Positions 1-64,000 of a stretch of 64,000 nt of DNA are shown here, piece by piece. How positions within the stretch are numbered: the first letter of the stretch is position 1; every line of letters begins with the position of its first letter. The notes beneath the pieces are model-generated. The model saw only the letters and a program-made list of their open reading frames with translations, ran no database searches and was not told the DNA's origin. The DNA lies in the NCBI GenBank assembly GCA_021772775.1, contig JAJFLH010000027.1:62001-126000 (forward strand), read 5' to 3'. The position numbers were made by a program, and so were the translations under genes. This stretch comes from Mariprofundus sp. GTDB taxonomy: Bacteria > Pseudomonadota > Zetaproteobacteria > Mariprofundales > Mariprofundaceae.

Positions 1-1
1 T

Positions 2-160
2 ATCCAGTTTCGAATCTTTGATAGCAAGCTTAGACGAAATCAATATGGGGCTAACCCAACAGCTCTACGGATTACTAATGCAAAGAGCCGTTTGTATCGT
101 TTACTGCAAATAAAGCTCACCAAATTGATTGAATCAGATACAATGGGGGGCGAAATTTGA
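2..160 (+). CDS. 3' end of an unidentified protein (partial)
   Basis: An open frame enters from the left edge and ends at a TGA at 158-160, giving the last 52 residues of a protein. The tail is basic, with a stretch reading ALRITNAKSRLYRLL that resembles the C-terminal helix-turn-helix end of some sigma-factor-like proteins, but this is too short to name a family. The next gene starts 52 bases downstream behind its own ribosome binding site. I am only moderately sure it is coding, because no start is visible. Confidence 0.4.
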   Translation: MQFRIFDSKLRRNQYGANPTALRITNAKSRLYRLLQIKLTKLIESDTMGGEI

Positions 161-212
161 GGTATAAGAACGGCTGCCGTATTGTTGATCTGTTACAGAT
201 GAGGAGAGACTC

Positions 213-1799
213 ATGAATAGATTTTATTGTCCTCGCATAGATGAGTTTACGGCAGACGCGCGGCGCTTGTTATTTCTAATCATAGCAATGCTGTTTACGC
301 TCTTTTTTCTCAACGGTTGTGCCACCAATCCTGTGACAGGAAAAAATGAGTTGATGCTTATTTCCGAATCCATGGAGCTGGAGATGGGGCAGAAGAACTA
401 TCTGCCAGCTCGTCAGATGCAGGGCGGTGATTATGTTGTTAACCCTGAAGTGACTGCTTATGTACGCGAGGTTGGTCAGAAACTTGCCGCAGTATCTGAT
501 CGTAAATTGCCCTATGAATTTAGCGTGTTGAACAACTCAGGGATTAATGCCTGGGCGATGCCGGGTGGTAAATTAGCGATTAACCGTGGTCTGTTATTGA
601 AGATGGATAGCGAAGCGGAGCTGGCTGCTGTGTTGGGGCATGAGATTGTCCATGCTGCCGCTAAACATGGTGCGCGGCAGATGCAGCAGGCCTTGTTGCT
701 GCAAGGAGCTATGATGGCAGCCACTCTTGCCATTCAAGATAGTGTCGATGATGAATCCACGCAGGCACTTGGTTTGATGGGAGCTGAAGTCGTTGCGACA
801 CTGTTAAATTCCAAGTTTAGCCGTGATGATGAGCGGCAGTCAGATCATTATGGCATGACTTATATGTCTCGGGCCGGTTACGACCCTTATGGGGCAGTAA
901 GGATGCAGGAAGTGTTATTAAACGAATCACAGGGTCAGCAAGGCGATCTGATTTCGAATATGTTCTCCAGTCATCCTCCATCTCAGGAGCGCATTAATAT
1001 CAATCGCGCTTTTGCCACTCAGCTGCCGGCAGGAAAAAATGGACGTGATGAATACCATCAAAGGTTGGCATCGCTGTTTAAGGTGGCCCCGGCTTATGCT
1101 GCGTATGATGAAGGTCAAAAAGCGATTAAAGCTAAGGATTACCACAAAGCCCGTGCGATGGCAGAACAGGCCATAAGTATTGAGCCACGTGAAGCAAAAT
1201 TCCATCTGCTGCGGGGTTCTGCTTTGGAGCATGGGCGTAACAGTAGAGCTGCGTTGGCTGCATACCGGCAAGCAGTAAATTTAAGCCCAACGTATTATGA
1301 ACCACACTTGCGGCTCGGACTGCTGCTTGATGGAATGGGTCATCGTTATCAAGCTAAACAGGCGCTGGAGAATAGTCTTCGTTTTCTTAAATCGGCTTCA
1401 GCTTTGCAGCGATTGGGCAGTTATGCTTTAGCCGATGGCAACTCTAATCTGGCACGCCAATATTTGAGAGAAGCATCTGCTAGCAATAGCCCCGATGGCC
1501 AGAAAGCCTATGCCGAACTGCTGGGCTTTGATCTGCCGGCGAATGCCGGTAATTATTTAACTGCCCAGGTTAGCCTGAGTGCTGATAACCGACTGAAATA
1601 TGTGGTGCGAAACAATACGCCATTTCCAATTTCGAATGTGATTATTCAGTCCAATGAGCCATCAGGTAGCCAGCGTCTGAGTATGAACAGTGCGATCCCT
1701 GGTTATCAAAAATCAACGCTGCTGACGAATAGAAAGCTTAAACAAGAAGAGCTCTACAGCTTTAGTGTCAATGTCATTAGTGCAAATCTGGCGAAATAA
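213..1799 (+). CDS. M48-family metalloprotease lipoprotein with TPR-like C-terminal half
   Basis: This 528-residue protein has an N-terminal hydrophobic segment ending in a lipobox-like LNGC, so it is probably a lipoprotein facing the periplasm. The zinc protease motif is HEIVH at about residues 143-147, with a probable third ligand in the DERQSDHYG segment near 206. Residues from about 290 form repeated helical units rich in A, L and Y that look like TPRs. The layout matches periplasmic M48 proteases of the BepA/YfgC type, which take part in outer-membrane protein quality control, but BepA itself is not a lipoprotein, so I give no symbol. The ATG at 213 follows a good GAGGAGAG ribosome binding site. 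The next gene begins 9 bases downstream, suggesting one envelope operon. Confidence 0.85.
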   Translation: MNRFYCPRIDEFTADARRLLFLIIAMLFTLFFLNGCATNPVTGKNELMLISESMELEMGQKNYLPARQMQGGDYVVNPEVTAYVREVGQKLAAVSDRKLPYEFSVLNNSGINAWAMPGGKLAINRGLLLKMDSEAELAAVLGHEIVHAAAKHGARQMQQALLLQGAMMAATLAIQDSVDDESTQALGLMGAEVVATLLNSKFSRDDERQSDHYGMTYMSRAGYDPYGAVRMQEVLLNESQGQQGDLISNMFSSHPPSQERININRAFATQLPAGKNGRDEYHQRLASLFKVAPAYAAYDEGQKAIKAKDYHKARAMAEQAISIEPREAKFHLLRGSALEHGRNSRAALAAYRQAVNLSPTYYEPHLRLGLLLDGMGHRYQAKQALENSLRFLKSASALQRLGSYALADGNSNLARQYLREASASNSPDGQKAYAELLGFDLPANAGNYLTAQVSLSADNRLKYVVRNNTPFPISNVIIQSNEPSGSQRLSMNSAIPGYQKSTLLTNRKLKQEELYSFSVNVISANLAK

Positions 1800-1808
1800 A
1801 ATACCACG

Positions 1809-4800
1809 ATGATATTCCGCCGAATGATTCCTCTGTTGCTGATTGTGCTGCTTTTATCAGGCACATGGCTTACGGCTCCCTTGTGGTTATCGAAAACGGT
1901 AGAATATATTTTAACTGACCAACAATGCAGTGAAGCTGTGGTTGATCTTGAATCCGTTGGTTGGAATAGCAGCCAGATCAACAGGCTCTATTGCAAGGAT
2001 CGTCAAGGCTCGCTGGAGATTGATCTCACAGATGCTGTGGTTCACTACAGATTTTCAGAGCTGCTGGAAAAACGAATAGGGCATATCAAGCTGGATAGTA
2101 TCGCCATTCAGCTGCGCCCCTCTTTAGAGAGTACGTCTAAGGCCGCACCCTTGCTTACTACTCCGGCACTCATACTCGAAGCGTTGCCACTCTCCAGTTT
2201 TGAAATCAAACATATTTCTCTGCAGCGTCAAAACCAGTCTAGAGAGATTTTGCAGGAGTTGAGTGGCAAGGCCAGATACTCGGCACAGGGTTTATCACTG
2301 GAGTTACATGAGGAGTCATATCTGCAGGGGTTGCAGGTAAGCGTTGACCTGGATAAAAAAAATGGCATTCGAACGACGATCCAGCAAGGCGATAGATCTA
2401 TTCTTAAAGCTGATTCAACCATGCATAAAACAGCTGATGGGATTTTAATTAAAGGCATTGCAGATATAGAGCTGGCTCCACTTTCAGCAGCACTTAAACC
2501 ATGGCTAAAGCTGCCAGACCAGCAGCTGAAGGGGCGATTGCACTCTGCCTGGCAGGTTTCATTGCCTGTGCAGTCAAATAAACCACTTATGCAACAATTG
2601 GATGTAAGCTCGACGTTTACGTTGGATTTCAGCCTGAATCGGCCGGATTTGGGTCCGAGCCAGGGGCATGTGAATCTGGGCCTGACATATAAGCAAGGTC
2701 TGGGCAGATGGACTATTGCTGAGCAGTCGCTGCTAAGTTTTGGTGATAAGCAAAAAACCACTGTCGATATATCAAAGCTTTCAGGCTCATTCGGAGTTGC
2801 TGAATCTGGCTGGCATGCATCGATTGCTGATAAAAGTGAGTTGCATCTAATAAATATTCATATCGACGATATCTTCATGCCTGCTCTGCAGCTTAAAACG
2901 GAGACAGCAGTAGAGTTTACAGGGGGCTCAAAAGAGGGCATTCAACTTGTGGAGAAGGCTGCCATGACCGTGGTTCTTCCACTTTTGCAGGTGCATAAGA
3001 AGACTGACATAGAAGTAGTGCGGATAAATCTCACTTTGCATAAGAGCAATCGAGTCATTGCGGAGCTGTATCAGGGCAGAAAGTTGCTTCTTAAGACAGC
3101 TGCTAGCATGCGCAAAACAGATAGCGCTACCTCAGTTGATGGCGAAGCCGATTTTAAACTTGGGCCGCTTTCTACACTGCTTAAACCGTGGATAAATATG
3201 GCAGAATATAAGCTGGCGGGGGATCTCTACTCTAGGTGGAAGTTCTCGTTGCCAAGGCAGCCTGAAGCAGTAAAGAGGCCGTTGTTACAACAGCTTAAGG
3301 CGAGTGCGGCATGCACGTTAGATGTTGCATTGAAGGCGCCAAATTTAACTTCGAGCCGTGGCACTGTGCAACTCAATCTAGAATATGACCAGGGTGAGGG
3401 GAGCTGGGCATTGGCTAAAGGCTCACAATTCAGTGTTGGTCAGAAGCCAAAAATGAAGGTCTCTCTTTCAAAGCTCTCAGGCTCATTCCGTCATGTCGAT
3501 CCAGGTTGGCAGTTCTTTGTTGCAAAGAACAGTCATCTGCAAGTGAATAATATGCTTAGCAATGAGATCTCTATCCCTTACTTTCAAATGAATGTGAGCG
3601 CGCCCGTGAAGGTGTCGCTAAACTCGAAAAAAGGCATGAAAATGCTGCAAAGGGCCAAGTTGAGAGTGGTTTTGCCAAGCGTACAGTGGCAACAGAACAA
3701 TCTGCTTAGCCGAGAGGTAACGCTTACGATTGATCGGGGTAGCGTGCTCTCGCCATCAGGCAGCTTTACTGCCAGTGGTGTCAACTATATCTCACCAGCA
3801 GTAAAGCTGCCTAAAATGAGTGTTTCCGGCAGATACAAGCTCTCCGCTAAGAAGATTTCAGTGACAGGTGAGATGGATGCTCATGATGTAGCGGTTCGCT
3901 TGAACTGGAAGTTGAAACATCACTTCATCCGTCAGTCAGGTCTGCTGGATTTCACATTCAAACCGCTGCTTTTTGGTGAGGCTGGTATTGATCTCTCCAA
4001 AATCGTCGATGGTCAGGCTGAATATGCGATTGATGATGGCGTCGTGGATTTCAATGGTCTGGTACAGTGGCAAAAAGCTGAAGGAGAAGAGAAACTCAAG
4101 CTTAAACCTCTGTTTAATCTGGGCTTGTCAAATCTCAAAGGCCATTATAAAACGAATCAGTTTGCAGGACTAAATGGGAAGCTCTTTATTACAGGCGATG
4201 AGGAGAAATTAATTGTGGCACCCTCCGCCCTGTCACTGGAGAGCCTATCTGCCGGAGTGCCAATCAATCATATCAGTATGAATGTTGCTCTGAGTTATCC
4301 CCTGCAAGGTTTGCCGGCGCTGGAGATCAATCAATTCAGAGCCGAAGCTTTGGGCGGATTGATTTCAAGTCAACAGATCTCTATTGATCTTGCTCGGGCC
4401 AGTAACCCGTTTGTGGTGAAGCTTGAGCATATGGATGCAGGCCAGATCGCTAATATCAGGCAACAGGAGGGTCTGTACGTCAAGGGTATGCTCGATGGTG
4501 AGCTTCCCTTTGATTGGGGCAGTAATGGGCTGAAGATGATCACCGGAGAGCTGCAATCGACACCTGCAGGCGGCTTGATCCGTTATCAGGGTACGGAGTC
4601 TGTGCGTCAGCTCGCAGCGACCGACAATGCCACTAAAATGGTGTTGGATATTATGAATAACTTTCATTACAGGCAGTTGAAGCTTGGGGCTAACTATATG
4701 CCTGATGGTGAGCTGAAGGTGAGTATTAAACTTAAAGGCAGTAACCCTGAGTATGAACAGGGCAGGGCTGTTGAGTTTAATTTTAATATTGAAGAGAATA

Positions 4801-4889
4801 TTCTGCAGCTGCTGCAAGGCTTGAGAATGGCGGGTACAGTGAGTGGTGCGCTTGAAGAGAAAGTGCAAAAAACACTACAACAGGAGTAA
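1809..4889 (+). CDS. ydbH: YdbH-family AsmA-like intermembrane lipid transport protein
   Basis: The 1026-residue protein has one N-terminal membrane segment (about residues 7-27) followed by a long beta-rich periplasmic region. The C-terminal part (for example GLLSSQQISIDL-like and DMNNFHYRQLKL-like stretches) is typical of the YdbH/DUF748-like AsmA clade. It is followed by ynbE and ydbL homologues exactly as in enterobacteria, where YdbH is one of three redundant bridges carrying phospholipids to the outer membrane. E. coli YdbH is about 880 residues. The extra length here comes from an internal tandem duplication: residues near 218-445 (from about base 2460) are repeated from about base 3148, with matching starts (PLSAALKPWL and PLSTLLKPWI). 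The start ATG at 1809 has only a weak ribosome binding site and may depend on the upstream gene. Confidence 0.85.
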   Translation: MIFRRMIPLLLIVLLLSGTWLTAPLWLSKTVEYILTDQQCSEAVVDLESVGWNSSQINRLYCKDRQGSLEIDLTDAVVHYRFSELLEKRIGHIKLDSIAIQLRPSLESTSKAAPLLTTPALILEALPLSSFEIKHISLQRQNQSREILQELSGKARYSAQGLSLELHEESYLQGLQVSVDLDKKNGIRTTIQQGDRSILKADSTMHKTADGILIKGIADIELAPLSAALKPWLKLPDQQLKGRLHSAWQVSLPVQSNKPLMQQLDVSSTFTLDFSLNRPDLGPSQGHVNLGLTYKQGLGRWTIAEQSLLSFGDKQKTTVDISKLSGSFGVAESGWHASIADKSELHLINIHIDDIFMPALQLKTETAVEFTGGSKEGIQLVEKAAMTVVLPLLQVHKKTDIEVVRINLTLHKSNRVIAELYQGRKLLLKTAASMRKTDSATSVDGEADFKLGPLSTLLKPWINMAEYKLAGDLYSRWKFSLPRQPEAVKRPLLQQLKASAACTLDVALKAPNLTSSRGTVQLNLEYDQGEGSWALAKGSQFSVGQKPKMKVSLSKLSGSFRHVDPGWQFFVAKNSHLQVNNMLSNEISIPYFQMNVSAPVKVSLNSKKGMKMLQRAKLRVVLPSVQWQQNNLLSREVTLTIDRGSVLSPSGSFTASGVNYISPAVKLPKMSVSGRYKLSAKKISVTGEMDAHDVAVRLNWKLKHHFIRQSGLLDFTFKPLLFGEAGIDLSKIVDGQAEYAIDDGVVDFNGLVQWQKAEGEEKLKLKPLFNLGLSNLKGHYKTNQFAGLNGKLFITGDEEKLIVAPSALSLESLSAGVPINHISMNVALSYPLQGLPALEINQFRAEALGGLISSQQISIDLARASNPFVVKLEHMDAGQIANIRQQEGLYVKGMLDGELPFDWGSNGLKMITGELQSTPAGGLIRYQGTESVRQLAATDNATKMVLDIMNNFHYRQLKLGANYMPDGELKVSIKLKGSNPEYEQGRAVEFNFNIEENILQLLQGLRMAGTVSGALEEKVQKTLQQE

Positions 4890-4956
4890 TTGTTCAAATA
4901 GACATATGGGTGAATAGATTCTACGATATGCAAAGATAAGTACCGAGGTGAAGTTA

Positions 4957-5154
4957 ATGCGCAGCTATATTCGTACTCCCCTAATGTTAGTCATGCTGCC
5001 CTGTGTGATGGCAGCATGCAGTCCAACGGTGACGATTGCACCTCCTGACAAACCCATTACGATCAATATGAATATCAAAATTGAGCATGAAATCAGTGTG
5101 AAAGTAGATAAAGAGTTGGAAAATGTCCTGTCTGAAGACAGCGGCCTGTTCTGA
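4957..5154 (+). CDS. ynbE: YnbE-like outer-membrane lipoprotein
   Basis: A 65-residue lipoprotein with a signal segment ending in MAAC, then a short conserved body (TVTIAPPDKPITINMNIKIE, followed by a VDKEL end) that is diagnostic of YnbE. In E. coli YnbE sits in the outer membrane, is thought to stack by beta-strand addition and contacts YdbH, completing the lipid bridge. I chose the ATG at 4957 rather than the GTG at 4948, because the GAGGTG at 4945-4950 is then a correctly spaced ribosome binding site. The position between ydbH and ydbL supports the call strongly. Confidence 0.9.
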   Translation: MRSYIRTPLMLVMLPCVMAACSPTVTIAPPDKPITINMNIKIEHEISVKVDKELENVLSEDSGLF

Positions 5155-5168
5155 GTAAGGAGTTAGAG

Positions 5169-5522
5169 ATGCGAGGCAAACATATTATTTTCCGTTTAAT
5201 GGCTGCGTTGGCAGTGAGTCTAACCATGATGGTGGCAGGCGTAGGTAGTGCTTGGTCGGCGGATCTTCGCAGTGCCAAAGCTGCTGGTCAGATTGGTGAG
5301 CAGCCCAATGGTTACCTGGGTATCGTGACTTCTGCTTCGGGCGATGTTCAAGCTCTGGTTAAGACGATTAACCTGAAACGCAAGGATGTATACCAAAAAA
5401 TTGCCGGTAAAAACGGCACATCTCTGAATGCCGTTGAGCAGATGGCTGGTAAAAAAGCAATGGCTAAAACGCCGTCAGGACAGTTTGTTCGCTCAGCATC
5501 GGGAGCATGGCAGAGGAAATAA
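5169..5522 (+). CDS. ydbL: YdbL family (DUF1318) periplasmic protein
   Basis: A 117-residue secreted protein with a signal peptide ending near GSAWSA, followed by the DUF1318 pattern: an LRSAKAAGQIGEQPNGYLG block, a VNLKRK-like helix (here TINLKRKDVYQKIA) and GTSLNAVEQMAGKKA. In E. coli YdbL is a periplasmic factor that acts on the YdbH-YnbE bridge and appears to limit excessive YnbE polymerisation. The AAGGAG just upstream of the ATG and the 14-base gap from ynbE show it is the third gene of the operon. A terminator follows immediately. Confidence 0.9.
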   Translation: MRGKHIIFRLMAALAVSLTMMVAGVGSAWSADLRSAKAAGQIGEQPNGYLGIVTSASGDVQALVKTINLKRKDVYQKIAGKNGTSLNAVEQMAGKKAMAKTPSGQFVRSASGAWQRK

Positions 5523-5524
5523 CA

Positions 5525-5547
5525 GGGCTTTTCAAAAAGCCTTTTTT
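5525..5547 (+). terminator. Terminator of the ydbH-ynbE-ydbL operon
   Basis: A GGCTTT...AAAGCC hairpin is followed by six Ts, directly after the ydbL stop codon. It separates the envelope operon from the aminotransferase gene. Confidence 0.75.
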
Positions 5548-5637
5548 GAGCTTGCTCAGGCATGTCTGAGTAGATTTAAGTTTAGTCCGACAGCCTCCTA
5601 TGCAGCATTTATCCAGGACTCTTGCTATCCTCCGCCC

Positions 5638-6786
5638 ATGCGCAGGATAGATAAAATAGAACCGTTTCGGGTGATGCAGTTGCTTGAACGGGCCAAAGAG
5701 CTGGAAGCATCGGGTCGCAAGATCATTCATATGGAGATCGGTGAGCCGGATTTCCCCACGCCCGCATCGGTGATCGAAGCGGCGCATCAACGCTTGGATG
5801 GGGGCGATAACTTTTATACCCCTTCAACCGGTAATCCGCAGCTGCAAACAGCCTTGTCTGATTGGTATCAAAGAGAATATGGTGTTGATGTTGCAGCTGA
5901 ACGTATTTTAATCACCCCAGGCACTTCGGGGGCATTTAGTCTGCTCTATGCTGTGCTGCTGGAGGCAGGGGAGTCGGTGCTGTTGTCTGATCCGGGCTAT
6001 CCCTGTCAGCGTAACTTTATCCGTTTGGCCGGTGCTGAACCCATCAATGTGCCGGTTGGCCCGGAGAGTAAATATCATCTCTCCGCCGCTCTGTTTGAGC
6101 AGCACTGGCAGCAGAATACACGCGCTGCCGTGGTCATTAACCCATCCAATCCGACCGGTACAATGATTGATGATAAGCAGTTGGAAAAGCTTGCGCTATC
6201 TTGCCGTGAGCGGGGTGGTTATCTGATCTCAGATGAGCTCTACCATGGTTTGAGCTATGGTGTGAAATCACGTAGTGCACTTGAGTTTGATGATCATGCG
6301 GTTGTGGTGAATGGTTTTTCGAAACGCTGGGCTATGACCGGCTGGCGCCTTGGTTGGGTGATTGTGCCTGAAACACTGATCAATGCCTGTCGGCGGGTGA
6401 TGCAGAATATCTTTATTGCAGCTCCAACACTCTCTCAACATGTCGGTATCACAGCTTTGCAGGCTGAAGAAGAAACAGAAGCGATGCGATGCGCTTATGA
6501 TGAGCGCCGCAGCCTGTTACTGGCGGCTCTTCCCAAACTCGGTTTTGATATTGTGGTGGAGCCTCAGGGGGCTTTTTATATTTATGCCAATGTGAGTCGC
6601 ATTACCGATAATGCCAAATTGTTCTGCTGGGATATGCTGGAACAGGCGGGGGTAGCGATTACGCAGGGAGAGGACTTTGGCGTTTACCGGGCTGATAGCC
6701 ATGTGCGCTTCTCTTATGCTGCCAGTTTGGATGATATCCGAGAGGGAGTTCGTCGCATTGAAAATTATTTAAAGGTCGTTGAATGA
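5638..6786 (+). CDS. Pyridoxal-phosphate aminotransferase, class I/II
   Basis: A 382-residue fold-type I aminotransferase. Visible family marks are GEPDFPTP near the N-terminus, the NPSNPTGT loop, SDELYHGL and the cofactor-binding lysine in GFSKRWAMTGWRLGW. It would transfer an amino group between an amino acid and a 2-oxo acid in the cytoplasm. The substrate cannot be read from sequence; aspartate- or alanine-type use is possible. The frame stays open upstream to 5428, but homology begins at the ATG at 5638 (MRRIDKIEPFRVM), and the earlier stretch overlaps ydbL and its terminator. No good ribosome binding site precedes it. It ends one base before pdxB, so the two are probably cotranscribed. 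Confidence 0.9.
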   Translation: MRRIDKIEPFRVMQLLERAKELEASGRKIIHMEIGEPDFPTPASVIEAAHQRLDGGDNFYTPSTGNPQLQTALSDWYQREYGVDVAAERILITPGTSGAFSLLYAVLLEAGESVLLSDPGYPCQRNFIRLAGAEPINVPVGPESKYHLSAALFEQHWQQNTRAAVVINPSNPTGTMIDDKQLEKLALSCRERGGYLISDELYHGLSYGVKSRSALEFDDHAVVVNGFSKRWAMTGWRLGWVIVPETLINACRRVMQNIFIAAPTLSQHVGITALQAEEETEAMRCAYDERRSLLLAALPKLGFDIVVEPQGAFYIYANVSRITDNAKLFCWDMLEQAGVAITQGEDFGVYRADSHVRFSYAASLDDIREGVRRIENYLKVVE

Positions 6787-6787
6787 G

Positions 6788-7957
6788 ATGAAAGCTAAAC
6801 TGAAAATTATTGCAGATGCGCATATCTGGGCTGTTCAATCGGCCTTTTCCGAGCTGCCGGGTTTTGATGTGGATTTGTGCGTGTTGGAAAACAAGCAGAT
6901 CACGCGAGAAATATTGAGTGATGCAGATATCCTGCTGACGCGTTCATCAACGCGAGTGAATGCTGATCTATTGGATCAAAGCTCTGTTCGCTTCGCTGCT
7001 ACGGCCACCATTGGTGATGACCATTATGATAAAACCTGGCTGGATGAGCAGGATATTGGTTGGGCCAATGCGGCAGGTTCTTCGACCGGCTCGGTATTAG
7101 AATATATGATGACTGTGCTGCTTGATCTACAGATGCGTGGCTGCATCGCTATCCCGGATACGACCATCGGCATCATTGGTGCGGGACGCATTGGTGGAGC
7201 TTTGTCCACGTTGTGTGAAAAGCTGGGTATGAGGGTGCTGTTGAATGATCCGCCGAGAGCACGTCGGGAGGGTGGTGAGCTTTTTGTCAGCTTGGATGAA
7301 GCGCTGGAAACAGCGGATCTGCTCAGTATTCATACACCCTTGATTCAGCATGGTGAGGATAAAACAGTGCATCTGCTATCCTATTCGCAGCTGGATGGAT
7401 TTAAGGGCAAGGGCATCATCAATGCCGCGCGTGGTAAATGTGTGGATAATGATGCCCTGTGTGATTGGTTGGATAAATCGGACGGTCGTTTTGCTGTGCT
7501 TGATTGTTGGGAGAGTGAGCCTGCACCGCTCGCTCGCTTGATCAATCACCCAGGTTTAGCCATAGCGACACCCCATATCGCCGGTCATTCAGTTGAGGGA
7601 AAAGCCGCCAATACGCAGTATATTTACAATGCGTTATGTCAGTTTCTGGAGGTACTACCGGCATGGGATATGCATGATGTGCTACCTGACTACCCCGCCT
7701 GTCAGACGTTTTCAGTACAGCTTGGAATGTGGTCAACACTGCATGCGGTAGCCACTTCATTGTATACGATTGCAGATGATGATGCAGTGATGCGAGTGTG
7801 GGCTAATGTTGGGGCTGAAGAGCGGGCAAAATTATTTGCACTGTATCGTCGCCACTACCCGGCTAGACGAGCCTGGCAGCATGCGCCGGTTTCAATTGCA
7901 GATGCTGATGCAAGCGTGCTGCAGATGGCACAAGCCATCGGCATAAAAATTATATAA
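6788..7957 (+). CDS. pdxB: Erythronate-4-phosphate dehydrogenase
   Basis: A 389-residue D-2-hydroxyacid dehydrogenase that oxidises 4-phosphoerythronate in the DXP-dependent route to pyridoxal 5'-phosphate. The nucleotide-binding GIIGAGRIGG motif is near residue 120. The catalytic triad segments are NAARGKCVDNDAL (Arg), CWESEPAP (Glu) and TPHIAGHSVEGK (His). The GHSVEGKA signature and the extended C-terminal dimerisation domain separate PdxB from serine dehydrogenases. I chose the ATG at 6788 over the in-frame TTG at 6779. It lies directly behind an aminotransferase gene; a functional link through PLP is possible but not shown. Confidence 0.9.
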   Translation: MKAKLKIIADAHIWAVQSAFSELPGFDVDLCVLENKQITREILSDADILLTRSSTRVNADLLDQSSVRFAATATIGDDHYDKTWLDEQDIGWANAAGSSTGSVLEYMMTVLLDLQMRGCIAIPDTTIGIIGAGRIGGALSTLCEKLGMRVLLNDPPRARREGGELFVSLDEALETADLLSIHTPLIQHGEDKTVHLLSYSQLDGFKGKGIINAARGKCVDNDALCDWLDKSDGRFAVLDCWESEPAPLARLINHPGLAIATPHIAGHSVEGKAANTQYIYNALCQFLEVLPAWDMHDVLPDYPACQTFSVQLGMWSTLHAVATSLYTIADDDAVMRVWANVGAEERAKLFALYRRHYPARRAWQHAPVSIADADASVLQMAQAIGIKII

Positions 7958-7967
7958 GGTTGTGTCC

Positions 7968-8507
7968 ATGAATATTTCAAAAAACCATCTGGTTTGGATG
8001 GATCTGGAAATGACAGGTCTTGATCCCGATCAGGAAACCATTATCGAAATCGCTACGATTATAACCGATAGTGAAATGAATATTATTGCCGAAGGTCCCT
8101 GTATGGCGATTCATCAGCCTGATCCTATTCTTGATGCGATGGATGAGTGGAATACCACCCATCATGGTGCATCCGGATTAACTACTAGGGTGAAAGCATC
8201 TGAGATTACGATGCGCGAGGCCGAAACCCGGACATTGGACTTCATCAAGCAATATGTGCCTGAAGGTGTGTCGCCGTTATGTGGTAATTCTGTGCATCAG
8301 GATCGTCGTTTCCTGGTGCCTTATATGCCTGAATTGGAAGTGTATCTGCATTATCGCAATATCGATGTCAGCACTATCAAAGAGTTATCGAGACGCTGGT
8401 ATCCTAAAATGCGGGCGCCTCGCAAGCAGGCTGTTCATATGGCTCTGGTCGATATCCGGGAATCGATTGATGAACTGGTTTGGTACAGGCAGCACCTGTT
8501 CCGTTAA
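7968..8507 (+). CDS. orn: Oligoribonuclease
   Basis: A 179-residue DEDDh 3'-5' exonuclease that degrades di- to pentanucleotides at the end of RNA turnover, including pGpG from cyclic di-GMP breakdown. The motifs are clear: WMDLEMTGLD (DxE), CGNSVHQDRRF and the final H-x4-D in HMALVDIRES. The ATG at 7968 sits seven bases after AAGGT; an in-frame GTG at 7962 is less well placed. A GGDEF cyclase is encoded elsewhere in the window, so the cell probably needs pGpG removal. Confidence 0.95.
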   Translation: MNISKNHLVWMDLEMTGLDPDQETIIEIATIITDSEMNIIAEGPCMAIHQPDPILDAMDEWNTTHHGASGLTTRVKASEITMREAETRTLDFIKQYVPEGVSPLCGNSVHQDRRFLVPYMPELEVYLHYRNIDVSTIKELSRRWYPKMRAPRKQAVHMALVDIRESIDELVWYRQHLFR

Positions 8508-8560
8508 ACGCGGCTCCTGGATGGCTGTAACAGTATGATCGATTAATACTTGGCGTTTAA
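8504..8560. repeat. 8-bp perfect inverted repeat after orn
   Basis: TTAAACGC at 8504-8511 is mirrored by GCGTTTAA at 8553-8560, with 41 bases between. The left arm overlaps the orn stop codon. There is no T tract, so it is not a standard terminator. The rest of the 252-base gap before dnaE shows no gene. Confidence 0.4.
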
Positions 8561-8759
8561 AGCTTGACCACAAATAGCCTTGGCTCTCCTCTCCGAGTAT
8601 GCATCTGACTTAGATGTTTGTATAAGCGCTTATAAATCTGTGTCCATCTGCGTCAAGGTGAATTGCACACAAGAGAGGGTGCCTTGGGGCAGCATCTGTG
8701 GTTTCACAGCCTGTTTTCTGAGAGATGCAAAAAGTGATGGTCGAGGGTAAACTCGCGGC

Positions 8760-11700
8760 ATGCACTTTGCTCCATTCTCTCATCTTCATAATCACTCTGA
8801 TTTCTCCCTGCTGGGGGCTACAACTTCGATTGATGGGTTGCTAAAAAAAGCTGTTGAACACAAGCAGCCTGCCATTGCCTTGACCGATTATGGCAACCTG
8901 TTTGGAGCCATTGAGTTTTACTCCAAAGCGATGCGATTGGGCATCAAGCCGATCCTTGGCTGTGAAGTCTATATCTGTGATGACCATAATATTCGCGTCT
9001 CTGATGGCCCAAGAGGGCCACGTTATCCACAGCTGGTACTGTTGGCGCGCAATAACAAGGGCTGGCAGAACCTTCTAAAGCTTATTTCCGTTTCTTATAT
9101 GGAAGGCTTTTATTATAAACCGCGTGTAGGTAAAGCTTTTTTGGCTGATCATGCCGATGGTCTGATTGCACTCTCCTCCGGCTGGAATGGCGAAGTTGAA
9201 AAATGTTTGCAACAGGGTGATCGACAGGGGGCTAGACAAGCAGCCCTGACCTATAAAGAGCTTTTCCATGAAAATTGTTTCTTCCTTGAGCTGCAACGGC
9301 ATGGGGCATCAGGCCAGGAAGATGTGAATCGTCAGGTAATTGAGTTGGCACATGAGTTGGATATTCCGCTGGTGGCCAGTAATAACTCACATTTCCCGCA
9401 GCGGGAAGATTACCAGTCTTTTGAAGCGATGCTGGCGCTGCAGCAAAATCGCACCTTGAATGATGACGTCTCTGGCCACTTTACACCTGAATATTATCTT
9501 AAATCATATGAGGAGATGGCTGAGCTGTTTGAAGATGTGCCTGAGGCCTTGGAAAATACCATGCACATTGCCAATCGTTGCAATGTGAATCTGCAATTTG
9601 GGCATTATCAACTACCTGATTTTAAGACACCGGGTGATGTTGATTTAAGCACATATATGCGCCAGCAAGCCCATGAGGGTTTGGATTCACGTTGGCCGAC
9701 GATTCTAGCCGGAGAGCCGGAGGCTGATCGTGAGGTATATAACAAGCGCCTGAACTTTGAGCTGGATATTATCGTGGAGATGAAGTTCCCCGGTTACTTT
9801 CTTATCGTATCCGACTTTATTCTGTGGGCCAAACATCAGGATATTCCAGTCGGCCCCGGGCGTGGTTCGGGTGCTGGTTCGCTGGTGGCCTATGTGTTGG
9901 CCATTACCGATCTTGATCCGATTAAATATGGCCTGCTGTTCGAACGTTTTCTGAACCCCGAACGTGTATCGATGCCCGATTTTGATATCGATTTCTGCAT
10001 GTCGCGTCGCGAAGAGGTGATTCGTTATGTGACGCAAAAATATGGTGAAGAGAAGGTTGCCCAGATCATCACCTATGGTTCGATGAAAGCCAAAGCTGTA
10101 GTGCGTGATGTGGGACGTGTGTTGGCCATGGAGCTCTCCAAAGTCAATACTATTGCCAAGCTGATTCCTACCGATATGAAAATGACGCTGGATAAAGCGC
10201 TGGTTGAAGAACCAAAGCTTGCTGAGATGCTCGACAAAGATGATGAGGTGGCGCGCCTGTTTGATCTGGCCAGACGTCTGGAAGGCAAACATCGTAATGC
10301 AGGTAAACATGCTGCCGGAGTCATTATTGCCAGTCGGGATCTGACCGATACCGCACCGCTGTTTAAAGTGGCCGGTGAAGAGGGTAAAGTGGTCCAGTGG
10401 GATATGGGTAATAGTGAGAAAGTCGGGCTGGTGAAGTTCGATTTCCTTGGCCTGAAAACACTGACTGTAATTGATATCGCCTGTAAATTGATCAAGCAGT
10501 TCGATCCACGCCCTGAAGCACAATCTTTTGATATTACCAAGATCTCCATGCATGACGAGCCCACCTTTCAACTCATGCAGCGCGGTCAGACAGGTGCTGT
10601 ATTTCAGGTGGAGTCCTCCGGCATGCGCGATCTTTTGACGCGTCTGTTGCCCGATTGTTTTGAAGATATTATTGCACTGGTGGCACTGTATCGTCCCGGC
10701 CCGTTGGAATCAGGCATGGTGGACACCTTCATCGCCTGTAAACATGGAGATCAGGAAATTGTTTATCTGTTGCCGCAGCTCAAACCTATTTTGCAGGAGA
10801 CCAATGGGGTTATTCTGTATCAGGAACAGGTGATGCAGATTGCGCAGGTTCTGGCCGGCTTTACTCTCGGGCAGGCGGATATGCTGCGTCGTGCGATGGG
10901 TAAGAAAAAACCAGAAGAGATGGCTAAGCAGCGTAAGTTCTTCATGGAAGGTGCAGAAAAAGAGAAGGTGGATCTGGATAAAGCCGAGCAGATTTTTGAT
11001 CTGATGGAGAAATTTGCAGGTTACGGGTTTAATAAATCGCATTCAGCAGCCTATGCCTTGATCTCTTATCAAACAGCCTATTTGAAAACTCACTTTCCAC
11101 ATGCATTTATGGCCGCAACCTGTTCATGCGATATGGGTAATACGGATAAAATCGCATCGCTGGTTACCGATTGTCGCAATATGGGTATTGAGGTGTTGCC
11201 TCCCCATATCAACGCGTCGCAATGGGAGTTTCGTCCGGAGAAGGATGCCATCCGTTATGGCCTTGGTGCGATTAAAGGCGTCGGTGAAGCTGCCGTTAGA
11301 GCGGTGGTTGAAGAGCGTATTCAGAACGGTGGTTTTGATACCTTTGAGGCGATGATTATGCGTGCACCATCACGCACGCTGAATAAACGTATTCTCGAAG
11401 GTATGATTAAAGCCGGGGCACTGCAGGGTCTGATTCCGCATCAAAGTGCTGCTTTGGAAGGTCTGTCTGAGACGCTGGAGAAGTTAAGCAAAAAACGTAA
11501 AGAGTTCGCATCCAACCAGTCGGCGCTGTTTGCCATGGCTGAACCTGAAAGTAATCAGGGTTTTCCTCTGACTGAAATGTGGGGGCCTGGTGATATATTG
11601 CAGGCAGAGCGTGATGTGCTTGGTTTTTATCTGACCGGCCATCCACTGGAATCATTTCTCGGTCGTGCCTCGGGTCTTGGTGATTGTAATTTAAGCCAGC

Positions 11701-12266
11701 TCTCTGAACGCGAAGATGGTGCCCAGATTGTAGTTGCTGTTGGCGTGACAAGTATTCGTCCCTACCACGGTGGGCGTGGAACGATGGCATTTGTGCAGCT
11801 CGAAGATCTGCATGGGCAGGCGGAAATGGTCTGTTTTGCTGATCTCTATAGTGAAGCTGCGGAGCTATTGGTCGCGGATGAACCTCTGTTGGTGGCTGTT
11901 CGTGTGGATAAATCCAGAGGTGATGAGCCGACGTTGGTGGCTGAAGCGATTGCGTCTTTACAGGCTATTTTACCAGAATTGGTCAGTGATATTCAGATTT
12001 CTGCCGCCAGTATTGGCTGGGATGAGGTCACAATAGCGCGGCTGAAAGCCTCAGCGCAGGGAGGCAAAGCACGACTTTCATTCCATGTACGGCTTCCTGA
12101 CGCTAGTCTTGCGATTTTACGGACTGGCCCGTGTATTAGCTGGGATGATGGGGTGAAAGCGCAATTGGATGCACGCTTTTCACCTGAAGCGGTACACCTG
12201 CATTGCAAACCGTGGCAGCCGCAGCTCAAGCAGCAGCCGAAACGAGGCAACTGGTCCAGTAAATGA
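8760..12266 (+). CDS. dnaE: DNA polymerase III alpha subunit
   Basis: A 1168-residue replicative polymerase of the DnaE1 type. It starts with a PHP domain (HLHNHSDFSLLGA). The polymerase core carries GPGRGSGAGSLVAYVLAI and the catalytic PDFDIDF near residue 405. A tandem helix-hairpin-helix region (KGVGEAAVRAVVEER) and a C-terminal OB fold (around VAVGVTSIRP) follow. Length and order match E. coli DnaE (1160 residues). The ATG at 8760 is fixed by the PHP homology that begins within a few residues; the ribosome binding site is weak. It is followed by accA after 66 bases, a gene order also common in gammaproteobacteria. Confidence 0.97.
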   Translation: MHFAPFSHLHNHSDFSLLGATTSIDGLLKKAVEHKQPAIALTDYGNLFGAIEFYSKAMRLGIKPILGCEVYICDDHNIRVSDGPRGPRYPQLVLLARNNKGWQNLLKLISVSYMEGFYYKPRVGKAFLADHADGLIALSSGWNGEVEKCLQQGDRQGARQAALTYKELFHENCFFLELQRHGASGQEDVNRQVIELAHELDIPLVASNNSHFPQREDYQSFEAMLALQQNRTLNDDVSGHFTPEYYLKSYEEMAELFEDVPEALENTMHIANRCNVNLQFGHYQLPDFKTPGDVDLSTYMRQQAHEGLDSRWPTILAGEPEADREVYNKRLNFELDIIVEMKFPGYFLIVSDFILWAKHQDIPVGPGRGSGAGSLVAYVLAITDLDPIKYGLLFERFLNPERVSMPDFDIDFCMSRREEVIRYVTQKYGEEKVAQIITYGSMKAKAVVRDVGRVLAMELSKVNTIAKLIPTDMKMTLDKALVEEPKLAEMLDKDDEVARLFDLARRLEGKHRNAGKHAAGVIIASRDLTDTAPLFKVAGEEGKVVQWDMGNSEKVGLVKFDFLGLKTLTVIDIACKLIKQFDPRPEAQSFDITKISMHDEPTFQLMQRGQTGAVFQVESSGMRDLLTRLLPDCFEDIIALVALYRPGPLESGMVDTFIACKHGDQEIVYLLPQLKPILQETNGVILYQEQVMQIAQVLAGFTLGQADMLRRAMGKKKPEEMAKQRKFFMEGAEKEKVDLDKAEQIFDLMEKFAGYGFNKSHSAAYALISYQTAYLKTHFPHAFMAATCSCDMGNTDKIASLVTDCRNMGIEVLPPHINASQWEFRPEKDAIRYGLGAIKGVGEAAVRAVVEERIQNGGFDTFEAMIMRAPSRTLNKRILEGMIKAGALQGLIPHQSAALEGLSETLEKLSKKRKEFASNQSALFAMAEPESNQGFPLTEMWGPGDILQAERDVLGFYLTGHPLESFLGRASGLGDCNLSQLSEREDGAQIVVAVGVTSIRPYHGGRGTMAFVQLEDLHGQAEMVCFADLYSEAAELLVADEPLLVAVRVDKSRGDEPTLVAEAIASLQAILPELVSDIQISAASIGWDEVTIARLKASAQGGKARLSFHVRLPDASLAILRTGPCISWDDGVKAQLDARFSPEAVHLHCKPWQPQLKQQPKRGNWSSK

Positions 12267-12332
12267 TTGTCCGCTTTAAGCGGGGAAATGTTTCCATGCA
12301 CTGGTTATGGAAGGCCTTAATAGGAGAAATGA

Positions 12333-13286
12333 GTGGCTTATAGTTATCTTGAATTTGAACGCCCCATCGCGGAACTGACATCAAAAATTGATGATTTATC
12401 AGGCATGGGCTCCGGCTCCGGCGTTAATATTGCCGAAGAAGTTGAGCGCCTGAATGAAAAGCGCAACAAGCTAATCGAACAGATCTATAGTAAAGCGACC
12501 CGTTCACAGATTTGTCAGTTATCACGTCATCCTGATAGGCCTTATATTCTGGATTATATTCCAATGATTTTTGATGATTTTCAGGAGTTGCATGGCGATC
12601 GTGCTTTTGCTGATGATGGTGCAATTATAGGCGGTGTAGCCAATTTCCGTGGCAAAAGTGTCATGGTTGTTGGACATCAAAAAGGCCGCGATACCAAAGA
12701 AAAACTCAAACGTAATTTCGGCATGCCACGGCCTGAGGGCTATCGCAAAGCCTTGCGTCTGTTTAAGACGGCTGAGCGCTTTGAGATGCCTGTTCTTACC
12801 TTCATTGATACCGCTGGTGCATGGCCTGGTATTGATGCAGAAGAGCGTGGTCAGAGTGAGGCGATTGCCCGCAACTTACAAGTATTGGCCGGATTGAAAG
12901 TACCTGTTATCTGTACTGTGATTGGTGAAGGCGGTTCTGGCGGTGCGCTGGCTATTGGAGTGGGGGATCGCATGTATATGCAGCAGTTCTCTACCTATTC
13001 AGTGATCTCGCCTGAAGGTTGTGCAGCTATTTTATGGCGCGACAAAGCATTCGCTCCTGAAGCTGCGGAAGCACTTAAACCTACTGCTGTTGATCTGCTG
13101 GAGTTGAAATTAATTGATGCCATTATTCCTGAGCCTAGCGATGGTGCTCACCGTAACGCAAAAGAAGCGGCCAGATTGATCTCCGAGGTACTGGATAAAT
13201 CTCTGGATCAGTTGATGGCTATGCCGCAGGATCAACTGCTGGCAGGGCGCGAAAAACGTCTGCGTAACCTGGGTCAGTTTAATTAA
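12333..13286 (+). CDS. accA: Acetyl-CoA carboxylase carboxyltransferase subunit alpha
   Basis: A 317-residue subunit that, with AccD, transfers the carboxyl group from carboxybiotin to acetyl-CoA in the first step of fatty acid synthesis. It shows the family start ([15 protein letters not shown]), the crotonase-like core ([24 protein letters not shown], in part) and the [15 protein letters not shown] oxyanion loop. Translation starts at a GTG (12333) preceded by AGGAG at 12322-12326. Its stop overlaps the ATG of dapE by one base. Confidence 0.96.
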
Positions 13287-14443
13287 TGCAATCGGATTCT
13301 TCGACCACATCCCCATTTAGTATTGCTACCAACATTGCAGTTAAACTTATCCAGCGCGAATCGGTCACGCCAGAGGATGGCGGTTGCCAGAACTATATTA
13401 AAACACTGTTGTCACCGCTTGGTTTTGTGCGTACATCGGTTGATACAGGCGGCATCACCAATAGTATTTATACGCGTATAGGCGAATTAAACGGTACATT
13501 GGCTTTTGCCGGTCATACCGATGTGGTTCCGACAGGCCCTGCAGAGTTATGGCCGCATCCACCGTTTGCTGCAGTGATTGATGATGGTGTATTGCATGGC
13601 CGTGGTGCTCAGGATATGAAGGGTGGCGTGGCGTGTTGGATTGCTGCTGTGGCTGGTTTGTGCGGAGAATATACGCCGATTCCAACGATTCAAATGCTCA
13701 TTACTTCTGATGAAGAAGGTGATTCGATTGATGGTACCATCCGTATTTTGGAATATATGCAGTCCGATGGCACATTGCCGGACGCTGCCATTATTGGCGA
13801 GCCATCTTGTGCAAAGTTAGTTGGTGATACAATCCGTCGCGGTCGTCGTGGGGTGGTACAGGTTCGAGCTACTTTCCATGGTAAACAAGGCCATTCGGCT
13901 TATCCGCAGGATGCTGATAACGCCATTCATAGGGCTGCACCTGCGCTAGCCAGGGTTGCCGCCATTGAGTGGGGAGAGCCCGCATTGGGTTTTCCTGCCA
14001 CCAGTTGCCAGATCACCAATGTGAATGGTGGTACAGGTGCAACGAATGTGATTCCAGGCAGCTGTGAGGCGTTAATCGATATTCGTTACAATCCGGGTAA
14101 TGATTTTGATGAAATCAAAGCGGCTATTGAAGCTGCATGTGAAGATAGTGAGACCACACTGGACTTTGACCATGTTGCGATCGCCTTTTCCACGCCTGAT
14201 GGCCCATTTTTAGATCAAGTTTGCGCTAGCATTAAAAAAGTTACTGGTATTGAAACTGTGCGTGATACCGGCGGTGGCACGTCAGATGGGCGTTTTTTGG
14301 CTGCCGCAGGCATTGCAGTGGCTGAGTTAGGCACAACCAATAGCACTATTCATCAGATTGGTGAGCAGGTGGCTATCGCTGAACTGGATATACTGACAAA
14401 AATCTATAGTGATATAATTGAAAACTTCGAGGTTCAAGCATGA
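13286..14443 (+). CDS. dapE: Succinyl-diaminopimelate desuccinylase
   Basis: A 385-residue M20 zinc peptidase-family enzyme that removes succinate from N-succinyl-LL-diaminopimelate in lysine and peptidoglycan synthesis. Zinc ligands and catalytic residues are in [31 protein letters not shown] and GEPSC. The C-terminal GTSDGRF and the GTTNSTIHQ histidine segment complete the site. The ATG overlaps the accA stop (TAATG), and its own stop overlaps queF (ATGA), so accA-dapE-queF are translationally coupled. dapF, the next step of the same pathway, follows two genes later. Confidence 0.95.
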
Positions 14444-14832
14444 CCGTTTCTACTGATAATGAGACATTGGGCGCACAGATCAATCGTCCTGAAAAAGATT
14501 TAGAGATATTCGATAACCCGAATCCGGAACGCGATTATCATATCCGTATCGATTCGCCTGAATTTACCTGCTTATGCCCTAAAACAGGTCAGCCTGATTT
14601 TGCTGAAATTAAATTGGACTATGTGCCAGACCAGCGCTGTGTCGAATTGAAGTCACTCAAGCTATACTACTGGAGTTTTCGCGATGAGGGTCATTTCCAT
14701 GAAAAAGTGACCAATATGATTGCCGATGATCTGATTAAGCTGCTTGATCCGCGTTATCTGAAAGTTCAGGCAGTATTTAATGTGCGCGGCGGTGTTTATA
14801 CCACTGTCGAAGTCGAACATCGCAAGGCTTAA
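14440..14832 (+). CDS. queF: NADPH-dependent 7-cyano-7-deazaguanine reductase
   Basis: A 130-residue T-fold enzyme that reduces preQ0 to preQ1 in queuosine tRNA modification. The nucleophilic cysteine lies in [14 protein letters not shown], and the family motif is [15 protein letters not shown]. It is the short, single-domain form (as in Bacillus), not the long two-domain form of E. coli. The ATG overlaps the dapE stop by four bases. Confidence 0.95.
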
Positions 14833-14840
14833 TTGGTATT

Positions 14841-15551
14841 ATGACATCTCTTCCATTCACTAAGATGCAGGCACAGGGCAACGACTTTATCGTGCTCAAT
14901 GGCCTGACTACAGAACTACCGCTTTTGAATGTCGCTTTTGTGCGTCGCATTACCGAACGTCGTTACGGTATTGGCTGTGATCAATTGCTGGTGCTTGAAA
15001 AGTCCGAAACTGCCGATGCTGCTATGCGTATTTTTAACAGCGATGGATCTGAAGCTGCCAATTGCGGCAATGGCCTGCGTTGTGTGGGGCAGTTGCTCAT
15101 GCAAGAGCTGGGCAAAGAGTGCGTTACGATTGCTCTGGCTGATCGAGACGTACACGCAGAAACTACGGTTAATGGCATCTGTGTAGATATGGGGGCTGCA
15201 ACTGTTACAGACTCCACCGATGCGCATGTTGATATCGATATCGGCAATGAACATAGTGTGTTTTTTGATGCGACTGAAGAGTTTCCGACAGACCGTAATG
15301 TTGAAATCGTCACAGGCCAGATCGCCAGCCATGTTTATATCGATATCATCGAGCGTGGCAGTGGTCGAACATTGGCATGTGGTACAGGCGCTTGTGCTAC
15401 GGCAGCTGCGATCTGGTTTAAGGAAGGGGAAGTACGTCCGCTAACCATTGAGATGCCGGGTGGCACGGTGACGGTGTCAGGCTGTGCTAAGAACATTACG
15501 CTGGAAGGGCCTGTTAGAAAGACTTTCGACGGTGTTTTTTCAATCTATTAA
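14841..15551 (+). CDS. dapF: Diaminopimelate epimerase (short form)
   Basis: A 236-residue enzyme converting LL- to meso-diaminopimelate. Both catalytic cysteines are present, in SEAANCGNGLRC and ACGTGACATA, and the N-terminal FTKMQAQGNDFIVL is typical. It is about 40 residues shorter than most DapF proteins (about 275): the middle part between MGAATV and GNEHSVFF is compressed, and the usual GNPH reads GNEH. The active-site segments are intact, so I expect it to work. It starts eight bases after the queF stop and ends the accA-dapE-queF-dapF run. Confidence 0.9.
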   Translation: MTSLPFTKMQAQGNDFIVLNGLTTELPLLNVAFVRRITERRYGIGCDQLLVLEKSETADAAMRIFNSDGSEAANCGNGLRCVGQLLMQELGKECVTIALADRDVHAETTVNGICVDMGAATVTDSTDAHVDIDIGNEHSVFFDATEEFPTDRNVEIVTGQIASHVYIDIIERGSGRTLACGTGACATAAAIWFKEGEVRPLTIEMPGGTVTVSGCAKNITLEGPVRKTFDGVFSIY

Positions 15552-15635
15552 GGTGCTTTGATCTGCGAGCTTGAATTTGAATAAGCTTAACTACGCTGTG
15601 AAACGGGCTGTTTTTCCCGACATCATAATTCGTAC

Positions 15636-15663
15636 TTGCATCTGACAACTTTTATCCCATAAT
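15636..15663 (+). promoter_or_regulatory. Possible promoter of tRNA-Phe
   Basis: TTGCAT and CATAAT are spaced by 16 bases, followed by a GC-rich discriminator (CCGGCC) of the kind seen at growth-rate-controlled stable RNA genes. The tRNA begins 25 bases further on. The -35 match is only partial. Confidence 0.45.
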
Positions 15664-15688
15664 CCGGCCTCCCGAAAGGGACGTCTGA

Positions 15689-15764
<76 letters not shown>

Positions 15765-15772
15765 CATAGAAA

Positions 15773-15801
15773 GGATCTACGGAAACGTAGGTCCTTTTTT
15801 T
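15773..15801 (+). terminator. Terminator of tRNA-Phe
   Basis: A nine-pair stem (GGATCTACG with CGTAGGTCC, one G-T pair) closed by a GAAA tetraloop is followed by seven Ts. It begins nine bases after the tRNA. Confidence 0.9.
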
Positions 15802-15967
15802 GTGCCTCCCTCCGAGATAACTTAGCAAGCCAGTGTGCTATGCTTTCACGTTGCATGATTCTCTTTGAGGTATTACTTAGACCTCGCCTTGGTTGCGGTC
15901 ATCGCTTTCTTCTCTATGCTAGCTACTTAAGATTAGTGACTGATGGAATGGGGGGGCAGGCATATCA

Positions 15968-16792
15968 ATGACTCATGCTAGGGATCAATCCTCAACACTG
16001 GAGTTTAAGAGAGAGACTCAGCTCATAGAGGCGTTGGCTGTCTCTGAGCAACGTTATCAACAGGCTGAACAGGAACTTTTACAGCTCAATGAGCAGCTGA
16101 AGCAGTGCACTACTGAACTGCAGGCAACTCACAAGGTGCATGAAAGCTTTTGCCACTCAATCTCGCATGACTTACGTGCACCTTTGCGCGCGATGGCTGG
16201 TTTTTCTCAAGCCCTGCTTGAAGATTACAGTGATAAGCTTGATGAGCCTGGAGAGGATTACCTGCAGCGTGTGCAGCACTCAGCCCAAAAGATGGAGACC
16301 ATGATAGATGCTCTGTTGTGTGTCTCGCGTTTGGATCGAAATAGGGTACAAAAAACAGCAGTGGATCTCACTGCTTTGAGCAGAGAAGTATATGCTTCAG
16401 TAAGCAGCCAACAGGGTCAGGCGCAGGCTGAATTTATCGTTCAGGACGGCATCTATCTCCAGGCAGATAAAAGTTTACTCCAAAAAGCTTTGCATCAGCT
16501 CATTGATAATGCGCTGAAATTCAGTGTCAAACAGCCATCACCACGCATCGAGATTACGCTCAGGCAGGATGGGGAGCAGCAGGTCTGTTGTATTGCAGAT
16601 AATGGTGTCGGATTTGATATGATATATGCCCATAAGCTGTTTCAACCGTTTCAGCGCTTGCACGGAGTAAGTGAGTATCCTGGTTGCGGTATTGGCTTGG
16701 TGATTGTTCAACATATTATTCAACGCCATGGCGGCCGGGTTTGGGCAGAAGCTGAGCTCAATAGGGGAGCTAGATTTTGCTTCGTTATATAA
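15968..16792 (+). CDS. Cytoplasmic sensor histidine kinase without sensor domain
   Basis: A 274-residue kinase with an N-terminal coiled coil (about 20-55), a HisKA box (SHDLRAPLRAM, near residue 67) and an ATPase domain with N box (LIDNALKF), DNGVGF and a G2 box reading GCGIGL instead of GTGIGL. There is no membrane segment or PAS domain. It closely resembles the C-terminal third of the next protein (matching APLR-x-M-x-GFS, FQPFQRLH, IWCEAE/VWAEAE), so the two look like a tandem duplication. Its end overlaps the next gene by 16 bases. It is the first gene of a four-gene phosphorelay operon. Confidence 0.88.
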   Translation: MTHARDQSSTLEFKRETQLIEALAVSEQRYQQAEQELLQLNEQLKQCTTELQATHKVHESFCHSISHDLRAPLRAMAGFSQALLEDYSDKLDEPGEDYLQRVQHSAQKMETMIDALLCVSRLDRNRVQKTAVDLTALSREVYASVSSQQGQAQAEFIVQDGIYLQADKSLLQKALHQLIDNALKFSVKQPSPRIEITLRQDGEQQVCCIADNGVGFDMIYAHKLFQPFQRLHGVSEYPGCGIGLVIVQHIIQRHGGRVWAEAELNRGARFCFVI

Positions 16793-18615
16793 ACAGGGGA
16801 AATCTGCGCGGATTATTAACCTTTATCCTTGGTTTATTATTGACCTTGTTGATGGTGTTCGAACTGCAGGAGCATGGCGAACAGGATCAACTCAATAGAC
16901 TCGATGATATTGCCGAGCAGCATGCTGCTCTGATTCGTTTGGGTGTTTTACATGTAAATGAAGAAGTTGAAAGTACAGCAGCATTTATCAGCGATGATTT
17001 TTTGGAACATGATAATAATATGTTAAATGCGCTCAGGGACTATCAAACTTTTACCCGTCGTATTACTGGTGATAACGCATATGTTCTGGCATTGGAGTGG
17101 GTGCCTTACGTTACACATAATCGGCGCGTTGAATTTGAAAGCTGGATGCGTAAAGCTGGTTTCAGTGATTTTCACTTTATCGAGCGTGGAAACGATGGGG
17201 CTATGCTTGTTGCGAGCGAAAGAGACAGTTATTTTCCGGTATATTTTATTGAACCGATGGAAAACAATGAAGCCGCACATGGCTTTGATTTAGGCTCCAA
17301 CCCTGTACGTCTCAAAGCTATTTTAGCTGCTATGGAATCAGGTGAGGCAACGGCAACTGAGTCGCTTCGATTGCTGCAGGCTCCTGAATTAGGTAACTCT
17401 TTTCTCTATTTATATCCGGTGTATAAAAAAAGTATATCTGAGCAAGGGGATAAGAAAATATTCATCGGCATTACTCTGGCTGTGCTGAATGTCGAGATGC
17501 TTGTGCGCAACAGTGTGGCTGCGTTGAAACAAAAAAAACTCCACTTTTCGGTTTATGATGTTGATGGGAGTCAGCAGGATTTACTTTATACACATGGCAA
17601 AGTCAGGGGTTCTACAGAGCCAGTTACTAGTAAATTTATAAAAGTGGCAGATCGCAGCTGGCGTATTGATTTCTGGACAGAGGACTCCTTTGTCTCAGAA
17701 GATAGGAAGTGGGTCACCTTGGCGACGCTGTTTGCAGGTGTTGCCCTGTCACTGTTGTTAGGTCTTTATCTGAACGTTTTACAGGGACGTAATCGTACTA
17801 TTCAGCAGCGTGTTGATGAGCAGACCAGAGAGTTGCGTAATAGCATTCAAGAGCGTCAGCATGCAGAGCAAGAGGTCAGGAAACTCAATGTAGAGCTGGA
17901 GCGGCGGGTGGAGAAGCGCACTGCAGAGCTGGCGACAAGTAATCGGGAGCTGGAGGCATTCTGTTATTCGGTATCGCATGATCTACGTGCACCGTTACGT
18001 AGTATGGGGGGATTTTCCAATATCCTGATCGAAGATTATGGGGCGCAGATTGATGCGATGGGGCAGAGCCATCTTCAACGCATTGCTGGATCAGCCAGAC
18101 AGATGGGCACCTTGATCGATGATTTGTTAAATCTATCGCGTATTAATCGGGAAGCGATGTCCCGGGAAAAGGTCAATCTCACGCTATTGGCAGGAGAGTT
18201 TGCCGAACTGCTGCAAGAGCAGGAGCCTGAACGGCAGCTGGAGTTTACTATTCAGGATGACGTATTTGGATATGGCGACAAACATTTACTTCGTTTGGTG
18301 ATGCAAAATTTATTTGAAAATGCTGTTAAATATAGTGCCAAAGAGGATGTCTCGCGTATTGTATTTGGAGTGAATTCGAGCGCAAATGGACAGCTCTATT
18401 TTGTCCGTGATAATGGCGTTGGCTTTGACATGGACCATGCAAATAAAATATTTCAGCCTTTCCAGCGTTTGCATGCGATGAGCGAGTTTGAAGGCACTGG
18501 CATTGGATTGGCGACGGTGCATCGTATTATAGAGCGCCATCAAGGCCGTATTTGGTGTGAGGCTGAAGTTGGGCAGGGTGCTGTGTTTTATTTTGAATTA
18601 GGATTTGAGAGGTGA
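16777..18615 (+). CDS. CHASE-domain membrane histidine kinase
   Basis: A 612-residue kinase. An N-terminal membrane segment (about 10-28) leads to a periplasmic CHASE-like domain (about 45-270, with ALEWVPYV and DLGSNPVRLKAI). A second membrane segment follows near 305-330, then a coiled coil, HisKA (SHDLRAPLRSMGGFS) and an ATPase domain (DNGVGFD, GTGIGLATV). CHASE domains bind small extracellular ligands; the ligand here is unknown. The start is a TTG at 16777, seven bases after AGGGGAG and inside the end of the preceding kinase gene. The stop overlaps the response-regulator leader, so translation is coupled. Confidence 0.88.
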   Translation: MLRYINRGNLRGLLTFILGLLLTLLMVFELQEHGEQDQLNRLDDIAEQHAALIRLGVLHVNEEVESTAAFISDDFLEHDNNMLNALRDYQTFTRRITGDNAYVLALEWVPYVTHNRRVEFESWMRKAGFSDFHFIERGNDGAMLVASERDSYFPVYFIEPMENNEAAHGFDLGSNPVRLKAILAAMESGEATATESLRLLQAPELGNSFLYLYPVYKKSISEQGDKKIFIGITLAVLNVEMLVRNSVAALKQKKLHFSVYDVDGSQQDLLYTHGKVRGSTEPVTSKFIKVADRSWRIDFWTEDSFVSEDRKWVTLATLFAGVALSLLLGLYLNVLQGRNRTIQQRVDEQTRELRNSIQERQHAEQEVRKLNVELERRVEKRTAELATSNRELEAFCYSVSHDLRAPLRSMGGFSNILIEDYGAQIDAMGQSHLQRIAGSARQMGTLIDDLLNLSRINREAMSREKVNLTLLAGEFAELLQEQEPERQLEFTIQDDVFGYGDKHLLRLVMQNLFENAVKYSAKEDVSRIVFGVNSSANGQLYFVRDNGVGFDMDHANKIFQPFQRLHAMSEFEGTGIGLATVHRIIERHQGRIWCEAEVGQGAVFYFELGFER

Positions 18616-18617
18616 TC

Positions 18618-19076
18618 ATGAGAGAAACGATGTTGTTGGTTGAAGACAATCCTGATGATGAAGCGTTGACCTTACGTGTACTCAATAAACACAAAATATG
18701 GAATGATATCGTAGTAGCCCGTGACGGTGCGGAAGCGTTAGATTACCTGTTTGGCAGTGGAGTCTATGCAGATCGTGATACAAGTCAGATGCCCGAAGTC
18801 ATTTTGCTCGATTTAAAACTGCCTAAAATTGATGGTTTGGAAGTATTGCGTCGTTTGCGCGCAGATGAGCGTAGCAAATTGATCCCGGTTGTTATTTTCA
18901 CCTCTTCCAGTGAAGAGCAGGATATGATTACCGGTTATGATCTGGGGGCTAACAGCTATGTCCGCAAGCCTGTGGACTTTAATCAATTCTCTGAAGCTGT
19001 TGCTGAGCTTGGTATGTATTGGAAGCTACTTAATCAAACGCCGGAACAATTAAAGGTAGGCAGCAAGAGTGAGTAA
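18618..19076 (+). CDS. Single-domain response regulator (Rcp1-like)
   Basis: A 152-residue receiver domain with no output domain. The acidic pocket is VEDNPDD, the phosphoacceptor aspartate is in LLDLKLPKIDG, and the conserved Thr/Ser and Lys are in FTSSSEE and RKPVD. The long loop between strands is typical of Rcp1-type regulators paired with phytochrome-like kinases. I chose the ATG at 18618, five bases after GAGAGG, over the GTG at 18612. It probably takes phosphate from one of the two upstream kinases; it overlaps the next gene by eight bases. Confidence 0.9.
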   Translation: MRETMLLVEDNPDDEALTLRVLNKHKIWNDIVVARDGAEALDYLFGSGVYADRDTSQMPEVILLDLKLPKIDGLEVLRRLRADERSKLIPVVIFTSSSEEQDMITGYDLGANSYVRKPVDFNQFSEAVAELGMYWKLLNQTPEQLKVGSKSE

Positions 19077-20985
19077 AGCGATCAGATTACTGATCATTGA
19101 AGACAGTGAAGATGATGCCGCACTACTGCTATTGGAGTTGAAACGTGGCGGCATAGAGATAGAAAAACATCAGCGTGTTGAGACATCGGCCAGTATGCAG
19201 GATGCACTGGACATAGAGGTTTGGGACTTGATCACTGCTGACCATGACCTGCCAAGCTTCAGTGCGCCGGAAGCGATAAAGCTACTGAAGCATAGTGGTC
19301 AGGATATTCCCTTTATTATCGTCTCCGGCAGTATTGATGAGCAGATTGCTGTTGATTGCCTGAAAGCAGGTGCACACGATTTTATTGTGAAGGGGCGTTG
19401 GACACGGCTAGTGCCTGCTATAGCACGCGAACTCAGCGATGCAGAAATCAGACACCAACACCGGCAGCAGGAGGTGATGTTACGCAAACTATCGCATGTG
19501 GTAGGACAATCACCTAATGCCGTAAGCATCATCAATTCGAATCATTGTATAGAGTATGTGAATGCTGCATATATCGATAACACTGGCTTTAGCACTGACG
19601 ATGTTATCGGTAAAAATATTGAGCATATACCCAATAGCTCGGGAGCTGATATTTGTTGGCCGGAAATATGGCCTGTCATAAGTGCTGGTTATAACTGGCA
19701 AGTCAAACATAGTAATAACAACAAGGGTGGAGTGTCATACACTGAGATGATGTCGATTTCACCTATTCGTGATGAGAACAGTGATATTAGCCATTTTGCG
19801 ATTATTCAGCAGGATGTCTCTGAACAGGAAAGTTTAGAGGCCAAGTTTCATCAATCACAAAAGATGGAATCTATAGGTACCTTAGTGGGCGGCCTGGCGC
19901 ATGATTTTAATAATATGCTTTCCGGTATGCTGGGTAATATTTATCTGGCTAAAAGCAGTGCCAGGTCCATCCCCAAGGTGGTGGAAAAGTTAAAACATGC
20001 TGAACAGCTTGGTTTTCATGCCGGTGAGATGGTTGCTCAGTTATTAGCTTTTGCCCGTAAGGGTAAGATGACCATGAAGCAGTTTTCACTCTCTTCATTT
20101 GTGAAAGAGGCCTATAAACTGGCAAAGGTATCGATTTCAGAAGATATTAAACTTAGCTGCGATATCTGCCGTGAACCTCTAAAAGTGAAAGGGGATTCAA
20201 CACTGTTGCAGCAGGTGTTGATGAATTTGATGAATAATGCGCGAGATGCTGTTGCCGAATGTAGTGATCCTGAGATTCGTATTGCTCTGAATTATTTTAC
20301 AGCCGATGAACAGTTTAAGCGTTTGCATCCTGATCTGAAAGCGGTTGAGTTCGCACACCTGAGCGTGTCTGATAATGGGGGCGGTATTGAGCAAGCGAAC
20401 CAGAACAAAGTGTTTGAGCCTTTTTTCACGACCAAGGAGATGGGTAAAGGAACCGGACTGGGGCTTGCGATGACTTATGGTGCGATACGCAGCCATGATG
20501 GCATGATTGAGCTGCAGAGTGAGTTTGGTAAAGGAACAACGTTTCATATATATCTGCCGCTGTGTGAGCTGGGGGCTAAGGAGCTTGATAGCCATCAAGA
20601 AGCCGTTTTAAAAGGTAGTGAAGAAACTATCTTGCTGGTTGATGATGAAGAGGAGTTGTTAAGCGTTGCTGCGGCTGTATTGCATAGCTTGAATTATAGG
20701 GTGATAAAAGCTGCAGATGGAGTGAAGGCGATTGAGGTGTTTCAACAGCATTGCGACGACATTGATTTGGTGATTCTTGACGTAGTGATGCCGAATATGG
20801 GTGGCATGGAAGCAGCTCAAAAAATTCAGCAGATCAACCCGCAGATCAAAATTATTTTTACCAGTGGTTATGACCGGGACAATGTATTAAAACAGTCATC
20901 TGATTCTGCCAGTATACCAATACTACCTAAACCCTTTTCGCCTCAGTCATTAAGCCAAATAGTGCATCAGCAGTTAAGCTCGTAA
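19069..20985 (+). CDS. Hybrid histidine kinase: REC-PAS-HisKA-HATPase-REC
   Basis: A 638-residue soluble hybrid kinase. An N-terminal receiver domain (IIEDSEDD, aspartate in ITADHDLPSF) is followed by a PAS domain (about 145-255). The HisKA carries the NtrB-like phosphoacceptor AHDFNNMLSGM. The ATPase domain has MNNARDA, DNGGG and GKGTGLGLAM. A C-terminal receiver (LLVDDEEEL, aspartate in ILDVVMPNMGG) ends the chain. It starts at a GTG inside the upstream regulator gene. The kinase-receiver half is paralogous to two other hybrid kinases of this window. Confidence 0.9.
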   Translation: MSKAIRLLIIEDSEDDAALLLLELKRGGIEIEKHQRVETSASMQDALDIEVWDLITADHDLPSFSAPEAIKLLKHSGQDIPFIIVSGSIDEQIAVDCLKAGAHDFIVKGRWTRLVPAIARELSDAEIRHQHRQQEVMLRKLSHVVGQSPNAVSIINSNHCIEYVNAAYIDNTGFSTDDVIGKNIEHIPNSSGADICWPEIWPVISAGYNWQVKHSNNNKGGVSYTEMMSISPIRDENSDISHFAIIQQDVSEQESLEAKFHQSQKMESIGTLVGGLAHDFNNMLSGMLGNIYLAKSSARSIPKVVEKLKHAEQLGFHAGEMVAQLLAFARKGKMTMKQFSLSSFVKEAYKLAKVSISEDIKLSCDICREPLKVKGDSTLLQQVLMNLMNNARDAVAECSDPEIRIALNYFTADEQFKRLHPDLKAVEFAHLSVSDNGGGIEQANQNKVFEPFFTTKEMGKGTGLGLAMTYGAIRSHDGMIELQSEFGKGTTFHIYLPLCELGAKELDSHQEAVLKGSEETILLVDDEEELLSVAAAVLHSLNYRVIKAADGVKAIEVFQQHCDDIDLVILDVVMPNMGGMEAAQKIQQINPQIKIIFTSGYDRDNVLKQSSDSASIPILPKPFSPQSLSQIVHQQLSS

Positions 20986-21016
20986 CATTACCCCGGAGAC
21001 TGCAAAGAGAGTTATG

Positions 21017-22273
21017 TCATGATGGGCTGGTTGAAGGATTGCCTGCAATCCAGGCTCTATTTTTACCTGCATTCTTGGCTTGATACATAGCTGTGTCAGC
21101 CTCTTTAACCAGATCATCGACATTTGTGCCGTGTTCAGGGTAGGTCGAGATTCCTATGCTGGCACCAACGTGGCAGCTATTTCCTTTAAACTCTACAGAT
21201 TTGTTCAGCGTTTTAATGATGTTATTGGCGATATGTGAAACGCTATCGATGTTTTTTGGGTTACTCAGAATGATTGTAAATTCATCGCCACCCATTCTGG
21301 CCGCAACATCAGACTCTCTAATGCTTGCAGAGAGGCGTTTGCCCACCTCGATCAGCAGATGATCACCCATATCATGGCCCAGTGTATCATTGACCGCTTT
21401 GAAGCCATCAAGATCAATAAACAACAGTGCGACGATGCTTTTTGTACGCTTAGCTTGAGCTAAAGAGAACTCCAGCTTGTTATAAAATAGTGTTCTATTA
21501 GGCAGTTTTGTCAGTTGATCATACAGGGCCAGCTGAGTCATTTTATCTTCGGCTCTCTTGCGTTCAGTGATATCACGCAGAATGCCTACAAAATGTTTCT
21601 CTCCAGAGAGTATCATTTCTGAGATGTTGATCTCGATCGGGAACTCTTCGCCACTCTTACGCCGGCCAGTTAATTCGCGATAGCGATCAAGGTTGGTTTT
21701 TATACCATTGCGCAGATATTGGCGCAAATAGGAGTCATGGCTGTTTTGTTCCGCTTGAGGCATCAGTATGCTGATATTTTGTCCAATCAGGTGATCCTGT
21801 TCATAACCAAATATATGACCGATGGCAGGGTTAACATTTTCGATCGTTCCCTTTGTATCAATGGTCACAATGCCCTCACAAACATTGTGAATCACGGCTT
21901 TTAAACGCGACTGATTTTCCCATAGCTCTTCCTGTACGGATTGCAGACGTGAAATAATGCGCCAGAAAAGTTTGGCCTCTTGTCCGCCGATCACGCATCC
22001 TGCTCCAAGCTTGAGGGAAACCAGTTTTGAAATAGCTTCATCATTGGTCATGTTAAAAACCATGCATCCTTCAGCATGATCGAGTGCTTCTTCAAGTTCG
22101 AGAAAGACAGGAATATCTCGCGCTTTAGCATGCTGAATGCCGATCGCATTTTCATTGCTGTCAACAATACCACTCACATTAATGAGTGGTTCCTCAGCAA
22201 AAATATCCAGAAGGGCTGTCCCTCCAGCGCCAGCGCCGATAATTAAAACTGGATCACCATGTTGATTGTTCAT
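21017..22273 (-). CDS. Diguanylate cyclase with N-terminal Rossmann domain and PAS
   Basis: A 418-residue protein. Residues about 8-100 form a nucleotide-binding-type domain starting IIGAGAGGTALL (GxGxxG) with an acidic residue ending the second strand (GIVDSN). A PAS domain follows (about 120-235), then a GGDEF domain with the full GGDEF active site and an upstream RESD inhibitory site, correctly spaced by five residues. It should make cyclic di-GMP with product inhibition. The unusual Rossmann part suggests sensing of a dinucleotide or CoA-like ligand, which is inference. I chose the ATG at 22273, eight bases after a perfect AGGAGG, over an upstream in-frame start. It converges with the phosphorelay operon. 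Confidence 0.88.
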   Translation of the reverse strand: MNNQHGDPVLIIGAGAGGTALLDIFAEEPLINVSGIVDSNENAIGIQHAKARDIPVFLELEEALDHAEGCMVFNMTNDEAISKLVSLKLGAGCVIGGQEAKLFWRIISRLQSVQEELWENQSRLKAVIHNVCEGIVTIDTKGTIENVNPAIGHIFGYEQDHLIGQNISILMPQAEQNSHDSYLRQYLRNGIKTNLDRYRELTGRRKSGEEFPIEINISEMILSGEKHFVGILRDITERKRAEDKMTQLALYDQLTKLPNRTLFYNKLEFSLAQAKRTKSIVALLFIDLDGFKAVNDTLGHDMGDHLLIEVGKRLSASIRESDVAARMGGDEFTIILSNPKNIDSVSHIANNIIKTLNKSVEFKGNSCHVGASIGISTYPEHGTNVDDLVKEADTAMYQAKNAGKNRAWIAGNPSTSPS

Positions 22274-22675
22274 GAACAAAACCTCCTGGTTTGAGCGAAG
22301 TGGCAAATAGACAGTCATTTAGCGCGGTGGTGCAGTTGTTCGTTTCGCGGTCATCCTGAATCGAGGGGTAGCAGTAATTGTGCCAACTTTTTTGCAATGG
22401 ATGCGTTGTTCCTATCAGACCTCAATAAAGTGGGCTTCTGTACGCAAAACTTGCAGGTAGGGGGATATTGCTTTCTATATAGCCCTTTAGAGCAGATGGC
22501 TATTTTGGCGTTCTGGGTTTGGGGTTTTGATATATTGACGCTGGTGTTGAAGCATCACATGGTTATGGTGTTTTAGTAATGTTGAGCTTGTGATGCTATA
22601 CAAGTGCGCGATGTAACGGGTCATTCTGGCCTGTGCGGAAATATTGAATAATCAGTGTTTCTCTAAGGGGATGAG
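22274..22675. other. 402-base intergenic region between divergent cyclase and symporter genes
   Basis: It holds the ribosome binding sites of both flanking genes (AGGAGG for the cyclase on the minus strand, AAGGGG for the symporter). I found no gene, tRNA or convincing promoter pair. The middle is rich in short T runs. Control elements for both genes presumably lie here. Confidence 0.5.
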
Positions 22676-23974
22676 ATGAGTGAAAAAATGAGCATGACCA
22701 GTAAAATAATGATTTGGATGGTTGCAGGCCTGATGGTTGGCACTTTGATTAATAACTTTGCAGCAGATAACGCGTGGGTACAGACCTATTTGGTGATGGG
22801 ACTATTCCATGTTGTCGGCGCTATTTTTATCAGCTTGTTGAAAATGTTGGTGGTACCTCTGGTTACGTTCTCTCTTATTTGCGGCGTCTGCGGCATAGGA
22901 GATATCAGCAAACTTGGGCGAGTCGGTGGTAAAGCTTTTGCGTTGTTTATGCTCACTACAGCGTTGGCGATTAGTTTGGCGATTACCATTGCATCACTGT
23001 TTGCTCCGGGGGAAGGTTTTGAACTTGCCGCAGCATCGACAGGCACTTTTAGCGCTCCTGTTGCACCGCCTTTGAGTCAGGTCTTCATTGATCTCGTGCC
23101 GAGCAATCCGGTGGCTGCTTATGCTGATGGCAATATGCTACAAATAATCTTTTTCACCATTCTATTTGCTATCTGCATTCTGATGATTGGAGAAAAAGGC
23201 CAACCGATTATCGATCTTTCCGAGCGTTTAAATATGGTGATGATGGAAGTGGTCAATGTGGTGATGCATGTGGCACCGATTGGTGTTTTTGCCTTAATGG
23301 CCAAGACTTTCTCGCTGCAGGGGATGAGTATGATTGTTCCGATGCTCGGTTATTTTGCCGTATTGGTAAGTGTGTTGATTTTGCATGCGACAGGCACACT
23401 GATGATTCTGCTTAAGCTGTTTGCCCGGGTCAGTCCGATACAGTTTTTGCGTAAAATGCGTACGGCTCAGATATTTGCTTTTAGTACCTCAAGTTCAAAC
23501 GCCACTATCCCTGTTACATTGCAATGCGTTGAAAAACGTATCGGCGTTGATAACTCCACTGCATCCTTTGTTGTGCCATTTGGTGCCACCATCAATATGG
23601 ATGGTACGGCCATTATGCAAGGGGTGGCAACAGTGTTTATTGCCAATGTATATGGCATTGATTTGGGGCTGTCCGGTTATCTTACAGTGGTTGCAATGAG
23701 TGTGTTGGCTTCGATAGGTACTGCTGGTGTGCCGGGTGTCGGTTTGATTATGCTAGCCATGGTGTTTAATCAGGTTGGTTTGCCCGTTGAAGGGATTGCT
23801 CTGATTATCGGTGTGGATCGTCTGCTTGATATGGTGCGTACGGCCGTCAATATCACGGGGGATGCCGCTATTACAACGATTGTGGCACGCAGTGAAAACA
23901 GTATTGATATGGATACATTCAATGATCCTGACGCGGGTCATGCAAAAGACGTTAAGTTGCCAATGCACAGTTAA
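22676..23974 (+). CDS. Dicarboxylate/amino acid:cation symporter (DAACS family)
   Basis: A 432-residue inner-membrane carrier of the GltP/DctA/Glt-Ph family, which import glutamate, aspartate or C4-dicarboxylates with protons or sodium. Eight hydrophobic segments are visible. The re-entrant hairpin motif FSTSSSNATIPVTL, the TM7 motif PFGATINMDGTA and the TM8 segment GVDRLLDMVRTAVNITGDA are all present. The arginine in TM8 favours an acidic substrate. It is followed after 80 bases by a four-CBS hybrid kinase on the same strand. Confidence 0.92.
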   Translation: MSEKMSMTSKIMIWMVAGLMVGTLINNFAADNAWVQTYLVMGLFHVVGAIFISLLKMLVVPLVTFSLICGVCGIGDISKLGRVGGKAFALFMLTTALAISLAITIASLFAPGEGFELAAASTGTFSAPVAPPLSQVFIDLVPSNPVAAYADGNMLQIIFFTILFAICILMIGEKGQPIIDLSERLNMVMMEVVNVVMHVAPIGVFALMAKTFSLQGMSMIVPMLGYFAVLVSVLILHATGTLMILLKLFARVSPIQFLRKMRTAQIFAFSTSSSNATIPVTLQCVEKRIGVDNSTASFVVPFGATINMDGTAIMQGVATVFIANVYGIDLGLSGYLTVVAMSVLASIGTAGVPGVGLIMLAMVFNQVGLPVEGIALIIGVDRLLDMVRTAVNITGDAAITTIVARSENSIDMDTFNDPDAGHAKDVKLPMHS

Positions 23975-24054
23975 GTAGGCGATGTTTTTTGGGGAGCTTT
24001 ATATTGCCTCGGATGATCAATTGTATTCGTTTTGTGTTCAAAAGGGAGATTTAA

Positions 24055-26466
24055 ATGCCAACAATGAAACTTGTTGATCATATTATGTCTACGAATGTTA
24101 TAACCGCTCAGGCCGATATGCTGGTTGTAGAAGTGCTGCATATATTATCAGAGCATAAAATAAGTTTTATTGTCGTGTGTGATGGCTCTAAACCAGTCGG
24201 TGTCATCACCGAACGCGATATTGTTCGTTTGACTTCAGAATCACAGGATCTCTCCGGCTCGATTGCTCAAGAGGTGATGAGTAGCCCGGTTGTTGTTGCA
24301 GTCAGTAACGAGGTGGATATTGCTGAGGCCTATCATCGGCTGAAACTGCAGCATAAACGCCATTTGGTGATTGTGGATGCAGGTGGTGATATTGCCGGTG
24401 TGGTAACGTTGACTGACTTTATTGCTCATCTTGGTGTTGAAGCTTTCGTTCAACATAAAGAACTCAGTCAGGTGCTTACTGCTGAACCGATTACTGTGAA
24501 TCCAGCGGCTCCCGTGATGAATGGTATCAGGCTGATGGTAGAGCATAAAATCAGCTGTATTATCGTTGCTGAGGCGCAAAAGCCAGTAGGTATTCTAACC
24601 GAGCGTGATATCTCTCGAATCAGAGCTTCAGGTGATGATATTTCGGATAAGCAGATATGCGAACTGATGACAGCGCCGGTGCTTACAGTACATGCGGATA
24701 TGAGTACTGCAGTTGCTGCTGAACTTATGCGCAGAGAGAAGATCAGACATCTGATTGTTGTTGATGAGAAAGGGCTTCTTATTGGTGTTGTGACAGAAAC
24801 CAATATCGTTAAAGGCATGGAAGGGAGGTATGTTAAGAGTCTGGTTGAATTACTGGACGAAAAAGATGAGGAGTTGCGCACGATCAATTCTGAGCTTGAG
24901 GTACGAGTAGCAAGAAGGACGGCAGAGCTGAGGCTGGAAGTTGAAGCTCACCAAGCTTCGCAGGATGCCATGTCCAAACTGACTCAAGCTTTAGAGCAAG
25001 CTGGTGAAGCTGTATTGATTACAGATAGACGAGGTGCGATTGAATACGTTAATCAAGCTTTTATCACGACAACGGGTTACGCACTGACTGAGGTGATGGG
25101 TAAAAATCCAAGCATGCTTCAATCAGGACGGCAGAGTGAATCCTTTTATCAGCATATGTGGCAATCACTTGATGATCATGGTGCCTGGAAAGGTATACTT
25201 TGGAACAAACGTAAAGATGGTGAGACTTATCCTGAGCAGTTACATATTCGTGCGATTAAGGATCAGTATGGAGAGGTGAGCAATTATGTGGGCACATTCT
25301 CTGATATCACAGAGAAAATGAGACTGGAAGCAGAATACAGGCATGCCCAACGCATGGAGGTTGTCGGTTCACTGGTCGGTGGTGTGGCGCATAATTTTAA
25401 TAATATTTTAGCGGGTATGACTGGGAAATTATATTTGGCAAAGCTCAAAGCCAAAGCATCCCCTGAGATATTACCTTATCTGAAATCGATGGAGAAATTA
25501 TCACTGCAGGCTGCTGATATGATTCGCCAGCTACTTACCTTTGCCCGCAAAGAGGTGACTGAAAAAGCCAATCTGCCCCTGACGGCTTTGATGGAAGAGG
25601 CGTTGAAGACATCGCGTTTGGGTATTTCTGAAGATATACAGATTTTATCTGATTTTAGTGATGAATCGTTAACTGTTTTTGGTGATGCAACACAGCTACA
25701 ACAGGTTGTGATGAATATGGTGAATAATGCGCGAGATGCGATGCATGAGCAGAGGGAGAAAGTCATTTCCGTGAGTTTAAAACGCTTTTATGCTGATGAG
25801 GCCTTTATCAGCAAACATTCAACGCTTCATGCTAAAGAGCTGGCTTGTCTGAGCATTGAAGATAGTGGTTTCGGCATTTCCAAGGCTGATTTGGAGCACA
25901 TCTTTGAGCCGTTTTTCACCACCAAAGAGATTGGCAAAGGTACGGGGCTGGGGCTGTCCATGAGCAAAGGAGCCATTGAATCACATGGTGGCATTATAGT
26001 GGCTAATTCCCGGCTGGGGAAAGGCACTGAATTTCATATCTATCTGCCTCTGGTCGATGAAACTGCGAATATGATGCAAGCCGATGCGGAAACTATTTTC
26101 GAAGGCAATGGTGAGCTTATTCTGCTGGTTGATGATGAGAGCATGGTGATTGAAGGGACTGAGGATATTTTGTGCTCAATGGGTTATCGCGTCATTACTG
26201 CATGCGATGGAGAGCAGGCCTTTAAACTGTTTCTGGAGAATCAACATGATATTGCATTAGTCATCACCGATATAGTGATGCCTAATATGGGTGGCGTGGA
26301 GCTTGCTAAAAAGCTTAGAGAATATTCTGCTATGCCTGTGATCTTTATGACGGGGTATGGTTATGAGCAGGAGATTCAACAAGGCGAAAGCTCGATGATG
26401 ACCATCGCTAAGCCATTTCGTGTTTCAAATTTGAGTCGGAGTATTTATAAGTTGTTGCACGAGTGA
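24055..26466 (+). CDS. Hybrid histidine kinase with four CBS domains, PAS and receiver
   Basis: An 803-residue soluble protein. Four CBS repeats occupy about residues 1-265, each with the VGVITERDI-like strand-helix end; CBS pairs often bind adenine nucleotides. A short coiled coil leads to a PAS domain with its PAC end (about 300-425). The HisKA phosphoacceptor box reads AHNFNNILAGM, with Asn where the usual residue after His is Asp. The ATPase domain has GKGTGLGLSM. A C-terminal receiver has its aspartate in VITDIVMPNMGG. AAGGGAG precedes the ATG. An energy-state input controlling phosphotransfer is my inference. Confidence 0.9.
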   Translation: MPTMKLVDHIMSTNVITAQADMLVVEVLHILSEHKISFIVVCDGSKPVGVITERDIVRLTSESQDLSGSIAQEVMSSPVVVAVSNEVDIAEAYHRLKLQHKRHLVIVDAGGDIAGVVTLTDFIAHLGVEAFVQHKELSQVLTAEPITVNPAAPVMNGIRLMVEHKISCIIVAEAQKPVGILTERDISRIRASGDDISDKQICELMTAPVLTVHADMSTAVAAELMRREKIRHLIVVDEKGLLIGVVTETNIVKGMEGRYVKSLVELLDEKDEELRTINSELEVRVARRTAELRLEVEAHQASQDAMSKLTQALEQAGEAVLITDRRGAIEYVNQAFITTTGYALTEVMGKNPSMLQSGRQSESFYQHMWQSLDDHGAWKGILWNKRKDGETYPEQLHIRAIKDQYGEVSNYVGTFSDITEKMRLEAEYRHAQRMEVVGSLVGGVAHNFNNILAGMTGKLYLAKLKAKASPEILPYLKSMEKLSLQAADMIRQLLTFARKEVTEKANLPLTALMEEALKTSRLGISEDIQILSDFSDESLTVFGDATQLQQVVMNMVNNARDAMHEQREKVISVSLKRFYADEAFISKHSTLHAKELACLSIEDSGFGISKADLEHIFEPFFTTKEIGKGTGLGLSMSKGAIESHGGIIVANSRLGKGTEFHIYLPLVDETANMMQADAETIFEGNGELILLVDDESMVIEGTEDILCSMGYRVITACDGEQAFKLFLENQHDIALVITDIVMPNMGGVELAKKLREYSAMPVIFMTGYGYEQEIQQGESSMMTIAKPFRVSNLSRSIYKLLHE

Positions 26467-26508
26467 TGGATCAAGCTGTGGTTCTCTGTTGCTAGGATTG
26501 CTGAGGTT

Positions 26509-27057
26509 TTAAGTCACACTTTGTGGTGAATCATTTAGCCCTAACAGTGTTGAAAGATTTGTCAGGCCTTGCTGAACAGCGTCGTAAGTTGCATTGACCG
26601 TCTCTTTTACTTCACCATCAAGAGCCTGCATGCCTTCCAGAATGCTGCGAGCTTGCTCGAAACCATTCTCGACACCCGTTTTAATATTATCGAACAAGCG
26701 CTCTCTGGAGCGTTGTTCTTCAACAGGGAGATCGACCTGATCAGCTTCGGCTCTACCAAATAGCTGAGTGGCAAAGCTGAGGATACGGTCGGCGGTTGCT
26801 TGCGGGCTCATATCTTGACCAGACTCTGTGGCTTTCTGCAATGCTCCCTCGCCAAGGTGTGGTGCAAACTGAGCGCTTATTTTCTCCATGGCCGATTGAA
26901 GGATCAAGGCCGTTGGATCATTTTGCAGGCTAAAGTTGATGCTTCCAGGCTCAGTTTGGGTGAGACCTGGCAACTGAGTTGCTCTGTTTTGAATCGGTGT
27001 GTTTTGAGTCGTAGGCACCAGTTTGGACAGATTAATGTTGTTTATTGTGAGTGCCAT
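26509..27057 (-). CDS. DUF5610-like protein
   Basis: A 182-residue soluble protein of unknown function. The C-terminal two thirds (SPQATADRILSFATQLF ... GFEQARSILEGMQALDGEVK) match my recollection of the DUF5610 domain, found mainly in aquatic gammaproteobacteria. No signal peptide or membrane segment is visible. The N-terminal 50 residues look disordered. I chose the ATG at 27057, five bases after AGGAGG; the longer open frame to 27234 would run into the RNase P RNA gene. It converges with the CBS kinase gene. Confidence 0.75.
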   Translation of the reverse strand: MALTINNINLSKLVPTTQNTPIQNRATQLPGLTQTEPGSINFSLQNDPTALILQSAMEKISAQFAPHLGEGALQKATESGQDMSPQATADRILSFATQLFGRAEADQVDLPVEEQRSRERLFDNIKTGVENGFEQARSILEGMQALDGEVKETVNATYDAVQQGLTNLSTLLGLNDSPQSVT

Positions 27058-27173
27058 TGCAACCTCCTGATTGAGCCTAACTATAAATTTATCGCATAAT
27101 GGATGCGGAACATTACCGCTGCCTTGAAATATGCCAGTGTCTTTATGCGCTAAAGTTTCTACACTTGGCCGCA

Positions 27174-27552
<379 letters not shown>

Positions 27553-27611
27553 ATTTAATATTTAGTCGTCTGCCGTTAGGCTCGGGCAACGATGTGAGGC
27601 AGAGATATAAC

Positions 27612-28166
27612 ATGAGTTTGAGTTTTTCAGATGCAGCCAAAGCGAAAAAACTGCGCGACTATTTTAACCGCCATGGTCGAATTTATATTGTAGTTGATGC
27701 AACCCAGGACGATGTATTGGTACCGGAGAGTTTGAGCGGTGATCCCGCTTTGCGCTTGGTGCTCAATATGCGTATGCCACAAATGATTCATATCCATGAT
27801 GACAGGCTGGATTCGGATTTCTCTTTTTCAGGTCAAATATTCTCCTGCCAGATTCCCATGCATACAATTTGGGCGGCCTATTTGCCGGAAGGTGAACTCG
27901 AACAGGGTATCATTTGGGATGATAGTGTGCCTGAAATGATTAAGGCAATTGTGCAGGCGGTACGAAGTAATGTTTCCGAAGAAGAGGAGCAGGCACTGCA
28001 GGATGAAAATAAGAGCTCTGCTGGATTAAGCGATGAATCCAGTGTCGAAACAGCAAATCTTGCTCCTATAAACTCATCCATTACGGTGATTGAAGGTGGC
28101 GCTAAAAACAGAACAGAAGATACAAATAAGTCTCGGAAAACGAATCATCTTCGTGTGGTAAAATGA
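27612..28166 (+). CDS. sspB: SspB-like ClpXP adaptor
   Basis: A 184-residue protein with the SspB substrate-binding fold at the N-terminus (about 5-115: YIVVDATQ, VLVPESL, LRLVLNMRMPQ, SFSGQIFSCQIPMHTIWAAY). A long acidic linker follows, then a short basic tail ending KTNHLRVVK, which matches the ClpX-binding tail of SspB (LRVVK). SspB delivers ssrA-tagged proteins to ClpXP. The open frame extends back into the RNase P RNA, so the ATG at 27612 (behind GAGGCAGAG) is the start. It abuts the next gene. Confidence 0.9.
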   Translation: MSLSFSDAAKAKKLRDYFNRHGRIYIVVDATQDDVLVPESLSGDPALRLVLNMRMPQMIHIHDDRLDSDFSFSGQIFSCQIPMHTIWAAYLPEGELEQGIIWDDSVPEMIKAIVQAVRSNVSEEEEQALQDENKSSAGLSDESSVETANLAPINSSITVIEGGAKNRTEDTNKSRKTNHLRVVK

Positions 28167-29153
28167 ATGTTTAAAATGCTAATCCGATTGACTTGTGCTG
28201 TTTTATGCCTCTGTGCGCTTCAGTCACAAGCATTGGCTGCTGATGAACGCATGCAGGTGGATATTGTCGCTGCCACGCAGGAAGTTGAAGTCAGTTGGTT
28301 GCATGCCAATGTGCGTGAGGCAGCTGCACTGGCACTACCTCAATTGTGGAATCGGATTGTGCCGCAATATGCCCATGGTTTGATTTCCAAGCGAGTGAAA
28401 GCTGTGCGCTTTATGCAAAAGGCGACACCGACAGAAGAGGGTATTCGCATTGCATTTCACCAGCAGCGGGTGCTGAATTATCTGCAAGAAAACAATCTCC
28501 CTTATATTGCGGAGCAACCGGCCTTAAATGTGGTGGTGCAGCTTTATAATGTCGATGGTCGGCCAATGGGACAGACCACCAATGAGCTGCTCGATTATGC
28601 GGGATCTGAGGCAGTGGCTCGGGGTTATCGTGTTGATGATCAGGGTGCTGCAGTGGTGTTATTCTGGCGCTGGATGGATGATAGACAGGTAGATTTAAGT
28701 GTGCGTGGAAACTCGAAACTGGGTGAGTTTTCTGAAACACGGGAATTGGCTTTTGGTGATCCACTTGAGCAGTTAAAACCCTGGATGGCAGAGGTGTTGC
28801 TGAAAGCTCGCGATGCCTATGTTGAACCAACAGAAGTAGTGATTGAGGGTTTAGAGCTTGCACCCGACCACAATGATCCGCTCAATGGATTGGCCGCTGA
28901 AGCGCTCATGAAACCTGAAGTTGAGTTGCGTTTGACTGTTGAAAGAGAATCATCACTGGCTGATCAAGTGCTGTTTGAAGATGATTTAAGACAGGATCCG
29001 CGCATTTTAGCTCTCTCATTACGGCAGGTGAACAGAGAGAGTCGACAGTATCGTGTACAGTTGAAAGCTTCCGATGATCAGTGGTTATCCCAATGGTTTG
29101 TTCGCCGTGGTATGACGCTTGTGCCGACCATCGAAGGTTGGGTGGCGCGCTAG
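28167..29153 (+). CDS. DUF2066 domain secreted protein
   Basis: A 328-residue protein with a signal peptide (cleavage near ALAADE). The region about 30-230 matches DUF2066: an N-terminal block with EVSWLHANVREAAALALPQLWNR, then a VVLFWRWMDD strand. Its role is unknown. In gammaproteobacteria DUF2066 genes lie next to hda and purM; here the order is DUF2066, CDP-alcohol phosphatidyltransferase, hda. It starts directly at the end of sspB (TGAATG). Confidence 0.8.
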   Translation: MFKMLIRLTCAVLCLCALQSQALAADERMQVDIVAATQEVEVSWLHANVREAAALALPQLWNRIVPQYAHGLISKRVKAVRFMQKATPTEEGIRIAFHQQRVLNYLQENNLPYIAEQPALNVVVQLYNVDGRPMGQTTNELLDYAGSEAVARGYRVDDQGAAVVLFWRWMDDRQVDLSVRGNSKLGEFSETRELAFGDPLEQLKPWMAEVLLKARDAYVEPTEVVIEGLELAPDHNDPLNGLAAEALMKPEVELRLTVERESSLADQVLFEDDLRQDPRILALSLRQVNRESRQYRVQLKASDDQWLSQWFVRRGMTLVPTIEGWVAR

Positions 29154-29160
29154 CTTTTTC

Positions 29161-29721
29161 ATGATGCAAGATCGTATTCTTAATATCCCTAATCTACTGA
29201 CGCTGGCGCGTATTCTTATTACGCCCTTCATCATTTATGCGATTATTGAACATCAGGCTGTGCTGGCGCTTATTTTGATGTTTATCGCTGGCGTGACAGA
29301 CATGCTTGATGGTGCGATTGCACGCTATTTTAATCAGCGTAGCACTGTTGGTGCATATATGGACCCTCTGGCTGATAAGCTATTATTGATCAGTACCATT
29401 GTGACGCTCTATTTTATTGATCAAATTCCATTGTATCTGTTTCTGGCTGTTGTGTTCCGAGATTTGATTATCGTGGTGGGTGCGATTACTTATGAAATGA
29501 TTACCCATAAGCTTGAAATGCAACCGAGTATTGCTTCCAAGATCACAACGTTTTTACAGATTACACTGGTTTTAGGGGTGCTGTCTGAGATGGCCTGGCA
29601 GGTACCGGGCCCTGACGTTTTACAGGTTTCGATCTGGTTAACTTTTGCTTTGACCTGCATCTCCGGCATTCAGTATATGATTGTCTGGATGCGCAAGGCC
29701 GTTTCTGACGAGAGCAAATAA
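29161..29721 (+). CDS. CDP-alcohol phosphatidyltransferase (PgsA/Cls-like)
   Basis: A 186-residue inner-membrane enzyme with about five hydrophobic segments. The family motif D-x2-DG-x2-AR-x8-G-x3-D-x3-D is complete in DMLDGAIARYF through GAYMDPLADK. Such enzymes condense CDP-diacylglycerol with an alcohol such as glycerol 3-phosphate or phosphatidylglycerol. The start NIPNLLTLARILITP is typical of PgsA, but I cannot exclude a cardiolipin synthase role. I use the ATG at 29161, seven bases after the previous stop. The stop overlaps hda (TAATG). Confidence 0.88.
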   Translation: MMQDRILNIPNLLTLARILITPFIIYAIIEHQAVLALILMFIAGVTDMLDGAIARYFNQRSTVGAYMDPLADKLLLISTIVTLYFIDQIPLYLFLAVVFRDLIIVVGAITYEMITHKLEMQPSIASKITTFLQITLVLGVLSEMAWQVPGPDVLQVSIWLTFALTCISGIQYMIVWMRKAVSDESK

Positions 29722-30431
29722 TGACGCCTGCAAACCATCAACTACGCTTGCAGATGGATATTCCAGCCAACCATGACTATGGCACATGGTTAAGGCATGC
29801 CGGTGTTGAAGATGCCTGTAACCATTTGGCGCTATGGAGCCTGCATGGTGGAAGGATCTGGCTGACATCTGATAGTGCTGCCGGGAAAAGTCATCTCTTA
29901 CGTACTTTTGCGACGGAACTTATGACCACCGCAACGCTTGATACAGCCAATGATATGGATTGCGCAGATAGCTGGAAGCTTGCTCAGCAGTGGGATAGAC
30001 AGCTGGAGGGGCAGCGCTGTTGGTTGATTGATGTACCATCTGGAGATATTCCGGTCTCGATTGCGCATGCTCTGTTTCATTTGATTGAGCGAGGGCGAGA
30101 TCAGCAACGTCCCATCGTGATTGCTTGGCGTGGTGAGCTTAAGGCTCTGCCACCCGAGCTATCCTCTCGCCTGCTAGCCATGGAGAGAGTGGATATGGCA
30201 CCGCCTGAGTCTGATGATGAGCTCTTACATATCTTGAGTTCGAGTGCGGGTAAATTGCAGTGGGATATTCGTGAACAGGTGTTGCAAGCGATGTTGACCT
30301 ATCTGCCACGCGAACTGGATCTGTTGGTGGCCGCACTGCAAGAGTTAGAAGCGCTCTCCTTTGAGCAAAAACATAAACCCGGTCCAGCTTGGGTGAAACA
30401 GCAATTGATTCGTATTGCTGATGCCTTATAA
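29721..30431 (+). CDS. hda: Hda-like DnaA-related protein
   Basis: A 236-residue AAA+ protein without DNA-binding domain. N-terminal QLRLQMDIPANHDYGTWL resembles the Hda clamp-binding start. The P loop is degenerate (LTSDSAAGKSHLL), and the ordered regions WLIDVP, WRGELKALPPELSSRLLAM and LPRELDLLVAALQELE match Hda. Hda stimulates ATP hydrolysis by DnaA after initiation. It is shorter in conserved charge than E. coli Hda, and the Walker B site (WLIDVPSGD) lacks the usual D-D pair, so the regulatory role is inferred. Confidence 0.82.
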   Translation: MTPANHQLRLQMDIPANHDYGTWLRHAGVEDACNHLALWSLHGGRIWLTSDSAAGKSHLLRTFATELMTTATLDTANDMDCADSWKLAQQWDRQLEGQRCWLIDVPSGDIPVSIAHALFHLIERGRDQQRPIVIAWRGELKALPPELSSRLLAMERVDMAPPESDDELLHILSSSAGKLQWDIREQVLQAMLTYLPRELDLLVAALQELEALSFEQKHKPGPAWVKQQLIRIADAL

Positions 30432-31259
30432 ACGCGATTGATTGAACAGCTGTTCTGATTCGCGAATATAGCTGTTCAAGCGTATACGCCAGCCAGCTAA
30501 CCAACGTATTTCGTTACGGTGAGCTGGAGATAGTTTTACTCTTTGGCTTAAGAGGGTGTCGGCGGAATCGGCAAATGATTTGATCGTCAGCAGGCCCGGT
30601 TTCTCACAGTTCATGTTTTCCAGCACCTGCAGCATGCCCCAGCCTTTGCCTTGATAGCGCTCTTTGAGATTTGTGCCTTCACCTTTAAAGTTTACATAGT
30701 CCATCAATACATACATGCCCATGGGTGAAGCTGCCACAAGCTCAAACTGTTGGCGCACATGTTTTTTTGCCGCTTGATCCAATGTGAGCAGCATTTTGGG
30801 CAGTGTACCCCGTAAGCGCTGCTGCATAAATTCAGCCTGGCTGGTTTTATTATGAATTAAAAAATCACGCAGTTCATACATCTTTTGGGAATTATAGTCG
30901 CCAAGAAAAGCTTTGCGATTGATCCATGGATTACTCTGCTCTGGTCTGTTTGCTAACCATATTGGTGGCTGTTTGCCCTGCTGTATCATAAAAGTAATCA
31001 GCGCAGGAAAACTTTCCTGGAAAGTCTTATGGCCAGTTTCCGGATACCATATGAAATGGCCAATACCCAGCGATGCGAACTCTTCACCTTCGTTCCATGA
31101 AGTCAGACAGGCGTCTTTTGAGGCGCACTCATTTTTGAAAATGAGCTTGGCAATCTGCTCCAATTCGGTGGTTGGATTGGCATTTGCCGATAAAGGCTGC
31201 TGTAATAAAAACAGGAGCAGGAGTAGGCCTGCTCCTGTTTTATCAAACATCGTGTGCAT
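30426..31259 (-). CDS. Secreted protein of unknown function
   Basis: A 277-residue protein with a clear signal peptide (GLLLLLFLLQQPLSANA). The mature part holds conserved-looking motifs FKNECASKDACLTSWNEGEEFASLGIGHFIWYP and, later, DYVNFKGEGT; the SLGIGHF segment is reminiscent of lysozyme-like or glycosidase folds, but I cannot name a family. Its start overlaps the stop of the upstream outer-membrane gene by one base. Oddly, codons 6-19 form a perfect terminator hairpin (listed separately), which should limit transcription into this gene. It overlaps the end of hda by six bases, tail to tail. Confidence 0.78.
   Translation of the reverse strand: MHTMFDKTGAGLLLLLFLLQQPLSANANPTTELEQIAKLIFKNECASKDACLTSWNEGEEFASLGIGHFIWYPETGHKTFQESFPALITFMIQQGKQPPIWLANRPEQSNPWINRKAFLGDYNSQKMYELRDFLIHNKTSQAEFMQQRLRGTLPKMLLTLDQAAKKHVRQQFELVAASPMGMYVLMDYVNFKGEGTNLKERYQGKGWGMLQVLENMNCEKPGLLTIKSFADSADTLLSQRVKLSPAHRNEIRWLAGWRIRLNSYIRESEQLFNQSRL
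31208..31241 (-). terminator. Terminator hairpin inside signal-peptide codons
   Basis: AAAACAGGAGCAGG and CCTGCTCCTGTTTT form a 14-pair perfect inverted repeat with a six-base loop. On the minus strand the hairpin ends in TTTTTATT. It lies 18 bases after the stop of the outer-membrane protein gene and within the N-terminal codons of the next gene (KTGAGLLLLLF). Confidence 0.8.
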
Positions 31260-31921
31260 TAAAATTTATAATTCAGACCAAATGAGATGACAGGATAAAA
31301 TTTAAAACTGTTTAAATCATTTTGGAGTTTTACGCGTTCAGCTTCGATATCTGCAGCCAGGCCGGCAATGCTATTGCTGGTGGTCAATGTTGATTTAGGC
31401 GTGCCTTGATAAAGTGCTCCCAGTTCAAAACTGACGCCGAAAGGACTGCCTTCGGAGACTGAGTCTCCCCAGCCCAGGCCCATATAGGGTGCAATTTTAT
31501 TGAAATCAATACTCCCTGTCACAGAGCCAACTGATGCAGAGGTATATGTGGTACCGTTAAAGGTGAATGTACCAGCCGCTGTCGGTGTGCCTGTAACACT
31601 GAATTTATTGGCGTTGTAATAGAGGCCAGCACTGAGTCTGAACTTACCTGCAAAGGGGTAATAGTCGGCAATAGCACCAGCTGAGAAGAGTTTCAGAGAT
31701 GCATCGCTTGTAAAGTCAGTACCGTTAATCGTCGTGTTATAATTAAAACCGTTCACCTGTAAGCGCGCATTAAGCATCGCAGGTATAATATTGGTAACCA
31801 GCTCGCCACTAATACCCAAGGTTGATGCTTTTAAGCCCACAGCGACATCAGCTGCTTGTGCGTTTTGTCCAACGCCTAGGGTGCAAGCAGCGACTGCTGG
31901 CATGATCCATTTAAATTTCAC
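31259..31921 (-). CDS. Outer-membrane beta-barrel protein
   Basis: A 220-residue protein with a signal peptide (cleavage near QNAQAAD), alternating hydrophobic strands rich in Gly, Tyr and Phe, and a C-terminal Phe (SFGLNYKF), the usual signal for the BAM machinery. The middle has APYMGLGWGDSVSEG, common in small OmpW/OprF-like barrels of uncharacterised function. I chose the GTG at 31921 behind AGGAGG; the longer open frame upstream has no homology. The terminator hairpin just after its stop suggests a mainly monocistronic mRNA. Confidence 0.85.
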   Translation of the reverse strand: MKFKWIMPAVAACTLGVGQNAQAADVAVGLKASTLGISGELVTNIIPAMLNARLQVNGFNYNTTINGTDFTSDASLKLFSAGAIADYYPFAGKFRLSAGLYYNANKFSVTGTPTAAGTFTFNGTTYTSASVGSVTGSIDFNKIAPYMGLGWGDSVSEGSPFGVSFELGALYQGTPKSTLTTSNSIAGLAADIEAERVKLQNDLNSFKFYPVISFGLNYKF

Positions 31922-32199
31922 TTTCTTTGTTCCTCCTCGACTGAATATAGGGTTTTTCCATTGAATGATGAGACCCATGGCCAGCATTATAGTCGATATT
32001 ATTTTTTATCGTGCATAAATATTTTGATCGGGAGAAGCCGTTAGTATGGCAAAACGAAAATGGGAAGGCATTGAATAGAAGAGCTTGTGGATGTGCTAGG
32101 AACCTGTGCTCCATTGTTCTATGCATTTAAGGGCTATTCAGTATTACATATAAATTATACTGTCGCTGTTCAGATTGGTAATAGCAGGGGATAGGCATT

Positions 32200-32805
32200 G
32201 TGAACTATAAATGGTTGGGGCGAGAGTCGTATGAACTTGTCTGGCACAGGCTGCAGGCAGAAGCTGATGCCGTGGCGCTTGGCGACGCTGAAGAGATAAT
32301 TCTGAGTTGTGAACATGAGCCTGTTTATACCACCGGACGACGCGGCGTGGATAACCGTTTGGGGGATCGTTTGCCAGCACCGATGATTCAATCCGATCGC
32401 GGTGGCGAAATGACCTTTCATGGCCCCGACCAGTTGATGCTTTACCCTGTTATCAATTTACGCCTTCGTGAAATCGGTGTGAAAGCTTATGTGCATCTGT
32501 TGGAGCAATCCTGCATCGAGCTATTGAAGTGGTTGGGTGTGGATGCCGAGCGTCGTTGCGGGTTTCCTGGTGTGTGGACAATAGAGGGGAAAGTGGCGGC
32601 TCTGGGTGTACGCGTCACTCGCGGTGTGGCTTATCATGGAATGGCGTTAAACGTTGATGTTGATCCTGCCTGGTTTGCAGCCATCAATCCCTGTGGTCTG
32701 CAGTCGGGTATTGTCAGTATCTCTTGTTTTATTGAGCCAGTGCCATTGCCTGAGCTGGCTGAGCGCTGGCGGCAGTTGCTCACTGACCTGCTGGAACAAC
32801 GGTAG
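32200..32805 (+). CDS. lipB: Octanoyltransferase LipB
   Basis: A 201-residue enzyme that transfers octanoyl from acyl carrier protein to lipoyl domains. The substrate loop RGGEMTFHGPDQLMLYPVI, the catalytic lysine in GKVAALGVRVTRGVAYHGMALNV and the catalytic cysteine in INPCGL are all present. Translation appears to start at a GTG (32200). Its stop is three bases from the stop of the convergent fusion gene. Confidence 0.95.
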   Translation: MNYKWLGRESYELVWHRLQAEADAVALGDAEEIILSCEHEPVYTTGRRGVDNRLGDRLPAPMIQSDRGGEMTFHGPDQLMLYPVINLRLREIGVKAYVHLLEQSCIELLKWLGVDAERRCGFPGVWTIEGKVAALGVRVTRGVAYHGMALNVDVDPAWFAAINPCGLQSGIVSISCFIEPVPLPELAERWRQLLTDLLEQR

Positions 32806-32808
32806 GGC

Positions 32809-34500
32809 TTACTCGCTCAGTGCTGCTTGTGACTGGCGTACAACTTCAAACCATTGCGGTGAATTGGCACTGCCGTGCAGTGGATCGTGTTTGATCACGC
32901 TGTATCGATGCTTGGGCAGCTTCTCTAACCATGTGTTTACCGCATAGGTTTCCTGATCACCACCGGCATGACCGGGATAGGCCAGTATCGAGATGCGTCC
33001 AAGTGGAGCGATGAGTTGAATCGCTGCATCAAGAGCCTGAATGGTGGTCTCTTTCTGCGTAATGACCGTTTTTTCGGCGCGGGGTAGATAACCAAGATTG
33101 AATACAATGAGGTTCACCTTGCCCAAAAACGTGTTGGGAATGTGCTCCAGCATCTGCTCATGCCCACAACAGATGAGTGTTGTGTTATCCGCTACCCCAG
33201 CTTCATTTAATCTTTTTTCTGTGTTGTTGATGGCCTGTTGCTGGATATCGAAGGCAAACAGCTGGCCGCGACTCTTGATCTGATGAGCCAGAAATAGGCT
33301 GTCATGGCCGTTGCCAGCAGTTGCATCAATAGCGATACAATCACCTTGTTTGCATACGCTTAGAATATGGGGCAACAGCATTTGGTGCACCCTGCCAGTT
33401 AATGAAAGTCGGCCTGTCGGTGTGGCTGTTTTGTTTGTGGGGAGTTTGATCCTGCTAATATCTGCTTCGCGGGGAATGGCTGTATTATGCTCTAGGTGTT
33501 GTGCAAAAGCCTGAGCATAGTGCGGGATGAGCATGGAGCCTTTGGAGCCGAAACCGTTGAAGATAGCTATGTGGGAATGCTTCGGGTGAAAGCCGATGAA
33601 AGGATGTTTATCCAGAGTGTTGGGGCGGACACCGGCCTGTTGTACGACAAGATCAAAATGGGGGGCGTCATCGAAGAGTTTCTGCAGCCCGTTTAAAAGT
33701 TCTGTTTTGGCCTCTGGCATGGGGTCAAGGTGGGATAGATCGTGACTGTATGTTGCGCCAGTTTTGTAACGGCCATCGTGTAATGGCAGTAGCCATTTGC
33801 CGCCATTGATGATCTCCTCAGGCAGTGTAGTACTGCTTTTCAGTGTTAGAATTTCTCCTTTGGCTGGCTGAAAAGGCAAGTAGTTAAACCACGGGTTATC
33901 CTTATCCATAAAGCCCTGACAAAAGATGATACGTTTTGCATGGATGTTCTTCCATTCAATACCATGTTCTGAGTGTTTTAGATCGCTGTATTCAAAATGA
34001 GCAGAAATATAACTCTGCTGCTCTATAAAATTGTCACGCAAACTATCCAGCAGTGCATTGGTATCCAGATAGCCTGTTTGCATCTGTTCGCCCAGGCCGT
34101 AGGGGGCCAGTATCGACTCTGCACTGTCGATCTGTTTATCGAGGTAGGGTGCGTAGGCTGAATCCTGACGTCGTTTCTCGAAGTTTTTTTGTTCTTTCTC
34201 ATGTTTGAATATGCGCAACATCGTTTTTTCATGGAAGAGTGTTTGGCCAAGCTCTCTCTCCAATGTTTGATAACATTGACGAGCAGTAGGAATGATATGC
34301 TCAGCCTGCTCCTGCAGCACCATGCGTTGCCCTGTAACGGGATTGAACAGGCCCGCCGCAACTCGGGAGGCTGATGGACTATGTTCATCACAAACAATAG
34401 TGATGTTCTGTCCCAATTTGATGAGTTGATAGCCAAGCAGAGAGCCAGCTAAACCTTGGCCGATGATCAGTGTATCTATATACTTGATAGCTTCGCACAT
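32809..34500 (-). CDS. FAD-dependent oxidase fused to MnmM/YtqB-like methyltransferase
   Basis: A 563-residue two-domain protein. Residues about 1-355 are a DAO-type flavoprotein: IIGQGLAGSLLGYQL binds FAD, ASRVAAGLFNPVTGQRM and GVRPNTLDKHPFIGFHP are typical, and GFGSKGSMLIP closes the site. Residues about 365-563 are a class I SAM methyltransferase with AIDATAGNGHDSLFLA and FNLGYLPRAEKTVITQ, the signature of the YtqB/MnmM family. MnmM methylates nm5s2U to mnm5s2U in tRNA of Gram-positive bacteria; MnmC1-type oxidases make nm5s2U from cmnm5s2U. The fusion could therefore do both last steps, replacing E. coli MnmC, whose domains are in the opposite order and of another methyltransferase family. 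The function is inferred. It lies divergent to dksA. Confidence 0.82.
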   Translation of the reverse strand: MCEAIKYIDTLIIGQGLAGSLLGYQLIKLGQNITIVCDEHSPSASRVAAGLFNPVTGQRMVLQEQAEHIIPTARQCYQTLERELGQTLFHEKTMLRIFKHEKEQKNFEKRRQDSAYAPYLDKQIDSAESILAPYGLGEQMQTGYLDTNALLDSLRDNFIEQQSYISAHFEYSDLKHSEHGIEWKNIHAKRIIFCQGFMDKDNPWFNYLPFQPAKGEILTLKSSTTLPEEIINGGKWLLPLHDGRYKTGATYSHDLSHLDPMPEAKTELLNGLQKLFDDAPHFDLVVQQAGVRPNTLDKHPFIGFHPKHSHIAIFNGFGSKGSMLIPHYAQAFAQHLEHNTAIPREADISRIKLPTNKTATPTGRLSLTGRVHQMLLPHILSVCKQGDCIAIDATAGNGHDSLFLAHQIKSRGQLFAFDIQQQAINNTEKRLNEAGVADNTTLICCGHEQMLEHIPNTFLGKVNLIVFNLGYLPRAEKTVITQKETTIQALDAAIQLIAPLGRISILAYPGHAGGDQETYAVNTWLEKLPKHRYSVIKHDPLHGSANSPQWFEVVRQSQAALSE

Positions 34501-34528
34501 GACGGAACCATATTATGAACAGCTATTA

Positions 34529-34557
34529 TTTACACTATTCATAAGAATCGCTATGGT
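34529..34557 (+). promoter_or_regulatory. Candidate sigma70 promoter of dksA
   Basis: TTTACA and TATGGT are spaced by 17 bases, ending 56 bases before the dksA start. They lie in the 113-base gap between the divergent fusion gene and dksA. Confidence 0.45.
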
Positions 34558-34613
34558 TCGCGCGCCTTTTGGCGATTGGTATTTAGAATCGCCCTGTTTT
34601 CGGGAGGATGGCA

Positions 34614-34985
34614 ATGGCCTTAACCAAGACACAATTAGCAGAGTTTGAAAAACAGTTGATTGACTGGAAAGCAGAGCTCGAAGTCGGTCAGAGTGAAAAT
34701 GTGCATGCAATGACTGAGCAGGATCAGACCGCATTTCCTGACCCAACTGATCAAGCCAGCATGGAAACGGACCGCAACTTTGATCTGCGTATCAAAGACC
34801 GTGAGCGTAAACTGATTAAGAAAATTAATCAGACGATTGAACGCTTGCAGGATGGTGATTTCGGCGAATGTGATTCCTGCGGTGGCGACATTAGCATCAA
34901 ACGTTTGCAGGCGCGTCCAGTCACAACACAGTGTATTGAATGTAAAACTGCCCAAGAGCAGGAAGAGCGCACTCGTCTCGACTAA
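34614..34985 (+). CDS. dksA: DksA/TraR-family zinc-finger transcription factor
   Basis: A 123-residue RNA polymerase-binding protein that works with ppGpp in the stringent response. It has the coiled-coil region with acidic tip (PDPTDQASMETDRNFDLRIKDRE, in part) and a four-cysteine zinc finger (CDSCGG and CIECK, with RPVTTQ between). The ATG at 34614 is six bases after GGAGG; an in-frame ATG at 34608 is too close to the ribosome binding site. The protein is slightly shorter than E. coli DksA (151). A strong terminator follows, so it is probably a single-gene unit. Confidence 0.92.
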   Translation: MALTKTQLAEFEKQLIDWKAELEVGQSENVHAMTEQDQTAFPDPTDQASMETDRNFDLRIKDRERKLIKKINQTIERLQDGDFGECDSCGGDISIKRLQARPVTTQCIECKTAQEQEERTRLD

Positions 34986-35008
34986 ACTGCTTCATGGAAT
35001 GATTATAA

Positions 35009-35039
35009 AAGCCTGTGACTTATGTCGCAGGCTTTTTTT
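35009..35039 (+). terminator. Terminator of dksA
   Basis: An 11-pair stem (AAGCCTGTGAC with GTCGCAGGCTT, one G-T pair) with a TTAT loop, followed by a T tract. The remaining 253 bases up to the next gene contain no recognisable feature. Confidence 0.9.
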
Positions 35040-35292
35040 ATGCTGTCGAAACTGCCGACAGCGATTGGGTACAAAGCCGTGCTGATAAACTGATCGGATA
35101 GATGTTATAAGTCGTTAGGATCACAATATTTCTTCTCTCACGCCTATTTATTCCGATGAACTATGACCTGCCACACACTTTTCTCATTATAACCATCTAT
35201 ACTGTGATTTATGGATTTTGGGGTGAATTTCTCTGCCCAAACTGCTAGAAAGCTTTTGGCGTGGAGTATTCTTCATTGATGAGGGACGATGT

Positions 35293-37491
35293 ATGATAAA
35301 AAAAATCAATAAGATTTGTGTCTCAGCCGGAATATATTGGCTTGAAATACCTGCTGCGGATATTCGGATTCTGTGTGGATGCCCTGCCGATAGCGTCAAA
35401 CATCTCATACATTCGGGATTAATTGTTTCAGAAGAAGATCACGGCGTAACGTTTGAAACTGGACCTAATGCAATACTGCTTTCCGATACCATGTTACAGC
35501 AGGGGAGTTTTGCCAATATGGCCGAATTCCCTGTTCTACAGATGCTTTATAATCAGGGGATGTTGTTGCCGAATCATCCGAATAACAGTGGAGTAAAACC
35601 AGTATTGATCGGTGCAAAAGAGCAGATTCAGGCTCAAATGAAATATATTTATCGTGGTAACTATGGTTTGGTCTCAACTGAAGAGCTGATGGACGCTGGC
35701 GTAAGCGCTAATGCCGCTGATGAAATGTTGCGTATGAAACTTGCCTTTGCATTTGGTCAAATTCACGAAAGTGAAGATATTCTTGATACATGTATCATCG
35801 AAAAAAAACGTGTGGAGATTCGTGATGGGGTGGGTGTTAAGCGCATTTCTTTGAACGTATTTGAATTTGATTATGAAGATGAGTTAGTTACGATCAATCT
35901 CAATTTGAACTCAAATGAAAAGTACTCATCAACATTCTCGCTTGGCTTTCACGATATTAAACAACAATATTTTTCAGTCATTCATTCCGGTGAGGGTGAT
36001 GGATGGGATGTTCACCGGCCGTCGATGTCCTCAATTATTATGTTTCATGGCAAAATTTTTCTTATCGATGCGGGCCCAAACCTGCCAGAGGTGCTGACGG
36101 CTTTAGGTATTGGCATCAATGAAATTGAAGGTATTTTTCATACACACTCTCATGATGACCACTTTGCAGGCCTGCCTACTCTGATTCGCACAGACCGGAA
36201 ATTGAAATATTTTGCCACCAAGCTGGTTCGCACCTCGGTTACGAAAAAATTATGTGCTCTTCTTGATATGGATGAGAGCCGGTTTTCTGATTATTTTGAT
36301 GTGCAGGATCTGGATTTTGATCGCTGGAATGACGTTAATGGATTGGAAGTGAAGCCGATTTATTCACCACACCCGGTTGAAACGAATGTCTTTATATTCA
36401 GAGCCTTGTGGGAAGGAGGTTATCGTAGTTACGGGCATTTTGCGGATGTCTCTTCGTTCAAGGTGCTAGAGTCCATGCTGTGCAAAGAGGAGTCTAATGA
36501 TGGCATTTCTCAGGCTTTTTATGATCGGGTACGAGATGATTACCTGTTGCCGGTTGATCTGAAAAAAATTGATATTGGTGGTGGTTTGATTCATGGCAAT
36601 GCCGTTGATTTTAAACATGATAAATCGAAGAAAGTTATTCTTGCTCATACCGCGCTGACGTTAAGCGATGAGCAGAAAGAGATCGGTTCGAATGTACCTT
36701 TTGGCTCGGTGGATCAGCTGATTCCTACTCACCATAATTATGGTATGCAGCGGGCATATGAGTTTTTATCGGATGATTTTCCATCGGCTCCGAAACATCA
36801 GCTACGTGTTTTATTGAATAATGAAACGGTAACATTTTCACCGGGGACAATTATGATCAAAGAGGGCGTGGTGAATGATCATCTCTATCTCGTCCTGTCC
36901 GGCTATGTTGAAATGATTGATTCAAAACATCATGCTAAGATAAAATTATATGCCGGTTCCTTATTGGGTGAATTATCGGCCTTACAACGCTGTCCTGCTT
37001 CTCACACCTATCGCACCGAGAGCTATGTACATGCACTCTGTATTTCGAGCCAGCTATATGCGGATTTTGTTCGATTGAATAATCTCTATGATGATATTGA
37101 ACGGCTGGGTGAGAGTTGGCAGTTTTTGGAGAACCTGCCGTTGTTTGATGAGGCGATTTCCCATTTGACCCTGAATAAGATCGTTGATCAGATTGAACTG
37201 GATGTTTATCCGGCTAATCACGTCTTTGGTATGGAGGATAAGCAGCTCTATCTGGTTAAAAAGGGCAGGGTTGATGTGATTGGTGATCGCAGCCTTGAAA
37301 CAATTGAAGCCGGCGACTTTTTTGGTGAAGTCGCTATATTTTTCAATGATATTCGATATCCGCTTATCCAGACATCAGAAGCCTCAGAAATTTATCGTAT
37401 TCCGATTGATATTATCAGGAATATTCCAATATTGAACTGGAAGCTGTTTGAGCGCCACGAGAAACGCGAAAAGCTCTATTCTCGTGGCTAA
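35293..37491 (+). CDS. Metallo-beta-lactamase-fold protein with two cyclic-nucleotide-binding domains
   Basis: A 732-residue soluble protein. Residues about 230-480 are a metallo-beta-lactamase fold with the metal site HTHSHDDHFAGLP near residue 283, further histidines in YSPHPVETN and YGHFADVSS, and the late HTALTL and PTHHNYG. Two Crp-like cNMP-binding domains follow (about 510-620 and 635-730), each with a GELSAL or GEVAIF phosphate cassette (GSLLGELSALQRCPASHTYR, GDFFGEVAIFF). The second lacks the clear R-A pair, so it may not bind ligand. The N-terminal 200 residues are unassigned. A hydrolase gated by a cyclic nucleotide is the natural guess. It stands alone, convergent with the YebC gene. 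Confidence 0.8.
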   Translation: MIKKINKICVSAGIYWLEIPAADIRILCGCPADSVKHLIHSGLIVSEEDHGVTFETGPNAILLSDTMLQQGSFANMAEFPVLQMLYNQGMLLPNHPNNSGVKPVLIGAKEQIQAQMKYIYRGNYGLVSTEELMDAGVSANAADEMLRMKLAFAFGQIHESEDILDTCIIEKKRVEIRDGVGVKRISLNVFEFDYEDELVTINLNLNSNEKYSSTFSLGFHDIKQQYFSVIHSGEGDGWDVHRPSMSSIIMFHGKIFLIDAGPNLPEVLTALGIGINEIEGIFHTHSHDDHFAGLPTLIRTDRKLKYFATKLVRTSVTKKLCALLDMDESRFSDYFDVQDLDFDRWNDVNGLEVKPIYSPHPVETNVFIFRALWEGGYRSYGHFADVSSFKVLESMLCKEESNDGISQAFYDRVRDDYLLPVDLKKIDIGGGLIHGNAVDFKHDKSKKVILAHTALTLSDEQKEIGSNVPFGSVDQLIPTHHNYGMQRAYEFLSDDFPSAPKHQLRVLLNNETVTFSPGTIMIKEGVVNDHLYLVLSGYVEMIDSKHHAKIKLYAGSLLGELSALQRCPASHTYRTESYVHALCISSQLYADFVRLNNLYDDIERLGESWQFLENLPLFDEAISHLTLNKIVDQIELDVYPANHVFGMEDKQLYLVKKGRVDVIGDRSLETIEAGDFFGEVAIFFNDIRYPLIQTSEASEIYRIPIDIIRNIPILNWKLFERHEKREKLYSRG

Positions 37492-37612
37492 AAGCTAGCC
37501 TTTATAATTTTTGTGACTGTTCAGGCAGCTTCTGATTTTCTCAAGATCAAGGAAAAGCATGGATTTTAGGCTTGTAAATGAGTGCTTTTGACGCAGAGGT
37601 TGAGGTAGTCAG

Positions 37613-38332
37613 CTATTCTGACTCGGCATTGTGATAAACTTTTTGAACATCATCACAGTCTTCTAAGGCTGCGACAAGCTCTTCGAATACTGTTGCGTCA
37701 TCACCACTAATATTGGCCAATGTTTGTGGTTCATAAGAGATATCGTCAACTTCGAATGCAATCTCGGGCATGGCCTCTGCTAAGGCGGTTTTAGCCTTGA
37801 AGAACTCAGTGTGAGGAGCAAGTACGGTGATCATGCCGTCTTCAGATTCAATGTCTGTAACATCCACATCGGCCATCATCAGGGCTTCCAGAAGCTCATC
37901 TTCGTTATCACCTTTGAAGACAAAAACAGCCTGATGATCAAACATATGGGCGACCGTACCTGGCCCGCCTAATTTGCCACCATTTTTATTAAAGCACTTG
38001 CGCACATCATTGTAGGTACGGTTATTGTTATCAGTCAGGCAATCGACGATAATCATGCAGCCTGCCGGGCCAAAACCTTCATAACGTGCGCTGGCAAAAT
38101 CTTCACCACCACCACCTGCAGCTTTATCGATAGCGTTTTTAATCACATGCGCTGGTACCTGATCTTTCTTGGCGTTGTCAATCAATCGACGTAGCGACAG
38201 ATTGCCATTGGGGTCGATGCCGCCACTTTTCGCAACCACATAGATCTCACGGCCATATTTAGAATAGACCTTGGTTTTAGCGCCTGCAGTTTTCGCCATA
38301 GACTCTTTTTTGTTTTGATATGCTCTGCCCAT
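37613..38332 (-). CDS. YebC/PmpR-family protein (YeeN-like)
   Basis: A 239-residue member of the YebC/TACO1 family. The conserved block [28 protein letters not shown], the [23 protein letters not shown] strand region (in part) and [12 protein letters not shown] identify it. Family members have been described as transcription regulators and, more recently, as factors that relieve ribosome stalling at proline-rich stretches. The N-terminus ([19 protein letters not shown]) resembles the YeeN subgroup. It lies 24 bases downstream of purB on the same strand. Confidence 0.92.
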
Positions 38333-38356
38333 AATATCTACTCGTTGAATTCTATT

Positions 38357-39841
<1,485 letters not shown>

Positions 39842-39866
39842 TCATGTGGAGTCGAGTTTGTTATAG

Positions 39867-42542
39867 TTATGTTTGCATGAACTCTTCGATGCAAAGGGCG
39901 AGAGTATCAAGCTGGAAAGGTTTAGTGATCACCCTGCAATGCTCTATCTGATTGTTCATGTCGAGCACATTTCCTTTATCGTAACCGGTGACCAGAATAG
40001 CTGGTATTGTTTTATCCAGTTTACGAATTGCTTTCAGTAAATTAGCCCCACCCATGTGTGGCATGATGACATCGGTGATGATCAGCATGATTTCATCGCG
40101 ATGAAGATTGAACAGTGCCAATGCCTGTTCACCATCTTCAGCTTCAAATATTTGATACCCCATGCAGCTCAATACTTCACCCGTTGTTTGTCGAACATCG
40201 TCGTCATCGTCAACGAGCAGTATGCCACCACTGTGTTTGGCGCTGGTGAATGCTGGAGTTTCTGCCATTAACTCCACATCACTGCCATTGAGAGGTAGAT
40301 AAACATGGAAGCTTGTAGCTTTACCCACGTCACTTTCAACTTCCACGGTGCCGCCATGTGTTTGAACAGCACCGTAAAGCATGGCTAGTCCCAAACCTGT
40401 GCCTTTACCTACTTCCTTCGTGGTGAAAAAGGGTTCGAAAATCTTATCAAACTTTTCGCTATGGATGCCATGGCCATTATCGATGACGCTGATGCAAGCA
40501 AAGCGGTTGATCGTCAGCTCCGGATGTTTTTGTCTGAATGCGCTGTCCGCATCGAAAGCAGTGAGATTGCAGCGGATGCTTGGTTGTGGAGTACCTGCAA
40601 CCGCATCAACGGCATTATTGAGTAGGTTCATGAGTACCTGCTGCAGTTGAGTCGCATCACCTTTAATATACAGCTCTTCCTGGCAGATCGTTGTCTGATG
40701 ATCGATGTTTTCAGGGATCGCAGCTTTAGCGAGTTTGTAACCCTCTTTCATAAATGCGTTGAGAGAAAAAACAGACATGGCGACGATGTCTTTGCGGGCG
40801 AAGGTGAGCAGTTGTTGCACCATGTCAGCAGCGCGTATGCCCAGTTGCTCGATATTAACCAAGCGATCACTGGCTATCGGGTGATCTTGCAGCTGCATTT
40901 TAGCAAGATAAATATTGCCCTGAATGGCTGCCAGCATATTGTTAAAATCATGCGCAATGCCTCCGACTAATGTACCAATGGCTTCCATCTTTTGTGCCTG
41001 GCGCAGCTGCTCTTCGAACTGTTTGCGTTCGCTGATATCGCGGATAACGCTAAAAAATACTTTTTCTCCATTCAGTTCGAGGATGCGTGCGTTGATCTCT
41101 ACTGGCATGATCGAGCCGTCTTTGCGGTAGTGTGCAGTTTCAAACGTGGCCATGCCCTGCAGATGGATTTGGGCGATTCGCTCAGGGACTTTGGCCGCAA
41201 ATTCGGGAGGGTCGAGTTCGGTAAGCTTCATGAGCATCATCTCTTCTTTGGTGTAACCTAGGCGCTCATGAGCTGTTCTGTTGATGTCGATGAAACGACC
41301 TTGCATGTTGAGGATGAAAATACCGTCGGTGGAGGATTCGAACAGAGTTTGAAAACGTGCCCTACTTGCCTCCAATAAAGCCTGCTGCTGCTTGCGTTCA
41401 CTGATATCGCGCCAGACGCAATAGAGCTGTTTTTTTGCATCAATTTCAATCTGCGCCAGTGTCACTTCAACAGGAAAGCATTCACCACTTTTTCTTTGGT
41501 GTTCCCATTCGAAACGATGTGAGCCGCTCTTGTGGGCTGCAGCGATCATGGCATTGGCTTTCTCAAATGAACCACGGCCATCTGGTTGGATTTCAGGGGA
41601 GAGTTTTGATGGATGGGTTGCTTGCAGTTCTTTTATACTGTCATAGCCCAGTATATCGGCGGCGGCCTGATTACAGAGCATGAACAGGTTCTCTTCATTG
41701 ATGATCCAGCAGGGGTCAGGGGACTTTTCGAATAGATCTCTAAAGCGTAATTCGCTTTCATGCAGTGCTGACTCGATCTGTTTTTGAGAGGAAATATCTC
41801 TGATTGTACCCTCTACGCCGGATACATTTCCTTCTTTGTCGAACAGATAATGTGCATTGGTGGAGATCCATATCACCTTGCCATCGAATCGTCTGATTTC
41901 AGTATCATAATTGTTAACGACGCCATCGCCGCGTTGAAGTGCGACTGAAAACTTTTCGCGTCCCCGTTCATCAATATAATACTGGGTAATCTGTTTGCCC
42001 AATAGATCCTCGGTTTTGCAGCCCATGAGTGTTGCGGCGGAAGGCGATACCATGGTGATATTACCATCGCTATCGGTGCTGTAATAGATATCTTGCAGGG
42101 TATTGAAAATGCTTCGGAACTGTTTTTCGGAGCGCTCCAGTGCGGCTTGGGTCTGCTTCTGAACTGTAGTGTCTTCGTAAATACCAAGGATGCCAATGAC
42201 CTGATGCGATTCATCATAGAGCGGCACTTTGGAGGTGCGTAGCCATATTGTTTTACCTTCGGGGGTGTTCTGTGGTTCTTCAAAGTTGAGTATTGGCTCG
42301 CCTGAATCTATAACCTTCTGATCATCAGCACGGTAGAGCTCGGCTTGATCTGCCCACCCCATGTCGAAATCGCTTTTACCGATCAATTCATCGGGATGAG
42401 AGAAGCCTGCATCTTTTGCGAACAGGATATTGCAACCCAGATAGCGGCAGTCACGGTCTTTCCAGAAGATGCGGATCGGCACACCCTCTAATATGTCCTG
42501 TAGCAGGTTATGAGAAGCGAGTTGGTTGATGATCTCTTTCAC
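39867..42542 (-). CDS. Hybrid histidine kinase with four PAS domains and receiver
   Basis: An 891-residue soluble sensor. Four PAS domains with PAC ends occupy about 10-510 (successive ends GIYEDTTVQKQ, GTIRDISSQKQ, CVWRDISERKQ, SVIRDISERKQ). The HisKA box is AHDFNNMLAAI. The ATPase domain has LLNNAVDAV and GKGTGLGLAM, and the C-terminal receiver has its aspartate in IITDVIMPHMGG. Translation starts at a GTG behind GAGGAGG. The kinase-receiver half is a close paralogue of those at 19.1 and 24.1 kb. No DNA-binding output is fused, so a separate phosphate acceptor is likely. Confidence 0.9.
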   Translation of the reverse strand: MKEIINQLASHNLLQDILEGVPIRIFWKDRDCRYLGCNILFAKDAGFSHPDELIGKSDFDMGWADQAELYRADDQKVIDSGEPILNFEEPQNTPEGKTIWLRTSKVPLYDESHQVIGILGIYEDTTVQKQTQAALERSEKQFRSIFNTLQDIYYSTDSDGNITMVSPSAATLMGCKTEDLLGKQITQYYIDERGREKFSVALQRGDGVVNNYDTEIRRFDGKVIWISTNAHYLFDKEGNVSGVEGTIRDISSQKQIESALHESELRFRDLFEKSPDPCWIINEENLFMLCNQAAADILGYDSIKELQATHPSKLSPEIQPDGRGSFEKANAMIAAAHKSGSHRFEWEHQRKSGECFPVEVTLAQIEIDAKKQLYCVWRDISERKQQQALLEASRARFQTLFESSTDGIFILNMQGRFIDINRTAHERLGYTKEEMMLMKLTELDPPEFAAKVPERIAQIHLQGMATFETAHYRKDGSIMPVEINARILELNGEKVFFSVIRDISERKQFEEQLRQAQKMEAIGTLVGGIAHDFNNMLAAIQGNIYLAKMQLQDHPIASDRLVNIEQLGIRAADMVQQLLTFARKDIVAMSVFSLNAFMKEGYKLAKAAIPENIDHQTTICQEELYIKGDATQLQQVLMNLLNNAVDAVAGTPQPSIRCNLTAFDADSAFRQKHPELTINRFACISVIDNGHGIHSEKFDKIFEPFFTTKEVGKGTGLGLAMLYGAVQTHGGTVEVESDVGKATSFHVYLPLNGSDVELMAETPAFTSAKHSGGILLVDDDDDVRQTTGEVLSCMGYQIFEAEDGEQALALFNLHRDEIMLIITDVIMPHMGGANLLKAIRKLDKTIPAILVTGYDKGNVLDMNNQIEHCRVITKPFQLDTLALCIEEFMQT

Positions 42543-42895
42543 ATTTCCTCCTCATGAATGGCGAGTCTGATTTCAGCATCCTGCTGAAGATGAATAAATC
42601 CATTTCGATCTATCTTCAGCTTACCAAGTTTCATGCCAAAAATCCATTTCGATGTAGAAGTATTAAAGCGAATGCGGGGAGGGTGATAAGCATCAACTTG
42701 AACGTTTTTGCGGCAGTATAACGGCCAGAAGGGTGAGCCGTTGGCTGTGAATAACGGACGATATTTGGGTGATGAACTAGCTCAAGGGGGGAGCGATGGG
42801 GAAGCTTATATTTGTCCCTGAAATGTTACTTTGTATTACTAAGTTCGAGTACTGGATATGTTTGAGTGAATGCCGGCGAAACCAGGTTGAGCACC
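42543..42895. other. 353-base intergenic region with nested repeats
   Basis: It lies between the four-PAS kinase and cbbR, both on the minus strand. An inverted repeat, GCTGAAGAT at 42583-42591 with ATCTTCAGC at 42612-42620, encloses the first copy of a 14-base direct repeat, AAATCCATTTCGAT, at 42596-42609; the second copy is at 42640-42653. They lie 40-110 bases upstream of the kinase start and may be an operator. No gene is visible. Confidence 0.5.
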
Positions 42896-43882
42896 TTATT
42901 TAATCGCAGGATTGATTGGAATTACCTTTAGCTTCCTTGCCGTTTCGGAGCCCTTCAGAAGAACCTCTTCACCTTCGGAATGGATCTCGTCAAGAAAGTT
43001 TCGGGCGATGATCGGTAGTTTTCTACTGCTGCTATGAATCGCGTACCAGCTTCGCACCACAGGAAAACCACTGACAGTAAGCGAGGCGATTTTATCGTTC
43101 TCCATCTCCAATCGCATATTATGTTCAGATAACAGGGAGATCCCCAGACCAGCCATGACACACTGTTTGATCGCCTCACTGCTACCCAGCTCCATATAGG
43201 GGTCGATTTGAATTCCTTGCTCAGCAAACATATTTTCCAGAATCTGCCGGGTACCCGACCCCTTCTCCCTGACCAGAAAACGTTCACGTTGAAGCTGCGC
43301 TATCGGAATCTCACGAAATTGGGTAAGTGGATGATCAGGATGTGCAGCTATGACCAGTTTGTTGTTGATGAATTGATGGATTTTAACATCCAGATGCTTG
43401 GGAACCTGCCCCATGATAAACAGATCATCTTCGTTGGATTTCAGCCTGTCCAGAATATTTGCTCGATTGGTTATGGTTAAATGTGGGGTAACAAGCGGAT
43501 GCTGCTGTACGAAGCGGGATATCATTTGAGGAATAAAATATTTGGCCGTTGTAACCACCGAAATTCTAAGCTCCCCTTTTAATTCCTGATCTCGCTCACT
43601 GGCTGAGTCCGACAGTTCAAGTAATCGATTGAGCACATCTAAGGCGGCCTGATGAACCTCCCGACCAATAGCTGTGAGTCGGATTTTCCGCCCATGCTGC
43701 TCGATCAGTGTATGACCGATGGCTGTGCTTAATTTTTTGACCTGAACAGAGATAGTAGGTTGGCTTAAATGCAGTGCTTCCGCAGCTTTCGTGACGCCAC
43801 CAAAACGAACAACAGCCTCGAAAATCTGTAGCTGCCGTAAAGACATATTTCTAATAAGTCTATTGATTGATGAGTGAGGCAT
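42896..43882 (-). CDS. cbbR: LysR-type regulator of the RuBisCO operon
   Basis: A 328-residue LysR protein with an N-terminal winged helix (SLRQLQIFEAVVRFGGVTKAAEALHLSQPTIS, in part) and a periplasmic-binding-like effector domain. Divergent placement 121 bases from cbbL is the classic arrangement of CbbR, which activates Calvin-cycle genes in response to metabolites. The ATG at 43882 gives an extra 12 residues; the internal ATG at 43846 (MSLRQLQIF) fits the family start better, and neither has a good ribosome binding site. Confidence 0.9.
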   Translation of the reverse strand: MPHSSINRLIRNMSLRQLQIFEAVVRFGGVTKAAEALHLSQPTISVQVKKLSTAIGHTLIEQHGRKIRLTAIGREVHQAALDVLNRLLELSDSASERDQELKGELRISVVTTAKYFIPQMISRFVQQHPLVTPHLTITNRANILDRLKSNEDDLFIMGQVPKHLDVKIHQFINNKLVIAAHPDHPLTQFREIPIAQLQRERFLVREKGSGTRQILENMFAEQGIQIDPYMELGSSEAIKQCVMAGLGISLLSEHNMRLEMENDKIASLTVSGFPVVRSWYAIHSSSRKLPIIARNFLDEIHSEGEEVLLKGSETARKLKVIPINPAIK

Positions 43883-44003
43883 AGCTAATAGTCTATGTAT
43901 AAAATAGAAATTATCAATTTCAAATTTGTTGCATCAGTTCCCATTGTTGCACTCCAGCGGTGACAAGTACTGCTTGAAATAACAGTTAAAAAGGAGAACA
44001 GAT
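43883..44003. promoter_or_regulatory. cbbR-cbbL divergent control region
   Basis: An AT-rich 121-base gap. A perfect palindrome GAAATT-ATC-AATTTC at 43907-43921 is a candidate CbbR site, since LysR proteins bind interrupted palindromes at such divergent promoters. AAAAAGGAG before cbbL is its ribosome binding site. The exact promoters cannot be assigned. Confidence 0.5.
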
Positions 44004-45422
44004 ATGGGTAAAGGCTATGACGCGGGGGTAAAAGAGTACCGCGAAACCTACTGGATGCCGAATTATACGCCGAAAGATACGGACATTCTGGCCTGTTTCA
44101 AGGTGACACCACAGGACGGCGTACCTCGTGAAGAGGTTGCGGCAGCTGTGGCTGCAGAATCATCCACTGGTACGTGGACTACGGTTTGGACTGACTTGCT
44201 GACGGATCTGGATTATTACAAAGGGCGCGCGTACGCTATTGAAGATGTGCCCGGAGATGATACATGTTTCTATGCATTTATTGCCTATCCGATTGACTTG
44301 TTTGAAGAGGGTTCAGTTGTAAACGTACTGACTTCGCTGGTGGGTAATGTGTTTGGATTCAAGGCGCTACGTGCATTACGATTGGAAGATATCCGTTTTC
44401 CTCTGGCATATGTCATGACCTGTAATGGTCCACCACAGGGTATTCAGCAAGAGCGTGATATTCTGAATAAATATGGCCGTCCATTGCTTGGTTGCACGAT
44501 TAAACCAAAACTGGGCCTTTCTGCGAAAAACTATGGTCGCGCCTGTTATGAAGGTCTGCGTGGCGGTCTTGATTTCACCAAAGATGATGAAAATGTGAAC
44601 TCACAACCATTTATGCGCTGGAGAGCCCGTTTTGATTTTGTTCAGGAAGCAATTGTGAAAGCAGAGGCTGAAACCGGGGAACGTAAAGGTCACTACCTGA
44701 ATGTGACTGCACCAACGTTTGATGAGATGATGAAACGTGCTGAATATGCCAAAGAGATTGGCACACCCATTATTATGCATGATTACCTAACAGGTGGTTT
44801 GACTGCAAATACTGGCTTGGCTCAATGGTGTCAGGATAATGGCATGTTGCTGCATATCCATCGCGCCATGCATGCCGTGCTTGATCGCAATCCGCATCAC
44901 GGTATCCACTTCCGCGTATTAACTAAAGTGCTGCGTCTCTCCGGTGGTGATCACCTGCATTCAGGTACCGTGGTTGGTAAGCTCGAAGGTGACCGCGATG
45001 CGACGCTGGGCTGGATCGACATCATGCGTGACTCCTATATTAAGGAAGACCGTTCGCGTGGTATTTTCTTTGACCAGGATTGGGGTGCTATGCCAGGTGT
45101 GATGCCTGTCGCATCCGGCGGTATTCATGTTTGGCACATGCCAGCATTGGTAAACATCTTTGGTGACGACTCTTGTCTGCAATTTGGTGGTGGAACATTG
45201 GGCCATCCATGGGGTAACGCCGCCGGAGCTGCTGCAAACCGTGTTGCGGTTGAAGCTTGTGTTGAAGCACGTAATCAAGGTCGTGAGCTTGAAAAAGAGG
45301 GCAAGGATATTCTTACCTCTGCAGCAACGAATAGCCCGGAACTTAAGATCGCTATGGAGACATGGAAAGAGATTAAGTTCGAATTCGACACTGTTGATAA
45401 AATCGACGTTGCACATAAATAA
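44004..45422 (+). CDS. cbbL: RuBisCO large subunit, form I
   Basis: A 472-residue carboxylase that fixes CO2 onto ribulose bisphosphate. Active-site segments are intact: [17 protein letters not shown], the carbamylated lysine in [15 protein letters not shown] near residue 192, [17 protein letters not shown], the loop-6 lysine in GTVVGKLEG near 327, and [12 protein letters not shown]. The sequence is clearly form I and paired with cbbS and cbbQO, without carboxysome shell genes, which points to the cytosolic IA subtype (IAq). It heads the operon. Confidence 0.98.
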
Positions 45423-45431
45423 AAACATTAA

Positions 45432-45473
45432 AACCCTGATAGCTGTTTAAGAGATGATCCAGCTATCAGGGTT
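45432..45473 (+). other. 14-bp perfect hairpin between cbbL and cbbS
   Basis: AACCCTGATAGCTG is mirrored exactly by CAGCTATCAGGGTT with a 14-base loop, starting 10 bases after the cbbL stop and ending 25 bases before cbbS. No T tract follows. It may stabilise or process the mRNA and so tune the subunit ratio. Confidence 0.7.
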
Positions 45474-45498
45474 ACTACATAATCTTAGGAGAATATAA

Positions 45499-45858
45499 AT
45501 GAGTGAAATGCAAGATTACAACTCAAGTTTGGGTGATGCAGCTCAAAGCCGGAAATATGAAACTTTTTCTTACTTACCTGCTTTAAGCGCAGAATCAACA
45601 CGTGCGCAGATTCAATATATTGTTGATAAGGGTTGGAACCCATCTATTGAGCACACGGAACCTGAGCATGCCATAAGCAACTACTGGTATATGTGGAAGC
45701 TACCGCTGTTTGGTGAAACAGACGTTGATGCGATTCTGGCAGAACTTGAAGCCTGTCATAAAGCCCATCCGGAAAATCATGTTCGTCTATTGGGATTGGA
45801 TAACTTCGCACAGTGCGCGGGGACATCGATGGTGATTTATCGCGGTAAATCTGTCTAA
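45499..45858 (+). CDS. cbbS: RuBisCO small subunit
   Basis: A 119-residue small subunit of form I RuBisCO, with the family patterns [30 protein letters not shown] (in part), [14 protein letters not shown] and [14 protein letters not shown] precedes the ATG. It assembles as eight copies on the CbbL octamer. A terminator-like hairpin follows it. Confidence 0.97.
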
Positions 45859-45886
45859 AATCTAAATCGATTTACGCTGAACGACG

Positions 45887-45925
45887 AAGCCCTCGTCCGG
45901 CAACGATTTCGGTCGAGGGCTTTTT
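45887..45925 (+). terminator. Terminator-like hairpin after cbbS
   Basis: AAGCCCTCG pairs with CGAGGGCTT across an 18-base loop and is followed by TTTTT. It sits between the subunit genes and the accessory genes, so it may reduce transcription into the cbbQO part. Confidence 0.7.
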
Positions 45926-46018
45926 GATATAACGACATAGGAATAACTGACCTGTTCAGTATCTCCTCAAATTATTAGCAGGGTGCATGGTTTAAAACGC
46001 GCATCGAAATGGTGAATT

Positions 46019-46330
46019 ATGAGTAAATCCCAAACTTACGTTGGCATAGATAATGAAATCAATGGCGGCATGACGGCTATTGGCAAGACGATTCGCGATG
46101 CATGGGTGTTTGGCTTGTTAAATGAGTCGGAAACATGCCTTGGCTGGAATGCAGGCATGGTGGATGTGTTGTTGGATAAGGTGAATCAGGAATGGGATAG
46201 ATATGGCTGTATGGTGAGTAATCTTCCTCATGAACTGTTTGAGCGTCATCAACGTATTCATGATAGCGCTTTTGTGAAAGCTCAGGCAGCAGGCTGGTCT
46301 GGCGCGTTTGAAGTTGAAGATGAAAACTAA
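46019..46330 (+). CDS. Small protein of unknown function inside the cbb operon
   Basis: A 103-residue soluble, acidic protein. I do not recognise the family. It has no signal peptide or membrane segment and is predicted mostly helical, with aromatic-rich stretches (DAWVFGLLNESETCLGWNAG, and a WDRYG motif). It starts 160 bases after cbbS and ends 45 bases before cbbQ, on the same strand, so it is probably expressed with the RuBisCO accessory genes. A role in RuBisCO assembly or activation is only a guess from position. Confidence 0.75.
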   Translation: MSKSQTYVGIDNEINGGMTAIGKTIRDAWVFGLLNESETCLGWNAGMVDVLLDKVNQEWDRYGCMVSNLPHELFERHQRIHDSAFVKAQAAGWSGAFEVEDEN

Positions 46331-46375
46331 CAATAATCATTTTTTGGCAGTGAATAAAACGAAGAAGAGGTTGAT

Positions 46376-47197
46376 ATGTCGATAACTGAAAACATAGTAG
46401 ATATTGAACAATATAAAATTGCTTCAGAGCCTTATTTTGAACCGGTTGCTAATGAGGTGGAGCTTTATGAGTCTGCATACAGTGTTCGTATGCCTTTGAT
46501 GATTAAAGGGCCTACTGGCTGTGGTAAATCCAGATTTGTTGAACACATGGCATGGAAGCTTGGCAAGCCTCTGATTACGGTGGCGTGTAATGAAGATATG
46601 ACAGCTTCTGACCTGGTGGGTCGTTTCTTGTTGGATAAAGATGGCACCAAATGGCAGGACGGCCCCTTAACCACTGCAGCGCGTATGGGGGCGATCTGTT
46701 ATCTGGATGAAGTGGTTGAAGCCAGGCAAGACACCACCGTAGTCATCCACCCGCTAACTGATCACCGCAGGACTCTTCCATTGGATAAGAGAGGTGAACT
46801 GGTGGAAGCGCATCCCGACTTTCAGCTGGTTATCTCGTATAACCCAGGTTACCAGAGCCTGATGAAAGATCTGAAGCAATCGACAAAACAACGTTTTGGT
46901 GCGATGAATTTTGATTACCCTGAAGAAAAAACTGAAATCAGCATCGTTTCAAAAGAGTCAGGCGTGGATGCCAAAACTGCTGAAAAGCTGGTGCATATTG
47001 CGCATCGTGCGCGCAATCTAAAAGGGCACGGCCTGGATGAAGGCATCTCAACCCGCCTGTTGGTCTACGCAGGCCAGTTAATCGGTAAAGGGGTTGATCC
47101 TCTGGCAGCCTGCACAATGACGATGGTGGATCCGTTAACGGATGATCCCGATATGATTGATACTTTGAATGCTGCGGTTGAAACATTTTTTGCTTAA
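46376..47197 (+). CDS. cbbQ: RuBisCO activase ATPase CbbQ
   Basis: A 273-residue MoxR-type AAA+ ATPase. Walker A is GPTGCGKS (about residues 45-52), Walker B is ICYLDEVVEA, sensor 1 is VISYNPGYQ and the arginine-finger region is STKQRFGAMNF. CbbQ hexamers work with CbbO to remove inhibitory sugar phosphates from RuBisCO. AAGAGG before the ATG is the ribosome binding site; cbbO follows after 47 bases. Confidence 0.96.
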   Translation: MSITENIVDIEQYKIASEPYFEPVANEVELYESAYSVRMPLMIKGPTGCGKSRFVEHMAWKLGKPLITVACNEDMTASDLVGRFLLDKDGTKWQDGPLTTAARMGAICYLDEVVEARQDTTVVIHPLTDHRRTLPLDKRGELVEAHPDFQLVISYNPGYQSLMKDLKQSTKQRFGAMNFDYPEEKTEISIVSKESGVDAKTAEKLVHIAHRARNLKGHGLDEGISTRLLVYAGQLIGKGVDPLAACTMTMVDPLTDDPDMIDTLNAAVETFFA

Positions 47198-47244
47198 CTG
47201 CTCATGTTTGTGGTTCCGCACTCTATCTATAACGGTGAACTGAT

Positions 47245-49584
47245 ATGTCTATAAAACTCGAAGATTATGAGGCTTCATTAGAAGGTATCGTTCCTGAAAT
47301 TCAGGACGTTTTGCAAGCTACGTTCCAGGAAGCTTCCCGCGTGATGTCACCTGCAGGTATGCAGACCTATCTGGATGGGGCAAAAAGTTTAGCCAATCTG
47401 GGCCGGGGCAACGATGTGGTTATCTCCTATCTGCAAGAAATGCCTTTGGTGGTGAAAGAGTGCGGTGAGGATGTTATTGAAGATTGCCTATCTGCAGCCA
47501 TGAAGCTCTCTTCTATGACTTCAGGCGCTGTGGTTGCTTTATTGTTTAGCAGTATGCCGATTGCGGCGCGCAACCTGGGTGATGCAGAATTGTTTCGTGG
47601 TTATTTGACCTTGGTGCATCAACTGGCTTCTACTGCATCGCGTGGCATTCGTCCGATGCTTGGCCATATTGATGAACTGTTATCAAAACTTACGCTTAGT
47701 GGCTTACGTCGCTGGGCTAATTTTGGTGCGCAGGCCTACCGGCGTGATTATAACAATTTAACGGCCTATTTTAATTTAGAGTCTGCAGACAGTCGTGCGA
47801 TGCTGCAAAAAGAGCGCAGTGGTATTCTTTTTGTGAAGAGCCAACGAAAACTTAATTTTTATCTGCGTGCCTTATGGGGCAGGGATTTTTTCCTCAGGCC
47901 TACAGGTGCGGATTTTGCAGATTTTCGGCCATTTATTGAACATCGTATCTTACATTTACCTGATGCTCTGGATGATGTTGGAGATGTTTCAGGATTGGAG
48001 GTTTATAGAGCAACAGCGGCGCATATGGCTGCGCATATGATCTACTCCAGTGCACCCATACCTGCTGAAGAGCTTAGTCCGGCCCAGATGTTTTTTATCG
48101 GTTTGTTAGAAGATGCACGTGTTGAATATAAAGCGATCCGTGAATTTCCAGGTTTGAAACGTTTATGGATATCCCTGATTGAGATACCACAAGAAGAGGC
48201 CCCTGAGCATCCTACGATGTCCATATTAGAGCACGTCGCCCTGATGCTTCTGGATGATACGGTTAGCATTGAGGATGCCGAGCTGGCTGCATTTGTGCAG
48301 CGTTTTTATGAACAGATCGAAGCTAGGCAGGATGATAATCAATTGAGCTGGCATATGGGCTTGGAGCTGTTCAATATTTTTTCATCCCGCAAAGAGGTGC
48401 CCAGCTTGCGAATCCTGGAGCGCATTGCGATCCCTTATCGGGATGACAACCGTTATACATGGGTGTTTGAAGAGTTCTCCTGGGATGCTGAAACGGAATA
48501 TGTGGCCAGCCAGCGTCAGCTGCGTAAACAGGTTAGTGTCATCGAGATGGCCAACGAAGTGGATTGCGAGCTGGCAGGTGATGATGCGCAGGAAATCTGG
48601 ACTTGCTCTACTAATATGCGTCCATATGAAGATGATCTGACAGATGAGCAGATCAGTTTCAATGATATGTGGGGCAAAGAACCAATTTCTGATCCATTTC
48701 ACTATCAGGAATGGGATTATCAAACGCAGCTGCATCGCCCCGATTGGGTGACCCTGTTTGAGCGCCGACAGCCGAGAGGTTTCGTAGAAGATATTCAAGC
48801 CATTATTGATGAATATCGGCCAATTGCACATCGCATTAAACAAATTATCGACTTGTTAACACCGGCAGGCGTGCAACGGGAGCGCAACTTAGAAGATGGT
48901 GATGAAGTCGATGTGAATGCGGCTATCGATGCGATGGTTGCGATTCGGATGGGTCAGCAACCGAACCCGCGTATAACGATGCGTAATGTATTAAAAACCC
49001 GTGATCTGTCGGTGGTGGTGTTACTGGACTTGTCAGAGTCGACCAATGAGGTCATGCAAGGCTCAGACAAAACGGTTTTACAACTGACACTCGAAGCCAG
49101 TACATTGGTTGCTACAGCTATGGAGGGTATTGGCGATCCCTTTGCCATTCATGGTTTTGCCTCTGATGGTCGGCATGATGTGCAGTACTACCGGTTCAAG
49201 GATTTCAATCAGCATTTTGATGATGACGTTAAAACCCGTCTGGCGGGAATGAAGGGGGGATTATCCACGCGAATGGGCTCTGCATTGCGTCATGCTGGTC
49301 ATCACCTGGTCAAACAGCAGGAACGACGTAAACTTATACTTCTGGTTACCGATGGTGAACCGGCAGACATTGATGAAAGAGATCCTCAATATTTGCGCCA
49401 TGACACAAAAAAAGCGGTGGAAGAGCTACATACAAATGGCGTACAGACTTATTGCCTGAGCCTTGATCCCAATGCCGACAGATATGTGAAACGCATATTC
49501 GGAGAAAATAATTATACGGTTATTGATCATGTAGATCGCTTGCCCGAGCAGCTTCCTGTGCTGTTTGCAAGTCTGACGGGGTGA
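47245..49584 (+). CDS. cbbO: RuBisCO activase adaptor CbbO
   Basis: A 779-residue partner of CbbQ. The C-terminal von Willebrand factor A domain carries the metal site DLSESTNE near residue 594 (DxSxS), and further MIDAS segments in GGLSTRMGSAL and VTDGEPADIDERD. The N-terminal part is the CbbO/NorD-like helical region. CbbO bridges the CbbQ hexamer to RuBisCO through its VWA domain. The next small gene begins four bases after its stop. Confidence 0.95.
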   Translation: MSIKLEDYEASLEGIVPEIQDVLQATFQEASRVMSPAGMQTYLDGAKSLANLGRGNDVVISYLQEMPLVVKECGEDVIEDCLSAAMKLSSMTSGAVVALLFSSMPIAARNLGDAELFRGYLTLVHQLASTASRGIRPMLGHIDELLSKLTLSGLRRWANFGAQAYRRDYNNLTAYFNLESADSRAMLQKERSGILFVKSQRKLNFYLRALWGRDFFLRPTGADFADFRPFIEHRILHLPDALDDVGDVSGLEVYRATAAHMAAHMIYSSAPIPAEELSPAQMFFIGLLEDARVEYKAIREFPGLKRLWISLIEIPQEEAPEHPTMSILEHVALMLLDDTVSIEDAELAAFVQRFYEQIEARQDDNQLSWHMGLELFNIFSSRKEVPSLRILERIAIPYRDDNRYTWVFEEFSWDAETEYVASQRQLRKQVSVIEMANEVDCELAGDDAQEIWTCSTNMRPYEDDLTDEQISFNDMWGKEPISDPFHYQEWDYQTQLHRPDWVTLFERRQPRGFVEDIQAIIDEYRPIAHRIKQIIDLLTPAGVQRERNLEDGDEVDVNAAIDAMVAIRMGQQPNPRITMRNVLKTRDLSVVVLLDLSESTNEVMQGSDKTVLQLTLEASTLVATAMEGIGDPFAIHGFASDGRHDVQYYRFKDFNQHFDDDVKTRLAGMKGGLSTRMGSALRHAGHHLVKQQERRKLILLVTDGEPADIDERDPQYLRHDTKKAVEELHTNGVQTYCLSLDPNADRYVKRIFGENNYTVIDHVDRLPEQLPVLFASLTG

Positions 49585-49588
49585 ATAT

Positions 49589-49960
49589 ATGAATAAACGC
49601 TATTCAAGTCTGATCTCTTATGGCGAAAAAGCTGATCAAATAGATGGGCTGTTGTATGGCCTGTGGAGGAATATATGGATGAAGAAGAGGAGGCCTCTTC
49701 GAATTCAGATTAATGGAAGTAGGAAGCTGACAGCCATACTATACAAGGATCATTGGGTCGTTGTGGATTCAAAACAAAATGATTTACCTTTACTTGGCTG
49801 GGGAAAGTTTGAAGAAAAAGTAGAAAATAATTCACCAGTGAGCTGTAAATTAATCTACTATCATTATATGGCCTATTCATGGGGGGGAGGTTTGAGAAAT
49901 ATGATTCTCAAAAGGTTGAAACGCGAATTTCGGGAAGAAAAAGTTCCATTTGTGCGCTAA
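49589..49960 (+). CDS. Unknown basic protein closing the cbb operon
   Basis: A 123-residue basic protein with no recognisable family. It has an RNIWMKKRRPLRIQINGSRKL stretch (in part) suggestive of a small beta-barrel core, then DHWVVVDSKQND, and a very basic C-terminus (LRNMILKRLKREFREEK). There is no signal peptide. The four-base spacing from cbbO implies coupled translation. It ends just before a bidirectional terminator. Its function is unknown. Confidence 0.7.
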   Translation: MNKRYSSLISYGEKADQIDGLLYGLWRNIWMKKRRPLRIQINGSRKLTAILYKDHWVVVDSKQNDLPLLGWGKFEEKVENNSPVSCKLIYYHYMAYSWGGGLRNMILKRLKREFREEKVPFVR

Positions 49961-49967
49961 GATTAAA

Positions 49968-50003
49968 AAAAGGCCCGGCAAGCATAAGCTTGCCGGGCCT
50001 TTT
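49968..50003. terminator. Bidirectional terminator at the old cbb / tRNA-fMet junction
   Basis: A stem of AAAAGGCCCGGCAAGC with GCTTGCCGGGCCTTTT around an ATAA loop is flanked by As on the left and Ts on the right, so it can end transcripts from both sides. It would have served the cbb operon and, before the element inserted, the convergent tRNA-fMet gene. Confidence 0.9.
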
Positions 50004-50009
50004 AATATT

Positions 50010-50054
50010 TGGTTGCGGGGGCTGGATTTGAACCAACGACCTTCGGGTTATGAG
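50010..50054 (-). pseudogene. Displaced 3' part of tRNA-fMet (left element end)
   Basis: These 45 bases match the 3' half of the intact tRNA-fMet at 60775-60849 exactly, from the CCA end (TGG on the plus strand) through the T arm to the anticodon, then stop matching. The last 19 bases (50036-50054) are also shared with the rebuilt tRNA at the right end and form the left attachment core. Confidence 0.92.
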
Positions 50055-50123
50055 TGCCCTCAGACCCCTAGCAAATTAAGGGTTTTGCTCGCTAATCGTT
50101 GAAAAACAGTCCTTGTTAATCCC

Positions 50124-50180
50124 TGTCACACCCGTTGAAACCCTGTGCAACTCTTACCTACTGTGACAAGAATTGTGACA
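50124..50180. promoter_or_regulatory. Left candidate integrase arm sites
   Basis: TGTGACA occurs at 50162-50168 and 50174-50180, a 12-base period, with an inverted copy (TGTCACA) at 50124-50130. The same pair spacing occurs twice near the right end, which fits arm-type binding sites of the integrase or sites of the AlpA-like protein. Confidence 0.6.
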
Positions 50181-50280
50181 AAGAAAGCTGCGTTAAGCAA
50201 CGCGCCGAAAACCCGAGGGTATAGCCAAAATAATCCAGTGTTAGTCTTGAATTCCTGAAAAATATCGGTTACCTGAAAGT

Positions 50281-50559
50281 ATGCGTGTAGAAGTATTGAA
50301 TAAAGAGCAACTGGCTGAGTTCTTGGGCGTGAGTGAAAAGACGATTCAGAATCGGGTGACGGTCGGAGGCTTGCTTCCTCCAAGTTTCAAGCTACCGAAT
50401 CACAGGGCGCGTTTATGGAGGAAATCAGATGTTGAGGCATGGGTAAATCAACTAGCTGATGAGGCAATCAAAGAAGAGCAACGGCAGCAAGATAAGTTTC
50501 GGGAGATGAAGGGGGTTGTTAGAAGAGGGCGACCTCTTAAGCAGAGAATACAATCCTGA
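50281..50559 (+). CDS. AlpA-like helix-turn-helix protein, probable excisionase
   Basis: A 92-residue protein with a MerR/AlpA-type winged helix: VLNKEQLAEFLGVSEKTIQNRV, then LPPSFKLPNHRARLWRKSDVEAWV (each in part). AlpA-family proteins control excision of integrated elements, either as recombination directionality factors or by activating integrase genes. The basic C-terminal tail (RRGRPLKQR) may add DNA contacts. It is the first gene inside the left end, next to the TGTGACA repeats. No strong ribosome binding site precedes the ATG. Confidence 0.82.
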   Translation: MRVEVLNKEQLAEFLGVSEKTIQNRVTVGGLLPPSFKLPNHRARLWRKSDVEAWVNQLADEAIKEEQRQQDKFREMKGVVRRGRPLKQRIQS

Positions 50560-50706
50560 ACTTTATTAATTGTTCGTTTTCGGTAGTCAATTATGGACAT
50601 TCGACTATCTGGGGGAGTACATTTAGATCATGTAAATGGGAGGGGCCAATCATTCAACTTTCAAACCCTCAAGCATACACAAACCATCAAATAGAGGCCT
50701 GCCAGT

Positions 50707-53700
50707 ATGGGCTTGCCTGACATTAATTTTGAGAATATCCGCCCGTACGATGGAAGCCGTCACTCAGGTTTTGAGGAGCTGTGTTCTCAGCTGGCTTCTC
50801 TAGAGCCATCATCTGAATCTAAATTCTATCGCAAGGGTCGTGGAGCTGATGCAGGTGTTGAGTGCTACCTGCAACAGTCGGATGGTACTGAAGTTGGCTG
50901 GCAGGCTAAGTACCTTTTCACTTGGGATAGCAGCTTGGTTTCACAATTAGATGAATCCATACGGACGGCGCTTAATAAACATCCGAAACTTGTTGAATAC
51001 ATTGTCTGCCTTCCATTTGATCTGTCCGACTCTCGAATAGAAGGGAGAAAAACAGCTCGCGAGAAGTGGGAGGGCTGGTGCAAGAAATGGAAGAAATCGG
51101 CATCGGATGATGAAAGAGACCTCACGATTACCCTTTGGGGGAAGAGTGAACTGGCTGGTCGCTTGGCAAATAGCAATCCTGTATTTAGTGGCCGAGTTTT
51201 GTATTGGTTTGGTACCGAAGCCTTCACGTCAAACTGGTTTGTGGAGCAGTTTGAAAAGGCTCGTGCTGCTTTAGGCGCTCGTTACACGCCGGACACCAAT
51301 GTTGAACTTCCTGTACGACAGGACTTTTTGGCATTCGCTCGAGACTCAGAACTGCAGAAACAGATCGATCGATGGTACTTTCGTATAGCAGAAGATGGGC
51401 ACTCTGCAGTCAAGGCAGTTAGTAGTTTGTCGACCGAAGATTTTCCGGATATTCATTCGGATGCACTTGCTAAGTCGTTGTCCGAACTCTCAATTTTATT
51501 TGATACTGGACCAATAGAGCCTGATCAAGCATATCCATTGGATTCTTGGAAGCTTTGGGCCAACCAATATCGGAGCCTAGCCACTGATACACTGGATTGG
51601 GTGTATGGCTTGCCTGATTCTAATCAAGAGAGCCGAGTTACAGAGCCTAAACGGTATGCGCAGCACATCCTCTACAAGCTCATAGATGGCTTGAGTAACA
51701 TTGAGAATGCAGTTGAGTCTACGCGCTGGCAGCTGGCAAACCATCATGCTGTACTTCTCATTGGCCCTGCGGGCATAGGTAAATCACACCTGTTAGCCGA
51801 TGTGGTCGAGTCTCAAACCCACAATGAATACCCTGCGCTTCTTATACTTGGAAGCACCTTTGCAGATGGAGAGCCTTGGCGGCAAATACTAAACCAGCTA
51901 GATAGGCCTCCGACCGAACAGGTCAAACATTTTTTAGGTGGCTTGGATGCGGCAGCTCAGGCAGTAGGCACAAAAGCAATTATCTGTATTGACGCGCTAA
52001 ACGAGCGCAACGGTATTGATATTTGGCCTCATCGGCTCGCGGCCTTTCTGAAAGATATAGAAGCCTTTCCTCATATTGGTGTGGTTCTATCCTGTCGATC
52101 AACCTATGTACCATATGTAATCCCTGACAGTTTGGGCGCTGATCAGCTCTTCCGTGTCGAACATGAAGGTTTCGGCGCAGAAGGGGGTGAAGCTGCGAAG
52201 GTTTACCTCGATAAGAGGGGGATCGTGCGTCCTGGAGCACCTAACCTAATTTCCGAGTTCGAAAACCCTCTGTTTCTGAAGACGTGCTGCGACTTCCTAG
52301 ATAAGGAGGGTACTTCCGAATTGCCTCGAGGCCTGCGGGGAGTGTCATCGATCTTTCGATTCTACAATGAGGCTATATCTCGTTCTTTAAACATGCGCAT
52401 GAAGTTAGATCCAAATTTTGAGATTGTTCCAAAGGCAATCTCTGGGTTTGCGAATTGTCTGGCAAGTGCGGGTAATGGATATCTCAATAAAGAGCAGGCT
52501 GTGGCAGTTTTCGAGTCTATCCATCCATCTGGGGGGAGCCTAGAACAGAGCTTGCTATCGCAACTTGAGAGTGAGGGGCTACTGACTATAGAGCCGATCA
52601 GACAGAGCGACGGTTCACTTGTCGAGATGGTTCGGTTCACGTTTGAGCGTTTCAGTGATCATGAAATTGCTTCGCTCTTATTTCATGATAATCTGAAGAA
52701 AGACAATGTTTTTGAGTCGTTTCAACCAGGGGGCCTTCTCTACAATTTCGTGTTCGGTTCTGACAATTACGACCGTGCCGGCGTTATCGAGGCTATGGCT
52801 GTTCAGCTACCTGAACAGGCAGATGTTGAAATATTGGACGTTGGTGGGAAAGGAGAAACCTTATGGGTTGTAGAACAGGCATTTAAGGAAAGTCTGTTGT
52901 GGCGTGAGCAGTCAAAATTTACCAATCGGACGTTTGAGCTGGTGAAGAGTCTGTTGAGTCACAGCGAAATTTGTGACTTACTTATCTCTATCAGCTCCGA
53001 GCCTTTGAACGAGTTCAATGCGCGGTATGTGCATGATCATTTAATGAAGATGTCGATGCCAGAACGAGATGCATCATGGTCAGTTGACTTGGCAATGAAT
53101 GGCTACGAGTCTCAAGTTGAGACACTCATTTCTTGGGCGCTGCATAACGGACAAGAGCAAATCGACAAAGATCGTGCTCACTTGGCCGCAACCATGCTCA
53201 CATGGTTCCTTGCTGCTACGCATCGCCCACTTCGCGATAAAGCCACGAAGGGGCTTGCATGCATCTTAAGTCGGAGACTTTCGCTGGCTGTTCGGCTTCT
53301 CAATGAATTTGCATCAGTTAACGACCCTTATGTTTTCGAACGGCTGCTTGCTGCCTGTTATGGCGCGGCGCTGCAGGGTTCTGAATATGGATTAAGAGAA
53401 CTGGCTCAGACTGTTTTTGATTTGGTGTTTGCTGATGGTACTCCTCCTGCTGATGCACTGTTACGAGATCATGCGCACGGTATCATCGAGTATGCGCTTT
53501 GGCGTGGTAAGCTTCCAGACACATTGGACATTAGCTTAACCAAACCACCTTACTCTAGTCCTTGGCCTATAGAACATGTGCCTGATGAATTAATCGAGAG
53601 TTATACCGAGGTACATGAAAGCGGAAGCTTCCGAGATGCAATCGTGGGATCCACTGTTAATGCTGGCGATTTTGCGGTCAAACTGATGGATCACATCGTC

Positions 53701-55227
53701 GATAACTGGAGTCCCTCGCCACTCGGGACAACACCACTTCCTAGTTCGCAGGCTATATGTGAGTCATGGGTAGAGGAATTCACACTCTCTGCTTCAAAAG
53801 AGCAGCTGGATGCGTTAACCGAATTTACTAGAGCATCAGAAGGAGCAAAAGGCCTCCAATCTTATGAGAAGACAGAGGAAACCAAAAGGTTGGAATCCGC
53901 CGAAACAGCTCTCAAGGCGGCGTTGAGTTTAGATCAGTGGGAAGAGTTTCGGGTTTATGCCAAAGATTTCATTCGGCACCTGTTATTCAGCGACTGGTAT
54001 CAAGACCGGCCTGCTACCTTTAATGTGGCATGGTGTCGCCGATGGGTTTGCATGCGTGCTCACGAATTTGGCTGGACAACAGAACTATTCCGCGAATTTG
54101 AGAAGCATTTCGTCAGGTATGGCCGACATGAGCACACAGTGGAACGAATAGGGAAGAAATATCAGTGGCTGGCACTTCGTGAGCTTCTGGCGCGCATGGC
54201 TGATAACCTTGCCTATGTTGGAGAGAGTTGGGAGCGAGCTGGTGAGGTGCCGGTATATCGTGGTGCTCGGCAGCTTGGCCTGCGCGATATTGACCCATCC
54301 CTTTTGACTCAAGAAACCCACTATGATGGGTGGGCAGAGTGGGGTGAAACATGGTGGGTTCCTTTCAACCCTTTGCTACGTGCCGTAAGTCCACATGAGC
54401 GCCGTGCATGGCTGGAATCTGACAACGATATCATTAACGACGCATCACTGATTGATTTGCGCAACCCGAAGACGGGCCGCAACTGGTTAGCCCTTTGGAG
54501 CTTCTCTGATTGGAAGAGCTGGGGCATGAGTGATGGAAGCAAGGAAATGCAACGTGATACTTGGTTTAGGCTTAACTGTTATGTTGTTCATCGCACCGAT
54601 CAAGTTTCTTTAATTGAAGCATTGAAAAATAAGGTGCTTATCGACTCTCACGCACTCCCATGCATTGACCTTCATCGAGAATTCTATTTGGGAGAATATC
54701 CATGGCATCCTGAGTTACAGGACGTTGGCCCGTGGAGCTTACCAACAGAGGATTGGTGGGCTTCGGCTCCAGTGCCAACTCGCGCAACTGTGGCTAGCTA
54801 CACATGTGAGCGCGGCGGTTATGACTACTCCATTGATCGTACCGTAAGCGTTAATATCCCCGCACCTTGGATGTCTGAAGCTATGGGGCTGCGCTTATCA
54901 AGTGGAAAGTCGCCAGTTTATGTTGATGATTCTGAGCAGCTCATATTTTACGATCCTTCTGTTATTGAAGCAGGCCCAGCGGCAGCTCTAGTTGATCGAG
55001 ATGCATTTCTGCAAATGCTAAGTCGAGAAAACTTGGCAGCGGTATGGGTGATAGCTGGCGAAAAGGGGGCTTATGGCGGTCGTCGACATGAAAATGGGTT
55101 TGGAGGACGTGTGCTTCATACCGGGATTTATCAACTTGATGGAGAAGGTTTCTTGCAAATTTTCCACAAGGATTGGGAGCATCCAAGTGATGATCAGCTT
55201 AAGGAATTCTTGGCTGAAGAGGATTGA
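50707..55227 (+). CDS. Avs-like STAND ATPase with N-terminal PD-(D/E)XK nuclease domain
   Basis: A 1506-residue protein. Residues about 15-150 look like a Mrr-type restriction nuclease: GFEELCSQL, then D..E in GADAGVECYL near 45-53 and the QAK motif in GWQAKYLF near 66. A P-loop NTPase follows, with Walker A IGPAGIGKSHLL near 353 and Walker B IICIDALNE near 424. The long C-terminal part is helical-repeat-like and contains RIGKKYQWLALRELLARMADN, a segment I associate with Avs and related STAND proteins. Avs proteins bind phage terminase or portal proteins and then cut DNA. The subtype cannot be fixed, and direct sensing is inferred. It occupies nearly half the element. Confidence 0.78.
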   Translation: MGLPDINFENIRPYDGSRHSGFEELCSQLASLEPSSESKFYRKGRGADAGVECYLQQSDGTEVGWQAKYLFTWDSSLVSQLDESIRTALNKHPKLVEYIVCLPFDLSDSRIEGRKTAREKWEGWCKKWKKSASDDERDLTITLWGKSELAGRLANSNPVFSGRVLYWFGTEAFTSNWFVEQFEKARAALGARYTPDTNVELPVRQDFLAFARDSELQKQIDRWYFRIAEDGHSAVKAVSSLSTEDFPDIHSDALAKSLSELSILFDTGPIEPDQAYPLDSWKLWANQYRSLATDTLDWVYGLPDSNQESRVTEPKRYAQHILYKLIDGLSNIENAVESTRWQLANHHAVLLIGPAGIGKSHLLADVVESQTHNEYPALLILGSTFADGEPWRQILNQLDRPPTEQVKHFLGGLDAAAQAVGTKAIICIDALNERNGIDIWPHRLAAFLKDIEAFPHIGVVLSCRSTYVPYVIPDSLGADQLFRVEHEGFGAEGGEAAKVYLDKRGIVRPGAPNLISEFENPLFLKTCCDFLDKEGTSELPRGLRGVSSIFRFYNEAISRSLNMRMKLDPNFEIVPKAISGFANCLASAGNGYLNKEQAVAVFESIHPSGGSLEQSLLSQLESEGLLTIEPIRQSDGSLVEMVRFTFERFSDHEIASLLFHDNLKKDNVFESFQPGGLLYNFVFGSDNYDRAGVIEAMAVQLPEQADVEILDVGGKGETLWVVEQAFKESLLWREQSKFTNRTFELVKSLLSHSEICDLLISISSEPLNEFNARYVHDHLMKMSMPERDASWSVDLAMNGYESQVETLISWALHNGQEQIDKDRAHLAATMLTWFLAATHRPLRDKATKGLACILSRRLSLAVRLLNEFASVNDPYVFERLLAACYGAALQGSEYGLRELAQTVFDLVFADGTPPADALLRDHAHGIIEYALWRGKLPDTLDISLTKPPYSSPWPIEHVPDELIESYTEVHESGSFRDAIVGSTVNAGDFAVKLMDHIVDNWSPSPLGTTPLPSSQAICESWVEEFTLSASKEQLDALTEFTRASEGAKGLQSYEKTEETKRLESAETALKAALSLDQWEEFRVYAKDFIRHLLFSDWYQDRPATFNVAWCRRWVCMRAHEFGWTTELFREFEKHFVRYGRHEHTVERIGKKYQWLALRELLARMADNLAYVGESWERAGEVPVYRGARQLGLRDIDPSLLTQETHYDGWAEWGETWWVPFNPLLRAVSPHERRAWLESDNDIINDASLIDLRNPKTGRNWLALWSFSDWKSWGMSDGSKEMQRDTWFRLNCYVVHRTDQVSLIEALKNKVLIDSHALPCIDLHREFYLGEYPWHPELQDVGPWSLPTEDWWASAPVPTRATVASYTCERGGYDYSIDRTVSVNIPAPWMSEAMGLRLSSGKSPVYVDDSEQLIFYDPSVIEAGPAAALVDRDAFLQMLSRENLAAVWVIAGEKGAYGGRRHENGFGGRVLHTGIYQLDGEGFLQIFHKDWEHPSDDQLKEFLAEED

Positions 55228-55310
55228 TACAAGAGTTTAAGAGGCGTAACACTTATCTTCAGATAGTTGAAAGAGCTTAGTTTTTGAAAGCGGAAGCTTT
55301 GGGGTTCTAG

Positions 55311-55363
55311 GGGGCTATGCCCCTTAGCAGGTGGGATAAGTGGAGCTTATCCCTATCCTGCCC
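55311..55363 (+). other. oriT: Origin of transfer, RP4 (IncP)-like
   Basis: A GGGGC-TAT-GCCCC hairpin (55311-55323) precedes a second inverted repeat, GGGATAAG with CTTATCCC (55333-55340 and 55346-55353). Directly next to it is CCTATCCTGCCC, which matches the RP4 nick region (nick expected after TATCCTG, base 55360). The relaxase operon starts 77 bases further on. Repeat-plus-nick order is that of MOBP-type oriTs. Confidence 0.82.
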
Positions 55364-55413
55364 TCACCAGTTCGGGACAGGAAAAAGAGTCGACGCCATG
55401 TTGTAACTATCCA

Positions 55414-55434
55414 CTGAGCACAATGCTCAGGAGG
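55414..55434 (+). promoter_or_regulatory. Palindrome overlapping the mob operon ribosome binding site
   Basis: CTGAGCA and TGCTCAG (55414-55420 and 55424-55430) form a perfect 7-pair palindrome with a CAA centre. The right arm overlaps the AGGAGG at 55429-55434 that serves the next gene. It could be an operator or an RNA hairpin hiding the ribosome binding site. Confidence 0.6.
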
Positions 55435-55439
55435 ATATC

Positions 55440-55922
55440 ATGCAACATGAAACTTTTTACTTACCGTACTGGTGGTGCTGGCTGGACCAACTGACTCTGG
55501 ATAGACAGGGGTATGACGCAGGTGATGTGCTGTGTGAGCCGGTCTGCGGGAAATGGGTGGATGCGGATCGCACCGCCCTCATTTCATCGCAGAGCCTTTT
55601 TCCCGGCCAGCACTTCATCTGGACTCCCGTCAATCTGGAGAAAGGTGGAGCAGGCAAGCTGGTGCCTCTGTACGAATATCTCGGAAGCGACGGGATTAGG
55701 CTCAATCTCGAATACATCACGACATGGGGACTTTGGCGTGCACGTCAGATTTCAGCATCGGACTTGGTCCCAGACGACCTCTCCCTTATTTGTTGTGACC
55801 CCAATGCGGCCATTGTTAGTGATCTGGATATCTCCGAGATGGATGAGGGAGAAGCTCAGGTGTTCCTTAAAGAGCAAGTCGAACTATTTGAGAAACACAT
55901 GGGATGGTCTCCCAATGCTTAA
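55440..55922 (+). CDS. Unknown protein, first gene of the mob operon
   Basis: A 160-residue acidic soluble protein that I do not recognise. Its N-terminus is aromatic (FYLPYWWCWLDQL), its middle beta-rich, and it ends with an acidic helix (DEGEAQVFLKEQVELFEKHM). AGGAGG lies five bases before the ATG. It overlaps the relaxase gene by eight bases, so it is probably a relaxase accessory factor, as MobC-like proteins are, but it lacks a visible DNA-binding motif. Confidence 0.75.
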   Translation: MQHETFYLPYWWCWLDQLTLDRQGYDAGDVLCEPVCGKWVDADRTALISSQSLFPGQHFIWTPVNLEKGGAGKLVPLYEYLGSDGIRLNLEYITTWGLWRARQISASDLVPDDLSLICCDPNAAIVSDLDISEMDEGEAQVFLKEQVELFEKHMGWSPNA

Positions 55923-56496
55923 GATCGCTTGGGGAAAAGACGAAGCAAGGTTGCCAGCACATCTGGCGTACATAGCTGGGACAGGGCGCTATCGACACAA
56001 GAGAAAGGCAGAGAGCATTACATGCTCTCCTGAGATCGCGACGAAGCGTGCTCAGGAGGGTTTTCTCTCAGAATATGCTGTGACTTTGGCTCCCGATTCA
56101 TCGAAAGGACAGCGGCGTGGTAAACGCACGGATCTGCGTATCGTTATTTCATGGAAGGGCAATTTGAGGGAGAGACAGGAAGAGTTTCTCTGCGAATTTA
56201 TGGCAGAGCACTTTCCCGATTGTCTCTGGTCATGGGCAAGGCACGTTAAGCCCAACCGGCAAGGGGAGGAAACAAGCCATTTTCATATAGTGGTTTGTCC
56301 TCGACGTATGGATGGGCGCATGCTCGATGTGCGAAAGGGCGATCTGAATCGTCTTAAGAATTCTTACCTGAAGCTTTCAAAACAATTGGGCTTGGCAACC
56401 GGCTGGGATCGCGAACCTCAAACCAAAGCCAAAGAGTTACCAAAACGTCAAAAGAGGAGATCGCGAAACAGAGTTCGAACACGAATTAGAAAATGA
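55915..56496 (+). CDS. Small HUH relaxase (MOBP-like)
   Basis: A 193-residue protein with the marks of a conjugative relaxase. A candidate catalytic tyrosine lies in AHLAYIAGTGRYRHK near residue 19. The metal-binding HUH motif is HFH in EETSHFHIVVCP, with an upstream histidine in ARHVKPN. It would nick the oriT 550 bases upstream and lead the strand into a helper's mating channel. It is far smaller than typical MOBP relaxases and has only a basic tail (QKRRSRNRVRTRIRK) after the catalytic domain. The ATG at 55915 lies inside the end of the previous gene; the frame continues further upstream but is out of register with any homology. Confidence 0.8.
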   Translation: MLKIAWGKDEARLPAHLAYIAGTGRYRHKRKAESITCSPEIATKRAQEGFLSEYAVTLAPDSSKGQRRGKRTDLRIVISWKGNLRERQEEFLCEFMAEHFPDCLWSWARHVKPNRQGEETSHFHIVVCPRRMDGRMLDVRKGDLNRLKNSYLKLSKQLGLATGWDREPQTKAKELPKRQKRRSRNRVRTRIRK

Positions 56497-56512
56497 AATC
56501 AGCATCATTTAT

Positions 56513-56556
56513 ACGAAAGAAAAAGACGGCATCATTCTGGTGCCTTCTTCTTTCGT
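56513..56556 (+). terminator. Hairpin between the mob operon and the convergent cassette
   Basis: ACGAAAGAA ... TTCTTTCGT outer arms enclose a second stem, GGCATCA with TGGTGCC, and a TTC loop. It starts 17 bases after the relaxase stop and lies between convergent transcription units. Confidence 0.6.
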
Positions 56557-56613
56557 AAGGTCTTTAGGTCAAGACTTTTTGATACTTACCTTCTAATGAC
56601 TCTAATGGTGTTA

Positions 56614-57168
56614 TTACCCTACCAGTTTACTGAATGCCTCTCCAAGTGCGACTCCAGTAGCGGCTGAAGGAACATGTTGAGTAACTGTGGGGAGAAAGTT
56701 CCCATTAGTCATATGAGTTTGTTTATAACTTTCGATTGTATCGCACAACTCATCAAACGTACTAGAAATCACATCATCTCTTACCGCTAAAATTTCTGCA
56801 TCGGAAACAGATTTGTTATTGTATTTAAAAAACACCACGCATGGAAAAGGTATGGCTTCTTTAATGCCGAGTTCTGAAAGAAAAGTCTCATTGAATTTTT
56901 CTAAAGTAATTTTATTGCCATCTTCTCCAATGTTAAAATAAAATAGACTTAACTCTTTTCCCAATATTTCATCTAAATCAGAAATTACATCTTTATTGTT
57001 TGTGATTCTAAGCATGTCCTGATTGTTGAAATCAAAAAACATAAAACCAAAGGCTTTACCACGCCCACTTTTGACTAGGTATTCAAGAACCTCTTCAAAC
57101 TTTCCCCCAAAGTCCTTAAAGAGATATCCTCTCTTGTGGTTTAATGAATGCTCAACAATTGGAAACAT
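56614..57168 (-). CDS. Unknown protein, third gene of the element cassette
   Basis: A 184-residue protein of no family I know. The first 150 residues alternate strands and helices (GKAFGFMFFDFNNQDML, ELSLFYFNIGEDG, IPFPCVVFFKYNN), which looks like a compact alpha/beta fold; the PCVVFFKY strand recalls thioredoxin-like proteins but there is no CxxC. The C-terminal 20 residues (PSAATGVALGEAFSKLVG) are small and hydrophobic. GAGGTG precedes the ATG. It is 41 bases downstream of the next cassette gene and visibly AT-rich. Confidence 0.75.
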   Translation of the reverse strand: MFPIVEHSLNHKRGYLFKDFGGKFEEVLEYLVKSGRGKAFGFMFFDFNNQDMLRITNNKDVISDLDEILGKELSLFYFNIGEDGNKITLEKFNETFLSELGIKEAIPFPCVVFFKYNNKSVSDAEILAVRDDVISSTFDELCDTIESYKQTHMTNGNFLPTVTQHVPSAATGVALGEAFSKLVG

Positions 57169-57209
57169 AAGACACCTCGATAATGATAGAAAAATTAATA
57201 AATTGGATA

Positions 57210-58013
57210 TTATTCTGGAAACACGAATAGATTAGGATCTACCAAGTCATGTCTTTCCCTAGGCTTCGTTCCAAATATTTTGTAATAAGCATCAGGTTCT
57301 CCTTCAAGAACTTGGCTAGCATCAGCCTCAAACTGGTGAATTCTGTCGTTGATTTTATTCGCACGTTGCTCACTTGTTTCATTTAGCTCGCGTGTTGCAT
57401 AACCAATTTCCCTAATATCAAATAGTAATTGAACTCGCAGGGATTCCAGAATGGTTATCCTTTCGTCCGATGCCAATGTATTAAGTGCCAAAATTGCGCT
57501 ATGAAGCAGTTCAGGCATTCGAGGGTATCTGTAGGCATAGGAAGGGATACAATGGACGGTTCTTTCATACCATTCATCTTTTCTGAGCCCGTATTGACCA
57601 TAAATTGCTCGGCTTAGCCAATAGCCTCGGACTTTTTTCTTCAAATGCCACCACCGTGATCGAGGGAGAGAAATGCCTCCGCTATATAAAACTTGGTTTG
57701 TGATCTGGTGACATACTCCGTGAATGCCATATACGTTTATAGTTCCATTTCTATTTGGGTCATTGGCTCCCACAAGGCATTGAGCAACTTGTTTATCTAA
57801 TGTGCACCCAAGAACCAGCCCCCCTTTTGACCTTCTGGGATCACCTGTTTTGTGAAAATCACCTTTGCAATACCAGAAAAGTTCATTGGCTTTCTTAACA
57901 TCTCGAATCGAGGGATAAGGAGTTATTCTGGAGTCATATGAAGTAACCCATGTGTGGTCAACTGGTGAGTACCTAAAGAATGCAGGTTTTACCCAAACAA
58001 ATGTATCGATCAT
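57210..58013 (-). CDS. Unknown protein with conserved-looking GVCHQ motif
   Basis: A 267-residue protein. The most striking segment is NVYGIHGVCHQITNQVLY (about residues 93-110), a Cys-His pair in a turn-helix setting; I recall similar CHQ-x-x-N-x-x-L segments in uncharacterised bacterial proteins, but no function. Glycine- and arginine-rich RGYWLSRAIYGQYG follows. The C-terminal half is helical (TLASDERITILESLRVQLLF, in part). No signal peptide. A thiol hydrolase is possible, not shown. GAGAGG precedes the ATG. It is the middle gene of the cassette. Confidence 0.75.
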   Translation of the reverse strand: MIDTFVWVKPAFFRYSPVDHTWVTSYDSRITPYPSIRDVKKANELFWYCKGDFHKTGDPRRSKGGLVLGCTLDKQVAQCLVGANDPNRNGTINVYGIHGVCHQITNQVLYSGGISLPRSRWWHLKKKVRGYWLSRAIYGQYGLRKDEWYERTVHCIPSYAYRYPRMPELLHSAILALNTLASDERITILESLRVQLLFDIREIGYATRELNETSEQRANKINDRIHQFEADASQVLEGEPDAYYKIFGTKPRERHDLVDPNLFVFPE

Positions 58014-58096
58014 AATCCCTCTCCCAAGTGAATATGAAGATTAGTATGGGTGTGTTTAGTGATATCTGTCAAACCACTCCAAAGCTCAAGAAATTT

Positions 58097-59164
58097 TCAG
58101 GTAAAAGCAGAAGCAAAATCTTCAAATCCCTTAGTGATTAATATTGTATGCAGTTCATTTACTCTGCCGTCTTTAAAGGGTTGGTCTCCACCTTTCCCAA
58201 GCAACTTTCTTTTTTCTTGTAGAGAAATGAATGCATCATCTACAGCTTGCCAGTACGGACAGCTGTTCTGCTCATCAGTTCTTACAGTACAATAATACTT
58301 GCTATGCGGCTCTCCATCTACTGGGAAGTAATGAATAGATTCACTAAGCCAGTATAGTTTCGAGTCTAATGTGACTATCCATGTTTCTTGATTCTTTCCA
58401 TAAAACTCTTCCTCAGAAAAGAGAAGGGCTGATTTGATGTATTTTAAGTCTTGAACTCCGTTAAAGATGTTCATTAAGCGTTGTTCGCCTCGGCCATTCC
58501 TGTTTAGGAAATTGTCTTTAATTCCTTGGATTTTGACTTTAAATCCCTGGCTGTAATTGCCCTTCTTTTCGCAAAAGCAATATTTAGCAATTTCAGCTTC
58601 TAGTGCGCTTAGAAGGTCAATGTCCTTACAGACTGATTCCATATATTTATTGAATTTATCTATTGGACTTAAATTGGGATAACTTGAGTCAATAATATGG
58701 ATTTGTATCAATGAATAATATGAAACGGAATGGATATATTGTTCTCCAATTGGAAGCTCTTCAAATCTCTTCCTTCGAGTGTTTGAAACAATAGTTTCTG
58801 AGTGCCGTGTCGAAGCCGGATGGTCAATCATTTGAGGGCAAAAGAATGATAGAAATGTCTCATATACACCGAAACATTGGTTCTTGAACTTTGGATGAAC
58901 TTCATTGAGGGCAAATCCCGGAGTTAGGCATATGCTTTCTTCTGGACAAGTATTAATGAAGTTGATTAGTTCCGTTAATTTGAACTCGTTTGGATCTCCA
59001 CCTCTTAGTAGAACATCTTCCATTCGAATAAGAATATTTAAGTCGAGCAATAAAGATGTTTCTGTATTTCTGGCTTTGTTTTCTTTAACTCTCTTTACAG
59101 ATAGTGGGGGAGAGCTGTCTGATTCTCTGCACGGTTTAATAAACCTAAGTTGATAATCAGTCAT
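58097..59164 (-). CDS. Unknown protein, possibly PIN-like, first gene of the element cassette
   Basis: A 355-residue soluble protein. Its residue pattern resembles PIN-type RNases: an early strand with two acidic-type positions (LLLDLNILIRMEDVLL near 40), a later acidic helix start (PGFALNEVHP) and a late strand with aspartate (TWIVTLDSKLYWL near 265). The spacing is larger than in toxin PIN domains, so this is only a suggestion. The C-terminus holds a CPYWQAVDDAF helix. I prefer the ATG at 59164 over the TTG at 59173. It leads a minus-strand run with gaps of 83 and 41 bases and is AT-rich compared with the chromosome. Confidence 0.75.
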   Translation of the reverse strand: MTDYQLRFIKPCRESDSSPPLSVKRVKENKARNTETSLLLDLNILIRMEDVLLRGGDPNEFKLTELINFINTCPEESICLTPGFALNEVHPKFKNQCFGVYETFLSFFCPQMIDHPASTRHSETIVSNTRRKRFEELPIGEQYIHSVSYYSLIQIHIIDSSYPNLSPIDKFNKYMESVCKDIDLLSALEAEIAKYCFCEKKGNYSQGFKVKIQGIKDNFLNRNGRGEQRLMNIFNGVQDLKYIKSALLFSEEEFYGKNQETWIVTLDSKLYWLSESIHYFPVDGEPHSKYYCTVRTDEQNSCPYWQAVDDAFISLQEKRKLLGKGGDQPFKDGRVNELHTILITKGFEDFASAFT

Positions 59165-59324
59165 TACTTTCAATGTTGGGCATTGGGGGTACCTTTGTCA
59201 CCTGTATATTATTTGGTCACGTAAATTCAGCATCCAAATGTTATTTGTTACAACGGTAATATGGCGTACTCCGCATTGCAATTAATGTCATGCAGTAGAA
59301 GAATCATAGGATTCTTATTCAAAT

Positions 59325-59354
59325 AAAAAAGGCATCATATGAAATGATGCCTTT
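59325..59354 (-). terminator. Terminator of the integrase gene
   Basis: On the minus strand an 11-pair stem (AAAGGCATCAT with ATGATGCCTTT) around a five-base loop is followed by TTTTTTATTT. It begins 13 bases after the integrase stop. It isolates the integrase from the cassette. Confidence 0.85.
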
Positions 59355-59367
59355 AATGTGTGGTTGA

Positions 59368-60432
59368 TTATGCTACTAGCCTTATATTACTACGCTGCCG
59401 TTTCACATCTTTTCTCAAGCGTTCCAGTTCGTCTGTCATCGCGAGCTTTTCAACAATATGTCTGGCGTTTAAATGAGTGTATCTATCCAGCATCTGGTAG
59501 GACTTATGGCCCGTAATCATTTTTACTTCTGTGGCACTCAGGCCTTTCTCAAAAAGTCGTGATGTCGCTTCATGGCGCAAATCGTGGAAGCGTATGTTCT
59601 CAAGTTCTGTTTTCTCTCTAATGCGAGAGAATGCCTTGGTAACGCTATCTGCCCTGATCGGGAAAACTCGACCAGATTCCTTCACACCACTTTGACCAAA
59701 TAGCCGCATGGCAAAAGGGGAGAGCGGAACTGTTCTTTGGTCACCGTTCTTTGTATCAGGTAGGTATGCAGTGCCTTCTTCAAGGTCGATATGTTCCCAG
59801 CGCAACTTGACGATTTCTCCACGTCTCATGGCTGTCTCTATGGCTAATGGAATTATGATTTCCATCATCTCGTCCTTTCCATATTTACTGGCAGCTGTAA
59901 GTAGAATTCTCTGTTCGATGCTAGAGCAGCGTCTGTTCCTGGGCGCTCCTGCTTTTGGTTTCTCAATGTCCCGAACAGGATTATCCACTTTAAGTTTGAA
60001 TCTCTTTCGCGCTTTGGTGAAAACACCACTGATTAGCTCAAGCTCATGTCGAATGGTTGTTCCTGTGACTTCTTCTTCCCTGTAATCAATATAGTCAGTC
60101 AGATCATCAGCTGTGATTTTCCCGATAGCCTTATCCAGGATGTCCAGAGCATCTAAGGTTCTTTTGACAACCCTGATCCGCGAATACTCGCGATCAGCTC
60201 CTTTCTTCTGTGGCGTGACTTCATCTCTATATCTGTCGATGACTTCTTCGAATGGTGTGTTCTCAGCTTTGAGGATTCCTTCGAAGGAATCGTTTCTCAT
60301 TGCCTCTTCTGTGGCGTCAGCCCACTTGGATGCTTCAATCTTGGTTTCAAATGTTTTTGATTGTTGTGGAAAGCCTGATTTTCTGACCATTGCCTGCCAC
60401 TGGTACTGTCCTCTTTTTCTTATTGTAGCCAT
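59368..60432 (-). CDS. Tyrosine site-specific integrase
   Basis: A 354-residue phage-type integrase. An N-terminal arm-binding region with SAM-like core-binding domain (about 60-160) precedes the catalytic domain. All catalytic residues are seen: Arg in ETAMRRGEIVKLRW, Lys in DTKNGDQRTVP, HxxR in FHDLRHEATSRLF, His in TGHKS and the nucleophile in MLDRYTHL. It lies at the right end next to the tRNA attachment site, as in most tRNA-targeting elements. The upstream region holds four TGTGACA sites. Confidence 0.96.
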   Translation of the reverse strand: MATIRKRGQYQWQAMVRKSGFPQQSKTFETKIEASKWADATEEAMRNDSFEGILKAENTPFEEVIDRYRDEVTPQKKGADREYSRIRVVKRTLDALDILDKAIGKITADDLTDYIDYREEEVTGTTIRHELELISGVFTKARKRFKLKVDNPVRDIEKPKAGAPRNRRCSSIEQRILLTAASKYGKDEMMEIIIPLAIETAMRRGEIVKLRWEHIDLEEGTAYLPDTKNGDQRTVPLSPFAMRLFGQSGVKESGRVFPIRADSVTKAFSRIREKTELENIRFHDLRHEATSRLFEKGLSATEVKMITGHKSYQMLDRYTHLNARHIVEKLAMTDELERLRKDVKRQRSNIRLVA

Positions 60433-60499
60433 AGTATTTATCCCTTGATTACGTACCCGATAAATCGGGTGAAATCAATAGGAAAAGGCACAAAATTAG

Positions 60500-60580
60500 T
60501 GTGACAAATGGTGTGACAAAGCCCCGAAATCAGGGCGAATCAGACCAGTAACAACACCAACTGTGACAAAAAGTGTGACA
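60500..60580. promoter_or_regulatory. Right candidate integrase arm sites
   Basis: TGTGACA occurs at 60500-60506, 60512-60518, 60562-60568 and 60574-60580: two pairs, each with a 12-base period, 62 bases apart. The left end holds a pair with the same period. The sites lie between the integrase start and the attachment core and may also autoregulate the integrase gene. Confidence 0.65.
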
Positions 60581-60637
60581 AAAAAGAAAAAGGGCCCTAG
60601 GCCGTTAAGCGTAAGTCCCTTTAAATAAAGCATAATT

Positions 60638-60712
<75 letters not shown>

Positions 60713-60731
60713 TCAGGGTGTTAATTAAACG

Positions 60732-60769
60732 AAGCCCGTAAGTTATCGTTGAGATAAGCTTACGGGCTT
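60732..60769 (-). terminator. Hairpin between the two tRNA-fMet genes
   Basis: An 11-pair perfect stem (AAGCCCGTAAG with CTTACGGGCTT) with a 16-base loop lies directly downstream of the second tRNA. The T tract after it on the minus strand is weak (CGTTTAATTAA), so it may be a processing or leaky termination site. Confidence 0.6.
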
Positions 60770-60774
60770 ATATT

Positions 60775-60849
<75 letters not shown>

Positions 60850-60862
60850 TTAAGGAGGCCGA

Positions 60863-60890
60863 AATGTAGCGTCGAACTTGGCCCTGTCAA
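60863..60890 (-). promoter_or_regulatory. Promoter of the tRNA-fMet genes
   Basis: On the minus strand TTGACA (60890-60885) and TACATT (60868-60863) are spaced by 16 bases, followed by a GC-rich discriminator (TCGGCC). The first tRNA begins 13 bases downstream. Confidence 0.8.
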
Positions 60891-60998
60891 CCGCTTATAA
60901 TTATGAGGCTATATTGGTTGACCGAACCGCAGGCCAGCATAAAATCGGGATTTGCTCTGATGACTGAATGGATGGTCGTTGGATAAGGATGGCAGATC

Positions 60999-61703
60999 AT
61001 TACTACTCAGCATTCACTCATTCTATTCGATTGCGATGGCACTTTGACCAATTCGCATGATGCCATTGTGCAGGCTATGCAGCGGGCGTTTAAAGCTGTT
61101 ACTCTTCCCGAGCCAAAGGCAGAAGCGGTAAATCAGATTATCGGTTTGTCACTTAGCAAGGCCATTGATGGATTGCTGCCAGTGGCGTTGCAATCGGATA
61201 TCTCATTGCATCAGCAGATTGAGCAGGCATATCGCCACAGCTATCTCACTGCTGAAGATGATGTTGAGCTATTTCCCCACGTGCGAGAGACATTGGAAGC
61301 TATACGTCAGCGTGGTTATTGGCTTGGTGTGGTGACGGGAAAATCTAAATCAGGTTTGTTGCGTGTGCTGGAGCGGTTTGATTTAAGCGATCAATTTTAT
61401 GTGCTGCGTACAGCAGATTGCACCCATTCTAAGCCGCATCCAGCCATGGTGCTTGAGTGCATGCAGGAGATGGGTGTGAAGGCCGAGCATGTCTGTGTGG
61501 TTGGAGATGCACTGTTCGATATTCAGATGGCCAAGGCTGCCAAGGTTCGATCATTGGGAGTTTCTTTCGGGGTTGCAGGCAGTGAAGAGCTGATGCAAGC
61601 TGGAGCTGAAGTGGTGGTCAATGATTTTGTTGAGCTTTTGCAATATTTTCCACCCTTGCAAGATTTGCCACAAAAGCCGACCATGTCAGGCCGAAAAAAT
61701 TAA
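60999..61703 (+). CDS. gph: Phosphoglycolate phosphatase-like HAD hydrolase, non-standard start
   Basis: A protein of about 234 residues of the HAD superfamily. Motif I is FDCDGTLTNS, motif II VVTGKSKSG, motif III near HSKPHP and motif IV GDALFDIQMAKAA. Gph removes 2-phosphoglycolate, the product of RuBisCO's oxygenase side reaction, which suits this autotroph; other small phosphates are possible substrates. The only standard start downstream of the last stop (TAA at 60984-60986) is a TTG at 61044, which would cut off the catalytic aspartates. The likely start is ATT at 60999 or ATC at 60996, 6-9 bases after AAGGA, unless an indel hides the true one. Confidence 0.85.
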   Translation: MTTQHSLILFDCDGTLTNSHDAIVQAMQRAFKAVTLPEPKAEAVNQIIGLSLSKAIDGLLPVALQSDISLHQQIEQAYRHSYLTAEDDVELFPHVRETLEAIRQRGYWLGVVTGKSKSGLLRVLERFDLSDQFYVLRTADCTHSKPHPAMVLECMQEMGVKAEHVCVVGDALFDIQMAKAAKVRSLGVSFGVAGSEELMQAGAEVVVNDFVELLQYFPPLQDLPQKPTMSGRKN

Positions 61704-61759
61704 TAGTTTGAGCCATTCTGGATTTAACGGCTCGCTTGAATGCGCCTGGGGGCATCGTT

Positions 61760-64000
61760 GTGTCTAAAGTAGTTCGTTACACTCTCATTACCATTGTTTT
61801 GATCATTGTGATTTTGTTGGCAGCACCATTTTTTATTGATGTAAATGTCTACAAGAGTGAGATCGAGAAAAAGGTTGAAGATGCAACTGGTCGTCAGTTA
61901 AGTATTGGCAACATTGATGCATCGCTATTTCCGTGGGTGGGCGTGGAGCTGAAAGATGTGCATTTAGCCAATCGTTCTGGCTTTGCTCAACGTGACTTCC
62001 TGAGTGTAGAGCGTTTGCATGTGAAGTTGGCCCTGTTGCCTCTGCTCTCTAAATCAATAGAGATTGAACATTTTGAAGTGGTTTCACCTGTAGTGTATCT
62101 GGAGCGTGCTGAGAGTGGCGAAAGCAACTGGGCTGATCTTGTGGGTTCACCACAACAGGCCAATCATACGGTTGCCGAGGCTTCTCAAGCTAAGCCATCC
62201 GGTGCTCCTGTGGCTGCATCTCAATCAAATCAGGCGAGTGTACCGGCTGCACCAGCGTTGGCTGCTTTGCAGGCCGAGACACTTACGCTTAGCGGTGGGC
62301 AGATCACATGGGTGGATGCAGGGGCGGCACCTGTTGTGTTGTCCGAATTGAATGTGGCATTGGAAGATGTGCAGTTGGAGCGGCCTGTTGCGGTACGTAT
62401 CTCAGGTAAAATATCGGGTAATGGTTTTGATCTGGACGCACATGTGGGGCCAGTTGGTGATCCTGCAGCATTAGATCCGCTTGCATTGCCACTGCAGGGC
62501 CATTTGAAGGCCGACAATATTCAGTTGCAGCCATTTCAGCATTTGATTTCGGAGTGGCCGCAACAATTGGGTGAAATTGCAGCAGCATCGGCGCAGCTTT
62601 CTCTGCAAATGGAACAGCACCCCAATGGCGTGCGTTTGGTTGAAGGAGAGGCGCAGCTGAAGGCGACGCATGCGCTGGGCTTGACCTGGAAAGTTGAAAT
62701 GCCAAAAGCTGATCAGCTCAAGGTGAATTATGTCTCTTTGGTGGTGGATGGTAAGGCTTTGATCGACGTGAAAGGTCATGTTGAACATCTGTTAACTGAT
62801 CCGAATTTTGTCATGCGTCTAGAGGGGCATCCCATTGAACGTACATGGCTGGAGGCTTTTGTACCCGACTTGAATGCGATGTATGCTGGGCACCCTGCAC
62901 CATGGCAGCAGGTGAAGTTTGGTGCATTGCTGGCTGGTGGCAGTAAACAGCTGGATATTCGTGATCTACAGTTGAAACTGGATCAGGAGCTGTTGAATAT
63001 CTCGGGGGCGGTGGCTTATGCTGGCCCTAACATCCGCTTGCGTGTGGCGGCTAAATCGTTACATCTTGATGCGTGGTTGCCACAGGGCAAAGAACAAGAG
63101 GCTCTGGATAGCACTGACCAGTCCAAATTAAAAGGATTCTCGATGATCAGCGAAGCGATTGCTGCAGTTGAGAATAAAGAGCAAGAGGCAATAGTAGAAC
63201 CGGATTTGCGTTTTCTGAAAAGCTGGAAACTGGCTTCGCAATTTAAGGTGAAAACACTGTATATGCGCGGTATGGAGATGGGGGATTTCTCTGCTGTAAT
63301 CAATGGTGCTAAGGGGCATTTTAATTTAAGTCCGCTGAGTTTTAAGCTGGCTGGTGGCAAAGTGACAGAAAAAGCCAGTTTGAATGTGAATACCTTCCCT
63401 GTGAAATGGAAGGAGTCAGTCCATATTTCGCGTGTGCAAGCAGGCCCGTTGCTTAAAACCTTGGCTGATATGGACATGTTGGAAGGTAGCATGGATATGG
63501 ATACGAAATTCTATGCAACCGGGCTTACTGCAAAGGCTATCAATACACTCAATGGGCGTGGTAATGTGTTGTTCCGTGATGGTAAGTTAAAAGGCTTTGA
63601 TATCGCGGGAACTATTCGTAAATTTACCCATCCCGCCTCCTCTCAAGAGGGAGCGCAAGCGACTGATTTTGCTCAGCTCTCAGGCAGTTTCGATGTGAAA
63701 AATGGTATCGCGGATAATAAGGATCTGTTCATGGCTTCACCGCTGTTGCGAGTGACCGGTAAAGGTAAAATAAATTTGGTAGAAAAAAGCCTGGATTATG
63801 AAGTGAAACCGCGTGTGGTGGGGACATTGAAAGGGCAGGGGGATACTTATCTGCGCAAAGGTTTGTCGGTACCTTTGCATATCTACGGGCCATTTGATGC
63901 CCCTAAAATCAAACCTATCATCAATGCTAAAACAGTGATCCAAAATGCGCCTGCCCTGTTGAATAACGGTGGGCTAAATAAGCTGCTAGGTGGAGCCGCC
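61760..64000 (+). CDS. AsmA-family protein (3' end beyond the window)
   Basis: An open frame of 747 codons runs to the right edge. It has one N-terminal membrane segment (YTLITIVLIIVILLAAPFF) followed by IDVNVYKSEIEKKVEDATGR and SLFPWVGVELKDVHLANR (each in part), the classic AsmA start. The C-terminal stretch NGRGNVLFRDGKLKGFDI and KINLVEKSLDYEVKPRVVGT are typical of the AsmA C-terminal domain, so little is missing. An Ala/Pro/Gln-rich linker lies near residues 135-165. AsmA-like proteins act in envelope lipid traffic. The start is a GTG at 61760 behind a weak GGGGG ribosome binding site. Confidence 0.88.
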   Translation, partial: MSKVVRYTLITIVLIIVILLAAPFFIDVNVYKSEIEKKVEDATGRQLSIGNIDASLFPWVGVELKDVHLANRSGFAQRDFLSVERLHVKLALLPLLSKSIEIEHFEVVSPVVYLERAESGESNWADLVGSPQQANHTVAEASQAKPSGAPVAASQSNQASVPAAPALAALQAETLTLSGGQITWVDAGAAPVVLSELNVALEDVQLERPVAVRISGKISGNGFDLDAHVGPVGDPAALDPLALPLQGHLKADNIQLQPFQHLISEWPQQLGEIAAASAQLSLQMEQHPNGVRLVEGEAQLKATHALGLTWKVEMPKADQLKVNYVSLVVDGKALIDVKGHVEHLLTDPNFVMRLEGHPIERTWLEAFVPDLNAMYAGHPAPWQQVKFGALLAGGSKQLDIRDLQLKLDQELLNISGAVAYAGPNIRLRVAAKSLHLDAWLPQGKEQEALDSTDQSKLKGFSMISEAIAAVENKEQEAIVEPDLRFLKSWKLASQFKVKTLYMRGMEMGDFSAVINGAKGHFNLSPLSFKLAGGKVTEKASLNVNTFPVKWKESVHISRVQAGPLLKTLADMDMLEGSMDMDTKFYATGLTAKAINTLNGRGNVLFRDGKLKGFDIAGTIRKFTHPASSQEGAQATDFAQLSGSFDVKNGIADNKDLFMASPLLRVTGKGKINLVEKSLDYEVKPRVVGTLKGQGDTYLRKGLSVPLHIYGPFDAPKIKPIINAKTVIQNAPALLNNGGLNKLLGGAA

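Follow-up and report, generated by a model that had tools for sequence, protein, structure and literature searches.

Rex senses NADH/NAD+ with a Rossmann-type NADH-binding domain and binds DNA via a winged helix. Few examples are known of a ligand that directly links c-di-GMP to metabolism. The parts of a c-di-GMP review considered here describe c-di-GMP enzymes that O2 controls through haem PAS or protoglobin, and further O2 or redox routes through hemerythrin, flavin-PAS and disulfide; the word "Rossmann" is absent from its main text (PMC8846402). For AxDGC2 and RmcA it has been described that cellular reducing power sets c-di-GMP turnover through FAD in PAS, and a Rossmann domain is not mentioned in the accessible part of that source (PMC12540587). 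Searches of open PMC papers for Rossmann or NAD domains in signalling proteins likewise gave, among the matches listed, no title or abstract start that describes the domain reported below.

The stretch of 64,000 nucleotides from a Mariprofundus contig that was analysed here, in the following called the window, encodes a protein that can be compared with these systems. It resembles Rex in its putative Rossmann sensor: sequence matches recur, though they are weak, and 3wg9 is matched in structure. It differs in having an enzyme of second-messenger synthesis as its output, and no winged helix was found in it. As with AxDGC2 and RmcA, a c-di-GMP enzyme would be tied to cellular reducing power, but those two read FAD in PAS, whereas the separate Rossmann domain of the window protein would read the nicotinamide pool directly. 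With the haem PAS proteins FixL, DosP and AxPDEA1 (and the globin-coupled cyclase DosC) it can be compared by a FixL-like PAS that has the equivalents of the haem-ligand histidine and the O2-contacting arginine; FixL, however, is a kinase, DosP and AxPDEA1 are phosphodiesterases, and the PAS of the window protein sits between Rossmann and GGDEF. With Gfo/Idh/MocA proteins, acylating acetaldehyde dehydrogenase and related NAD(P)-dependent dehydrogenases it shares the fold and sequence of the cofactor half, but it lacks their catalytic or substrate half and is fused to signalling domains. Finally, its PAS-helix-GGDEF core is that of PAS-GGDEF(-EAL) proteins such as PA0861 (5xgb), from which it differs by the additional N-terminal Rossmann domain and the lack of an EAL domain.

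Gene, domain order and the GGDEF output

The open reading frame to which an earlier note on this DNA had assigned the protein was borne out, on the minus strand (Table 1). Its ATG lies at 22273 and its stop codon ends at 21017. The longest open reading frame in this frame starts at 22318, but AGGAGG stands 8 bases upstream of the ATG at 22273, which makes the latter the better start. Pfam places PAS (133-237) and GGDEF (249-406) above their cut-offs in the window protein, and both domains had already been named in the earlier note, in which the FixL-type haem resemblance of the PAS went unremarked.

Table 1. Positions in the window of the gene and of its encoded features
Feature	Position	Strand	Basis
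Rossmann-PAS-GGDEF diguanylate cyclase gene (predicted activity)	21017..22273	-	418 aa; open reading frame and Pfam
N-terminal Rossmann-type dinucleotide-binding domain (predicted), residues 1-97	21983..22273	-	AlphaFold2 model, PDB matches, conservation
Glycine-rich loop IIGAGAGG (GxGxxG), residues 11-18	22220..22243	-	conservation in 90 copies
D38, acid ending beta-2	22160..22162	-	D 86 and E 4 of 90; model strand 31-37
Long helix from Rossmann to PAS, residues 97-131, opening with conserved G-x-E-A-K-x-x-W	21881..21985	-	models and conservation
FixL-type PAS, residues ~120-240	21554..21916	-	Pfam PAS_9/PAS; phmmer FixL 2.2e-23, DosP 3.2e-10
H179, equivalent of BjFixL haem ligand His200	21737..21739	-	gap-free alignment; co-conserved with R199
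R199, equivalent of BjFixL Arg220 (H-bond to bound O2)	21677..21679	-	gap-free alignment; co-conservation
GGDEF, residues 249-406; I-site R319xxD322; GGDEF motif 328-332	21056..21529	-	PF00990 E 2.7e-54; invariant columns

The GGDEF domain reaches 183.7 bits with PF00990, where the cut-off is 23.8. Its core residues D287, N295, D296, G328, G329, E331 and F332 are invariant among 31 aligned sequences, the window protein included, and the same holds for R319 and D322 of the RxxD inhibitory site. The GGDEF motif and the I-site are intact, in agreement with the earlier note, and diguanylate cyclase activity is predicted from these residues.

Elsewhere in the window, the translations of 16777-20985 read as a sensor kinase, a single-receiver protein and a receiver-PAS-kinase-receiver protein, in a run convergent with the cyclase gene, and a bacterial RNase P RNA of class A lies at 27175-27554.

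The N-terminal Rossmann domain

The model of residues 1-127, calculated with AlphaFold2 from an alignment of 62 rows, is confident (pLDDT 88.6, pTM 0.79) and contains strands at 7-12, 31-37 and 71-74 with helices between them, followed by a helix at 97-125. The predicted model shows the beta-alpha-beta unit by which a Rossmann domain is recognized, with the glycine loop where helix 1 begins, and the conservation agrees with it; this substantiates the GxGxxG domain reported in the earlier note. In the full-length model (pLDDT 86.0) a helix at 98-131 runs into the PAS, and with a pTM of 0.51 the relative placement of the domains is unsure. A fold prediction had been proposed before, with a fold that lacks a nucleotide pocket as the adverse outcome; judged by sequence and fold, this outcome did not occur, and the model and the alignment point to a Rossmann domain with conserved pocket positions.

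With the Rossmann model as query, Foldseek at E<=0.001 matched 15 solved chains, the best of which were acylating acetaldehyde dehydrogenases and NAD-bound GenD2. With VIA-align the best match was the acylating acetaldehyde dehydrogenase 1nvm (Z 12.4, rmsd 1.8, 95 aligned), and GenD2 with NAD (6nor, Z 11.9), KanD2 with NAD (6jw6, Z 11.2) and Rex (3wg9, Z 9.7, rmsd 6.8 over 117) were also matched. The profile search against the PDB returned acetaldehyde dehydrogenases at 1.9e-8, GenD2 at 2.6e-4 and Rex at 0.0013; the rankings separate related nucleotide folds only modestly, since formyltransferases and PurK-type enzymes reach a Z of about 10 in the structural list and PurN was found at 2.4e-4 in the profile search. 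In the comparison with Rex, CoA-binding and sugar-epimerase folds suggested in the earlier note, Rex matches weakly, CoA_binding matches below its threshold, and the best structural matches are NAD-dependent dehydrogenases. A sugar-epimerase-like or Rex-only identity was dropped, as among the matches listed the best rows are acylating acetaldehyde dehydrogenases and proteins of the Gfo/Idh/MocA type.

The family profiles agree with the structural matches. GFO_IDH_MocA was matched in 61 of the 62 domain sequences at E<=0.1 (best 1.5e-8) and CoA_binding in 26 of them, and at E<=0.01 the NCBIfam models for acetaldehyde dehydrogenase (PRK08300), NeuD and Rex (PRK05472.2-4) matched 38, 17 and 12 of 59 members, respectively. 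In the whole window protein the N-terminal ~110 residues gave sub-threshold Pfam matches to CoA_binding (0.011) and GFO_IDH_MocA (0.028). The window domain alone, as a single sequence, matched CoA_binding (0.0021), GFO_IDH_MocA (0.015) and PglD_N (0.083), all below the Pfam cut-offs, had the NeuD sugar acetyltransferase as its sole NCBIfam match at E<=0.01 (0.00055, below cut-off) and was without a match in PHROGs at E<=0.1. Expressed in bits, it does not reach the cut-offs of PF01408, the Gfo/Idh/MocA N-terminal domain (16.4 against 24), of the CoA-binding PF02629 (19.2 against 22.3) or of TIGR03570, which covers the Rossmann and acetyltransferase parts of NeuD/PglD (19.6 against 160.8, spanning residues 9-71 only). 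Some relatives do pass the PF01408 cut-off, for example L158 with 31.9 bits. The input domain of the window protein is thus assigned by none of the curated models scanned in Pfam, NCBIfam and PHROGs.

The C-terminal substrate domain of Gfo/Idh/MocA proteins is absent according to Pfam and the model, and PAS and GGDEF stand in its place; among the Pfam matches of the window protein at E<=1 there is no catalytic domain of a dehydrogenase, and none for the catalytic and dimerisation part of acylating acetaldehyde dehydrogenase. The winged helix of Rex is likewise absent, as the Rossmann fold begins at about residue 7 with nothing ahead of it. Given the confident predicted fold and the recurrence of the fusion in other genomes, the Rossmann-cyclase fusion is more than chance.

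The dinucleotide pocket and its ligand

Conservation was read from 90 non-redundant copies below 80% identity, drawn from 185. In the glycine loop, G13 is kept in 89 of 89 copies, G15 in 88 of 90 and G18 in 82 of 90, and position 38 is acidic in every one of the 90; further well-kept positions are N74 (71/90), T/S76 (87/90), G97 (81/90) and W104 (69/89). We take the glycines and position 38 to be the usual contacts to the dinucleotide phosphate and the adenosine ribose, and the positions of this predicted pocket are kept family-wide and rank with the best conserved ones of the domain. An acid that ends beta-2 is the usual mark of a preference for NAD(H) over NADP(H), and would be so here. Against this stand a glycine in the D38 column of the closest solved relatives, the acetaldehyde dehydrogenases, according to the alignments, an A at position 16 of the window protein where R is usual in the family, and a partial loss of the glycine loop in three of four MCP-tailed relatives. 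Among the ligand classes NAD(H) is favoured, on the grounds of the acid ending beta-2, the structural matches to NAD-dependent dehydrogenases and the presence of Rex among the weaker profile matches.

It is possible, and somewhat less probable than our preferred reading, that the Rossmann domain senses NADP(H), CoA/acetyl-CoA or a nucleotide sugar, so that the cyclase would read anabolic reducing power, acyl-CoA supply or envelope precursors. Acylating acetaldehyde dehydrogenases handle both NAD and CoA, and it is these enzymes that are the closest solved relatives; in Pfam the window domain matches CoA_binding best, in NCBIfam it matches NeuD alone at E<=0.01, and position 16 is basic in 68 of the 90 copies (R in 57, K in 11). 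Against NADP(H) stands the acid at position 38 in all copies. The solved, NADP-bound myo-inositol dehydrogenase 4l8v is titled A12K/D35S, and D35 of that enzyme would be the equivalent of D38. Against CoA stands that CoA_binding was matched in far fewer members than GFO_IDH_MocA.

Distribution and architectures

In the host genome assembly (3.12 Mb, 40 contigs) the Rossmann domain was found in 3 of 26 GGDEF matches, and all three copies are on GGDEF proteins. The two paralogues of the window protein are a Rossmann-GGDEF protein of 313 aa (P0002), in which the Rossmann domain is the sole input found, and a protein of 477 aa (P0003, L003:457-1890) with an unassigned middle, residues ~140-290 of which are without a Pfam match at E<=0.01. 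In L117, which has a layout similar to that of P0003, Pfam found only GGDEF at E<=0.0001.

The same proteins are present in genomes of the host's genus. At E<=0.001 the domain was matched in 43 of 61 genomes, counting the host's. At E<=1e-6 a phylum sample of 398 genomes, which includes the host's clade, yielded matches in 102 when up to 10 candidates were scored in each, and the phylum of a Nitrospira genome yielded them in 35 of 99, with 22 of these at E<=1e-15. For the phylum of a Deltaproteobacteria record the count was 58 of 198. The weakest matches of these surveys could be ordinary dehydrogenases or Rossmann proteins of another kind. The named matches often come from Mariprofundus, Ghiorsea and other Zetaproteobacteria, and named loci also come from Gallionella, Sideroxydans, Methylobacillus, Nitrospira and a Planctomycetes bin (80 kept of 94 relatives).

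The architectures were read from a panel of 89 proteins, complete or partial, that had been thinned by domain identity at 80%. At E<=0.001 Pfam found GGDEF in 69, PAS_9 in 44, HATPase_c in 16, HisKA in 12, GAF_2 in 9, Response_reg and MCPsignal in 4 each and the LuxR-type GerE in 3 of them, among the best 25 of 36 families. These varied partners indicate a modular input, and from its sequence relatives the predicted Rossmann domain is a widespread module on GGDEF proteins, histidine kinases, hybrid kinases and MCP tails. The finding is real and wider than one window could show. A tree-based count of domain shuffling was dropped in favour of the Pfam counts, as 42 of 86 inner branches were open with 125 columns, and so were pattern-based architecture labels, which mistook an SGEEF-like PAS stretch for the GGDEF motif in at least the window protein, L076 and L086 and pooled hybrid kinases with kinases.

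Several architectures stand apart. At three loci (L172:1222-2811, L174:1240-2820, L175:550-2169) a LuxR-type HTH (GerE), Rossmann, GAF and GGDEF are found in one protein, which is a cyclase architecture with a DNA-binding-type domain. A tandem N-terminal Rossmann pair occurs at L179:1090-3351, L180:1003-3333 and L182:1-2277, followed in L179 by PAS domains and then a histidine kinase. Proteins of ~1030 aa at L114:3853-6930 and L125:2794-5922 combine Rossmann, GAF, histidine kinase, two receivers and a GGDEF domain with a motif that by eye is degenerate (RVDEF/RIDEF). In a Nitrospira group of 11 loci (L100-L108, L110, L113) a protein that looks like a response regulator by eye flanks a Rossmann histidine kinase and is possibly its two-component partner. 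Open frames of 225-261 codons at L120-L123 carry a Rossmann-like domain and an MCP signalling tail, with MCPsignal found in L120. No neighbour gene that would name a ligand was seen by eye among the 25 largest neighbour clusters of 80 loci (L034-L113), in which open reading frames were picked greedily and some clusters may be wrong frames.

The PAS domain

A phmmer search against solved structures returned 13 rows below 1e-8 for the PAS, all of them haem PAS of FixL or DosP/EcDOS types, before a gap to 4e-7; yddU in this list is EcDOS. In BjFixL, according to the part of the source considered here, His200 is the haem ligand, Arg220 contacts O2 and Arg206 matters for switching (PMC10765370). 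The first and second of these residues align gap-free to H179 and R199 of the window protein, whereas an equivalent of the proximal Arg206 is absent, with Q185 in its place.

The pair was followed through 49 PAS segments, the window's included, that were thinned at 90% and chosen by the spacing from Rossmann to GGDEF motif. Both residues are present in 40, neither in 8, the histidine alone in one and the arginine alone in none (Fisher p 2e-8, a value that ignores kinship and counts sequences rather than independent events). In the 8 losses the whole loop is altered; they include the methylotrophs L036 and L043 as well as L025, a close relative of the window protein in its starred four-row set in the tree. 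As the PAS of L043, which lacks the histidine, still matches FixL first (5.3e-22), a FixL match by itself is no proof of haem and was dropped as such, and the His/Arg pair is relied on instead. We read the haem PAS, from these alignments, as lost in several relatives that keep Rossmann and GGDEF. By sequence the PAS of the window protein belongs to the FixL type; most likely it contains a b-type haem and serves as an O2 sensor.

Different first matches were obtained for two more PAS domains in the window: 3ewk and NifL for that of a hybrid kinase at 24055-26466 (among the best 60 of 119 rows), and phototropin LOV for the other. All of these are flavin types. By eye, the N terminus of that hybrid kinase has CBS-like repeats.

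A sensing PAS raises the question whether it acts alone, with the Rossmann domain degenerate and serving as a scaffold for dimerisation or for the recruitment of a partner. Of the four MCP-tailed relatives that were read, three (L120, L121 and L123, but not L122) have lost part of the glycine loop, so some copies may not bind a dinucleotide, and a scaffold would also suit the missing catalytic half and the long terminal helix, which is of a kind seen in dimeric signalling proteins. We nevertheless consider it improbable, because a scaffold has no need of G13, G15, G18 and D/E38, yet nearly all of the 90 divergent copies have them, because P0002 has no other input that we could find, and because the 8 of 49 relatives without the haem pair have retained the Rossmann domain. 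That the domain is a remnant enzyme which oxidises or reduces a small metabolite would fit its sequence kinship to dehydrogenases, but is very improbable in view of a helix that past residue 97 leads straight into PAS and of the absence of a catalytic dehydrogenase domain among the Pfam matches of the window protein at E<=1.

Proposed mechanism

Our preferred reading, to which we give a nearly even chance, is a soluble cytosolic cyclase in which two inputs are stacked, one for a dinucleotide (most likely NAD(H)) and one for haem-bound O2. The N-terminal domain would correspond to an NAD(H)-dependent dehydrogenase of which only the cofactor half is present, without the catalytic half, and would have been recruited as a sensor. 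NAD(H) or a like nucleotide would bind to it, and the bound or redox state would be relayed via helix 97-131 to the PAS, where the haem-O2 state would modify the relayed signal. Both inputs together would set the geometry of the GGDEF dimer and hence the c-di-GMP output, with product feedback at the I-site. We infer the identity of the ligand, the haem, the catalytic activity, the sign of the regulation and the connection with a microaerophilic iron oxidiser, which has to keep reducing power and O2 in balance.

More tentatively, and with rather less than even confidence, the reading can be extended to the family, as an unnamed NAD(H) input that resembles a Rex without its DNA-binding part and stands before cyclases, histidine kinases, hybrid kinases and chemoreceptor tails in several phyla. 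In the window protein, joined to a putative haem PAS, it would let a single cyclase detect when reducing power and O2 coincide.

Meaning for iron-oxidising bacteria

Neutrophilic iron oxidisers live where Fe(II) meets O2, and their NADH is made by uphill electron flow. Zetaproteobacteria isolates are described as enriched in c-di-GMP signalling gene groups (PMC8250860), and two sensory COGs with links to GGDEF and EAL as comprising 43 genes in Sideroxydans ES-1 and 46 in Gallionella ES-2 (PMC3770913), in the parts of these sources considered here; "Rossmann" is absent from the main text of both. The domain is small and predicted to be soluble, and a version of the cyclase with a single input is available in the short Rossmann-GGDEF paralogue. 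The protein may tie sticking versus swimming to redox state and O2 in an iron-oxidising bacterium, and if this is true, a cyclase that reads both reducing power and O2 would help to explain how iron oxidisers choose to settle.

Follow-up and report, generated by a model that had tools for sequence, protein, structure and literature searches.

The DNA analysed here, a window of 64,000 nucleotides from Mariprofundus sp., carries a single ATG-started reading frame of 563 aa in which two enzyme domains are joined (Table 1). In Pfam searches the N-terminal part of this protein matches the DAO family (PF01266, 97.5 bits, aa 9-334) and the C-terminal part matches PF06962 (148.4 bits, aa 415-551), the MnmM family under its old name 'rRNA_methylase'. 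The original prediction of an N-terminal DAO oxidase and a C-terminal MnmM-type methyltransferase is upheld by PF01266 for the first half, and for the second by the NCBIfam MnmM model NF053511, which scores 190.7 bits over aa 381-552 against an equivalog cut-off of 135. The fused frame is seen again in four other Mariprofundus assemblies, and separate fused frames are found in one Zetaproteobacteria MAG and one Gammaproteobacteria MAG. This recurrence indicates that the fusion did not arise as an artefact of sequencing. The AF2 model of the protein has a mean pLDDT of 94.8 and a pTM of 0.73, with one disordered linker; these values suggest that each predicted fold can be taken with confidence, but not the arrangement of the two domains.

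Table 1. Features of the fused gene, in positions of the window.
Feature	Position	Strand	Basis
Fused gene, DAO-type FAD oxidase + MnmM methyltransferase, 563 aa	32809..34500	-	Recurs in other assemblies
Oxidase half, aa 9-334, glycine-oxidase fold; GxGxxG FAD motif G14/G16/G19	33499..34476	-	PF01266, 97.5 bits; VIA-align
Arg292 codon	33625..33627	-	Aligned with E. coli MnmC Arg567
GFGSKG motif, aa 316-321	33538..33555	-	Alignment
Interdomain linker, aa 357-365	33406..33432	-	Only stretch with pLDDT <50
MnmM half, aa 381-552	32845..33360	-	NF053511; Foldseek
Catalytic and tRNA-contact residues D400, N468, Y471, K477, Y508, H511	32968..33303	-	Alignment

An in-frame ATG at aa 374 (33379-33381, reverse strand) is preceded by a purine-rich stretch. 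It could start a shorter, MnmM-only product, which would be without the N-terminal residues of that domain. Elsewhere in the window, the forward strand at 35293-37491 encodes a protein of 732 aa with a metallo-beta-lactamase fold and two cyclic-nucleotide-binding domains, and with a weak likeness to the anti-Pycsar protein Apyc1.

The C-terminal half is, judging from its sequence, very probably an MnmM methyltransferase for nm5(s2)U34. Foldseek TM-scores by target length (TMt) are 0.90 to 3eey and 0.84 to the MnmM structure 8h1b. Six residues, D400, N468, Y471, K477, Y508 and H511, are the counterparts of D34, N101, Y104, K110, Y141 and H144 in B. subtilis MnmM, and all are kept; mutation of any of these nearly abolishes the activity of the B. 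subtilis enzyme (PMC9976899). The position of K11, which is also essential in B. subtilis, is apparently occupied by His372, the B. subtilis alignment starting just past it; by extrapolation from the alignment, His372 resembles the situation in S. mutans 3lby and in 3eey. With the equivalog model passed and the six essential residues in place, this half is like MnmM/YtqB of B. subtilis, S. aureus and plants. In contrast to the stand-alone MnmM of Bacilli, it is here fused to, or shares an operon with, an FAD oxidase.

In VIA-align comparisons the oxidase half matches glycine oxidase best (Z of 36.6 to 3if9) and reaches a Z of 34.4 to MnmC (3ps9). Glycine oxidase, CmiS2 and MnmC are its nearest folds, and iminodiacetate oxidase is also among the matches; most of these nearest-fold enzymes use glycine or N-substituted glycines. 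Arg292 is invariant in the oxidase family (79 of 79 members), and glycine oxidase has an Arg at the aligned position, where it is known to bind the substrate's carboxylate. By analogy, Arg292 would be expected to do the same. Eight positions in the oxidase half of bifunctional MnmC are more than 98% conserved (G271, G273, G287, G518, R567, G578, G619 and R653), and all eight are identical in the window protein, although several of them are superfamily-wide. The GFGSKG motif is closer to GLGSRG of MnmC1 than to GHYRNG of ThiO. Nonetheless, the half falls below the NCBIfam cut-offs of both models: 83.7 bits against 174.2 for MnmC1 (TIGR03197), and 85.5 bits against 250.8 for ThiO (TIGR02352). 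That it is the ThiO of the organism was ruled out on this sub-threshold score and on the presence of another gene that meets the ThiO model at 273.2 bits.

In a quick tree the members of the oxidase family form a single clade that is separate from both MnmC1 and ThiO and has a long stem (3.1 changes per column). Constrained trees beat the free tree, by 28 lnL when the clade was joined to MnmC1 and by 26 lnL when it was joined to ThiO, so that the two placements fit about equally well. The original prediction had named a grouping with amino acid catabolic enzymes as one outcome that would speak against it; the oxidase half stands apart from DadA, SolA and other such catabolic enzymes in its own clade. 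The oxidase tree and the MnmM tree each require three changes to the fused state. Oxidase and MnmM have been fused independently three times: in Mariprofundus, in the Zetaproteobacteria MAG (L108) and in the Gammaproteobacteria MAG (L098).

Where the two domains are separate proteins, their genes are usually neighbors. MnmM occurs in 17 of the 36 genomes of the host's family, and the oxidase adjoins it in every one of the 17: six loci are fused, ten have overlapping or abutting genes, and one has a gap of about 0.7 kb. Among the family genomes present in both search listings, 17 have both genes and 17 have neither (Fisher p 9e-10, with shared ancestry ignored). The phylum was covered by 398 genomes: 37 have the oxidase (counted at E <= 1e-40), 37 have MnmM and 35 have both. 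In two of the four genomes with just one of the pair, the hit is a fragment or lies where a contig ends. When contigs were scanned with nothing but the oxidase alignment, 80 oxidase loci came up. In 58 of these mnmM shares the strand of the oxidase (6 fused, 47 overlapping or separated by no more than 60 bases, 5 within 4 kb), and 4 of the remaining 22 stop at a contig edge. The oxidase sits directly upstream of mnmM, usually with the genes overlapping, and such linked loci span Zetaproteobacteria, Methylococcales, other Gammaproteobacteria and one Opitutia MAG (L142). In the searched genomes with both oxidase and MnmM, matches to MnmC2 are limited to noise of 21-24 bits.

The linkage has its exceptions. 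An isolate of Methylovulum psychrotolerans (L122) has kept the oxidase gene, and no MnmM was detected in its genome. In two Opitutales MAGs an MnmM-like gene (about 124 bits) is unlinked, and several Bacteroidota and Verrucomicrobiota have the oxidase with no MnmM nearby. MnmM has also been seen in Pseudomonadota with neither the oxidase nor MnmL alongside (L184, genome G173; and L236, Neisseria gonorrhoeae, where the MnmM reading frame found is short). In Ghiorsea (L111), the oxidase and MnmM genes are separated by an open reading frame at 5064-6104 whose product looks like a cyclic-nucleotide-binding protein. Among plasmids, the only relatives matched were stand-alone MnmM.

A comparable arrangement exists in Bacilli. 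In Enterococcus, Anoxybacillus and Listeria, the gene that overlaps mnmM from upstream carries the annotation of a TIGR01212 radical-SAM protein, which we take to be MnmL (YtqA). MnmL has reportedly been proposed for Gram-positives more recently. It is listed as the alternative to MnmC for the nm5s2U step (PMC12548931). The MnmL-MnmM operon thus resembles the loci described here in that the gene for the supposed cmnm5 to nm5 enzyme overlaps mnmM from upstream; the difference is one of chemistry, FAD in the fusion and radical SAM in Bacilli. Two unrelated enzymes thus occupy one and the same position ahead of mnmM, and of the arguments from gene context this speaks most strongly for nm5U as the product of the oxidase.

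The rest of the wobble pathway was sought in the host genome (3.12 Mb, 99.96% complete). Both mnmG (800 bits) and mnmE (331 bits) are present, about 1.3 kb apart, and a separate ThiO lies over its cut-off (273.2 against 250.8 bits). The MnmC2-type domain PF05430 is absent from the fusion protein and from the host genome; nothing in that genome reaches the MnmC1 cut-off, and the best match to MnmL (TIGR01212) is 29 bits against a cut-off of 180. The original prediction had expected mnmE and mnmG without mnmC, and the genome agrees with it on both counts. A hidden conventional mnmC was ruled out, since neither in the host nor across the 36 genomes of the family does PF05430 rise above noise of 20-25 bits. 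With mnmE and mnmG present and no PF05430, MnmC1 or MnmL over the cut-offs, the fusion is the sole candidate found for both of the last steps. Twelve genomes of the same genus (G002-G005, G007, G010, G013, G016-G018, G021 and G022) are missing the oxidase, MnmM and MnmC2 alike; these organisms may stop at cmnm5(s2)U or take an unknown route.

The fusion is thus most probably a bifunctional tRNA wobble-uridine enzyme that would carry cmnm5(s2)U34 through nm5 to mnm5, the work done in E. coli by MnmC. MnmE and MnmG place a carboxymethylaminomethyl group, an N-substituted glycine, on U34 of tRNA-Lys, tRNA-Glu and tRNA-Gln. The N-terminal FAD half would oxidize the glycine C-N bond, and hydrolysis would then yield glyoxylate and nm5(s2)U34; a glyoxylate-releasing oxidation and hydrolysis of cmnm5U has been proposed for MnmC1 (PMC3648344). 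The amine of nm5(s2)U34 would then be methylated with SAM by the C-terminal MnmM half to form mnm5(s2)U34. What the oxidase half consumes and yields, and the action of both halves on the same tRNA, we infer, whereas the following were observed: the fusion itself, MnmM membership and residues, the presence of mnmE and mnmG, the absence of MnmC2 and MnmL, the conserved operon, the repeated fusion, and the co-occurrence of the two genes.

Other roles for the oxidase half can be envisaged. The MnmM half could be a true nm5(s2)U34 methyltransferase joined, for mere co-expression or metabolic coupling, to an oxidase of a free small molecule such as glycine, sarcosine or another N-alkyl glycine. In keeping with this, the ThiO score is as good as the MnmC1 score and the nearest folds are free glycine oxidases, but the host genome already has a separate ThiO over the cut-off, and the oxidase goes together with MnmM from genome to genome and has been fused to it three times. 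Such a role would also leave no candidate for the conversion of cmnm5 to nm5, since MnmC1 and MnmL are below their cut-offs, and we regard it as improbable. A substrate on U34 other than cmnm5, for example an MnmEG product with another amine, would suit the distance of the oxidase family from MnmC1. MnmEG is able to work with more than one amine; in E. coli it takes ammonium or glycine (PMC9976899). However, Arg292 and the glycine-oxidase fold are in keeping with an N-carboxymethyl group, and the intact nm5U residues of the MnmM domain make nm5U the simplest product of the oxidase; this alternative appears very improbable.

It is more improbable still that the oxidase half is an eraser that strips the methyl group or methylamine from mnm5U34, which would make the fusion a switchable writer and eraser. 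Sarcosine-oxidase-type enzymes do strip N-methyl groups, and they occur among the structural matches, but the conserved Arg292 suits a substrate bearing a carboxylate, and mnm5U has none. Bacilli fill the same operon slot with a forward-pathway enzyme, MnmL, and the host genome would then be left without an MnmC1-like forward enzyme.

If the bifunctional reading is right, the fusion resembles E. coli MnmC (MnmC2-MnmC1) in combining an FAD oxidase with a SAM methyltransferase for an expected conversion of cmnm5(s2)U34 to mnm5(s2)U34. The oxidase folds are similar and the eight most conserved oxidase positions are common to both. MnmC is active on cmnm5(s2)U-tRNA and not on glycine or sarcosine, and its order is methyltransferase first, then oxidase (PMC3648344). 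The fusion differs in that order, with the oxidase first; in its methyltransferase half, which is MnmM and not PF05430; and in an oxidase half that scores below the MnmC1 cut-off and lies in its own clade. It works like MnmC but, by methyltransferase domain, MnmC1 score and domain order, it is not a member of MnmC. The earlier view of an independent fusion with reversed order is therefore sustained, as the methyltransferase is from another family and the oxidase comes first.

The oxidase family may extend beyond organisms with MnmM. Eight of the searched genomes, all labelled Bacteroidota, have the oxidase but not MnmM, and each has a stand-alone PF05430 gene of 70-85 bits. The oxidase of one of them (L119) nests among those of Methylobacter, and this genome may be misbinned. 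An MnmD-type gene adjoining the oxidase was looked for at the Bacteroidota loci and was not found; the two genes share a genome but are not neighbors. The oxidase in a MAG titled Bifidobacterium breve (L156) groups with those of Bacteroidota, and that record is thus probably mislabelled or misbinned. A lead drawn from co-occurrence in a handful of genomes, with no linkage, is that this family may also supply the MnmC(o)-like enzyme that has been missing in Bacteroidota. The broader proposal is that, next to MnmC1 and the radical-SAM MnmL, the oxidase half represents a third family of enzymes, as yet without a name, that oxidize cmnm5(s2)U34, each member serving its lineage's own methyltransferase: MnmM in Zetaproteobacteria, Methylococcales and Opitutia, and a stand-alone MnmC2/MnmD-type enzyme in Bacteroidota. 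The case for and against this proposal seems to us evenly balanced.

The study that identified MnmM (PMC9976899) describes the MnmC(o)-like oxidase as unknown where MnmM occurs, and likewise where mnmC(m) is an orphan, as in Bacteroides; its authors searched for a fusion or operon of oxidase and methyltransferase without success. In the literature searched, no paper describing an oxidase-MnmM fusion was found. The fusion and the operon now give a concrete candidate FAD oxidase family for Gram-negative lineages with MnmM, a flavin enzyme in the operon slot that a radical-SAM enzyme occupies in Bacilli. In Mariprofundus, a genus of iron-oxidizing bacteria, and in two further lineages, the two-step enzyme would have been reassembled, three times in all, with a different methyltransferase and in the opposite order, and its oxidase half is a candidate for a step that in many bacteria still lacks an enzyme.
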